Virus record (IMG/VR): IMGVR_UViG_3300031514_000003 | Span: 1 to 31,983 of that record | From: a virus | DNA: 31,983 bases | Reading direction: 5' to 3' (one strand) | Shown: positions 1 to 31,983 of the stretch, one piece after another | Layout of the letters: every line of letters begins with the position of its first letter | Numbering within the stretch: position 1 is the stretch's first letter | Notes under the pieces: model-generated | Seen by the model: only the letters and a program-made list of their open reading frames with translations | What the model was told of the DNA's origin: nothing | Databases searched by the model: none | Position numbers and translations under genes: made by a program

Positions 1-127
1 GCAATGTCGAACACCTAGGTGGACAAATGAATCGGCTACCCAATTACGGCATCCGATCCGATTATACGGCCCGAAATCAGCCGAACTTCTGGGATGATCG
101 CTCCTGGAAGGATCAGTTCCAGAAGCC
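1..127. repeat. Closure overlap, left copy
   Basis: Bases 1-127 are identical to bases 31857-31983. The repeat runs through the start of the first gene, so the fibre gene at the right end continues directly into this gene on a circle. A 127-base overlap equals a common maximum k-mer of short-read assemblers, so I read it as an assembly closure signature rather than a true phage terminal repeat. A biological direct terminal repeat is the alternative. Confidence 0.95.
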
Positions 128-1700
128 AGTCTATGAGTATGTCCGAAAACTTATGCTGGACGGCGGCTATCGGACTGTCCTCGACATCGGCACCGGTTCC
201 GGCTACAAGTTGGTGACCATCCTAGGCCAGTTCGATACCATCGGTACCGAACTGCACCCTACCTATGAGCACCTTCGGCAAACCTATCCGGATCGGAAGT
301 GGCTGCTTTCCGATTTATCGAAGCCCTGCCCGATCCAGGAAGTCGATATCGTGATGGCCGTCGACGTGATCGAGCACCTCCCGAATCCGGATCAGCTGCT
401 GGATTACATTGCCACGATCCGTTGGAAAAAGCTAGTCCTTTCCACGCCGGATCGGGACCAGGCGCGGGGTCCAAACGACCTGGGACCTCCCCAAAACCCC
501 TGCCATGCGAGGGAATGGTATGCCGAGGAGTTCCGCCGCTACGTTGCGCAGTGGTTCCCGGTTGGTTCGCTTCAGCATTGTGGTACTACCATGGTGTTAA
601 CCTGTGAACCGCCAAACCAATCGTCTTCGGGCACGCCAACGCAAACCGCTCTACCTAGCCGCATTTTTCTGATCGGCTATCCCGGCGATGTGGGCGGAGC
701 AGGGACGGAATGCTGGCACACCTTGCTTTTGTGGCGCCGGTTTAACCTACAAGTCGTTTGCATACCTACCTGGGGCAATCCGTGTAACCTATGGCTTAAT
801 CGTGTTAATTTGTTAGGATACCCAACGATTACAACAACCCCTGATAAACTGGCTGATGTGCCAGGCTTAAAAGGTAGTATTGTGGTCAGTTTTTGCAACA
901 GCCAATTTCTGGCCCATGTAGATCGCTTTCGAGACTTAGGTTGCCGGATTGTTTGGGCCGGTTGCATGTGTTGGCTGTTCGACGCCGAACGCCGCCATTA
1001 TGAACGCCGTGGCCCGTTTGATGCCTATGTCTTTCAGAGCCAATATCAACTGGATGTATTGCGACCACCGTTGACGCAGTATGGCGTCCGGCCAGAGCAG
1101 ATGCACCTAGTCCGGGCGGCGTTTATGACGGAAGAGTGGCCGTTCCGGCCTCGGCCTCATAAAAAAGGAGAGCCGCTTGTCGTAGGCCGTATCAGTCGAC
1201 CGGCCCCGGATAAGTTTCATCCGAAAACCTGGTGGATTTATGAGAGGATTCCCCACCCGATACATGCTCGAATCATGGCCTGGGGGCCGGACGTCGAAAA
1301 GAAAATTGGTCCGCCACCTTCCTGGGCGGAAGTCTTGCCCAGCCGGGCGGAAACGGCGCAAGATTTTATCGGCAAACTGCACGTGATGCTGCAAGCCAAT
1401 GGCGGCGCTCAGGAAAACTGGCCTCGAAGCGGCCTAGAGGCCATGGCAACCGGCGTGCCTCTAGTAGTGCCGAATAAATGGGGTTGGCGGGAAATGGTTC
1501 GGCACAGGTTTACTGGCTTTTTAGCCGACACAGAAGAGGAAATGGCCTACTATGCGGCCCGTCTGGCCTATGAGGAAGACCTTCGGCAATTCTTCGCACG
1601 CGCTGCCCGCAAACACCTGGTCGAAAACCTAGCCCGCCCCGAAACGGTCTGGGCCGCTTGGCAAAAGGTATTCCAGTTCTTTGGTAGGGGGGCGCTCTAG
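27..1700 (+). CDS. Methyltransferase-glycosyltransferase fusion protein
   Basis: 557 aa, two enzymes in one chain. Residues about 30-195 look like a class I SAM-dependent methyltransferase, with the SAM-binding motif LDIGTGSG (52-59) and the DVIEHLPNP motif (113-121) typical of Methyltransf_11/23 relatives. Residues about 210-550 look like a GT-B, GT4-type glycosyltransferase, with an early GGAGTE loop (223-228), a GRISRPAPDKFHP stretch (387-399) and an EX7E donor-site motif (E463...E471) followed by EAMATGVPLVVP. The ATG at 27 follows AGGTGG at 17-22, which lies in the perfect palindrome CACCTAGGTG (12-21). On the circle it starts about 80 bp after the fibre stop with no terminator seen, so it is probably co-transcribed with the tail genes. 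The acceptor is unknown; a virion protein is my inference. Confidence 0.85.
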   Translation: MNRLPNYGIRSDYTARNQPNFWDDRSWKDQFQKPVYEYVRKLMLDGGYRTVLDIGTGSGYKLVTILGQFDTIGTELHPTYEHLRQTYPDRKWLLSDLSKPCPIQEVDIVMAVDVIEHLPNPDQLLDYIATIRWKKLVLSTPDRDQARGPNDLGPPQNPCHAREWYAEEFRRYVAQWFPVGSLQHCGTTMVLTCEPPNQSSSGTPTQTALPSRIFLIGYPGDVGGAGTECWHTLLLWRRFNLQVVCIPTWGNPCNLWLNRVNLLGYPTITTTPDKLADVPGLKGSIVVSFCNSQFLAHVDRFRDLGCRIVWAGCMCWLFDAERRHYERRGPFDAYVFQSQYQLDVLRPPLTQYGVRPEQMHLVRAAFMTEEWPFRPRPHKKGEPLVVGRISRPAPDKFHPKTWWIYERIPHPIHARIMAWGPDVEKKIGPPPSWAEVLPSRAETAQDFIGKLHVMLQANGGAQENWPRSGLEAMATGVPLVVPNKWGWREMVRHRFTGFLADTEEEMAYYAARLAYEEDLRQFFARAARKHLVENLARPETVWAAWQKVFQFFGRGAL

Positions 1701-1822
1701 GTACGCGCTAAAGCTAGGCGGGTGGTAGGGGGGTGTCCGGGGCGGATGCTATTTTTTGTTTTGCCCCCCTTTCTCTGGCTATCGCCGCTACTCACGTTCA
1801 TTTTCTCGTTTCCCCCCAACTA

Positions 1823-1852
1823 ATTGTATAGGGGGCGGAAGCATCCCCTATA
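1823..1852. repeat. Inverted repeat, proximal pair of TGTATAGGGGG motif
   Basis: TATAGGGG (1827-1834) faces CCCCTATA (1845-1852) around a 10-nt spacer, with wobble-compatible bases extending it on both sides. The motif, roughly CCCCCTATAnnTTGTAT when read from the C side, also forms the larger pair at 1884-1930. Four copies in alternating orientation look like protein-binding iterons or operators. Confidence 0.6.
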
Positions 1853-1883
1853 TCTTGTATTACAGGACACTTGGGCGGGTGAA

Positions 1884-1930
1884 ATACAATATATAGGGGG
1901 GGCGTCCTATGCCCCCCCTATATGTTGTAT
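1884..1930. repeat. 20-bp inverted repeat (strong hairpin)
   Basis: The arm 1884-1903 pairs with 1911-1930 around a 7-nt loop (GTCCTAT). Only one pair is non-Watson-Crick (T1890 opposite G1924, a wobble in RNA). The inner half is GC-only and the outer half AT-only. No T-tract follows on the + strand; on the - strand TTTC follows. It could be a terminator, a dimer-binding operator or a cruciform. Confidence 0.75.
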
Positions 1931-1997
1931 AGTCTGCCCGAAAATCCCCTCTTAGTTGCCGCAATTGTAAAATTTTTGTAAATTCCGCTAAAGGCGC

Positions 1998-2026
1998 TGG
2001 ACGCCGCCCCCTCTAGACGCTATAAT
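1998..2026 (+). promoter_or_regulatory. Sigma70-like promoter P1
   Basis: A perfect -10 box TATAAT (2021-2026) lies exactly 17 bp after TGGACG (1998-2003), which matches TTGACA at four of six positions. An AT-rich TTGTAAAATTT tract (1965-1975) lies upstream. The expected start of transcription is near 2033. This would drive the small-gene operon 2131-4684. Confidence 0.65.
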
Positions 2027-2030
2027 AGTG

Positions 2031-2120
2031 ATGAACACAGAAAGAGGAAAACAAAAAAAAGGAAACAAGCGAGGAGCCAAGGCGGTCTTGGCTCGAAAGA
2101 AGTGTGGACCCCGTAAATAG
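2031..2120 (+). CDS. Possible leaderless 29-residue basic peptide
   Basis: An ATG at 2031 opens 29 codons ending TAG at 2118-2120. The product is very basic (11 Lys/Arg) with a single Cys. The start codon falls at the predicted transcription start of P1, so it could be translated only as a leaderless message; there is no Shine-Dalgarno site. Its stop overlaps the AGGAG of the next gene (2119-2123), an arrangement that would allow translational coupling. Half of the frame also encodes the hairpin at 2074-2094. It may equally be a chance frame in a 5' leader. Confidence 0.25.
   Translation: MNTERGKQKKGNKRGAKAVLARKKCGPRK
2074..2094 (+). promoter_or_regulatory. Leader hairpin before first small gene
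   Basis: GAGCCAAG (2074-2081) pairs perfectly with CTTGGCTC (2087-2094) around a 5-nt loop. It sits in the predicted P1 leader, 37 bp ahead of the ATG at 2131. It may stabilise the 5' end of the message. Confidence 0.55.
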
Positions 2121-2130
2121 GAGAGTTGTT

Positions 2131-2475
2131 ATGACGCGAGCTCAAATCATGTCGCTGAAGGTCTTCGTGCGAGAGGCTGACCTCTCCCCGGCAGCCGCCC
2201 GGAAAATCCGCCGAGCGGCCTTTATCAACGGAGCGCAGGGCGCGCTCCGGCAGCTTCAGAAGGAACTGATCAAGGCGTCGAATGATCCTGTGTGGCGGTA
2301 TAAAATGAGCCGGTTGCGGCCGGTATTCGATGAGCGCGGCTATCTCCTGTTTGTCGGGCCGAAATCTATCCGAGATTGGCTCGAGACCGAGGATGCGGGT
2401 CCTATAGGGCTCGTTGTTCGAGACTGGTACGAGCTCGAAGACGACTATATTAGTGTGCGGGAGTTCGATGAGTAA
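2131..2475 (+). CDS. Hypothetical protein, first gene of small-gene operon
   Basis: 114 aa, not recognised. The ATG at 2131 is chosen because AGGAG (2119-2123) lies 7 bp upstream; an in-frame GTG at 2104 has no ribosome-binding site. The N-terminal half is basic and predicted helical (Arg/Lys/Ala-rich, residues 1-50). The C-terminal third is acidic and aromatic (ends WYELEDDYISVREFDE). No membrane segment or Cys motif is present. It is the first solid gene downstream of P1 and is followed by a strong hairpin. Its position suggests an early protein acting on the host, but the sequence gives no direct functional clue. Confidence 0.75.
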   Translation: MTRAQIMSLKVFVREADLSPAAARKIRRAAFINGAQGALRQLQKELIKASNDPVWRYKMSRLRPVFDERGYLLFVGPKSIRDWLETEDAGPIGLVVRDWYELEDDYISVREFDE

Positions 2476-2490
2476 GCCCCACGCTGGAAA

Positions 2491-2528
2491 GGGCACCCCC
2501 TAGGGGGGAGACCCTCTAGGGGGTGCCC
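2491..2528 (+). terminator. GC-rich hairpin with GAGA tetraloop (intercistronic)
   Basis: Arms 2491-2507 and 2512-2528 pair over 17 bp with a single G-U wobble, capped by the GNRA-type tetraloop GAGA (2508-2511). It begins 15 bp after the stop at 2475. There is no U-tract afterwards, so it may be a partial terminator or an mRNA 3'-end stabiliser rather than a full rho-independent terminator. Confidence 0.6.
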
Positions 2529-2581
2529 AGAGGGTCGCGTGTATCGATTCCGCAGTAAGCGTTGGGTCTAAGGAGACGATA

Positions 2582-3079
2582 ATGAAAGGGCCTACGGGAA
2601 CGAAATGGATTCAAGCGCAACTGCAACGGCTAAATCGGTGGTGCACAAAATGGCGGATCGCGATTGTGGTCCGCCGGGTGGAGGACGGCGTATACGATGT
2701 CACGTTATGGTCGTTGAAGGGGCGGTCGCTCACCATCCGAGTCACGACATGGGGCTATTTGGAATATGGGGTGGATATCTTGCTCCGCCCCGACCGTAAC
2801 GAATGGCTCTATATCCAGCAATGGATACGGCAATATGGATTACGGCGCCCAAAATGGACGGCCGACGTCGCCCGGCAACTTGGCGCCCATATCGAGAAGG
2901 AGTTGCCGGGTTATGAGGTCTACTACGCCGATAAACCGTGGGGGCCGAGCCTCACGATCCGCAATGGTTATGAGACTGTCGCAACACTCGACGAGTTGGG
3001 TTTACGGGTGGAAGCGCGGTGTCCGATCACAACCCAACTGGCGTTACAACGCGTGATTCCGCGCGAATATCAACTCTAA
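2582..3079 (+). CDS. Hypothetical Trp-rich protein
   Basis: 165 aa, not recognised. The ATG at 2582 is preceded by AAGGAG at 2571-2576. The protein is rich in Trp, Tyr and Arg, with alternating hydrophobic/charged stretches (RIAIVVRRVEDGVYDVTLWSL, residues about 26-45) suggesting beta strands in a small alpha/beta fold. There is no signal peptide, membrane segment or metal motif. The next 160 bp to the following gene (3080-3239) carry only a weak stem (3177-3182 with 3192-3197) and an SD-rich stretch near 3099-3106. The operon position suggests an early accessory role. Confidence 0.7.
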   Translation: MKGPTGTKWIQAQLQRLNRWCTKWRIAIVVRRVEDGVYDVTLWSLKGRSLTIRVTTWGYLEYGVDILLRPDRNEWLYIQQWIRQYGLRRPKWTADVARQLGAHIEKELPGYEVYYADKPWGPSLTIRNGYETVATLDELGLRVEARCPITTQLALQRVIPREYQL

Positions 3080-3239
3080 TATTGGGCTTGCGTTGTGAGA
3101 GGAGGAGTGTCCTGCGGACGTGCGAGACATATTGATTCAGTCAGTACCGGCGCAATATCAAACGGGATAGCGCTTTTAACCGAACGCCAGCCGGTTAGAG
3201 GCGCGGTAACGTGGTAGCTGGCACACAGGAGGTGTAGCT

Positions 3240-3560
3240 ATGGGACAAGTTATCCGGATCGATTTAGAGCGTGACGATGCGTATGAGGTGTATTACGAGC
3301 CGTCCATGACGGACGAACTCCGTACCGTATTGACGGCGTTGCAAGAGCGCGGGTGGTCAGTTACCACCGACACCATTGATTCCGACGTGGAAATTACCGT
3401 TCTGCGTGAGCTAGCACTTGAAGAATGGCGGCTCGCCGCGTCGCTCAAGGGCGCTTCGAGCGCCTGGTTAGAGGCGATGGTAGCGGCCGCGCTCTGTGAA
3501 CAGCAAATCGCTGCCGTGCAGGCGGCGGCAGCAGGTTGCGGCAACCTGCTGCGGGATTAG
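3240..3560 (+). CDS. Hypothetical protein with Ala-rich C-terminus
   Basis: 106 aa, not recognised. A strong ribosome-binding site AGGAGGTG (3227-3234) precedes the ATG by 5 bp. Residues 1-50 are acidic and predicted alpha/beta; residues 55-100 are an Ala-rich helix. The last codons lie in a perfect 12-bp inverted repeat (3528-3539 with 3541-3552), so the C-terminal residues AAGCGNLL are partly dictated by a hairpin in the mRNA. The stop is 8 bp after the palindrome. The function is unknown. Confidence 0.7.
   Translation: MGQVIRIDLERDDAYEVYYEPSMTDELRTVLTALQERGWSVTTDTIDSDVEITVLRELALEEWRLAASLKGASSAWLEAMVAAALCEQQIAAVQAAAAGCGNLLRD
3528..3552 (+). repeat. Perfect 12-bp palindrome at gene end
   Basis: GCAGCAGGTTGC (3528-3539) and its exact reverse complement (3541-3552) are separated by one base. 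It is inside the 3' end of the coding sequence, and no T-run follows. It fits the pattern of a hairpin after nearly every gene in this operon. Confidence 0.7.
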
Positions 3561-3595
3561 CGTTAATGCTGAACGGGTAGCGTTTATCCCTCTTT

Positions 3596-3629
3596 CCCCC
3601 TGCCCGGTTACACACAGCCGGGCAGGGGG
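3596..3629 (+). terminator. 14-bp GC-rich intercistronic hairpin
   Basis: Arm 3596-3609 pairs with 3616-3629 around the loop ACACAC, with one G-U wobble. It lies between the stop at 3560 and the ribosome-binding site at 3639-3644. There is no U-tract, so it is a weak or rho-assisted terminator, or an RNA processing/stability element. Confidence 0.55.
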
Positions 3630-3650
3630 GCGTGGAACGGAGGTCGTACT

Positions 3651-3878
3651 ATGCGGTTCGCATGCCAATGGCAAGAGTTTATTTCCGCCGAAGCCGGTTT
3701 TTTGCCCTCGTACGACAATAAACCGGTGGTCGTTATAGCGTTTGGCGGAACCGAGGGGCCAGTCACGCAATTTGTGCTCTCGATCGCCGACGCTCAAACG
3801 CTAGTTGAGGATGTACTAGCGGCGTTAGCTCAACACGGTGATGAGCAAGCGCAACGTATTTTCGATCAGTATCGCTAG
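3651..3878 (+). CDS. Hypothetical small protein
   Basis: 75 aa, not recognised. GGAGGT (3639-3644) precedes the ATG by 6 bp. Residues 25-45 (PVVVIAFGGTEGPVTQFVLSI) look like two beta strands; residues 46-74 form an acidic amphipathic helix ending in QRIFDQYR. There is no Cys motif or membrane segment. It is flanked on both sides by hairpins (3596-3629 and 3900-3930). Confidence 0.65.
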   Translation: MRFACQWQEFISAEAGFLPSYDNKPVVVIAFGGTEGPVTQFVLSIADAQTLVEDVLAALAQHGDEQAQRIFDQYR

Positions 3879-3899
3879 GAATGAGTCTCAATACATCGA

Positions 3900-3930
3900 T
3901 TCGCTAGCCGTAAGCCGGCCGGGTAGCGAA
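3900..3930 (+). repeat. Intercistronic inverted repeat
   Basis: TTCGCTA (3900-3906) pairs with TAGCGAA (3924-3930), and CCG (3908-3910) with CGG (3920-3922), separated by one G-G mismatch. It sits in the 86-bp gap between two genes of the small-gene operon. Confidence 0.5.
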
Positions 3931-3964
3931 AGTAAATGCTGTAGCCGGCGAAAGGAATTGTGGT

Positions 3965-4684
3965 ATGCCGTTCAGCGATAAACCGTATACATGGCAGGAA
4001 TTATGGACCAGTGCGCCCGATGGATACTATTATTCTATATCCTCGTTGGCGTGTGGGCGCAGCACATTGGAACGTTGGGTCGCGAAAGAGGGCAGGCGGC
4101 TCACACAGAGCGGATATCGCTCGTATGCGTCCTGTGCGCCACCAGAAGGACCCACTATACCACCGGCCATGAGCGACCTTCGGAGTGCTCGGCTATGGGA
4201 ACTGAATGGCGAAACTGGCGGCGCGTGGTACCGCTGGCTGCCGCCATTGGAGTGGGATCCGGCTTGGGATAGTTGGGAGCCCGAACCACCACCGCCCAAT
4301 ACAGTGCGGCAGGGTTGGCAGCCTTGTAGTTATGGGTGGAATCAAAATCATCCAATCTCTTTTGCGCCAGAATATTCTAGTTTACTCTGCGCCTTATATG
4401 CCGCCTTGAACTTGAGGGGGCGATGGCGGGACAGGGAGCAGACGATTTGGCGCGAAGGCGAGGCGTGCGTCCTGTATGCGAGTAGGGTGTTTCAGTGTCC
4501 TTGGCCTCCTGCCGAGGCCCGCCTGCTTTACGAGGCAGCCCACGCCGAGGGTGATAAATATCTACAGAATTTAATGGCATACGCCTATTTCTGTCGCCGT
4601 GGCCGTTGGCTGGTTGCAGAACCCTATCTACGAGCTCACCCCGGTTGGTGGCGGAGGTATCGATATTGGGTGTGTCAGGAATAG
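3965..4684 (+). CDS. Hypothetical Trp/Pro-rich protein
   Basis: 239 aa, not recognised. AAAGGA (3951-3956) precedes the ATG at 3965. Trp content is unusually high; residues 75-120 are Trp/Pro-rich (WYRWLPPLEWDP..., EPEPPPPN), and the C-terminal half (135-239) is helical with scattered Cys and aromatic residues. There is no clear signal peptide or transmembrane segment. It is the last gene of the first operon, 76 bp before a rho-independent terminator. The overlapping frame at 3991-4272 is dismissed because it starts inside this gene without a ribosome-binding site. Confidence 0.7.
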   Translation: MPFSDKPYTWQELWTSAPDGYYYSISSLACGRSTLERWVAKEGRRLTQSGYRSYASCAPPEGPTIPPAMSDLRSARLWELNGETGGAWYRWLPPLEWDPAWDSWEPEPPPPNTVRQGWQPCSYGWNQNHPISFAPEYSSLLCALYAALNLRGRWRDREQTIWREGEACVLYASRVFQCPWPPAEARLLYEAAHAEGDKYLQNLMAYAYFCRRGRWLVAEPYLRAHPGWWRRYRYWVCQE

Positions 4685-4760
4685 TAAGATTCACATGGAC
4701 GCGGTAGTGTAATGCGCCGATAACCTCTGTCTCATTATTTGATCGTGTGTTAGTATGGCG

Positions 4761-4805
4761 ATACCCCCCATTTAGTCTTATCAGGCTGAATAGGGGGTAT
4801 TTTTA
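4761..4805 (+). terminator. Rho-independent terminator of small-gene operon
   Basis: ATACCCCC (4761-4768) pairs with GGGGGTAT (4793-4800); the stem can continue inward to 4775/4786 with one mismatch and one wobble. The run TTTTTATT follows from 4800. This is the clearest classical terminator in the window and closes the first operon. Confidence 0.85.
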
Positions 4806-4822
4806 TTCATACCGCATAAAAT

Positions 4823-4872
4823 TTGTAAAATTTGAAAAATTTTTCGCATGAATGTATATACCAATAGAGGGG
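4823..4872 (+). promoter_or_regulatory. Promoter P2 of replication operon
   Basis: TTGAAA (4832-4837), 17 bp, TATATA (4855-4860). The palindrome GAAAAATTTTTC (4834-4845) overlaps the -35 box, and TTGTAAAATTT (4823-4833), also found near P1, lies directly before it. The 20 bases 4853-4872 match 16 of 20 bases at 15221-15240 in the late promoter P4, and both are preceded by the same A/T palindrome. It drives 4904-12481. Confidence 0.7.
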
Positions 4873-4903
4873 AGGACGATAAATCATTATTAGGAGATTC
4901 GCA

Positions 4904-6028
4904 ATGGAAACATCGGCATCTAATTTACCGTCACCGCTCGATACTATGCTTTTCGAGAAATTACGTCCGTTAGTCGAACAGTTCTGCCAGTCGCCACCCG
5001 GTTGCTTACCGTTACAATCGAACGATCGTGAAGATTTGAAACAAACGCTATGGCAGAGTGTCTGTGAACATGCATCACAAGATTTAAGTGACGATGAATG
5101 GCGTCGACTATTTAATCGAGTGCGACAACAGTGGTGGAGACAAAATCAGCGCTGGCAAAATCAACACAATCTTCAAGCCGAGTTTCCGGATTCGACGACG
5201 CCATGGCGATCTCCAGGCCAACCGTGGCCTCCCGAAATTATTTTGGGTGAACCGGACCACATCTATCATGCACAGACGGAATATTTAACAAGTCATTTAC
5301 TAGCCGACTTCCGCCGGTCGCCTGTATTGTATTATAAAAAGAAATTAGGATTGATCAAAGATGAGGAAAAGCCGGCTTATCTCATTGGGCGTGCTCTACA
5401 TACATTGGTATTAGAGGGTTTACATGTTTTTGAGAATCAATACGCTGTCGGGGGACCAATCAATCCGAAGACCGGCGAGGTCTACGGGCCGACAACCAAA
5501 ACGTTTTTAGAGTGGGCGGCGGCTCAAGGGAAACCGGTCTTAACGTTTCAGCAGCATGATCTAGTTCAACGCATGGCCGAAGGTGTGTGGAATCACGCCT
5601 ATGCGTGCGACTTGTTAACTAATGGCGCACCAGAAGCCGTCGTGCGTTCTGAATATTGTCATGTACCAGTCCAAATCCGAATCGACTGGCTCAATTTGGA
5701 CCGGGGCATTGTGGAATTAAAAACTTGCGATAATTTGGACTGGTTTGAAGCAGATGCCCGGCGTTTTCAGTATATTTATCAGGTTGCATTTTATCACGCC
5801 GTGTTGTTACAATCGGTTTCCTGTTTAGCGAATCGCGCTTTAGCAGTCTATTTGATTGCGATCGAAAAACAAGAGCCATATAGATGTGGCGTCTGGTTGG
5901 TTCATCCCCACATTTTACAGGCGGCGCGCCGCGAAAATGAGGCGGCGATCGAGCGTTTGCGTCAATGTATGGCTACCAATATTTGGCCCAGTGGTTACGA
6001 AAAGTGTCGCGTTTTTGATGCTCTCTAG
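4904..6028 (+). CDS. PD-(D/E)XK exonuclease, RecE/exonuclease VIII-like
   Basis: 374 aa. AGGAG (4892-4896) precedes the ATG by 7 bp. Residues about 120-350 match the phage PDDEXK exonuclease fold related to RecE (DUF3799 type): the GRALHTLVLEG helix (162-172), RIDW (D261), ELKT (E271, K273) and the Q/Y helix YQVAFYHAVL (292-301). Such enzymes chew one DNA strand to give 3' single-stranded ends for annealing. Residues 1-115 are an extra acidic, Gln/Trp-rich helical domain of unknown role. The next genes encode a Sak4-like ATPase and a DUF669 protein, which makes a recombination role likely. Confidence 0.8.
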   Translation: METSASNLPSPLDTMLFEKLRPLVEQFCQSPPGCLPLQSNDREDLKQTLWQSVCEHASQDLSDDEWRRLFNRVRQQWWRQNQRWQNQHNLQAEFPDSTTPWRSPGQPWPPEIILGEPDHIYHAQTEYLTSHLLADFRRSPVLYYKKKLGLIKDEEKPAYLIGRALHTLVLEGLHVFENQYAVGGPINPKTGEVYGPTTKTFLEWAAAQGKPVLTFQQHDLVQRMAEGVWNHAYACDLLTNGAPEAVVRSEYCHVPVQIRIDWLNLDRGIVELKTCDNLDWFEADARRFQYIYQVAFYHAVLLQSVSCLANRALAVYLIAIEKQEPYRCGVWLVHPHILQAARRENEAAIERLRQCMATNIWPSGYEKCRVFDAL

Positions 6029-6045
6029 TTATAGGAGAAAAATGT

Positions 6046-6786
6046 ATGCCTTTACCTGGTCCGGTTATTAGTCAACCTCACTTACGGGCGCCTAAGGGAA
6101 TCGTGTATTCATCGCCGGGCGCCGGAAAAACTACGTTCGGCGCTTCGGCTGATAAGCCGATTATTATTGATTGTGAAAACGGGGCCGCTCATGTCCGATG
6201 TGCCCGGACTCCTTATTTAGCCACGTGGAGAGAAATCCAGCCATGGCTCGATGCGCTGGCGGCAGGTGGCCATGAGTATCAGACGGTTGTGATTGATTCG
6301 GTCGATTGGTTGCTCCGCCGGATAGAGGAACAAGTCGCTGGCGTTGATGGAACACCGACCGGTATGCAACAAACGCTAAATCGTTCACATGGCGGTTATG
6401 GCAACGGTAGGCAGGTGTTAAAAAATTATGTGTATCAGTATTTACTACCAACGTTAGATCGATTAGTGAATCAAGGTGTTGCAGTACTTTTGCTGGCCCA
6501 CGCAACCCGTCGTACTATTACCACCATCGATGGTATTGAAATCGAGAAATCCGCGCCGGAAATTCATCCGGACTTGGCGAATACAATCATCGAATGGTCG
6601 GATTTTGTAGGCGCGATTCGTTTGGTAGGACATGAGCGCGAGTTGATACTTCACGAAACGCCTCAACTGGTGGCGAAAAACCGATACGGCATTTCCGAGA
6701 TTTTACCACTTTCGTGGTCAGCGTTTATTGGAGCGATCAGTCAACACAACCAACCGAAAGGAGTGAAGCATGGTACATCTCGGTAA
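6046..6786 (+). CDS. Sak4-like P-loop ATPase (recombination)
   Basis: 246 aa, AAA_24-type phage nucleotide-binding protein in the RecA fold. Walker A SSPGAGKTT lies at about residues 23-31, Walker B TVVIDSVDWL at about 80-89, and a conserved LLLAHAT strand near 148-154. Family members such as Sak4 act with single-strand binding proteins in phage annealing recombination. The start at 6046 is chosen with AGGAG (6032-6036) upstream; an ATG at 6042 is in another frame and ends after nine codons. It overlaps the DUF669 gene by 17 bp. Confidence 0.8.
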   Translation: MPLPGPVISQPHLRAPKGIVYSSPGAGKTTFGASADKPIIIDCENGAAHVRCARTPYLATWREIQPWLDALAAGGHEYQTVVIDSVDWLLRRIEEQVAGVDGTPTGMQQTLNRSHGGYGNGRQVLKNYVYQYLLPTLDRLVNQGVAVLLLAHATRRTITTIDGIEIEKSAPEIHPDLANTIIEWSDFVGAIRLVGHERELILHETPQLVAKNRYGISEILPLSWSAFIGAISQHNQPKGVKHGTSR

Positions 6787-7225
6787 TTTTGATGCGTCGC
6801 TAATTGAGCCGCTTGCGCCATTTGAACCACTTCCGCCAGGTCGTTATTTGGCGATGATCACAGCTTCGGATTTAAAGCCGAATAAAGCTGGTACCGGGAA
6901 TTTTTTGGAATTGGTCTTTACGATTATCGAAGGCGAATATAAGGGGCGGCAGCTCTGGGTACGTCTCAACGTCGATCACCCGAATCCACTCGCCGTCAAA
7001 ATGGCGCAAGCTGAATTGGCGGCTATCTGTCGAGCGGTAGGAGTGTTACAGCCGAGGGATTCAGTCGAGCTCCACAACTTACCGCTCGTTATTAAGGTCG
7101 CCTATCAGCAGCGACCCGAGACTGGTGAGTTAGTTAACGTCATAAAAGGATACGAGAAGCGCGAAATATTACCTGTTGCTCCACCGCCCGCCCCCCCTAC
7201 CACCCCACCGTGGAGGAGACCGTAA
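6770..7225 (+). CDS. DUF669 family protein, probable ssDNA-binding partner
   Basis: 151 aa. The segment ASDLKPNKAGTGNFLELVF (residues about 32-50) followed by KGRQLWVRLNV and the KMAQAELAAICRAVG helix is the DUF669 pattern. These proteins commonly accompany Sak4-like ATPases and phage nucleases and are thought to bind single-stranded DNA. The C-terminus (136-151) is Pro-rich, compatible with a flexible protein-contact tail. AAAGGAG (6757-6763) lies 6 bp before the ATG. The stop TAA shares its last A with the next gene's ATG (TAATG at 7223-7227), showing tight coupling. Confidence 0.75.
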   Translation: MVHLGNFDASLIEPLAPFEPLPPGRYLAMITASDLKPNKAGTGNFLELVFTIIEGEYKGRQLWVRLNVDHPNPLAVKMAQAELAAICRAVGVLQPRDSVELHNLPLVIKVAYQQRPETGELVNVIKGYEKREILPVAPPPAPPTTPPWRRP

Positions 7226-7563
7226 TGGGAGCAAAATCTCGTCGGAAAGGGTGCCGCGGCGAGCGGGAAGCGGCCGCAGAAATTGCGCGTCTTTTTCACG
7301 TCGAGGCATATCGGGGGCGCCAGTATTGTGGTGTGCCGGAAGCGCCGGATATCCGGACGGCCATTCCGGGCGTACATTTTGAGGTCAAACGAGTCGAGAA
7401 GCTTCAAATTTATCCCTCTATAGACCAAGCTTCTCAAGACGCTGGTGAAAATATTCCAGTCGTCCTGTATCGAAGTAACCTTCGGCCATGGCTAGCAATT
7501 GTGCGTCTAGAAGATTTACCTCGATTGGCTGTCCAGTTATATTTAACACTCGCACAGCACTGA
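7225..7563 (+). CDS. PD-(D/E)XK nuclease, Holliday-junction-resolvase-like
   Basis: 112 aa from the ATG at 7225, chosen for the TAATG overlap with the previous stop and GGAGGAG (7212-7218) upstream; an in-frame start at 7210 would overlap more without its own site. The protein has a basic N-terminus (SRRKGCRGEREAAAEIA) with E13, then PDI (D42), then FEVKR (E53, K55). This is the E-D-ExK arrangement of Hjc-like resolvases and related phage nucleases. It probably resolves recombination or replication junctions for packaging. Confidence 0.7.
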   Translation: MGAKSRRKGCRGEREAAAEIARLFHVEAYRGRQYCGVPEAPDIRTAIPGVHFEVKRVEKLQIYPSIDQASQDAGENIPVVLYRSNLRPWLAIVRLEDLPRLAVQLYLTLAQH

Positions 7564-7572
7564 AAATTCCTC

Positions 7573-8343
7573 ATGGCAAAAAGTGGCAGCAAAACTCTCT
7601 TGGTGTTTGGGGACGTCCATATCCCCTTTCATCATCCCGTCGCTCTGGAAGTATTTTGTCGAGCGGCCGAACGGATCCGGCCAGATTTGATTATTTGTTT
7701 AGGCGATTTACTTGATTGTAGTCAATTCAGTCCCTACCCGCCCGTTTGGGGCGCTCCGCAAACCGAATACATTGATGATTTGAATACCGCCTGTACATTA
7801 CTAGATCGGCTGCAAGCGACCTGTCGACACCTAGTATTGTTAGAGGGCAATCATGAATATCGGTTGGATCGTTGGGCAGCCGCTACGTCCGAGGGGCGGG
7901 GAGCGTATTCTATGTTAGCTCCACGAATTCGGTTAACAGAGGGACGCAAATGCCAATATATTCCGTATGGGTCAGCGAACGGTCGGTATCCCTATTACCG
8001 AATCAACACAAGGATTGTAGCGGTACACGGGTGGTCATATGCGCGACACGCTACAAAAAATCATCTTCTGATGAGTCAGGGGAAAAGCGTTATTCACGGG
8101 CATACACATTCAGCCGACGCGGCAATTATGCAAAACATCTGGACACCTAGTCGGATTATCGAAGCTCGAAGCGCCGGTTGTCTTTGTCAGTTAGTACCAC
8201 TGTGGGGAACGGGCCGGCCAGTTCAGTGGGTGCACGCGTTTATTTTGGGTTATTTAGGCCGCCGGAGCGATACGCTATATACGGTGCCGATTTTAGGTAA
8301 CCGTTGTATCCTACCAGACGGCTCGGAAATTCAGGCAACGTAA
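7573..8343 (+). CDS. Calcineurin-like metallophosphoesterase
   Basis: 256 aa with the full set of metal ligands: GDVH (13-16), GDLLD (44-48), GNHE (92-95), VHGW (151-154) and HGHTHS (175-180). The fold hydrolyses phosphoesters with two metal ions. In phage replication operons such proteins may be nucleases or cyclic-nucleotide or nucleotide phosphatases; the substrate cannot be told here. The gap from the preceding stop is only 9 bp and there is no good ribosome-binding site before the ATG at 7573, so translation may be coupled. The last 60 residues are outside the core motifs. Confidence 0.75.
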   Translation: MAKSGSKTLLVFGDVHIPFHHPVALEVFCRAAERIRPDLIICLGDLLDCSQFSPYPPVWGAPQTEYIDDLNTACTLLDRLQATCRHLVLLEGNHEYRLDRWAAATSEGRGAYSMLAPRIRLTEGRKCQYIPYGSANGRYPYYRINTRIVAVHGWSYARHATKNHLLMSQGKSVIHGHTHSADAAIMQNIWTPSRIIEARSAGCLCQLVPLWGTGRPVQWVHAFILGYLGRRSDTLYTVPILGNRCILPDGSEIQAT

Positions 8344-8368
8344 TCTTTTTGCGAAAGGAGATTATGCT

Positions 8369-8710
8369 GTGGTTACCAATCATGAACATCCCGGTTACGA
8401 TTCCAGCCAATTTATGTCGCGATTCAAAAGCTGGTTAGAGGATATACTCGATCAAAAACAATATGTTGCACAATTGCAGGAGGAACTGGAGGTATTGCGA
8501 GAAGCCGTGCGTGACAAAAAGGAAGAATTGCGGGCTGCTGAACACCGGTTATTTGTGCTGCTTGAAGAAGTTGGGCAACAGCGGCTGCCATTTAACGGTT
8601 GCTTCCCAGCGACCGAATTTCCTGAAGCGAAAAACGCGCAATTTCCACCCGATATTTCTAGACGGGAAGATTCTTCCAGCGATGCCATATATGATTCGCC
8701 GGGCACATAA
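8369..8710 (+). CDS. Coiled-coil hypothetical protein (GTG start)
   Basis: 113 aa. AAAGGAG (8354-8360) is 8 bp from the GTG at 8369; a closer ATG at 8364 is in a frame that stops after 24 codons, so GTG is the likely start. Residues about 20-72 form a heptad-rich coiled coil (YVAQLQEELEVLREAVRDKKEELRAAE region). The rest is acidic/Ser-rich and probably disordered. It lies directly before the helicase gene and could be a small loader or adaptor, but nothing proves this. Confidence 0.7.
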   Translation: MVTNHEHPGYDSSQFMSRFKSWLEDILDQKQYVAQLQEELEVLREAVRDKKEELRAAEHRLFVLLEEVGQQRLPFNGCFPATEFPEAKNAQFPPDISRREDSSSDAIYDSPGT

Positions 8711-8734
8711 AGGGTTAGAGGGGTTAGCGTCTCG

Positions 8735-10429
8735 ATGAGTCTTCGCCCATATCAACAGGCGGCCGTCCAGGCAGTTTATCATCACTTGCAAACACGAGAC
8801 GACAATCCAGTTGTTGTTCTACCGACAGCGGCCGGGAAAAGCTGGGTGATCGCTCAATTAGTTACCGATACCGTATGCCGTTGGCAAGGTCGGGTTTTAG
8901 TCCTCGCACACGTGAAAGAGTTATTGGAACAAAACGCTGAAAAGATTCAGCGGTTGTGCCCACACGTCTCTATCGGACTATATTCAGCTGGTTTGAATCG
9001 CCGGGATACCGATACACCAGTCCTTATTGCTGGTATTCAATCGGTGTATAAAAAGGCTTATGAGCTAGGGGCATTTGACTTAGTAATCGTCGACGAGGCT
9101 CATCTGATTCCGCCCGATAGTGACAGCATGTATCAAATGCTATTGGCGGCGCTTAAAGAGAACCAACCTTATTTACGCGTGGTAGGACTCACGGCCACGC
9201 CGTTTCGGTTAACAAGTGGACCAATTTGTACGCCAGATGGCATTCTGAATCATATTTGTTACGAAATTAGTATTCGGGAATTGATTCGTGATGGTTACTT
9301 GTGTCCACTCATCACCAAAACGAGCGCGCAGAAAGTGGATTTTCAATCGCTTCGTGTGCACGCTGGAGAATTTATTGCAACGGAAGTCGAACAGCTGATG
9401 GACGAGGATTGGCTGGTTGCGGCTGCCTGCAAAGAAATTCTTATGTATACTCACGACCGGCGAAGCGTATTAGTATTTGCGTCTGGTCGGCAACATGGAC
9501 AACACGTAGCAAAAATATTGAGAGAATTATCCGGGCAAGATATCGGGTTTATTGATAGCCAGACGCCGAGTGCTGAACGCGCCGAATTGATTGCGCGATT
9601 TCGATATGAGACGGCACGCCAAACCCTTTTTGAGCAACCACTCCAACCACTAAAATTTCTGGTGAATGTAAACGTCTTAACGACTGGATTCGATGCGCCG
9701 AATATTGATTGCGTCGCAATTTTGCGGCCTACAATGTCGCCGGGCCTCTGGTACCAAATGGTAGGCCGCGGATTCCGCACTTATCCCGGTAAACAAAATT
9801 GTTTGATTCTCGATTTTGGAGGCAACGCTTTACGGCATGGACCGGTAGACTGTTTAATACTACCACGTGCGCCCGGTCGGGGTGTAGGGGAAGCGTCTGC
9901 TAAAGAATGTCCGCAGTGTCATACAGTGATCGCGCTTGGTTACGCAGCCTGTCCGGATTGCGGCTATCAGTTTCCACCGCCAGAACGCAAACGCCATACC
10001 GCGTCGGCTAGTAGTATTGAGGTACTGTCCGGGCAAGTGAGTGAAACTGAATATGAAGTTTTGGACATTCGGTATGGCGTCTATCAAAAAAGAAATGCGC
10101 CGCCGGGCGCCCCGAATACAATGCGTGTCGAGTATAAGATCGCGAATTCGACTTGGATTTCCGAATGGATTTGTTTCGAGCATACGGGCTATCCGCGCTG
10201 GAAAGCCGAACAGTGGTGGAAGCAGCGCTCACCCGATCCGGTACCGGATACCGCACAGCGCGCTGTTGAAATTGCGCAAGGTGGTGGGTTAGCATATACG
10301 AAAAAAATTCGTGTTCGTTATATCGCTGGTGAAAAATACGAACGGATCGTAGGTTATCAACTCGGCCCAATGCCGGAACCAGTACCTGTAGGGGACACGA
10401 TAGACGATTTGTCCGATATTCCGTTTTGA
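8735..10429 (+). CDS. SF2 DEAH-box helicase with zinc ribbon
   Basis: 564 aa. RPYQQAAVQAV at the N-terminus, Walker A TAAGKS (31-36), DEAH (120-123), TATP (153-156), TTGFDAP (316-322) and QMVGRGFR (341-348) define a two-domain SF2 helicase of the phage/SSL2-RAD25-like type. A CPQC...CPDC zinc ribbon follows (392-409). Residues 430-564 form an extra Trp/Tyr-rich domain ending in an acidic tail (DTIDDLSDIPF), a composition seen in proteins that bind single-strand-binding partners. It probably unwinds or remodels replication and recombination intermediates. Confidence 0.85.
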   Translation: MSLRPYQQAAVQAVYHHLQTRDDNPVVVLPTAAGKSWVIAQLVTDTVCRWQGRVLVLAHVKELLEQNAEKIQRLCPHVSIGLYSAGLNRRDTDTPVLIAGIQSVYKKAYELGAFDLVIVDEAHLIPPDSDSMYQMLLAALKENQPYLRVVGLTATPFRLTSGPICTPDGILNHICYEISIRELIRDGYLCPLITKTSAQKVDFQSLRVHAGEFIATEVEQLMDEDWLVAAACKEILMYTHDRRSVLVFASGRQHGQHVAKILRELSGQDIGFIDSQTPSAERAELIARFRYETARQTLFEQPLQPLKFLVNVNVLTTGFDAPNIDCVAILRPTMSPGLWYQMVGRGFRTYPGKQNCLILDFGGNALRHGPVDCLILPRAPGRGVGEASAKECPQCHTVIALGYAACPDCGYQFPPPERKRHTASASSIEVLSGQVSETEYEVLDIRYGVYQKRNAPPGAPNTMRVEYKIANSTWISEWICFEHTGYPRWKAEQWWKQRSPDPVPDTAQRAVEIAQGGGLAYTKKIRVRYIAGEKYERIVGYQLGPMPEPVPVGDTIDDLSDIPF

Positions 10430-10440
10430 GGAGTCCTGAG

Positions 10441-10809
10441 ATGAACGAATTTCAACCCGATGTGATTGGGGATATTAGTTTCGTACCGCAAGAAGAGTTA
10501 ACTCGTTTTCCAACAGGTGCCGTACGCGGAACGGATGCGAACAATGAGCGCTGGGATTTGATTACGCCAATCGGTCTGCGCCGTTTGGCCGAGACGTGCG
10601 CCGAAGGAGCGCGTAAGTACGGTGATCATAACTGGCTGAAGGGAATACCGGCTAGCGTTATGCTAAATCATGCTATTCGACATATCTATTTGTATCTAGC
10701 TGGCGATACAAAAGAAGACCATCTTGCCCACGCCGCTTGGAATATTTTGGGCGTTTGTCATTTCGAGGAAGTTATGCCTGAAATGATCGATATTCCGACT
10801 CGAAAGTAA
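10441..10809 (+). CDS. dATP/dGTP diphosphohydrolase-like protein (MazZ/DUF5664 family)
   Basis: 122 aa. The ATG at 10441 follows AGGAG (10429-10433) by 7 bp; an upstream TTG at 10426 overlaps the helicase stop and has no site. The pattern ERWDLITPIGLRRLAE..EGARKYGDHNW..G......NHAIRHI......EDHLAHAAWN is that of the dGTP_diPhyd (MazZ) family of all-alpha, MazG-like NTP pyrophosphohydrolases. The family converts dGTP/dATP to the monophosphate. In some phages it feeds 2-aminoadenine synthesis, but no PurZ-like gene occurs here, so general dNTP-pool control is more likely. Confidence 0.75.
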   Translation: MNEFQPDVIGDISFVPQEELTRFPTGAVRGTDANNERWDLITPIGLRRLAETCAEGARKYGDHNWLKGIPASVMLNHAIRHIYLYLAGDTKEDHLAHAAWNILGVCHFEEVMPEMIDIPTRK

Positions 10810-10816
10810 TTGCGCC

Positions 10817-12481
10817 ATGACTGCGTCACTGTTGGACGCTGCCCTCTATTATGCTGAATTGGGATATCCGGTTTTTCCTTGCCGGCCCGGCGAGAAACAG
10901 CCGCTGACGCAGCATGGTTTTTTAGACGCCACGACGGATCCAGTACAAATCCAAGCGTGGTGGAGCCGTTGGCCGGAAGCCAATGTAGCCATTTCCACCT
11001 CTGGCTTATTGGTTATCGATGTGGACATTCAGGCGGCTGGCTGGCCTTCCGATCCGGAGCGCGCCGCACAGCTGGCTGAAGCAGGCGCAATATCCTTAAC
11101 GCCTAGAGGGGGGCGGCACTACCTGTTCCGTCGACCGCCCGGCAAGACGTGGCGTTGTTCGGTTGACCGATTGGCGCCCGGCGTCGATATTCGGACGGAC
11201 GGCGGGTATATTTTAGTACCGCCTTCGCAGACTGGCAAGCGATTGTATGGTTGGGTGCCTGGTCTGGAGCTTAATAAACCCGTCGAAGGGCTACCCGAAC
11301 CCCCTACATGGTTAGTAACGCTTTTAGACGCGCCCGAGACGCCCAGTCCATTTTCCAATACCGATGGATTTTCGGTGCCAGAGGGGCAACGGAATAACAC
11401 GCTGACGCGGTTGGCCGGCACAATGCGTCGGGCCGGTATGACGAAGGCCGAGATTTTAGCGGCTTTACGACAAGTCAATACCGACCGGTGCCGCCCGCCC
11501 CTACCACCCGCCGAGGTCGAACGGATCGCTCAGAGCGTCGCCCGTTACGAACCAAATCAAGCGGCCACTATTCTCGTTCACGGATTGGAAGCGCAGTTGT
11601 CCTCCGGCCCGAACGGTATACGTTTCGTCGGGATTTCGTCCGCCGAGTTGGCGGCAGCCCAATATACGTTAGAGTATCTAGTCGATAATATTTTAGTTCG
11701 TGGACAGCCAGGTATTATGGCCGGTCCGCGGAAAACACTCAAAACAAGTCTTCTGATCGATCTCGCTTTATCCTTGGCCGAAGGGGGTTTGTTTGTAGGG
11801 CGATTCAACGTTTTGGCGCCTGTGCGCGTGGGGATAATGTCCGGAGAATCCGGAGCGGCCACAATACAGGAGACGGCACTACGGATTGCGGCCGCAAAAG
11901 GGCGCTCTCTTACCGAATACGAAAATGTGATTTGGTGTTTCGAGGTGCCGCAGTTAGGCCACGCCTTTCATATGGTGGCACTGGAGGATTTTATCGTAGA
12001 GAATCGACTAGACGTATTGATTCTCGATCCGACGTATTTAATGATGTTAGGATTGGGCGAGGGCGCCAGCAATTTATTTATCGTGGGTCGGTTTTTGAAA
12101 TCGCTTAGCGCATTAACACAGAATACAGGCTGCACGCCTCTTCTGTGTCATCACCTGCGGAAAACTCGAGTCGAACCCTATGAACCACCCGAATTGGACG
12201 ATATTGCGTGGGCTGGATTTCAGGAATTCGTTCGTCAGTGGATTCTCGTTGGGCGAAGGAAAAAATATTTACCAGTCGACGAAGGTTATCACCGGCTTTG
12301 GTTGAACATAGGTGGTTCGGCCGGCCATGGTGGTTTGTGGGGGCTTGATGTTGATGAAGGAACTCGGCAGCAGCCAACCGGTAGGCGTTGGGAGGTTACG
12401 GTCTTAACGGCTCAAGAGGTATATCTGGCCGATCAGGAGTCACAGCGGCGTAGAAAACATAGCACTTGGCAGGGGTTTTAA
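10817..12481 (+). CDS. Primase-polymerase / RepA-like helicase fusion
   Basis: 554 aa. Residues about 5-165 are a bifunctional prim-pol domain: YPVFPCRPGEKQPL, catalytic DVD (68-70), the H101 motif (GGRHYLF) and DIRTDGGYILVPPS. Residues about 187-245 resemble the PriCT-1 helical domain. Residues about 285-500 are an AAA_25/RepA-type ATPase: Walker A AGPRKTLKTS (302-311), Walker B LILDPTYL (401-408) and a CHHLRKTR motif near 444-451. It would make primers (possibly short DNA) and unwind the fork. It is the main replication protein and sits directly before the putative origin. Confidence 0.85.
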   Translation: MTASLLDAALYYAELGYPVFPCRPGEKQPLTQHGFLDATTDPVQIQAWWSRWPEANVAISTSGLLVIDVDIQAAGWPSDPERAAQLAEAGAISLTPRGGRHYLFRRPPGKTWRCSVDRLAPGVDIRTDGGYILVPPSQTGKRLYGWVPGLELNKPVEGLPEPPTWLVTLLDAPETPSPFSNTDGFSVPEGQRNNTLTRLAGTMRRAGMTKAEILAALRQVNTDRCRPPLPPAEVERIAQSVARYEPNQAATILVHGLEAQLSSGPNGIRFVGISSAELAAAQYTLEYLVDNILVRGQPGIMAGPRKTLKTSLLIDLALSLAEGGLFVGRFNVLAPVRVGIMSGESGAATIQETALRIAAAKGRSLTEYENVIWCFEVPQLGHAFHMVALEDFIVENRLDVLILDPTYLMMLGLGEGASNLFIVGRFLKSLSALTQNTGCTPLLCHHLRKTRVEPYEPPELDDIAWAGFQEFVRQWILVGRRKKYLPVDEGYHRLWLNIGGSAGHGGLWGLDVDEGTRQQPTGRRWEVTVLTAQEVYLADQESQRRRKHSTWQGF

Positions 12482-12488
12482 GAGGCTC

Positions 12489-12546
12489 GCTATACGTTTT
12501 AGCCGTCGTTATAGCGATTATTAGGAAAAAAGTGATTTGGATTTCA
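12489..12546 (+). repeat. Diverged direct repeat, copy 1
   Basis: 58 bp, about four-fifths identical by eye to 12679-12737. Shared blocks are GCTATACG, TAGCCGTCG, AGCGAT and GGATTTCA. Internally CGCTATA (12488-12494) faces TATAGCG (12510-12516), so the unit can also fold. Weaker similarity continues for another 40 bp after both copies. Confidence 0.65.
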
Positions 12547-12608
12547 TTTATCGATAGTTTTCGTTAGCTCACGCTATTAGGCGTGAAAAGCAGGATAACG
12601 GTTTAGCT

Positions 12609-12679
12609 CCGGGTTGGAGGGGCGGTAGGGGGATCGATAACTTGCCCGGATTGGGTAGACCGGCCCCTTAACAACCCGG
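12609..12679 (+). repeat. Long-range inverted repeat between the direct repeats
   Basis: CCGGGTTG (12609-12616) pairs perfectly with CAACCCGG (12672-12679), and GGGGCGG (12619-12625) with CCGGCCCC (12660-12667) allowing one bulge. This gives a 71-nt structure whose right arm abuts the second direct-repeat copy. Confidence 0.5.
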
Positions 12680-12737
12680 CTATACGCTATAGCCGTCGCC
12701 AGAGCGATAGTCGGGATACAAGGTGATTCGGATTTCA
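12679..12737 (+). repeat. Diverged direct repeat, copy 2
   Basis: 59 bp related to 12489-12546. It contains a perfect small hairpin, GGCTATA (12678-12684) with TATAGCC (12688-12694) around CGC. The pairing in copy 1 uses different bases, suggesting that structure or a bound protein, not exact sequence, is maintained. Confidence 0.65.
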
Positions 12738-12883
12738 CGAAATAATCAAAATCGTTTGCTAACGTTTATGTGCGATGTTTTCGTTGTCGGCCAAATGGAT
12801 CGGACCATGGTAGGGGGGCAATGACCTGTGGGGGATACACTGCTCCCCCCTCCGTTTAGGGGGCGCCTAGATAAGTAAAATCG

Positions 12884-13085
12884 CGTATATATATAAATAA
12901 TTTTTATATTTATTAATTATATTTATATATATTTATTTATTTACTTATTTATTTATTTACTTATTTCCCCCCAGCTCTCAGCTCTCTTAAAAGAGCTGGA
13001 GCTGGGGGGGAAAGTGAAACAGGAAAATAAAAAATAAAAATAAAAAAATAATTTAAAAAATAAAAAATACTAAAATAAGTATATA
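12884..13085. repeat. AT-rich tract with tandem 16-mers and central GC hairpin
   Basis: 12884-12966 is almost pure A/T and ends in two perfect tandem copies of ATTTATTTATTTACTT (12931-12946, 12947-12962). A hairpin follows: C6AGCTC... (12967-12985) pairs with ...GAGCTGGGGGG (12992-13009) with one bulged T. Then 13011-13085 is almost pure A with scattered T. The strand is T-rich before and A-rich after the hairpin, so the flanks can extend the stem imperfectly into a giant cruciform. It looks like a DNA-unwinding element. Confidence 0.65.
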
Positions 13086-13087
13086 TT
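13082..13087 (+). promoter_or_regulatory. Possible weak promoter -10 (P3)
   Basis: TATATT (13082-13087) lies in GTATATATTATGGGAGG, loosely similar to the -10 regions of P2 and P4 (GTATATA...AGAGGG). No -35 box is evident in the A-rich DNA upstream. It lies 16 bp before the ATG at 13104, so a transcript starting from it would have a very short leader. Confidence 0.3.
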
Positions 13088-13103
13088 ATGGGAGGATCTA
13101 AAT

Positions 13104-13931
13104 ATGCAAGTTACTTGGTTACCAATACAGGATATTACACCTTATAAATTTTCGCCTAATATAAGTGAACAAATTATAGACGCTATTGTATTGTTTATAC
13201 AGAATTTTGGTTTTAAGCAACCTGTTGTTGTTGATTCACAGAAAAATTTAGTTACTGGTTTCGTATACTGGAAAGCAGCTCAAAAACTTAATTTACTCGA
13301 AATTCCCGCCTGCATTCTAACAGATATATCCGATAGTGAATTACAACAGTTGAGACAGGAGGACAGCCAGAAAAATGTGTTAGTCGAATTATGGCACGAA
13401 TTACTGCCTCTTGAACAGATGGTGCTGAAAGAAATTTTACAGCAGTTAAATTTAACTGATCAGCTTAGTCAACTCGAAATTTCACAAACTAATAGTCGAA
13501 AACAAACAAGCTCTCCGAAACGAAGATACACACCCCTAATCCGGGGATTGGTTTATCAGCCGCGGATGACTGAGGCGCCCTCAATTCAGGACCTATATGA
13601 CGATACCGAGTTGAAACTCTTGTTAGCGAAAATTGATACTTGTTCACTTTCGCCAGAATTAGCTTATTTTTTTCGTCTAGCGGCACATCGATTCGTAAGG
13701 TTTCGTTTCGATTTGATTGCGGAATATTACGCCCACGCAGACGAGAAGATTCAGAGGTTGATGCGCGAATTGATTTTAGTGATTGTAGATTCTAACGACG
13801 CGATTACGCGAAACGTCTTACGATTAAGCCAAGAGTTAATTGATCTCATCCTAGAAACAGAAACCAGCAACATGAAAAAGGAAGCCGACTCATGTCTACT
13901 ATCCCCACCGAACGAAGAGCTGGAGTCTTGA
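13104..13931 (+). CDS. ParB-like (ParB/Srx N-terminal domain) protein
   Basis: 275 aa. GGGAGGA (13090-13096) precedes the ATG. Residues about 1-95 follow the ParB/Srx-like fold as used in phages: IQDITPYKFSPN..., then FIQNFGFKQPVVVDSQKNLVTGFVYWKAAQKLNLLEIPACIL, then a DSELQQLRQEDSQKN segment. The usual GHTR motif is altered to GFVYWKAA, so the CTPase/nuclease chemistry of classical ParB may be lost. Residues 150-275 are helical and unassigned. The first 400 bp are much more AT-rich than the neighbouring genes, continuing the AT-rich origin. The end overlaps the glycosyltransferase gene by 40 bp. Confidence 0.65.
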   Translation: MQVTWLPIQDITPYKFSPNISEQIIDAIVLFIQNFGFKQPVVVDSQKNLVTGFVYWKAAQKLNLLEIPACILTDISDSELQQLRQEDSQKNVLVELWHELLPLEQMVLKEILQQLNLTDQLSQLEISQTNSRKQTSSPKRRYTPLIRGLVYQPRMTEAPSIQDLYDDTELKLLLAKIDTCSLSPELAYFFRLAAHRFVRFRFDLIAEYYAHADEKIQRLMRELILVIVDSNDAITRNVLRLSQELIDLILETETSNMKKEADSCLLSPPNEELES

Positions 13932-14788
13932 TTCTTTCTTATCGGCGAGCAGGGAAAATTAGAACACTAAAAGCACTGCAACAAATCAAATGGACTGGAC
14001 CAGTTTATATTGTCGTATCGAGTGATGACGAGCAATTGCCTCAATACCGTGAACTGTATCCTAACCTCTATGTGTTTGATCGGCAGGCAGTACAATGTGA
14101 TTATTACGATAATCTCCCCCCCACCGGTCCTTTAGCTGCCCGAAACAAGGCTTGGGATATCGCGCAGGATTTAGGCTGGACGCACTTTGTGGTGTTGGAT
14201 GATGATTATAAGCATTTTCAAATCTACTCTTTGTGGCCCGGCAACCCGAATCACCATGGCGTGATTCGTTGGGTACCGGAAGGTTGGGGGGATCGCCTAT
14301 TTCATCGGATGTGGGATTTTCTGGACAATACGCCAAAAGTCTTGTGTATCACGTTTTCGCAGACAGGCGACGCAAATCCACAAACGCGACGAAAAATAAT
14401 GCAGACATTTTTCTTACGGACGGATCGACGGTTTGAGTTTGTGGCCCGACTAAATGACGATGTTACGACATATTATGACCTTGGGCTTCGCGGCGAGGTA
14501 GTGATTCAGATTCCAGCTATTATGATATATCAAGGCTGCACGCAATCACAGCCGGGTGGATTAACGGAAGAGTATTTACGTTATGGCACCTACGCAAAAT
14601 CGATGTATACTGTTCTCCGCTGGCCGGCACATTGTAAGGTAGCGTATTTACCACAGGTAGGGCGCGTGCATCATCATATTGTTAGGTATCCGTATCCCTG
14701 TATTATTCGGGAACCGAACGCTCCGGATATAGACGCATTAGATTTGGGTATGAACTGTATATCGATGAGTGTGGAGGAAAAAGAATGA
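13892..14788 (+). CDS. GT-A glycosyltransferase, resembling TET-associated type
   Basis: 298 aa. AAGGAAG (13877-13883) lies within the end of the ParB-like gene. The N-terminus GVLILSYRRAGKIRTLKAL, the segment GPLAARNKAWDIAQDLGWTHFVVLDDDYKHF (79-109; metal-binding DDD 103-105) and the long C-terminal part with conserved His/Tyr residues give a GT-A fold. The arrangement recalls the phage TET-associated glycosyltransferases that decorate modified DNA bases, but I see no TET/JBP or base hydroxymethylase gene. Glycosylation of DNA or of a virion protein are both open. It overlaps the next gene by ATGA (14785-14788). Confidence 0.65.
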   Translation: MSTIPTERRAGVLILSYRRAGKIRTLKALQQIKWTGPVYIVVSSDDEQLPQYRELYPNLYVFDRQAVQCDYYDNLPPTGPLAARNKAWDIAQDLGWTHFVVLDDDYKHFQIYSLWPGNPNHHGVIRWVPEGWGDRLFHRMWDFLDNTPKVLCITFSQTGDANPQTRRKIMQTFFLRTDRRFEFVARLNDDVTTYYDLGLRGEVVIQIPAIMIYQGCTQSQPGGLTEEYLRYGTYAKSMYTVLRWPAHCKVAYLPQVGRVHHHIVRYPYPCIIREPNAPDIDALDLGMNCISMSVEEKE

Positions 14789-15117
14789 TTTATTTGGCGA
14801 GCCCGTATTCACATCCCGATCCGGCAGTACGGCAGAAAAGGTTTGAGGCCGTCTGTCAGGTGGCAGCCGACTTGATTCGCCAAGGTTATATTGTTTTTTC
14901 TCCGATTGCGCATAGTCATGTAATCGCTCAACATGGGTTGCCAACCAATTGGGAATTTTGGGAGGAACAGGACCGACAGTTTATCGCCGCCTGCGATCAA
15001 GTTTGGGTGTTAATGATAGACGGCTGGGAACAAAGCCGTGGAATTCATGCCGAACTCACTCTCGCAAAACAACTGGGGAAACCTATCCGATTTTTGCCGG
15101 GACCAAAAATTGAATGA
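14785..15117 (+). CDS. DUF1937 protein (nucleoside deoxyribosyltransferase-like fold)
   Basis: 110 aa, matching the DUF1937 pattern almost throughout: MIYLASPYSHPDPAVRQKRFEA at the start, GYIVFSPIAHSHVIAQHG (34-51), FWEEQD and the end GWEQSRGIHAELTLAKQLGKPIRFL. The family is related to nucleoside 2-deoxyribosyltransferases, with the Rossmann-like MIYLASPYS strand and the SRG...E motif near the active site. Whether it is catalytic is not known. The start codon overlaps the previous stop, so it is coupled to the glycosyltransferase. A nucleotide or base-handling role would fit that neighbour. Confidence 0.75.
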   Translation: MIYLASPYSHPDPAVRQKRFEAVCQVAADLIRQGYIVFSPIAHSHVIAQHGLPTNWEFWEEQDRQFIAACDQVWVLMIDGWEQSRGIHAELTLAKQLGKPIRFLPGPKIE

Positions 15118-15134
15118 TATCGTCTCGCGTAAGT

Positions 15135-15178
15135 CAGCATAACACTAGAGCCGCCCTGTGTTCTGCTGGTGGGGGTTT
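15135..15178 (+). terminator. Possible terminator after DUF1937 gene
   Basis: CAGCATAACAC (15135-15145) pairs with GTGTTcTGCTG (15158-15168), with one mismatch, and GGGGGTTTT follows (15171-15178). The four-T run is short, so efficiency is uncertain. It separates the ParB/glycosyltransferase unit from the late promoter. Confidence 0.5.
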
Positions 15179-15198
15179 TATGAAAAAATTTACGAAAA

Positions 15199-15240
15199 TT
15201 CACGAAAATTTTTCAAAATCTGTATATATAGATAGAGGGA
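15199..15240 (+). promoter_or_regulatory. Promoter P4 of late operon
   Basis: TTCACG (15199-15204), 18 bp, TATATA (15223-15228). It carries GAAAATTTTTC (15204-15214) and TGTATATATAGATAGAGGGA (15221-15240), matching the same two elements before the replication operon at 4834-4845 and 4853-4872 with nearly the same spacing. ACGAAAATT occurs twice in a row at 15192-15210. It should drive everything from 15352 rightwards. Confidence 0.65.
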
Positions 15241-15251
15241 TATGGTTTTCT

Positions 15252-15315
15252 GGGCAGCCCCCAACGCTCGTTCATGGAGGAACTGGCGTCTAGCCATGAG
15301 GGCTGGGGGCTGCCC
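15252..15315 (+). promoter_or_regulatory. Structured 5' leader of late transcript
   Basis: GGGCAGCCCCCA (15252-15263) pairs perfectly with TGGGGGCTGCCC (15304-15315). An inner stem joins TCATGG (15272-15277) to CCATGA (15294-15299), with GGAGGAACTGGCGTCTAG exposed between them. It starts about 15-20 nt after the predicted start of P4 and ends 36 bp before the first late gene. It matches no riboswitch class I know. It may protect the late mRNA or be bound by a protein. Confidence 0.6.
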
Positions 15316-15351
15316 TGCCCTCTTTATCCGACCGCGAAGAAAGGACACATA

Positions 15352-15546
15352 ATGGATTTGGAACAGATGGCACAAGAGCTTAAGTTAGCAGTCCAAGACG
15401 CCTGTAAAACAGGGACGCTACGAATCGGTATCAGTTTAGCAATAGCGGAAACGCTATTGGAAATTTTACAAGAGTTAGTTCAAGAATCGACTGAGATTGT
15501 CTATGGTTATGCGTTTGAGAAAGCGAATACTAAATACGGGCCCTAA
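15352..15546 (+). CDS. Small helical protein, paralogue A
   Basis: 64 aa. AAAGGA (15340-15345) lies 7 bp before the ATG at 15352. An in-frame ATG at 15274 would place the start inside the leader hairpin and is rejected. The protein is an acidic helix hairpin: MDLEQMAQELKLAVQDA, then LAIAETLLEILQELVQESTEIVYGYAFEKA. It aligns along nearly its whole length with the next gene's product. It is the first gene of the late unit. The function is unknown; a small regulator or assembly factor is possible. Confidence 0.7.
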   Translation: MDLEQMAQELKLAVQDACKTGTLRIGISLAIAETLLEILQELVQESTEIVYGYAFEKANTKYGP

Positions 15547-15575
15547 AAGAACTCTTTGTCGAGAAAGGTGACAAA

Positions 15576-15764
15576 ATGAATCTTATTGAACGAGCTCGAC
15601 AACTCAAAGCCGTAGTACGCGACGCGATCGAAGACGAAGCGCTAACGCTACAGGATACGTTAGAGGTGATTTGGATTTTAACGAAACTTTTACAGGAGTT
15701 GGCTGGGGAAGCTGAACGGATTGCGTATCGAGAGTGCGTTGAGAAAACCGTCGATACTCAATAG
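15576..15764 (+). CDS. Small helical protein, paralogue B
   Basis: 62 aa. The sequence AAAGGTGAC lies before the ATG at 15576. The pattern M-L---A--LK--V-DA...L-----L-I--L--LLQEL--E-E-I-Y----EK is shared with the 64-aa product just upstream, so the pair is a tandem duplication. Both are acidic and helical with no Cys or membrane segment. A heterodimer is conceivable. The function is unknown. Confidence 0.7.
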   Translation: MNLIERARQLKAVVRDAIEDEALTLQDTLEVIWILTKLLQELAGEAERIAYRECVEKTVDTQ

Positions 15765-15775
15765 GAGTCTTTTTT

Positions 15776-16165
15776 ATGGCGCAAACTATTTGGCAGCGCT
15801 ATTTTCAAAGTCAATATGATGCCGCTATGATCGATCCGGATATGCGAATCGCGCGTCCGGTTTGGATTACCTGTGGAGTCGATCCGCATTGTCGAGCTGG
15901 TTATGCGCTGGAATGGCCGAGTCGTTGCCCACATTGTAAAAAATCACTTATAATTGATGGCGGCAGCCCACTTGAATACGATATCGTATTGGTAATTGCC
16001 GAAGAGCGTTTGCCGGTGATACCGTGTCCATATTGTAAAAGAGATATTCCAACACAGCGCGCAACACAGGATAGCGTGGAGCGCTGGAACGATTGGCAAT
16101 TCACTCAAATTTGGGTCGCGTATTCGGATGGCGATAGGCTTCGAGTCACGAAATGGGACGTGTAG
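15776..16165 (+). CDS. Zinc-ribbon-like hypothetical protein
   Basis: 129 aa. AGGAG precedes the ATG at 15776. Cys residues occur as CGVDPHC (33-39), CPHC (51-54) and CPYC (84-87). The two CPxC knuckles 33 residues apart suggest at least one zinc ribbon. The C-terminal half (95-129) is Trp-rich and basic/acidic alternating. Similar Lar/Com-type phage zinc proteins exist, but I cannot assign it to one. It lies between the two small paralogues and the protease gene, in the late operon. A nucleic-acid-binding or regulatory role is only a guess. Confidence 0.65.
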   Translation: MAQTIWQRYFQSQYDAAMIDPDMRIARPVWITCGVDPHCRAGYALEWPSRCPHCKKSLIIDGGSPLEYDIVLVIAEERLPVIPCPYCKRDIPTQRATQDSVERWNDWQFTQIWVAYSDGDRLRVTKWDV

Positions 16166-16190
16166 CGTTCTTTCACGGAAAGGCTAAATC

Positions 16191-17495
16191 ATGAAACACC
16201 AAATCAGTTATTGGCTTACCGGTCTTGGGATTTTGTTAGCGTTTAGTTTAGAGCGTTTCGTTGTTGCCCAGTGTGATAGTGGGGGGTGCCGTGCGCCCAT
16301 ACAAACGCCCAGTATCCAAGGCATGAATACTATACCGCCCAGTCTGGCGGTATGCCGAATTGAAGTGGGAACCGGCCCAGTGAAATCGATCGGTACTGGC
16401 ATGGCCGTTTCGAGTAATGGCCAACAGACTGCAATCTTAACAGCGCGTCATGTGGCGGGGCGAGTTGGTTTGCCGGCTGCAGCGATGTTTCCAGACGGGA
16501 CACGATTGGAAGGACGGACGTCCGTGTTGTGTCATGAAGCAGACGTTGCGATTATCGTAGCCGAAGGCCGTGCGCCACAATTAATTTTGATTGCATCCGA
16601 AACCCCGGCTATGGGTACACTAGTCGCGTATGGAGGATTTGATGGTGGCCGAGGCTGGCAACACCGAATGGGGCGATTGGTCCGGCAAACACTGACTGGT
16701 GATTGGGTGATTACCGGTCCTGCGCGGGGAGGGGATAGCGGTGGACCGGTGTGGACGGCCGCTGGTTTGGTCGGCGTGATTTGGGGTACCGACGGACAGG
16801 AAACGTTGTGTACAAGTTTACCGCAACTGGTGAATTTTTTTGAATCGAAACGCTATATTTTTCCATGGAACGCATGGTTGGAGGACCGGAAGGACGCTCG
16901 ACAACACGGGCAGATATCACCTCCACAGCCAATGCCTCATACTCCGCTTCCTCCAAGCCAGCCGTCTGGACCGAATCCGCCAGTCGTGTTTCCACAACCC
17001 TCTATGGTGCTTCCGGTAGAGTTCGTACAGCGACTCGCTGTTCTCGAATCGAAACTAGCGGCGTTGGAAGTAAAAATTGGCCAATTGGAGGGCACGGTTA
17101 CCGGCTTGGCAACACAGAGCGGCTCGGCGGCAGAAAAAGCCGCCGGTGCCGCTAATCTCGCAGAAGAAGCCAAACGCCACGTTGAGGCAGTAGGCATCAC
17201 GCTGTTAGGACAAGTGAAAAATTATATCCTTGGTTTACTCCCGATTGGTTGGGGAGTACCGATTGTTGTTGTAGTATTTGTTGCTGCTTTTCTTATTTGG
17301 CGAGATGTTCACAACCGAAAGAAAACCGGTGATCCGCTAGAAATCGAAAAACTGTTCCAGCGTTTAGCAGCTAAAACGCCAACACCTATTGACGACTGGT
17401 TGGTCGATAAACTTAGTAAAGCCTTGGACCTGGTCCTACCACGGCCAGCGTCTAGGGAATCTAGCACGTCTGGGAAGAAAGGAAAATCGGTATGA
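16191..17495 (+). CDS. Secreted, membrane-anchored trypsin-like serine protease
   Basis: 434 aa. Residues 1-26 are a signal peptide (hydrophobic YWLTGLGILLAFSL, possible cleavage after VVA26). Residues about 50-220 form a chymotrypsin-fold protease with the full triad: TARHV (H87), EADVAI (D118) and GDSGGP (S183). A Pro-rich linker (242-272), an Ala-rich coiled coil (276-335) and one transmembrane helix (about 354-370) follow, then a basic cytoplasmic tail (371-434). This puts the protease outside the inner membrane. The stop overlaps the next start (ATGA at 17492), tying it to a holin-like protein. It may act in lysis, entry or superinfection exclusion. Confidence 0.85.
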   Translation: MKHQISYWLTGLGILLAFSLERFVVAQCDSGGCRAPIQTPSIQGMNTIPPSLAVCRIEVGTGPVKSIGTGMAVSSNGQQTAILTARHVAGRVGLPAAAMFPDGTRLEGRTSVLCHEADVAIIVAEGRAPQLILIASETPAMGTLVAYGGFDGGRGWQHRMGRLVRQTLTGDWVITGPARGGDSGGPVWTAAGLVGVIWGTDGQETLCTSLPQLVNFFESKRYIFPWNAWLEDRKDARQHGQISPPQPMPHTPLPPSQPSGPNPPVVFPQPSMVLPVEFVQRLAVLESKLAALEVKIGQLEGTVTGLATQSGSAAEKAAGAANLAEEAKRHVEAVGITLLGQVKNYILGLLPIGWGVPIVVVVFVAAFLIWRDVHNRKKTGDPLEIEKLFQRLAAKTPTPIDDWLVDKLSKALDLVLPRPASRESSTSGKKGKSV

Positions 17496-17785
17496 CGCCG
17501 ACGAGGGAATGTGAGCGCGATGTACCACGGCCAGGCTGTCTCGAACAGTTTCAACAGCTGGATACTCGGTTAGCGGATATTCAGATCGGGATTGCGGAAA
17601 TCCGTGCGATTTATACCGAATACCAGCGTCGCTTGGAGCGTTTGGAGCGCACGTTATATGGAAATGGTTTGACGGGATTGTGCACAAAAGTTTCAGCTAT
17701 TCTATGGGTTGTGAGCGGTGTGGCGGGGTTTACGGTATTGTTGGCGGCACAGACGATTGCCGCTATGTTTGGGGCGAGGGGGTGA
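17492..17785 (+). CDS. Holin-like small membrane protein (coiled coil plus TM)
   Basis: 97 aa. The N-terminal part (about 17-55) is a coiled coil (LEQFQQLDTRLADIQIGIAEI...RRLERLERTLYGNG). Residues about 67-93 form one hydrophobic transmembrane segment, with a short GARG tail. This plan resembles XhlA-type hemolysin/holin accessory proteins. ATGA overlap with the protease gene makes co-translation near certain. The pairing suggests a membrane complex. There is no experimental class I can assign with certainty. Confidence 0.6.
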   Translation: MTPTRECERDVPRPGCLEQFQQLDTRLADIQIGIAEIRAIYTEYQRRLERLERTLYGNGLTGLCTKVSAILWVVSGVAGFTVLLAAQTIAAMFGARG

Positions 17786-17816
17786 ACACCGGGACGCGAT
17801 TGTAAGGATTAGGCGG

Positions 17817-18182
17817 ATGGTGAAGAAACGGACAGCGCGCCCCCCGAACGTGGGGAGGGGGGTCGAAAAAATCCGTCCGACGACCGTAAACCACGTGCGT
17901 ACCCCAGGCGCGCGAAACGGTGTGTCAGGGGCCCCCCAGGCAGGATTAGAGCAATTGGCTGAAGGTCTGTTAGCGGTTTTGTTCGATGAGTTCGAGAAAT
18001 TGAAACAGGAGTCTTTTACTATCGTCGATAAAGGTCGCGTCCGCGCCAATCCCCGTATTAGGGGATTCGTGCAGCTCTTTACAGCCTTACGGCCATACGC
18101 GAAGCTTTTGAGTAAACGGGGCGAGGAATTGGTGGGGATTTTAGACGCAGCGGTTGCGCGATGGAGCGAACAAAGCGGATAA
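17817..18182 (+). CDS. Possible terminase small subunit
   Basis: 121 aa from the ATG at 17817, which AAGGA (17804-17808) precedes by 8 bp; the open frame extends upstream to 17718 but that part lies in the previous gene. The N-terminus is very basic (VKKRTARPPNVGRG), followed by two helices (residues about 42-62 and 76-118). Position directly before HNH and large-terminase genes, the basic N-terminus and the small helical body fit a P27-like small terminase subunit that recognises packaging DNA. No motif proves it. It overlaps the HNH gene by 22 bp. Confidence 0.45.
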   Translation: MVKKRTARPPNVGRGVEKIRPTTVNHVRTPGARNGVSGAPQAGLEQLAEGLLAVLFDEFEKLKQESFTIVDKGRVRANPRIRGFVQLFTALRPYAKLLSKRGEELVGILDAAVARWSEQSG

Positions 18183-18481
18183 CCGTATGCGCTCGGTGTC
18201 GGGGGTTGCGGAAGGTAGGGGAATCCTGTCCGTGTTACCGGCGTCCACGTTCCTATTCGCAGCGCCCTCTGGCCTCTGAAAGAGGATATGACGGGGCGTG
18301 GAGACGGCTTCGGAATCAGTTTTTGAAAACATACCCTTGGTGTATGGTATGCGGGGCGAAAGCACAGATTGTGCATCACCGGAAACCAGTCGAAGGGCGG
18401 CTGGATTTGGAGCGGTTGAGTTGGGAAAACCTGCAGTCATTATGCCGCCGATGTCATGCGCGAATACATACGGACCGTTGA
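18161..18481 (+). CDS. HNH endonuclease (packaging-associated)
   Basis: 106 aa. Zinc knuckles CARC (10-13) and CMVC plus CRRC frame the HNH core: HHRKP (His-His pair near 71-72), NLQSLCRRCHARIH at the end. This is the HNH family found next to terminases in HK97-like phages, where it is needed for specific packaging cleavage. The N-terminal third carries an extra CPCY segment. It overlaps the upstream gene by 22 bp and the large-terminase gene by 26 bp. Confidence 0.85.
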   Translation: MERTKRITVCARCRGLRKVGESCPCYRRPRSYSQRPLASERGYDGAWRRLRNQFLKTYPWCMVCGAKAQIVHHRKPVEGRLDLERLSWENLQSLCRRCHARIHTDR

Positions 18482-20090
18482 CCGTTGGGCCAAGCAGGTA
18501 GTGGAAGGGCGGGTTCTTACCTGCCGGCCCGTGCAGCTAGCGTGTCAGCGACACTTAACGTTATGGAATCGACAGGATATTGACCGTAGATTAGATGAAG
18601 TCCAGCGAGCGTTTGGTTTTATTGAGGCGTTAAGACATTCAGTGGGGTTGCATGCCGGGCGTCGATTTCAATTGGCGCTATGGCAACAAATGATTGTGGC
18701 CGATTTATTCGGTCTGTATCAAGATGGCAAGCGGTTGTTCCGGCGGGCGTTTATTTCATTGCCTCGGAAAAATGGGAAAACGACATTTGCGTCAGCTATC
18801 GCATTGAAATTGTTAGTCGCGGATAGTGAACTTGGTCCACAGGTGCTGTTGGCCGGCGCATCACGGGAACAAGCCAGAATTGCGCTTCAGTCGGCTAAAA
18901 ACATGATTCTGGCTACAGAAGTGCTTCGAGATCGCTTAGCGATTAAGCGTACTAGTATCGAATGCGAGGCAAATGGCGGATTGATTTTGGCACTATCAGG
19001 AGAAGACCGTTACGCATTTGGTTATCATGCTTCCGGTGCGGTCGTTGATGAGCTTCATGCTCATCATGACCGCTCCCTTTGGGATGTAGTGGACACATCG
19101 ACCGTTGGGCGCGTGCAGCCTTTGGTGTTAGTTATTTCAACTGCCGGAGAGGATGTCGGCCAGATTTATCAGCAGTTGCGGGCTTACTCGGAAGACGTGT
19201 TGGTAGGCGAAAAAGAGGACGACCGCTGGTATGCTTTTATTGCGGCGGCTGATTCGGGCGATTCATGGGATATGCCAACAACTTGGGCAAAAGCGAATCC
19301 GAATTTAGGGTTAACAGTACAAGAGGAGGAATTGGCAGCTATTGCTAGGCGTGCGGCTGGAAGTCCGTTGGCGCAATTAACGTTTCGGCGGCTTCATTTG
19401 AATGAAATGCTTGGTGATTGCGGCCAATGGATACCACTGGAAGTGTGGCGTGAACAGGCGTTACAGCAACCGCCTGTTCCTCCAAGCAGTGAAGCAACCA
19501 TTGGTTTGGATTTAGCCAGTCACGTGGATTTAGCGGCTGCCGTCGAGGCGCGCCGATGTGGTGATGGATATTGGATAACTTATCATGCATGGGCCAGTGG
19601 GCGGGCGATGCGTGAAAGCGTGGCGGCTAGACAGCTTCAGCGCGCTCACGCCTTGGGGATGTTGGAGGCCTCGATGGCCGACACTATTGATTTTTCGTCC
19701 ATTCGTGCTTGGCTTCGCTTGGCCAGAGAGCGTGGCGCTCGGTGGCTTGTGGCGGATCCAGCCGGCGCTATGCATTTATTGGCTGAGGTTGTGGCCGATG
19801 GTTGGCCGCAAGAACAGGTGATCGAGTATCCACAATCAGCTGCTTATATGGACCCTTTGATTCGGCGGGTCCAAACGCTGGCTATGGAGAAAAAGCTTTG
19901 GCATCAAGCTTCGCCGTTATGGGATTTATGCCTTGGAAACGTTCGAGTAAGGCAGGACGCGAGGGGCAGGGCGTATTTCCATAAGGGACGGAGCGAGGGG
20001 CCTATTGATTTGGCTGTCGCCTTGACATTAGCGGTCGGTTGGGAACCGCCCGTGGAATCGGCTGTGAAACCCTGGGTCGAGGTGTTGTGA
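18456..20090 (+). CDS. terL: Terminase large subunit
   Basis: 544 aa, Terminase_1 (HK97/phiC31-like) type. Walker A LPRKNGKTT (102-110), Walker B GAVVDELHAH with D198/E199, a coupling motif VISTAG (227-232) and an RNase H-like nuclease part beginning TIGLDLASHVDLAAAVEARR (about 347-366) with a second acidic motif WLVADPAGAM (about 430). It pumps DNA into the prohead and cuts the concatemer. The start fits the typical YIRTVDRWAKQVVEGRV N-terminus. The HNH gene just upstream suggests cos-type packaging. Confidence 0.92.
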   Translation: MREYIRTVDRWAKQVVEGRVLTCRPVQLACQRHLTLWNRQDIDRRLDEVQRAFGFIEALRHSVGLHAGRRFQLALWQQMIVADLFGLYQDGKRLFRRAFISLPRKNGKTTFASAIALKLLVADSELGPQVLLAGASREQARIALQSAKNMILATEVLRDRLAIKRTSIECEANGGLILALSGEDRYAFGYHASGAVVDELHAHHDRSLWDVVDTSTVGRVQPLVLVISTAGEDVGQIYQQLRAYSEDVLVGEKEDDRWYAFIAAADSGDSWDMPTTWAKANPNLGLTVQEEELAAIARRAAGSPLAQLTFRRLHLNEMLGDCGQWIPLEVWREQALQQPPVPPSSEATIGLDLASHVDLAAAVEARRCGDGYWITYHAWASGRAMRESVAARQLQRAHALGMLEASMADTIDFSSIRAWLRLARERGARWLVADPAGAMHLLAEVVADGWPQEQVIEYPQSAAYMDPLIRRVQTLAMEKKLWHQASPLWDLCLGNVRVRQDARGRAYFHKGRSEGPIDLAVALTLAVGWEPPVESAVKPWVEVL

Positions 20091-20092
20091 AT

Positions 20093-21271
20093 ATGTGGAC
20101 TTGGGTACAGAAATTGATAGAGCGTATCCACGCGCAATTTATTGGAGGGCGGCAGCGGACTCGATTCGACGTGTTGATACAAGGGCTTGGAGATACGATT
20201 ACCAGTCCGGACGCGGCGCTTCAGATACCAGCGGTCTGGCGAGCGGTATATTTGATTGCGTCGAGTGTGGCACAGATTCCACTACATTTGTATCGGCAGG
20301 GCGAATCACGCGAGAGGGTGGATCGTTCACCATATTTAAGTGTCCTACAGGCGCCCTCTCCAGGGATTACGCAATATACGTTTCGTAGAACTTTAACGGC
20401 GCATGCAGTTTTAACCGGAAATGGTTACGCGTGGGTTCGTTGGCGGCAGGCTGCCCCAACACAACTGGTAATTTTAGATCCAGTTAGTACTGCGGCACAA
20501 GAGCAAAATGGGAAATTGTTCTGGAAAACACAATTGGAAAATAAACAGGTTCTGATTCCTGACGATGAAATTCTGCATGTGGTAGGGTTGTCGTGGGATG
20601 GCTTATCGGGCATATCCTGCGTGGAGAAGTTTGGTGCAGCGTTTCATTTGGCGCAGTGTCTTTTAGATCACGCACGCGGATTTTTCCAGCGGGGCACAAT
20701 GCTGAGCGGCTGGCTTAAAGTGGCGCGGCCACTGTCGGTGGAGGAGAGGACTGAATTGCAGAAAGCGTTCCGCGACGCTTTTGCTGGCGCTCAGCAATCA
20801 TGGCAGGTGCCGGTTCTGGGTGGGGGCGTCGAGTGGGAATCGGCGACCGTCGACCCGGACAAGGCGCAATTGCCTGAGTTACACCTTTCGACTATCCGTG
20901 ATATTGCTGCCGTGTTTGGTTTGCCTCCACACAAACTGGGCGATCCAACACGAACAAGTTACGCTAGTTTAGAGCAGGAAAATCTCGATTACTTGATGTT
21001 CAGTTTAGAGAGTTGGCTAGCTGCGTGGGAAGCAGAATTGAATATTAAATTCGCTCCACCCGGCTGTTATTGGGAACATAATCGAAACGCCTTAGTGCGG
21101 AGCGTGTATACGGACCGGGTGAACGGATATTCTCGAATGATTGGTATGGGAGTCTTGAGTCCCAACGAAGTTCGCCGAATGGAAAACTTACCAATTCGAC
21201 CTGGAGGGGATCGGTATTATGTCCCAGCAAATTGGGTTGCTCAAAACGCCGGAGAATCCAATCCGTCTTAG
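20093..21271 (+). CDS. Portal protein (HK97 family)
   Basis: 392 aa from the ATG at 20093, 3 bp after the terminase stop, with GAGGTG at 20079-20084; the frame is open to 20039 but that lies in the terminase. Typical portal features are PAVWRAVYLIASSVAQIPLHLYR, a GNGYAWVRWR strand, GLSGISCVEKFG, then VFGLPPHKLGDPTRTSYASLEQENLDYLMFSLESWLAAWEAELN (about 277-320) and the C-terminal SPNEVRRMENLP. It forms the ring at the capsid vertex through which DNA passes. It overlaps the head protease gene by 53 bp. Confidence 0.9.
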   Translation: MWTWVQKLIERIHAQFIGGRQRTRFDVLIQGLGDTITSPDAALQIPAVWRAVYLIASSVAQIPLHLYRQGESRERVDRSPYLSVLQAPSPGITQYTFRRTLTAHAVLTGNGYAWVRWRQAAPTQLVILDPVSTAAQEQNGKLFWKTQLENKQVLIPDDEILHVVGLSWDGLSGISCVEKFGAAFHLAQCLLDHARGFFQRGTMLSGWLKVARPLSVEERTELQKAFRDAFAGAQQSWQVPVLGGGVEWESATVDPDKAQLPELHLSTIRDIAAVFGLPPHKLGDPTRTSYASLEQENLDYLMFSLESWLAAWEAELNIKFAPPGCYWEHNRNALVRSVYTDRVNGYSRMIGMGVLSPNEVRRMENLPIRPGGDRYYVPANWVAQNAGESNPS

Positions 21272-22262
21272 TCGCCGCCCGATGGCGATGAATGCGATTT
21301 GGGACGAGGCGGACAAAACGCTCTGGTTATATGATGATTATATGCAATTAGGTGCACTCCAGGAGGTGGTGGCGGCCTTATCGCAATTGGGGGCAGGGGA
21401 TACGCTGCGAGTCCGGATTAATAGTTATGGAGGAGATGCGTTTGCGGGGTTGACGCTGGCGAATATATTGCAGACATTGCCAGCGCAGGTAATAACTCAA
21501 GTGGATGGGATCGCAGGCAGTTCGGCCGCCTTGGTGGCATTGAGCGGGCGCAGGCTTCGTATGGGCGAGCACGCTATGCTGTTTATCCATCGGGCGTGGA
21601 CTAATGTTACTGGAGCCAATGCTCTGCAATTACAAGCCCTCGCTAAAGAATTGGAAAAGATTGATGCAGAAATTGTTTCGATTATTCAGCGAAAAGCTGG
21701 CGTGTCGGAGGAAGTCGCGTATCAGTGGTTAGATGGGCAGGCGGACGGCACCTTGTTTTCTGCGAAAGAAGCACTAGCCCTAGGATTGGCAGATGAGGTG
21801 ATTGTGGTTTCGGAGGGACTGCGAGACTATTGGCATGTAATTCAGCATGCGTTTTCACCGGCGGATTATATCCCGGATAATCCGCCGGGTGGAGAGGGCG
21901 AAGGCGTGGAGGGCGAGTGGGAGCGGCCTCGCCTGGAGGATTTCTCGGAGAAAGCTTGGGATGAGCTTACAATTGAGCAGCGGCAGGAAATTGCTAAATA
22001 TTTTGGTTTTGCGCAGTCTTTGGATACGTTTGGTGATTTGAAGCTACCACATCATTTTCCGCCAAATCATCCGAAGCAAGGCAAGGCGTCTCTCTCTGGA
22101 GTACGAAACGCCTTGGCTCGGCTGCCCCTTACGGAAGGTTTAAGCGAGGCGGATCAAGAGAGGGTGCGCCGCCATTTAAGAGCGCACTTGCCAGAACCCG
22201 AAGATATTTATAGAGAAGTATTAGCCAGTGCGTTGCTGGCTTTTATGTCTACGGTTCGGTAG
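21219..22262 (+). CDS. ClpP-like head maturation protease with C-terminal extra domain
   Basis: 347 aa. GGAGGGG (21203-21209) precedes the ATG. Residues 20-200 are a ClpP/S14 fold with NSYGGDAFAG (68-77), nucleophile S101 in DGIAGSSAAL, H124 in LFIHRAW and probable D176. Residues about 215-235 are an acidic Gly/Glu linker. Residues 236-347 form a helical domain including DLKLPHH and GVRNALARLPL...RRHLRAHLPE, a segment seen in other phage head proteins (DUF6582-like). The latter may be a delivery or scaffold domain. There is no separate scaffold gene, so this domain or the capsid N-terminus may scaffold the prohead. Confidence 0.85.
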   Translation: MSQQIGLLKTPENPIRLSRRPMAMNAIWDEADKTLWLYDDYMQLGALQEVVAALSQLGAGDTLRVRINSYGGDAFAGLTLANILQTLPAQVITQVDGIAGSSAALVALSGRRLRMGEHAMLFIHRAWTNVTGANALQLQALAKELEKIDAEIVSIIQRKAGVSEEVAYQWLDGQADGTLFSAKEALALGLADEVIVVSEGLRDYWHVIQHAFSPADYIPDNPPGGEGEGVEGEWERPRLEDFSEKAWDELTIEQRQEIAKYFGFAQSLDTFGDLKLPHHFPPNHPKQGKASLSGVRNALARLPLTEGLSEADQERVRRHLRAHLPEPEDIYREVLASALLAFMSTVR

Positions 22263-22287
22263 TGTTTAGATGAGCAAGGAGGCATGT

Positions 22288-23421
22288 ATGGAAATGGATG
22301 TGTTGTTCACGAAAGCTGATGAATTCGGGGAACGCGTAGGCCGTGCTATGGCGGTTGGATTCCAAAGCGCTTTGGCGGATCGTCCAATCTTAACGGGCGT
22401 GCGCCCGGTGGGGCGGCGCCCAGGTTCGGTACGCGCTTGGCTTAAGGAGCGTGCTGGGCTGCCTTTGGCTGATGAGGAGCGGCGGGACTTGATGGAGTCT
22501 GGCTGGGGGGGCAGTCTGACGATTGACGTGCCGCGCAATGCCGTTACGCCTTTGACTCGATCTGAAGCGGATGAAACAATTCCGCAGACCATGGCCGATC
22601 GAATCATCACGGAAATCGACACCTATGCTTTTGTCCGGCAGGTGTGTCGCGTGATTACTACTGCACGGATGGATCGGTACATGCAGCCGATTCTTGATGA
22701 TCGTGCTAATACTGGTATATTGCTTACTGGGGATGTGGCTTTAGATCCGACACCAACCCCTGCGGTAACGGGGCTTGCGTTGGATTGTAAAACGATACAC
22801 AGCCAGGCAGTGCCGGTCAGCAAAACCGTGCTGTTGGATTCGGCTTATGATTTGGAATCGGAGTTGGCCTCTGCCCTGGGTGCTCGGATTGGCCGGAAAC
22901 TGAACGCGCTGTTAACGAATGGAACTGGTGCGAGTGGTCAACCTTATGGCGTCGTGACGGCAGCTCCAGTTTTAGTCACAACGGCTGAAACTACTGGATT
23001 TGATTGGCGAGAGGTGTTTCAGTTGGTGCAGGCGGTTGATCCGGCGTACCGGACGAACGCAGTGTTTATGATGCATCCGAACGTTGCGGCAGGTCTCTGG
23101 ACGTTGACAGATCAAGTGGGGCGACCAATCTTGTGGCTCGATCCGACTGGGCAGAAGCCAAAGACATTATTTGGGTATCCGGTGATTGAGAATCCGGATA
23201 TGCCTAGTACCGTGCAGGCAGGCCGCAAGTTGATTCTCTTTGGTGATTTCAGCCGTTATATTTTGCGTGAACGGTCTTCACTCCGGATGAGTGTCCTACA
23301 GGAAACTTTTGTTACCAAGGACGCAATTGGTTTTATCGCGTTTTATGATTTTGATGCTGGGCTTGCTGCTTCGGCTACCACGAAGGCTATTGGCGCTTTG
23401 CAGATTAGGGGTAGCTCCTAA
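22288..23421 (+). CDS. Major capsid protein (HK97 fold)
   Basis: 377 aa. AAGGAGG (22276-22282) precedes the ATG at 22288 by 5 bp; an earlier in-frame ATG at 22270 lies before that site. Residues 1-85 are helical and basic, a likely scaffold-like delta domain removed by the upstream protease. After this come MADRIITEIDTYAFVRQVCRVI, AVPVSKTVLLDSAYDLESELASALGARIGRKLNALLTNGTGASGQPYGV (ending near 220) and a C-terminal IGFIAFYDFDAGLA, all standard in HK97-type shells. Confidence 0.92.
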   Translation: MEMDVLFTKADEFGERVGRAMAVGFQSALADRPILTGVRPVGRRPGSVRAWLKERAGLPLADEERRDLMESGWGGSLTIDVPRNAVTPLTRSEADETIPQTMADRIITEIDTYAFVRQVCRVITTARMDRYMQPILDDRANTGILLTGDVALDPTPTPAVTGLALDCKTIHSQAVPVSKTVLLDSAYDLESELASALGARIGRKLNALLTNGTGASGQPYGVVTAAPVLVTTAETTGFDWREVFQLVQAVDPAYRTNAVFMMHPNVAAGLWTLTDQVGRPILWLDPTGQKPKTLFGYPVIENPDMPSTVQAGRKLILFGDFSRYILRERSSLRMSVLQETFVTKDAIGFIAFYDFDAGLAASATTKAIGALQIRGSS

Positions 23422-23442
23422 TAATTACCGAGGGGATTGCTG

Positions 23443-23670
23443 ATGAAAATCCGTGCGCTTATGCCACGTATAACTGTTTTCGGTCCGTTCGTGCCGCCTC
23501 GGATTTACGATATTCCTGCCGATATTGCACAGGAATGGATTGAGCGCGGCTACGCGGAGCCGGTGGAACAGGATACGATTGCTTTGCAACAGCAAGAGGA
23601 GACGTCTCATGAATTGGCGCGAGATACCGGGCAGCCGAAGCGAACGCCCCGTAAGCGTCGCGGAACTTAA
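23443..23670 (+). CDS. Small head-region protein
   Basis: 75 aa from the ATG at 23443 (GAGGGGA at about 23430-23436 upstream); a TTG at 23437 is also in frame. The core IPADIAQEWIERGYAEPVEQ (about 24-43) resembles the core of the 82-aa product at 25830 (SEFAWWLVDFGYAVPVDFE), a plan common in small phage structural accessory proteins. The C-terminus is basic (PKRTPRKRRGT). The gene overlaps the connector gene by 62 bp. Confidence 0.65.
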   Translation: MKIRALMPRITVFGPFVPPRIYDIPADIAQEWIERGYAEPVEQDTIALQQQEETSHELARDTGQPKRTPRKRRGT

Positions 23671-24154
23671 AGAATATATCGGCTTGCCGGAGGCGTATTC
23701 CTCGCCGCTACTGGAAACTATCCTTGACGGAGCCGTGGCGGCTGTGGAGCGGCATTCTGGGTATGCCACTACTCGGTGCCAGATCGAAGTTTGGTACGAC
23801 CGAGTACCTGCCAGCCCGGTCGCTATTCCACAGCCGCCCCTTATCGATATTGAAGAGGCAGTTTTGGTCGATCCGGAAACAGGCGAGGAACAAGCGTTAC
23901 AGCCGAACGAGTATACGGTTACAACCAATGGCCGGGTCGTTTTAATTGCGGTAAAGAACGCCCTGATGATAACGCAGCGCTTCAGGCTTCGTTGTACGGT
24001 TGGATACGCGTCAACGCGTGAAGTGCCGGCTGAATTGAAATTGGCGATTTTGCGAACGGCGCTTCGGTGTTGGGAGCAAAAATCCGTGGCAATTGTACCG
24101 GATTTGGAGCCGTTGGTGGATACTTGGTTATGGCAAACATGGCACAAAACTTAA
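23609..24154 (+). CDS. Head-tail connector (HK97 gp6-like adaptor)
   Basis: 181 aa from the ATG at 23609, with GAGGAGA (23596-23602) 6 bp upstream; the frame is open further left but overlaps the previous gene. The pattern SVAELKEYIGLPEAYSSPLLETILDGAVAAVERHSGY at the start, a central YTVTTNGRVVLI strand pair and the final helix ELKLAILRTALRCWEQK is typical of gp6/gp8-type connectors that bind below the portal. It overlaps the next gene by 25 bp. Confidence 0.75.
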   Translation: MNWREIPGSRSERPVSVAELKEYIGLPEAYSSPLLETILDGAVAAVERHSGYATTRCQIEVWYDRVPASPVAIPQPPLIDIEEAVLVDPETGEEQALQPNEYTVTTNGRVVLIAVKNALMITQRFRLRCTVGYASTREVPAELKLAILRTALRCWEQKSVAIVPDLEPLVDTWLWQTWHKT

Positions 24155-24486
24155 ATAAAGTGATGCCTGTTCAAATATTGCAACGGCAAACTCAAACAGA
24201 CCCTCGAACAGGACAGGTAGTGGATACTTGGTCGATATGGGGCCAGTTGTTAGCGAATGTACAGGTGCGACCTGTAAGTGAAACCGACGCGGCCGGTAAA
24301 CTGCGTACCGGACGCGTGTATCAACTTCTTTGTTGGCGTGTACCGGTTTTGTTGACTGAAGTGAGTACTCGTGATCGCGTCCGGTTATATTTAGCCGAAG
24401 GGGTGGTCGAGGCCGATATTGCGGCGATTGCGCCACAGGACGAGTATACTGCGTATATCGAGGCGCGTTCCTATGACGCCACATGA
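24130..24486 (+). CDS. Head closure protein (HK97 gp7 / H-T join type)
   Basis: 118 aa from the ATG at 24130 (a second Met at 24139 is possible; neither has a strong ribosome-binding site, so coupling to the connector gene is likely). VQILQRQTQTDPRTGQVVDTWSIWGQLLANVQVRPVSETDAAGKL matches the beta-barrel stopper family that closes the head-tail channel: an order of RQT...G...W...WA-like followed by V--V--E. It overlaps the next gene by 14 bp. Confidence 0.75.
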   Translation: MANMAQNLNKVMPVQILQRQTQTDPRTGQVVDTWSIWGQLLANVQVRPVSETDAAGKLRTGRVYQLLCWRVPVLLTEVSTRDRVRLYLAEGVVEADIAAIAPQDEYTAYIEARSYDAT

Positions 24487-24859
24487 GGTAATTCGGTCGC
24501 TGTTGGTACAGGCGCTTGGTTTGGTGGTAGGGGAACGCATTCGACCGGACCGTCGCTATTTGGAAGACACTCTACCGGCTGTTACATATCGAATTACGGA
24601 GGCCGTACCAATTTATACTTTAGATGGCAACCGTGTGGTTCGGTATGAAGGAGAGGTGTTCATTTGGTCGGATGACCGTCTTCAGGCTGTACAACTTGCG
24701 GAAGCAGTTGCGGCACAAAATGGAGTTGAAATTTTAGATGAGGAGACTTTTTGGCATTGGTTTTGGACGGGAGGGGGTTTTATGGCAGAACTTGTTGAGG
24801 AAGAAACCGATCGTCCCGAATATCAAGCTACAGTATCTTTTGTGTTATGGAAATCTTAA
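24473..24859 (+). CDS. Tail completion/terminator protein (DUF3168-like)
   Basis: 128 aa. The ATG at 24473 lies in the end of the previous gene. The pattern VIRSLLVQALGLVVGERIRPDRRYLEDTLPAVTYRIT at the start, YEGEVFIWSDDRLQAVQLAEAVAAQ in the middle and EYQATVSFVLW at the end is that of DUF3168-type tail terminators that cap the tail tube at the head side. One G-rich insert, WTGGGFMAEL, precedes the end. It overlaps the next gene by 13 bp. Confidence 0.7.
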   Translation: MTPHEVIRSLLVQALGLVVGERIRPDRRYLEDTLPAVTYRITEAVPIYTLDGNRVVRYEGEVFIWSDDRLQAVQLAEAVAAQNGVEILDEETFWHWFWTGGGFMAELVEEETDRPEYQATVSFVLWKS

Positions 24860-25359
24860 AAGTCGAAATTCAGTCTCAAGGTATTCAAAACGCCTTGGAA
24901 CAGTTGCGGGCGGAATTAGGGGATAGGGCGGTTGCGCGGATATTGCGTACGGCGCTTCGTCGTGCGAGCACAGAAATTCGGAATAAAGTGCGTTCTTTAG
25001 GGATATCGAATCGCGTGCGGCAGGCTGCCGCTTCGACATTTGGGTATCGAGTCGTGCTCAAAAAAGGGGCGCTGGTAAAAGCAAAACTTGGCTTCGGCCT
25101 TCGCCGCCGTGGCGGTACGCGTTGGCGTGAACAACACAGCGCGGGCTTGCGAGGTGGTGTGGGGTTAAGTGAACGGAATATTCATTGGGCGGTATTAGGA
25201 ACAGACGTGCGCAGAACGAAGCGGGGTTTAAACCGAGGAAAAATGCCAGCCTATCTAAAAGGTTTTTTAGTTGGTATGGTTGGGCGCGTTCGGGAATTGT
25301 TGTATCAAGCAGCTTTAGAGGATATTCAAAAGCAGCTGCAAAAAATTCAACGGAGGTAA
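24847..25359 (+). CDS. HK97 gp10-like tail component
   Basis: 170 aa, strongly basic. The pattern VEIQSQGIQNALEQLRAELGDRAVARILRTALRRASTEIRNKVRS at the N-terminus and WAVLGTDVRRTKRG...GKMPAYLKGFLVGM...RRVRELLYQAALEDIQKQL-like C-terminus is that of HK97-gp10/minor tail Z-like proteins. These function at the head-tail joining or tail completion step. The context between DUF3168-like and tail-tube genes is the usual one. Confidence 0.75.
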   Translation: MEILKVEIQSQGIQNALEQLRAELGDRAVARILRTALRRASTEIRNKVRSLGISNRVRQAAASTFGYRVVLKKGALVKAKLGFGLRRRGGTRWREQHSAGLRGGVGLSERNIHWAVLGTDVRRTKRGLNRGKMPAYLKGFLVGMVGRVRELLYQAALEDIQKQLQKIQRR

Positions 25360-25400
25360 TGATGTCGGTTTATTTTCTTTAGTCGTTAAGGAGGTTTTGT

Positions 25401-25820
25401 ATGCGTCTGCCAATTTACAAAGGGATTGAGGTCTCGACGAATCTAACTGGTACGTTTACAACCATTCCAAATGTGTTAGAGGTAGATTTGCCGGAGGTAA
25501 CGCCTGAAGTGGTCGAATATGTTTTTGTAGACTCTACGACGAATTGGCCTACGAAAAAGGTCAAAAAAATTTCGATGGGTGATTTGCGTCTAAAAGTACA
25601 ATATGATGCAACCTTACATAGCGGTTTAGACCAAGCCGCCGAGAATGGTTTGAGTGAAGCAAAAAAGATCAAGATTGTATGGAGCGGTTTTGGTGAAGAA
25701 CCTAACAATTATCGAGCCTATGAATTTGCGGCTATCCGGGTGGATCGTCTTGCTTGCAAATATGGTGAAACGCCAGAAAGAGAATATGTGTTCCACGTGA
25801 ATAAACCTACTACTATCTAA
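25401..25820 (+). CDS. Major tail (tube) protein
   Basis: 139 aa. The strongest ribosome-binding site of the region, AAGGAGG (25388-25394), lies 6 bp before the ATG, fitting a protein made in many copies. The sequence is mostly beta: LTGTFTTIPNVLEVDLPEV, then VEYVFVDSTTNWPTKKVKKISMGDLRLKVQYD, AKKIKIVW and NYRAYEFAAIRVDR. This matches small tail-tube folds of siphoviruses. Position before the chaperone and tape-measure genes supports it. Confidence 0.75.
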   Translation: MRLPIYKGIEVSTNLTGTFTTIPNVLEVDLPEVTPEVVEYVFVDSTTNWPTKKVKKISMGDLRLKVQYDATLHSGLDQAAENGLSEAKKIKIVWSGFGEEPNNYRAYEFAAIRVDRLACKYGETPEREYVFHVNKPTTI

Positions 25821-25829
25821 CTCTAAACC

Positions 25830-26078
25830 ATGCGTGTGCGTTTAATTCGAATACCGCCAGGTAGTCGACACCATATAGGGGACGAAGTGGAGTCAGAATT
25901 TGCCTGGTGGTTGGTAGATTTTGGTTACGCTGTACCAGTTGATTTTGAGCGGCCGGTCGATCCGGTGCGTGCCGCTCGTCTTCGTCATTATTATGAACAG
26001 GCTCTCCGAAAACGCAAGGAGATTATTAATGAAAGCAGACGAACTTCGCGCTTTAAGCAAACGCTTAGCAACACGTAG
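25830..26078 (+). CDS. Small tail-region protein
   Basis: 82 aa. There is no clear ribosome-binding site, but the ATG is 9 bp after the previous stop. The N-terminus MRVRLIRIPPGSRHHIGDEV and core FAWWLVDFGYAVPV resemble the 75-aa product at 23443 in plan. The C-terminus is basic and helical (RAARLRHYYEQALRKRKEIINESRR). It overlaps the chaperone gene by 50 bp, and AAGGAG of the latter lies within it. Confidence 0.6.
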   Translation: MRVRLIRIPPGSRHHIGDEVESEFAWWLVDFGYAVPVDFERPVDPVRAARLRHYYEQALRKRKEIINESRRTSRFKQTLSNT

Positions 26079-26370
26079 ATATAAGACCGTGGATATCGAG
26101 ATCGACGGTCAGATAGTGCCGTTTCGACTTCGGAATTTGTCGGCTTTGGAGTGGCGGCAGTGTACTGAAGCTTGTAAAGATGATGTCGATCCGAATTCCT
26201 TAGCGCCTGAATTTACAGCGATGGTCGTAGCGTATAGTCTTGTAGACGATGATAATGAGCCGATTTTCGCGAACGAAGCCGGGGTAGTAGAGATTAGTGC
26301 ATGGGATGGTTTCGTGGTTCAGACGCTTTTTAACGCTGCCGTGGAGCATAGTATTCGACCAAAAAATTAG
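26029..26370 (+). CDS. Tail assembly chaperone, short form (gpG-like)
   Basis: 113 aa from the ATG at 26029 with AAGGAG (26016-26021) 7 bp upstream. Residues MKADELRALSKRLATRRYKTVDIEIDGQIVPFRLRNLSALEW...DVDPNSLAPEFTAMVVAYSLVDDDNEPIF are typical of siphovirus tail chaperones that bind the tape measure. The frame ends in a slippery run, A_AAA_AAT, directly before TAG. A longer frameshifted product is described separately. Confidence 0.8.
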   Translation: MKADELRALSKRLATRRYKTVDIEIDGQIVPFRLRNLSALEWRQCTEACKDDVDPNSLAPEFTAMVVAYSLVDDDNEPIFANEAGVVEISAWDGFVVQTLFNAAVEHSIRPKN

Positions 26371-26534
26371 ACGATCCCCAGGTGGAGTTTATTTATCATT
26401 TAGCGGCTCGCCTGGGGTACGCAAATCCGGACCAAATGTTGGCTGAAATGGAAGCAGGGCACCTTTTAGACTGGGGTGCTTTTTTAGCGAATGAAGCTAA
26501 ACGAAGGGCTGGGATATGCCAAACGATATTGTAA
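26029..26534 (+). CDS. Tail assembly chaperone, -1 frameshift product (gpG-T-like)
   Basis: The heptamer A_AAA_AAT at 26361-26367 lies in the last two sense codons of the short form. A -1 slip there skips the TAG at 26368 and continues from 26367 to TAA at 26532-26534, adding 55 residues to give about 168 aa. The added part reads LDDPQVEFIYHLAARLGYANPDQMLAEMEAGHLLDWGAFLANEAKR-like (given here in pieces: VEFIYHLAARLGY, LDWGAFLANEAKR), which is the usual gpT-like domain. It has no start codon of its own and overlaps the tape-measure start by 19 bp. The slip itself is inferred from sequence. Confidence 0.8.
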
Positions 26535-28333
26535 TTCACGTTTTGGCTGAAACGAAGAAAGCCATTGACGGGCTCCGACAGACGCAGGAGGAAATCCGGC
26601 GGTTGTCGGAGCAGACGCGTACCTTCACCGGTATGACAGCAGCGTTTACGGGTTGGGCCGCGATTGTGACTACGGCGCTCAACGTAGTGCAACAGGCGTT
26701 TGGGAAGCTCAAGCAATTTCTTCAGGAATGTACTGAGGCGGCCAGCGTGAATATGGAGGCGATGAGGAGATTGAACGCCTCGTTAACGATTTCAGGACGA
26801 TATTCGACCGAGACAGCTAAACAGTTTCAACAATTTGCTGACAGTTTAGCGGCAGTTACTAATTATGCTGGTGCAGAAATTATTCGAGTTGTTGCACATT
26901 TTACTCGGCTGGGTTTAACTGAGGATATTGTTCGGCGGGCCACTAAAGTAACGCTCGATTTTGCCGCTGCGATGGATACGGATCTTCAATCAGCGGCGAT
27001 CGCTGTTGGAAAAGCGCTAGGCGATCCAGAGCGTGGTTTAGTTGCGTTACGTAGACAAGGTGTACTAATTACAACGCAACAACAGGAATTTATCCGAACG
27101 CTAATGGCTTCGCGCCGCGAAATGGAGGCGCAAACTACTATCTTACAGCTTTTGGAAACTCAATATCGTGATTTTGCGGCTCAAGCGTCTAGCGCAGTTA
27201 AGCGCATGGAAAATGAGTGGAACGAACTGAAGGCCGCTTTGGGCGCGTATGTTAACGATTTCAAGGCTGCTTTTGCAACGACAATATTACCTGGGCTCAG
27301 AGAAACACGTCAAGAATTAGAAAAACAGCGCGAAAGCGGTACCAAGGTAACCTTAACATGGCGAGATTATGTGGGGGTCGTTTTGGGAGCCGTCGCTGAA
27401 GCTTTTATTACGAATCGAGATGTTGGAGAGGTGCTTTCTGGAGCATCATATGATGTGGCGATGAAAGGATTCGAACGGCTTATAAACGCGCAGGCTAGCC
27501 GGCCTATTATGTCGAAATCGCTGAAAGAAGCGGAAGAAATACGGCGGCGCCAGCAGCAAGAGTTGGAATACTATCAACGCTTAAACGAAGAAGCAACTAC
27601 GTATTTGAAGCAACTCCAAGAAGAAAACCGTTTACTTGGTATATCGGCTGAATACCGGAAGCTAGCCGAACTTCAAGCTAAAGGTTTATCGGAGGAACTG
27701 GCTGCCCAAATCCAGCAGCAAATCCAACTCAACGAGATCCGTAAAGCTCAATTGAAGGTGGAGGAGAAGTTGGCCGCTCTCCGACAGGAAACACAGATGG
27801 CTCAGATGACCGAAACGCAGAGGAAATTGTGGGAACTCCAACAAGCGGGAGCAACGGCTGCCCAGTTGGAAGAAGCTCGCCAATTATTAGCTATTCAAGA
27901 GCAAATTCGTAAACAGCAAGAAGCCCAAAAACAAGCTCAAGTCGAACAGAATCAAATGGCGAAAGAAGCTGAAGCAATTCGGCGGGACATTATGACTGAA
28001 GAACAACGGATTCTGGAACAAGCGGATCGAGCTAGTAAACTTCTTCAGGCGGGTTTACTAACGCCGCAAGAGTACCTAGCGTATCTGGAAAAACTAAAAG
28101 CGACAATCAAACCGCCGGAAGATTTGGCTCGGCAAGTACAGCAGCAGACACAATTGGCCGCTGCATTGCGCTTTGGTACAACGGAAGCGTATTCGGCTAT
28201 TATGCGTGCGGCCATGATGGCAATCCGTCCCCCGGCGGGAGGTCCACAAGAGCAAGTTGCTCGTAATACACAACAGATCGTCGAACGGCTGGATCGCTTA
28301 ATAGCTACAATCAAACGGCAAGAAGCAATTTGA
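26516..28333 (+). CDS. Tape measure protein
   Basis: 605 aa. The pattern begins with a helical region (IDGLRQTQEEIRRLSEQTRTF) and a hydrophobic segment FTGWAAIVTTALNVVQQAFG (44-63), then a conserved tape-measure part with LDFAAAMDTDLQSAAIAVGKALGDPERGLVALRRQGV (about 148-184). Residues about 340-520 are a long Gln/Glu/Lys-rich coiled coil. At about 0.15 nm per residue, it would set a tail of roughly 90 nm. Its short length suits the small genome. Confidence 0.85.
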   Translation: MPNDIVIHVLAETKKAIDGLRQTQEEIRRLSEQTRTFTGMTAAFTGWAAIVTTALNVVQQAFGKLKQFLQECTEAASVNMEAMRRLNASLTISGRYSTETAKQFQQFADSLAAVTNYAGAEIIRVVAHFTRLGLTEDIVRRATKVTLDFAAAMDTDLQSAAIAVGKALGDPERGLVALRRQGVLITTQQQEFIRTLMASRREMEAQTTILQLLETQYRDFAAQASSAVKRMENEWNELKAALGAYVNDFKAAFATTILPGLRETRQELEKQRESGTKVTLTWRDYVGVVLGAVAEAFITNRDVGEVLSGASYDVAMKGFERLINAQASRPIMSKSLKEAEEIRRRQQQELEYYQRLNEEATTYLKQLQEENRLLGISAEYRKLAELQAKGLSEELAAQIQQQIQLNEIRKAQLKVEEKLAALRQETQMAQMTETQRKLWELQQAGATAAQLEEARQLLAIQEQIRKQQEAQKQAQVEQNQMAKEAEAIRRDIMTEEQRILEQADRASKLLQAGLLTPQEYLAYLEKLKATIKPPEDLARQVQQQTQLAAALRFGTTEAYSAIMRAAMMAIRPPAGGPQEQVARNTQQIVERLDRLIATIKRQEAI

Positions 28334-28363
28334 TGAGTTTATTTTGATAAAGGTCTAGATACC

Positions 28364-29230
28364 ATGACGTTGACTTGGCGGGAAGTTCATAACCGCGAAG
28401 GCCAGTATAATCTAGATTTTCGGCAGGGACCGTCAGCAACCTTTCGTCGTCTGTGGTTAGTAGAAGCGCCGGCTGGTACTAGTGAACAGACTATTCTCGG
28501 TGATAGCGAGGCACCCAAGCTTGGTGAGGAACTGTCGGAAGGGAGTGGTATTTATTGTGTTCAGGTGCGCGCTACGCCAGTTGGTCAGACTCTATGGCAT
28601 GTGGAGGCTGAGTATACCACTCCTGGCCGTGAAGAGTACCGGCGGCGCGATCCTAACCCGTTAAATTGGGCGGCGCGTATTCGCTGGAGCGCCGTCGTAA
28701 TGCGTATGCCAGTCTGGTATGATCGAGATGGTAATCCAATTCTTAACACGGCGGGTGAACCTTTCGATCCGCCGCTTGAAGTTGACCGAAAATTGCCGGT
28801 CGTAGAAGTGCGGGTTAATATGCCGTATGTACCTTCGTGGATTCTGGGGTATCGTGAAGCTATTAATAGTACTGCGTGGTATATTGATGGTTTAATTGTC
28901 GCAGAAAAATGTGCTATGATGGATAGCATAGAGGTTTCCGAGGTACAGGTTGTAAACAATATTGCATATCGAGAAGTCGCGTATCGAGCGGTGATTGCGC
29001 CAACACTATTAGGTTGGCAGCCACGGATTTTGAATGCTGGGTATAGCGCACTGGTTGGTTCGGCACAGGATAAACAATTAGTACCGATTGTAATTAACGG
29101 TACCACACCTTCCCATCCGGTACCATTAGATCGGCATGGCCGTCGAATCTATAAACCAACGCCAGAGAATGTAGTTTGGCTTACGTTTAACGTATATCCG
29201 GAACTGGATTTTAATGTACTGCCTAGGTGA
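28364..29230 (+). CDS. Hypothetical tail-tip/structural protein
   Basis: 288 aa. AAAGG lies before the ATG at 28364. The sequence is beta-rich and aromatic: a repeated Trp-containing strand pattern and an ordered DRDGNPILNTAGEPFDPP loop (about 124-142). Between the tape measure and fibre genes one expects distal-tail and tail-hub proteins. The length and beta content agree with such a role, but there is no motif I can name. No signal or membrane segment is seen. Confidence 0.6.
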   Translation: MTLTWREVHNREGQYNLDFRQGPSATFRRLWLVEAPAGTSEQTILGDSEAPKLGEELSEGSGIYCVQVRATPVGQTLWHVEAEYTTPGREEYRRRDPNPLNWAARIRWSAVVMRMPVWYDRDGNPILNTAGEPFDPPLEVDRKLPVVEVRVNMPYVPSWILGYREAINSTAWYIDGLIVAEKCAMMDSIEVSEVQVVNNIAYREVAYRAVIAPTLLGWQPRILNAGYSALVGSAQDKQLVPIVINGTTPSHPVPLDRHGRRIYKPTPENVVWLTFNVYPELDFNVLPR

Positions 29231-29236
29231 TCACTG

Positions 29237-31804
29237 ATGGCTATACTGCGACGTGAAACCGCAAAACGTCTTATTGATGTCGCTCAACAAGTTGAAGGCC
29301 GCCGGCAGCTTCAGCCTCATCGGATTAAGATGCCGAAAGGAGGTGATATTAGTATATGGTTTGACGGTGTGGTGGGGCAAGTGGATCGTACATCTAGACC
29401 TTGGCGTACGAAAGTCCACCGATTGGATGTGCGACAGTGGGGGGGTCCGTTTCCAGAATGTGATGAGGAGGGCTGGTTAGTTGCGCCGATTCTTGCGTTA
29501 ATTGATGCACCCGTGTTTCTTAACCGTGAAAGATACTCTTGGCCTTCCGACGCTCTGTTGCCGGGATGTGAAATTTTATGTTGTTGGAACACAGGGGAGC
29601 GTGCTTGGTGTGTTCTTATGGCGTGGCCGCCGGAGGCAGTGTATTTAGAAGAACCGCTCCGCGATCATGGTATAGCGAAAGGCGTTGTAGTTGCTCAATA
29701 TTTTAAGAGTTTAAGCGAAGGGCGGCAAACACAAGAGTATGAAGTTAGGATATCCGACCCCAAGGGGCGCGTGTGCCAGAGTCAATATTGTCGCTGGAGT
29801 GATGAATATGGTTGGCATATACCACCGCATGTAGGTAATCTTTCTCATGAAATATATCCATTTGGTTATAATCGTGGGGAAATACCCGTATTCTTTTTTC
29901 GGGGACCACATGATTCTCCAGCTACATGGACACAAACGCGGATTGCACACCGTTATCAGGATAACGAACTGCATGTTGATGGTACGCCCCTTCAACATCG
30001 GAGTATACCTCGGCATAATGAATGGTTACCGTTTAAGGCACGATGGGGTGGAACGTGGGGGCCGCCTAAAATACGGGAGGAGCACGTTCCAGTTTTTTAC
30101 GATCCACAACATCACGAAATAATTGTACCGTGCCAGCATGGTGGGATATCGGATCGAAGTATTGATACGGGTTGGGTGTCGCTTCACGTTTCTGAAGGCC
30201 ATATTGTGGAGGTTGGTCCCAGTGAATATCCTGGTCTAATCAACGTAGGTGGCAATTTTGTGCCTCCAGGAGCGGCGGGGCGGTATTTCCACTGGCCCGG
30301 CTGGTGGTGGGGCATGCCACAATGGCGACACGGTCAGAATCCTGACTGGTGGATTCGCTGGGTGCCGTTACCGAATAATCCGCAGCAAGGCCGATGGGTG
30401 ATTGGTCAGTGGCCCAACGATGCTCAGCCGGGGCAGCCTCCACAACGTGGTTGGGGGCATCGCCCGCCGGCAGAAGGCCGACCGCCGAATAAAAATCCTA
30501 TTGATGAATTTCCAGATCGTATTGGCGATGTGGAGGGAACAGCACGCACAAAGACTGCCGACTATATCCTTCAGGATTGCGCTGATCCTAATCATTTTGT
30601 AGAGTTACTTCGTTCTGGCTGGTACCATTGGACGGTATATCAAGCGATCAAATGGAAAGACGCGCGTGGTGATGTACATTGTGGAACGGTCGTGGATTCG
30701 CCGGTCAATGCTGAAAAAGTGCGCTGGTGGTTTTTTATCAGTAGGACGTGGGATTGTTCGCTTTGTAGCGGTGACGTTATAGTTGCGGATTGCGAGCAAC
30801 CACAAAATACTTATCGTCTTCAGGGGTCTGGTACACTCGGTTTACGGCCTGGACAAATCATCATTTGGGTTGATCATCTTGGTGCCCAAGGAGAGGAAGT
30901 ACATTATGGTATCGTACAAGATGAGGGGGTACTTTGGACGTACGACATAAGTTTTGGCGCGTGGTCATTCGTACAGGTTATCGACCGGTGTCCACAATCT
31001 TCGTCGAGTGAATCCTCGGAATCCTCGGAATCCTCGGAGTCCTCGGAATCGTCTGGGGCGCCCGAAGAGTATCCGGATTGTATTTATGTGGACGGCGAGA
31101 ATATCGGTTTTACGGTACGTGGCCAGTATTTGCGGCTTGATGGTAATTATAAGGGTAAACCGCAATGGCGACACGTTATGTTTACGACGTGGCATATTCG
31201 TTGGACTGGTTCGTATTGGGTAATTGGTTCCTGGCCGGAAGGGTACGAGGGCGATCCGTTGGAATCTTGGGTCCGGTTGGGTGATGGTGGACCTCTTGGA
31301 GAATATTATCGCGGCATTGAGCCTGGAGGTCTTGCGATCGCTGATTACTGTCCGTCCAGTTCGGAGTCGAGTTCAGAATCCAGCAGCGAGAGCAGCTCTG
31401 AATCCAGTTCTGAAAGCAGTTTGGAGAGTAGCTCGGAATCGAGCAGTGAAAGCAGCTCTGAATCCAGCAGTGAAAGCAGTTCGGAATCCAGTTCGGAGAG
31501 CAGCTCCGAATCGAGTTCGGAGAGTAGTTTTGAATCGAGCTCGGGATCAAATCTAGAGTACTGTACCATTTTCTATCGTTGCGGAGATAATAGCGGACCG
31601 TACTATGCGGTCGGTTATTATAGCCCTGGTGTTTATTATTATTCGTACACCGGTGAGTATTACCGTGTTGATAGTTACAGCTATGGCAGTATAGGTTTCC
31701 AACTTGATAGCAGCGGGTTGTTTTACTACGGTTCGGAGTGCCCACACAGCGGCTCCGAACCCGGCTGGGAATCCAGCTCCGAACCCGGCTGGGAACCCCC
31801 CTGA
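29237..31804 (+). CDS. Tail fibre/adhesin with Ser-Glu repeat arrays
   Basis: 855 aa. AGGTG lies before the ATG at 29237, 6 bp after the previous stop. Residues 1-585 are Trp/Tyr-rich and probably beta, including a Trp module at 348-393 (G-Y...PQWRH...W-IRW...WVIG-WP). A first ESS array (588-606) links to a second Trp module (629-667). A long SSSE array (707-769) leads to a Tyr-rich tip (770-855) ending in two SEPGWE repeats. The arrangement suggests an adhesin with flexible or glycosylated stalks. The stop is TGATAA at 31802-31807. Confidence 0.75.
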   Translation: MAILRRETAKRLIDVAQQVEGRRQLQPHRIKMPKGGDISIWFDGVVGQVDRTSRPWRTKVHRLDVRQWGGPFPECDEEGWLVAPILALIDAPVFLNRERYSWPSDALLPGCEILCCWNTGERAWCVLMAWPPEAVYLEEPLRDHGIAKGVVVAQYFKSLSEGRQTQEYEVRISDPKGRVCQSQYCRWSDEYGWHIPPHVGNLSHEIYPFGYNRGEIPVFFFRGPHDSPATWTQTRIAHRYQDNELHVDGTPLQHRSIPRHNEWLPFKARWGGTWGPPKIREEHVPVFYDPQHHEIIVPCQHGGISDRSIDTGWVSLHVSEGHIVEVGPSEYPGLINVGGNFVPPGAAGRYFHWPGWWWGMPQWRHGQNPDWWIRWVPLPNNPQQGRWVIGQWPNDAQPGQPPQRGWGHRPPAEGRPPNKNPIDEFPDRIGDVEGTARTKTADYILQDCADPNHFVELLRSGWYHWTVYQAIKWKDARGDVHCGTVVDSPVNAEKVRWWFFISRTWDCSLCSGDVIVADCEQPQNTYRLQGSGTLGLRPGQIIIWVDHLGAQGEEVHYGIVQDEGVLWTYDISFGAWSFVQVIDRCPQSSSSESSESSESSESSESSGAPEEYPDCIYVDGENIGFTVRGQYLRLDGNYKGKPQWRHVMFTTWHIRWTGSYWVIGSWPEGYEGDPLESWVRLGDGGPLGEYYRGIEPGGLAIADYCPSSSESSSESSSESSSESSSESSLESSSESSSESSSESSSESSSESSSESSSESSSESSFESSSGSNLEYCTIFYRCGDNSGPYYAVGYYSPGVYYYSYTGEYYRVDSYSYGSIGFQLDSSGLFYYGSECPHSGSEPGWESSSEPGWEPP
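30278..30415 (+). repeat. Trp-rich module, copy 1
   Basis: Codes for residues 348-393 of the fibre. Shared pattern with 31121-31237: G-Y, a few residues, G, PQWRH, a spacer, W-IRW, a spacer, WVIG-WP. The identity is at the protein level; the DNA is diverged. Confidence 0.6.
30998..31054 (+). repeat. ESS repeat array 1
   Basis: Five 9-nt units of nearly identical sequence (TCCTCGGAA) give Ser-Ser-Glu repeats at residues 588-606. The near-identity of the units suggests recent expansion by slippage, unlike the long array 2. Confidence 0.8.
31121..31237 (+). repeat. Trp-rich module, copy 2
   Basis: Codes for residues 629-667, between the two Ser-Glu arrays, and repeats the PQWRH...W-IRW...WVIG-WP pattern of 30278-30415 in a shorter form. 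Confidence 0.6.
31355..31543 (+). repeat. SSSE repeat array 2
   Basis: About 16 units of a 12-nt Ser-Ser-Ser-Glu repeat (residues 707-769), with single Leu and Phe interruptions. Serine codons alternate freely between AGY and TCN families, so selection has kept the amino-acid pattern while the DNA diverged. Confidence 0.85.
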
Positions 31805-31846
31805 TAATCCAGCAGTGAAAACAGCTTAGAATCCAGCCTGGCATAG
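31805..31846 (+). pseudogene. Relic of SSSE repeat after the fibre stop codon
   Basis: Directly after TGA (31802-31804) and TAA (31805-31807) the same frame continues TCC AGC AGT GAA AAC AGC TTA GAA TCC AGC CTG GCA, reading SSSENSLESSLA, then TAG (31844-31846). This is decayed Ser-Glu repeat DNA beyond the present end of the gene. It shows that the fibre was once longer, or that the array ended here before the SEPGWE tail was formed. Stop readthrough is a less likely alternative. Confidence 0.7.
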
Positions 31847-31856
31847 CGTTCTCCAT

Positions 31857-31983
31857 GCAATGTCGAACACCTAGGTGGACAAATGAATCGGCTACCCAAT
31901 TACGGCATCCGATCCGATTATACGGCCCGAAATCAGCCGAACTTCTGGGATGATCGCTCCTGGAAGGATCAGTTCCAGAAGCC
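31857..31983. repeat. Closure overlap, right copy (with truncated gene copy)
   Basis: Exact copy of bases 1-127. It holds the first 101 bases of the methyltransferase-glycosyltransferase gene (ATG at 31883), which should not be counted as a second gene. The non-redundant genome ends at 31856. Confidence 0.95.

Follow-up and report, generated by a model that had tools for sequence, protein, structure and literature searches.

Mycobacteriophages (Che8 and relatives) carry virion glycans which are attached by phage-encoded glycosyltransferases (Freeman et al. 2023, via PMC11256854 and PMC12619734). These glycans are reported at the C-termini of capsid and tail-tube subunits (PMC11256854, PMC12619734). 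The PBCV-1 protein A064R, which has a glycosyltransferase-glycosyltransferase-methyltransferase (GT-GT-MT) organisation, assembles a virion-protein glycan and adds O-methyl groups to it (PMC9614988). In bacteria, serine-rich repeat (SRR) adhesins are glycosylated by glycosyltransferases encoded alongside them (GtfA/GtfB, with the accessory Sec system; PMC6973325). Polyserine linkers have been described in Saccharophagus, marine polysaccharide-degrading bacteria (PMC2386152). Here we compare these systems with a circular phage contig on which a methyltransferase-GT4 fusion gene follows a tail fibre with Ser/Glu arrays, a cassette which probably O-glycosylates the fibre.

The fusion enzyme and its place on the circular contig

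The window, which is the whole stretch of 31,983 nucleotides analysed here, is a closed circular viral contig. Its bases 1-127 are identical to bases 31857-31983, and this terminal direct repeat closes the circle and joins the fibre gene to the fusion gene. The window genes include those for an HK97-type portal, capsid, Clp-type protease, terminase and tape measure protein. The host is probably a hot-spring planctomycete, judging from relatives in the Thermoguttaceae. Three genes on the + strand lead up to the junction: the tape measure gene (26516-28333; PF06791 and PHROG tail length tape measure), a 288-aa tail protein gene (28364-29230; aligned in A2 with the conserved tail protein which precedes the fibre/GT4 genes of relatives), and an 855-aa tail fibre gene (29237-31804; assigned from its ORF, its position after the tape measure and tail protein genes, and homology). 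The fibre stop (31804) is separated from the ATG of the fusion (27, equal to 31883) by 78 bp on the same strand. The preliminary description had placed the fusion directly after a Ser-rich fibre on the circle, and the 127-bp repeat, the 78-bp gap and the common strand bear this out.

The fusion gene (27-1700, + strand) encodes 557 aa and starts with an ATG preceded by an AGGTGG Shine-Dalgarno-like stretch. Its N-terminal part (aa 1-200, 27-626, + strand) is a class I SAM methyltransferase domain of the Methyltransf_23/11 type, also recognised from relatives. The Pfam match covers aa 49-183 (E = 9e-7), with Methyltransf_23 reaching 29.1 bits against a cut-off of 27, and the SAM methyltransferase 3cgg was matched with E = 2e-4. 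The SAM-binding DxGxGxG motif is intact (DIGTGSG), and the domain thus has both a score above the Pfam cut-off and the motif by which class I membership was judged. The C-terminal part (aa 209-557, 651-1697, + strand) is a GT4 glycosyltransferase domain, for which three features agree: a Glycos_transf_1 (PF00534) match at aa 463-529 with 32.9 bits against a gathering cut-off of 26.4, the E-x7-E motif, and a GT-B fold in the model. The motifs ENWPRSGLE (E-x7-E) and GGAGTE are intact and conserved across relatives, and both Glu residues of E-x7-E are invariant in alignments A1 and A7. In the AlphaFold model the GT-B domain is confident (pLDDT mostly about 90 or more), and a Foldseek search with it gave HepE, BshA, PglA and TarM as the best solved matches. 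The methyltransferase half was modelled poorly (pLDDT mostly below 50) because the alignment was too shallow, with too few relatives. The fusion thus has the appearance of an enzyme which could both transfer a sugar and methylate it.

The same fusion is found in a second assembly (L003, 49-1722) with 96% identity, and is therefore not a frameshift artefact; together with the ORF and the two Pfam domains above cut-off, this confirms the methyltransferase-glycosyltransferase fusion of the preliminary description. The 8.6 kb which follow are 100% identical between the two assemblies. Within the gene there are about 55 differing sites, and the non-synonymous codons number 16 in the methyltransferase and only 3 in the GT domain. 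Such divergence beside 8.6 kb of identity may reflect local diversification, recombination or mixed assembly. A tblastn search of INPHARED (50,697 phage records) gave no match to the methyltransferase-GT4 fusion.

The window also encodes a TET-associated glycosyltransferase (TAGT; 13892-14788, PF20691, E = 6e-25; PHROG beta-glucosyl-HMC-alpha-glucosyltransferase), which follows a ParB-like gene; this pair (13104-14788) may serve DNA glycosylation. Two further genes of the region 10426-15117, one with a dATP/dGTP diphosphohydrolase-type domain (PF18909) at 10426 and a DUF1937/nucleoside deoxyribosyltransferase-like gene at 14785, may have a role in the nucleotide pool or in base modification. 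A trypsin-like protease (16191-17495), hydrophobic over a stretch at its C-terminal end, lies between the early and the packaging genes, which is unusual for a phage. The presence of a TAGT gene after a ParB-like gene in a phage, and the fact that some phage GT-B enzymes modify DNA, could mean that the fusion takes part in DNA base hypermodification together with TAGT. This is highly improbable, since the TAGT gene has other genes around it and is about 13 kb away, no match to TAGT (PF20691) or to DNA-GT families was obtained with the fusion, and the GT4 relatives adjoin fibres and not DNA-modification genes. A DNA modification role for the fusion was rejected because it has no linkage to the TAGT gene.

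The Ser/Glu arrays of the fibre

Two Ser/Glu arrays are found in the fibre, both encoded on the + strand. Array 1 spans aa 588-606 (19 aa, SSSSESSESSESSESSESS; 30998-31054). Array 2 spans aa 707-771 (65 aa; 31355-31549) and consists of 16 units of SSSE type; Ser accounts for 47 of its residues and Glu, at each fourth position, for 15. Their sum of about 84 residues agrees with the roughly 80 residues of Ser/Glu repeats first noted. Between the arrays lies a folded domain (aa 613-705; 31073-31351, + strand) homologous to the L069 fibre, and array 2 is followed by a C-terminal domain (aa 775-835, CTIFYRCGDNSGPYYAVG...; 31559-31741, + strand) common to the L069 and L005 fibres. Decayed SSSE units (SSSENSLESSLA; 31808-31846, + strand) continue past the fibre stop in the same frame. 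The distal half of the fibre, arrays included, is homologous to the G033 fibre (E = 8e-29). A comparable Ser-rich stretch is present in only 2 of 458 background viral genes, taken from upstream of the tail protein.

Array 2 uses all six Ser codons, and neighbouring 12-nt units differ by 40 synonymous versus 5 non-synonymous codon changes; random single steps in the array units would be expected to be 19% synonymous. The protein sequence of the array is therefore under selection. Across relatives, Ser is kept at 38-65% of the arrays, next to a partner residue that can be E, G, P, A or D. Constant Ser with a changing partner fits a need for Ser hydroxyls, and would equally fit a flexible linker. 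Thr is nearly absent (T/S of 0.11 or less), which counts against glycosylation of the arrays, as a generic O-glycosyltransferase would not require such scarcity. The arrays sit between folded domains at homologous positions. This placement would suit a different reading, in which the enzyme decorates the virion on the tail protein or on a folded domain of the fibre, with the arrays serving as flexible, hydrophilic linkers (cf. the polyserine linkers of marine cellulases) or S-x-x-E phosphorylation sites. We consider an acceptor outside the arrays rather unlikely in view of the distribution of sugar enzymes given below.

The DNA pattern of the SSSE array, searched in 119 planctomycete genomes, matched a tail-module fibre only in G003, because the arrays of other relatives have a different partner residue. 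When the full-length fibre, the capsid and the tape measure protein of the window were used as IMG/VR queries, no matches were obtained, and co-occurrence was therefore followed by family-wide GT4 and tail-protein searches. One Ser-rich fibre found in a viral relative (L123:3372-5969) has a helical segment at its end (VEHYYEVSPKIVAAIER...), which resembles the CFI-box C-terminal domain.

Ser-rich fibres and sugar enzymes in related loci

GT4 relatives, mostly full-length and 43-78% identical, were found in 27 of the 119 genomes (family of a Thermoguttaceae MAG) and at 22 loci in IMG/VR, and none was found in INPHARED. Many planctomycete-type phages carry such a relative at the tail end, in the recurring order of tape measure, tail protein (about 261-295 aa), Ser-rich fibre and GT4; the tail proteins of the relatives and the window align. 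Among the 18 non-redundant IMG/VR loci with upstream sequence, 12 have a Ser-rich fibre ahead of GT4 (directly upstream in 8, at most two genes away in 4), to be compared with the 2 Ser-rich genes among 458 of the background; six loci have no such fibre, and a nineteenth, ambiguous locus is left out; this count overstates independence because L119-L121 are close relatives, as are L123 and L136. The tail protein has 413 viral relatives. In the tail-protein-anchored viral set A4, the gene after the tail protein was a Ser-rich fibre in all 14 GT4+ loci.

GT4 was also found without Ser arrays, in the viral tail modules L118, L124, L125, L126 and L135, in a sixth viral locus which has no tail homologue nearby (L117), and in about nine chromosomal modules (including L042, L045, L050, L051, L055 and L056). 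The arrays are therefore not an obligate acceptor. The co-occurrence for which the preliminary description proposed to search related genomes thus holds for 12 of 18 IMG/VR loci but fails in six viral and about nine chromosomal ones. The case which it had named as counter-evidence, an enzyme without a Ser-rich fibre, exists for the GT4 half. No array-free methyltransferase-GT4 fusion was seen, with two fusions known, one of them on the L003 contig, which stops short of the fibre.

These array-free modules, and the existence of Ser-rich tail extensions without any nearby GT (L104-L107), favour an acceptor outside the arrays. Against this, sugar enzymes accompany the Ser-rich fibre in every one of the 25 scored Ser+ viral loci, even where the enzyme belongs to an unrelated family. 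With ORFs of our own choosing and about 10 Ser per 20 residues as the threshold, a GT was present in 25/25 Ser+ versus 7/12 Ser- viral loci (raw Fisher p = 0.0018), and in 6/12 Ser+ versus 9/27 Ser- chromosomal loci (p = 0.26). Counting the eight ambiguous loci against the association gave p = 0.22, and only two phylogenetically independent pairs were informative, both in favour and not significant. The Ser-fibre/GT statistics thus weaken once kinship is considered.

When the 37 window genes were compared with the G002, G033 and G003 modules, the matches were GT4 (E = 2e-197), the fibre (E = 8e-29) and one marginal gene (E = 3e-5). Against more distant GT4 viruses, GT4 was the sole matching window gene. 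Since the nearest relatives have hardly any genes in common with the window beyond the fibre tip and GT4, these two behave as one unit. This sharing bears on whether the fusion instead remodels a host surface glycan, for receptor masking or superinfection exclusion, and is simply carried along as the last part of the late operon. Phage seroconversion GTs do remodel the host surface glycan, GT4 enzymes often use lipid- or polysaccharide-linked acceptors, the PDB relatives include HepE, PglA and TarM, and some members of the family (e.g. L046/L047) are found in host loci which lack tail genes. Host-glycan remodelling is nevertheless unlikely, as the enzyme keeps a fixed same-strand place beside the fibre in many separate viral contigs, the fibre tip and GT are common to otherwise unrelated phages, and no flippase, polymerase or membrane anchor was recognised with the fusion.

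The domains joined to GT4 differ among relatives. L005 encodes a GT2-GT4 protein, with GT2 in the place of the methyltransferase, directly after a 636-aa Ser-rich fibre. In G033 the Ser-rich fibre is followed after 7 bp by GT4 without a partner, on a contig which stops 36 residues into it. Pairings of a GT with a methyltransferase recur: L049 has GT4-Methyltransf_24, L121 a GT25-Methyltransf_24 fusion adjoining GT4, and L218 GT2-MT24-TOD1. GT4 is therefore a conserved core to which various partners, the methyltransferase of the window among them, are attached. In the viral locus L004 (8660-17660), the GT4/tail module is followed by NeuB, a cytidylyltransferase, Sulfotransfer_4 and several GTs, and the cassette further contains B12-radical SAM, GT2/GT92-like and galactosyltransferase-like genes. 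Long N-terminal GT4 "fusions" in L046, L047, L053, L054 and L057 were discarded as out-of-frame readings of the upstream gene.

Unrelated sugar enzymes occupy the same slot in seven viral loci which lack GT4 but have a Ser-rich gene following that of the tail protein. These are a GT25 fused to a sulfotransferase (L172), GT25 plus a GT8/capsule-type enzyme (L186), Mannosyl_trans3 plus an FkbM methyltransferase (L178 and L190) and Mannosyl_trans3 (L183); L192 (by tally) and L207 (by near-identical ORF starts) look like the other GT4-free Ser+ loci. Among Ser- loci, five (L169, L180, L196, L215 and L225) had no GT at E = 0.001 and a single FkbM methyltransferase, and L210 and L218 have GT2 enzymes. 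The fusion might also be a passenger (moron) gene at a tolerated tail-end site, functionally unconnected with the fibre; tail modules can be followed by host genes and unrelated GTs, and the kinship-corrected statistics are weak. We regard a passenger as quite improbable, because several families have repeatedly supplied an enzyme of this class and the fibre tip plus GT are common as a unit. A pairing that is kept, or else replaced by unrelated sugar enzymes in the same place, suggests that these viruses may sugar-coat their own tail fibres.

Other arrangements were observed past the tail module. Eight loci (L205, L208, L211, L212, L223, L224, L229 and L188) have a second Ser-rich protein (YFLYIPVWAT...) 2-4 kb past the tail protein, in some of them after a methyltransferase and an MptE-like/CST-I-like gene of uncertain nature, and the genes scanned in this group include some with Hint/intein domains. 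On the viral contig L225 (7673-13331), the tail module runs straight into type I restriction-modification genes and a gene for an Abi_C protein. Of the 119 Thermoguttaceae-family genomes, 58 have a tail module (L041-L115), each with a single copy of the tail protein, and host genes often come directly after the module; it is possibly a domesticated or gene-transfer-agent-like element.

Proposed function and comparison with known systems

We give an even chance to the reading that the fusion is a phage-encoded virion-glycosylation enzyme, whose GT4 domain acts on the Ser arrays of the upstream fibre and whose methyltransferase acts on the sugar. In the proposed mechanism, the GT4 domain would take a sugar from a nucleotide donor and attach it to Ser hydroxyls of the arrays, and the methyltransferase domain would O-methylate, and so cap, that sugar or a neighbouring one. 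The fibre would be modified in the host cytoplasm before assembly, with the arrays as the preferred but not the only GT4 acceptor. No nucleotide-sugar synthesis gene was recognised among the scanned window ORFs. The activity, donor, acceptor and methyl position are predicted from the gene sequences, as is the benefit, which may lie in shielding, in extended arrays or in receptor choice. That the fusion acts on the Ser arrays, as first proposed, gains from the conserved pairing, the shared unit and the same-slot sugar enzymes, and loses from GT4 enzymes without arrays.

More generally, a variable glycan cassette may end the tail module in planctomycete-type phages, with GT4 as its common core and methyltransferase, GT2, GT25, sulfotransferase, FkbM methyltransferase or NeuB/CTP_transf as swapped partners. 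Somewhat short of an even chance, these phages share a widespread mucin-like system, in which Ser-rich fibres would be densely O-glycosylated by a swappable adjoining cassette and the tip and cassette exchanged together. The cassette would draw on GT4, GT25, mannosyltransferase-like enzymes, sialic-acid-like synthesis, sulfotransferases and sugar methyltransferases, and the system would be a phage counterpart of the bacterial serine-rich-repeat glycoproteins. If true, it would offer a testable use of sugars on the host-binding parts of phages (shielding, receptor choice or fibre extension) and a set of GTs, each with a probable protein acceptor encoded alongside. To our knowledge, only a few phages are known to glycosylate their virions with enzymes of their own. 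Among the papers searched, few of them from subscription journals, none described glycosylated Ser-rich fibres for phages of planctomycetes. The system cannot be called undescribed as a whole, however, because phage-encoded virion glycosylation is known in mycobacteriophages (Freeman et al. 2023, via PMC11256854 and PMC12619734).

The locus resembles the mycobacteriophage systems in having a phage-encoded GT, and some relatives have Ser-rich segments at tail-protein C-termini. It differs in that a fibre bearing long Ser arrays is the candidate acceptor, that a methyltransferase is fused to the GT, that its glycans are predicted, and that tblastn found no homologous GT in the known phages of INPHARED. 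With chlorovirus PBCV-1 A064R it has in common a single virus-encoded polypeptide with GT and class I methyltransferase domains. However, A064R is GT-GT-MT, has a GT-A fold in its first domain and acts on an N-glycan, whereas the fusion is MT-GT4 (GT-B) and its product would probably be O-linked.

The SRR adhesins resemble the present case in that a Ser-rich repeat protein is encoded beside a GT (at 78 bp here, and repeatedly in relatives), and GtfA is also a GT4-type enzyme. The GtfA/B add-on domain (DUF1975) had no Pfam match in the fusion at E up to 0.1, and no SecA2, SecY2 or Asp genes were found among the Pfam-scanned window genes, which comprise all but some small ORFs. In SRR adhesins Ser alternates with Ala, Val or Thr and the protein is secreted, whereas the window has SSSE repeats in a virion protein. 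The polyserine linkers of Saccharophagus are likewise long Ser-rich stretches between folded domains, but they belong to secreted enzymes and not to virion fibres, and we know of no pairing of such linkers with a glycosyltransferase gene. The fusion and its fibre therefore have principles of the mycobacteriophage, A064R and SRR systems and are a member of none. Virion glycosylation encoded by phages and viruses is already known from the mycobacteriophages and PBCV-1 A064R, and on the best reading a methyltransferase-GT4 enzyme beside a Ser-array fibre would be a variant thereof.

Follow-up and report, generated by a model that had tools for sequence, protein, structure and literature searches.

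To our knowledge, every DNA glycosyltransferase characterized so far requires a hydroxylated base, which other phage enzymes make. Among transferases of phages T2 and T6 are members of the TET-associated glycosyltransferases (TAGT, Pfam PF20691); according to PMC13216743 these T2 and T6 enzymes are beta-glucosyl-HMC-alpha-glucosyltransferases, and that paper models a GT-A fold for the one in T6. The survey in the same paper counts 288 of 753 genomes with a TAGT and neither an alpha-GT nor a beta-GT and suggests that new kinds of transferase may be at work; solitary TAGTs had already been noted there as potentially novel enzymes. Its main text contains no occurrence of ParB, and its passages on solitary TAGTs do not include the partner domain that is described below.

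Here we analyze a stretch of viral DNA of 31,983 bases (the window), which is one whole IMG/VR virus record and may be a fragment of a genome. Three open reading frames on its plus strand overlap as had been noticed in an earlier, sequence-only reading: gene 1 (13104..13931, 275 aa), gene 2 (13892..14788, 298 aa) and gene 3 (14785..15117, 110 aa). The ORF list confirms these frames, with overlaps of 40 nt between genes 1 and 2 and of 4 nt between genes 2 and 3. Each gene is preceded by a Shine-Dalgarno-like sequence, and the G+C content of gene 1 is 39%, compared with about 50% across most of the record.

Gene 2 encodes a TAGT-family glycosyltransferase. Its product matches PF20691 with 88.9 bits (E-value 5.6e-25, cut-off 27.5) and phrog_842, and its predicted structure has a GT-A fold (pLDDT 82.5, pTM 0.83) that Foldseek aligns with solved GT-A enzymes, including glucosyl-3-phosphoglycerate synthase and SpsA. 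The assignment of this protein to the GT-A glycosyltransferases in the sequence-only reading is thus borne out. The same is true of its proposed resemblance to transferases of DNA hypermodification, as the T6 ggt protein, annotated as glucosyl-HMC glucosyltransferase, also scores above the PF20691 cut-off. Like the T2 and T6 TAGTs, the window enzyme is phage-encoded, belongs to the same Pfam and PHROG family and carries a DxD motif; the GT-A fold is a further likeness to the T6 enzyme as modeled in PMC13216743. T6 ggt is detectable via the Pfam and PHROG profiles only, and shows no detectable relationship to a profile of the clade that contains the window TAGT.

The putative active site is retained in gene 2. 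A DDD sequence at residues 103-105 (14198..14206, plus strand), which is a nucleotide-sugar/metal motif of the DxD type, is nearly invariant among 93 homologues, and D190 (14459..14461, plus strand) is an invariant second acidic residue in the homologue alignment and a candidate catalytic residue. R19 and an HH pair are likewise present, and are invariant or nearly so in the same 93 proteins. The window copies of both proteins of the pair diverge from their relatives. When the window transferase alone served as the query, a scan of viral contigs returned no relatives, nor did a scan of genome contigs with one single relative as the query, and the transferase profile gave nothing meaningful against the sequences of solved structures.

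The product of gene 1, termed the partner protein, is composed of a ParB_N-like N-terminal half and a C-terminal helical domain, as indicated by Pfam, PHROGs, a structure model and Foldseek; phrog_620 spans nearly all of it. The ParB_N/sulfiredoxin-fold domain (13104..13418, plus strand) has Foldseek matches to ParB, Noc and sulfiredoxin, and its Pfam score (27.1 bits, 4.2e-6) is barely above the ParB_N cut-off of 26.3. The GxxR motif of the nucleotide site is missing from this copy, in which GFVY stands in place of the relatives' GHxR, and the arginine kept by 90% of relatives is a tyrosine. The C-terminal domain (13521..13829, plus strand; about 100-115 aa), as defined by the homologue alignment and the structure model, matches no Pfam or NCBIfam model. 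It is modeled as helices, with pLDDT values >90 for residues 151-220, and Foldseek with the full-length protein recovered relatives of the ParB_N domain only. The description of gene 1 as ParB-like therefore suits its N-terminal half, even with the GxxR arginine lost, but not its C-terminal half, which is a separate domain.

The partner domain and TAGT are linked in an obligatory manner in both directions, and this linkage is widely conserved. In reference viruses of Lactobacillus, E. coli, Haloarcula, Nocardia and Porphyromonas, as well as in a human-gut contig, a ParB-like gene abuts or overlaps the TAGT gene on its upstream side, and the pair is located at or near the terminase genes. A further 80 viral loci likewise have the partner unless the contig stops short of it, and the only TAGT loci without an upstream partner lie where a contig ends or belong to the Aeromonas 65 branch. 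When 98 loci were retrieved via the C-terminal domain alone, a TAGT was found downstream in 97, the remaining locus being cut by a contig end. Direct adjacency was scored in 92 of these 97 loci; in two of the other five the ORF calling seems to have misjudged a start codon or a frame, and in the last three a single gene intervenes. Frames overlap in 152 of 160 distinct partner-TAGT pairs, and the organism groups of 28 phage records with the C-terminal domain all fall within those of TAGT records.

ParB_N, by comparison, is an optional N-terminal addition to the partner domain. This half is absent from many TAGT loci, where the C-terminal domain stands alone as a protein of ∼130 aa. On a tree of 77 labeled tips, the presence or absence of ParB_N changes 9 times, compared with a mean of 26 for shuffles, and therefore ParB_N has been repeatedly gained or lost, yet is inherited for stretches. 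In the Rac prophage of E. coli K-12 MG1655, YnaK (L097, 5878-6141) is a truncated ParB_N half of a partner protein, and the remainder of the pair is missing. K-12 YdaY was considered as a TAGT remnant and rejected, as this prophage keeps only the ParB_N protein YnaK.

ParB_N domains of the same type also precede other DNA-modifying enzymes. ParB_N-DNA methyltransferase fusions of temperate phages (Lj771 type) have a ParB_N that is up to 88% identical and occupies the same slot ahead of the terminase genes, whereas their effector is a methyltransferase and not a partner domain with a TAGT. The exchange is visible in a comparison of the Lactobacillus phage jlb1 with the related Lactobacillus prophage Lj771. 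Their ParB_N domains are 88% identical, and their DNA is 69-98% identical upstream and 83% identical across the TerS/TerL terminase genes, while a cassette of 1.4-1.5 kb between the end of ParB_N and the terminase genes differs, encoding the partner domain and TAGT in jlb1 and an N6_N4 DNA methyltransferase in Lj771, where ParB_N lies out of frame with the methyltransferase. For the 595 phage records with a ParB_N of the jlb1/Lj771 type, many annotated DNA methyltransferases are among the matches listed. A similar arrangement involves Mom, which modifies adenine by another chemistry. In phiEf11 and a phage-plasmid of L. amylovorus (PF25680, 1.2e-39), a ParB_N gene directly precedes and overlaps the Mom gene, resembling the window pair in the order of a ParB_N protein followed by a DNA-hypermodification enzyme, but no glycosyltransferase is present. 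Six ParB_N records of kinds other than these were sampled, and none contains a TAGT. Three clustered ParB_N genes lie before a terminase gene, with no TAGT, in the E. coli phage-plasmid p142_C (L098, 3989-8420).

Pairs that lack ParB_N adjoin DnaB, PolA, primase or RecA-like genes, and the families among their immediate upstream neighbors include DnaB, AAA_25, AAA_24, PolA, PDDEXK nucleases and Toprim. In L190, a protein resembling the DNA polymerase III beta-clamp (9265-10356) is encoded directly 3′ of a TAGT that lacks ParB_N. Several relatives carry additional genes: two or three TAGTs (L029, L090, L193, L195 and L197), a SAM methyltransferase that is either fused or placed in between (L036, L037, L169 and L187), a radical SAM enzyme (confirmed by Pfam in L008 and L195, with a similar protein by eye in L196, L197 and L200), a UDP-galactopyranose mutase (L193, 1e-63) or a cytidylyltransferase (L090 and L199). 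The extra TAGTs, mutase, methyltransferase and radical SAM enzymes suggest that elaborated sugars may be made. In L201, an N-terminal extension resembles a P-loop kinase by eye and has no Pfam match.

On the basis of these sequence comparisons, we predict, with a probability of about 0.68, that the products of genes 1 and 2 work together as a module that glycosylates phage DNA. The main argument for DNA as the substrate is that the ParB_N slot exchanges the TAGT module for a DNA methyltransferase; a second, circumstantial argument is that the pair sits in packaging and replication gene neighborhoods. The TAGT would move a sugar from a nucleotide-sugar onto bases of phage DNA that is replicating or about to be packaged. 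We infer that the obligatory partner domain, which is the C-terminal half of the gene 1 product, binds this enzyme and holds it in position, and that ParB_N, where present, guides it to DNA, as it apparently does for the methyltransferases and Mom enzymes that other phages encode in this slot. The glycosylated DNA might then be shielded against nuclease-based host defense. The sequence-only reading had likewise suggested a glycosylation that protects phage DNA, and for gene 1 and the TAGT this idea is supported by the enzyme family, the obligatory partner and the ParB_N shared with methyltransferases and Mom, whereas the DUF1937 protein and MazZ-like enzyme that it included do not, from these data, belong to the module.

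A much less likely explanation is that TAGT glycosylates a protein, whether the partner itself or a protein of the virion or the host, with the ParB-like partner serving as substrate or adaptor. The obligatory partner has invariant Arg and Tyr residues that are compatible with a role as substrate, and SunS and COLGALT1, which glycosylate proteins, are among the enzymes that share the GT-A fold. Moreover, RefSeq names the family “GREB1-related” after the eukaryotic protein GREB1, which is reported to glycosylate a protein, and some E. coli copies are annotated “GREB1-related protein” beside “ParB/Srx family”. However, DNA is favored by the occurrence of this ParB_N with DNA methyltransferases and with Mom at the same slot, and by the location of the pair in replication and packaging modules. 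It is improbable that the enzyme instead modifies the host surface (envelope or teichoic acid) and causes superinfection exclusion. Surface polysaccharides are often modified by GT-A/GT2-type enzymes, and the UDP-galactopyranose mutase and cytidylyltransferase neighbors of a few relatives would suit such a role, but the commonest families immediately upstream of ParB-less pairs belong to replication and recombination, and the viruses that carry the pair infect Gram-positive bacteria, Gram-negative bacteria and archaea, whose envelopes differ.

The sequence-only reading had proposed that all three genes could form, with a MazZ-like enzyme, a new base- or nucleotide-glycosylation pathway, considered here as one that would operate on precursors. 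Its annotations agree with our searches. Gene 3 is a DUF1937 protein (76.7 bits, 2.7e-21, cut-off 23) that resembles nucleoside 2-deoxyribosyltransferases with a Pfam score slightly under the cut-off (6.1e-6), and a gene 2.3 kb upstream of the unit (10426-10809) matches dGTP_diPhyd_N, in line with a MazZ-like enzyme. The overlap of the three frames and the proximity of this upstream gene are compatible with such a pathway. Nevertheless, DUF1937 occurs in only one of 41 related records, which is the window record itself, and had no match among the related loci first retrieved; a survey of genomic neighbors for the three families finds that the partner and TAGT travel together and that DUF1937 does not. 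The conserved unit is thus a two-gene core, and the DUF1937 gene is probably a passenger of nucleotide metabolism. Homologues of dGTP_diPhyd_N appear in two of the related loci retrieved, and PurZ-type adenylosuccinate synthetase has no match in the window record, itself perhaps a fragment, which speaks against a place for the MazZ-like enzyme in the pathway. We regard the precursor pathway as very improbable, and least probable of all is a ParB-type partition system of a phage-plasmid. Gene 1 does match ParB_N, and several phage copies are annotated as partition proteins, but its score against the parB_part model (17.9 bits, cut-off 58.45) is far below that of a full partition protein, the pair can do without ParB_N, and no ParA-like family was found among the window proteins scanned.

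In T6, ggt adjoins uvsX and the gene for dCMP hydroxymethylase, and no partner domain is encoded in its vicinity. The window pair is distinguished from the T6 system by its obligatory partner, its optional ParB_N and the lack of a recognized hydroxymethyl-pyrimidine pathway. Thymidylate synthase/dCMP hydroxymethylase (PF00303) was found in two of the 41 related records and a C5 methyltransferase in one, and PF00303 has no match in the window record; because these records may include fragments, the absence of acceptor-making enzymes is weak evidence. TAGTs associated with TET in metagenomic phages belong to the same Pfam family, and neither TET_JBP nor 2OG-FeII_Oxy_6 matched in any of the 41 related records, but control genomes were silent for both as well. 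As enzymes for 5-hydroxymethyl-pyrimidines are missing from nearly all of these records, the putative sugar acceptor in DNA may be a base that carries no prior modification. Alternatively, an unrecognized enzyme, possibly the partner domain, could prepare the acceptor, or the host could supply it. We tentatively propose, at less than even odds, that the pair glycosylates an unmodified base directly, just as methyltransferases and Mom take unmodified bases as their substrates, with swappable ParB_N domains as targeting elements and with accessory enzymes that build larger or unusual sugars.

If so, bacterial and archaeal viruses, as well as E. coli prophages, would glycosylate DNA with no need for a precursor base that has first been hydroxylated. 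More generally, modification of DNA by the pair in phages without hydroxylating enzymes would imply either new chemistry or an unknown route to the acceptor. The exchange of enzymes behind one ParB_N would also suggest a function for many phage genes labeled “partition protein”. Within the searchable literature we found no description of the obligatory partner or of the ParB_N exchange: searches on ParB with TAGT or Mom returned nothing on the pair, although ParB and TAGT may have been mentioned together before, and searches for reports that HHTV-2 or L. delbrueckii phages resist restriction gave nothing on it either. The prediction is testable, as a close version of the pair (proteins WP_001291105.1 and WP_001204028.1) exists in E. 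coli, whose prophage TAGT is found, with at least 80% of its length covered, in 867 of 5,426 complete E. coli genomes.

The DNA around the three genes has additional features. A promoter and a terminator had been suggested to flank the unit, but sequences resembling sigma-70 promoters or terminators occur no more often than expected by chance. The flanks instead contain two strong hairpins without T-runs, one in an AT-rich stretch 5′ of gene 1 (12964..13012, z -6.0) and one 3′ of the DUF1937 gene (15252..15315, z -4.5), and an Rfam search of the window gave no match. The AT-rich region at 12880-13090, which includes palindromes and the first hairpin, lies 3′ of a Prim-Pol gene (10817-12481) and is a candidate replication origin. 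A 44-nt direct repeat with an inner palindrome is found nearby (12489-12532 and 12679-12722, 75% identical). At the left end of the record, positions 27-1697 encode a protein with SAM-methyltransferase and GT4-like glycosyltransferase domains. Downstream of the unit, two small neighboring proteins (15352-15546 and 15576-15764) are paralogous, with 35% identity over 57 aa, and the first of them probably starts at 15352 rather than 15274. They are followed at 16191-17495 by a trypsin-like peptidase (PF13365) whose end resembles the small phage proteins phrog_402 and phrog_2738.
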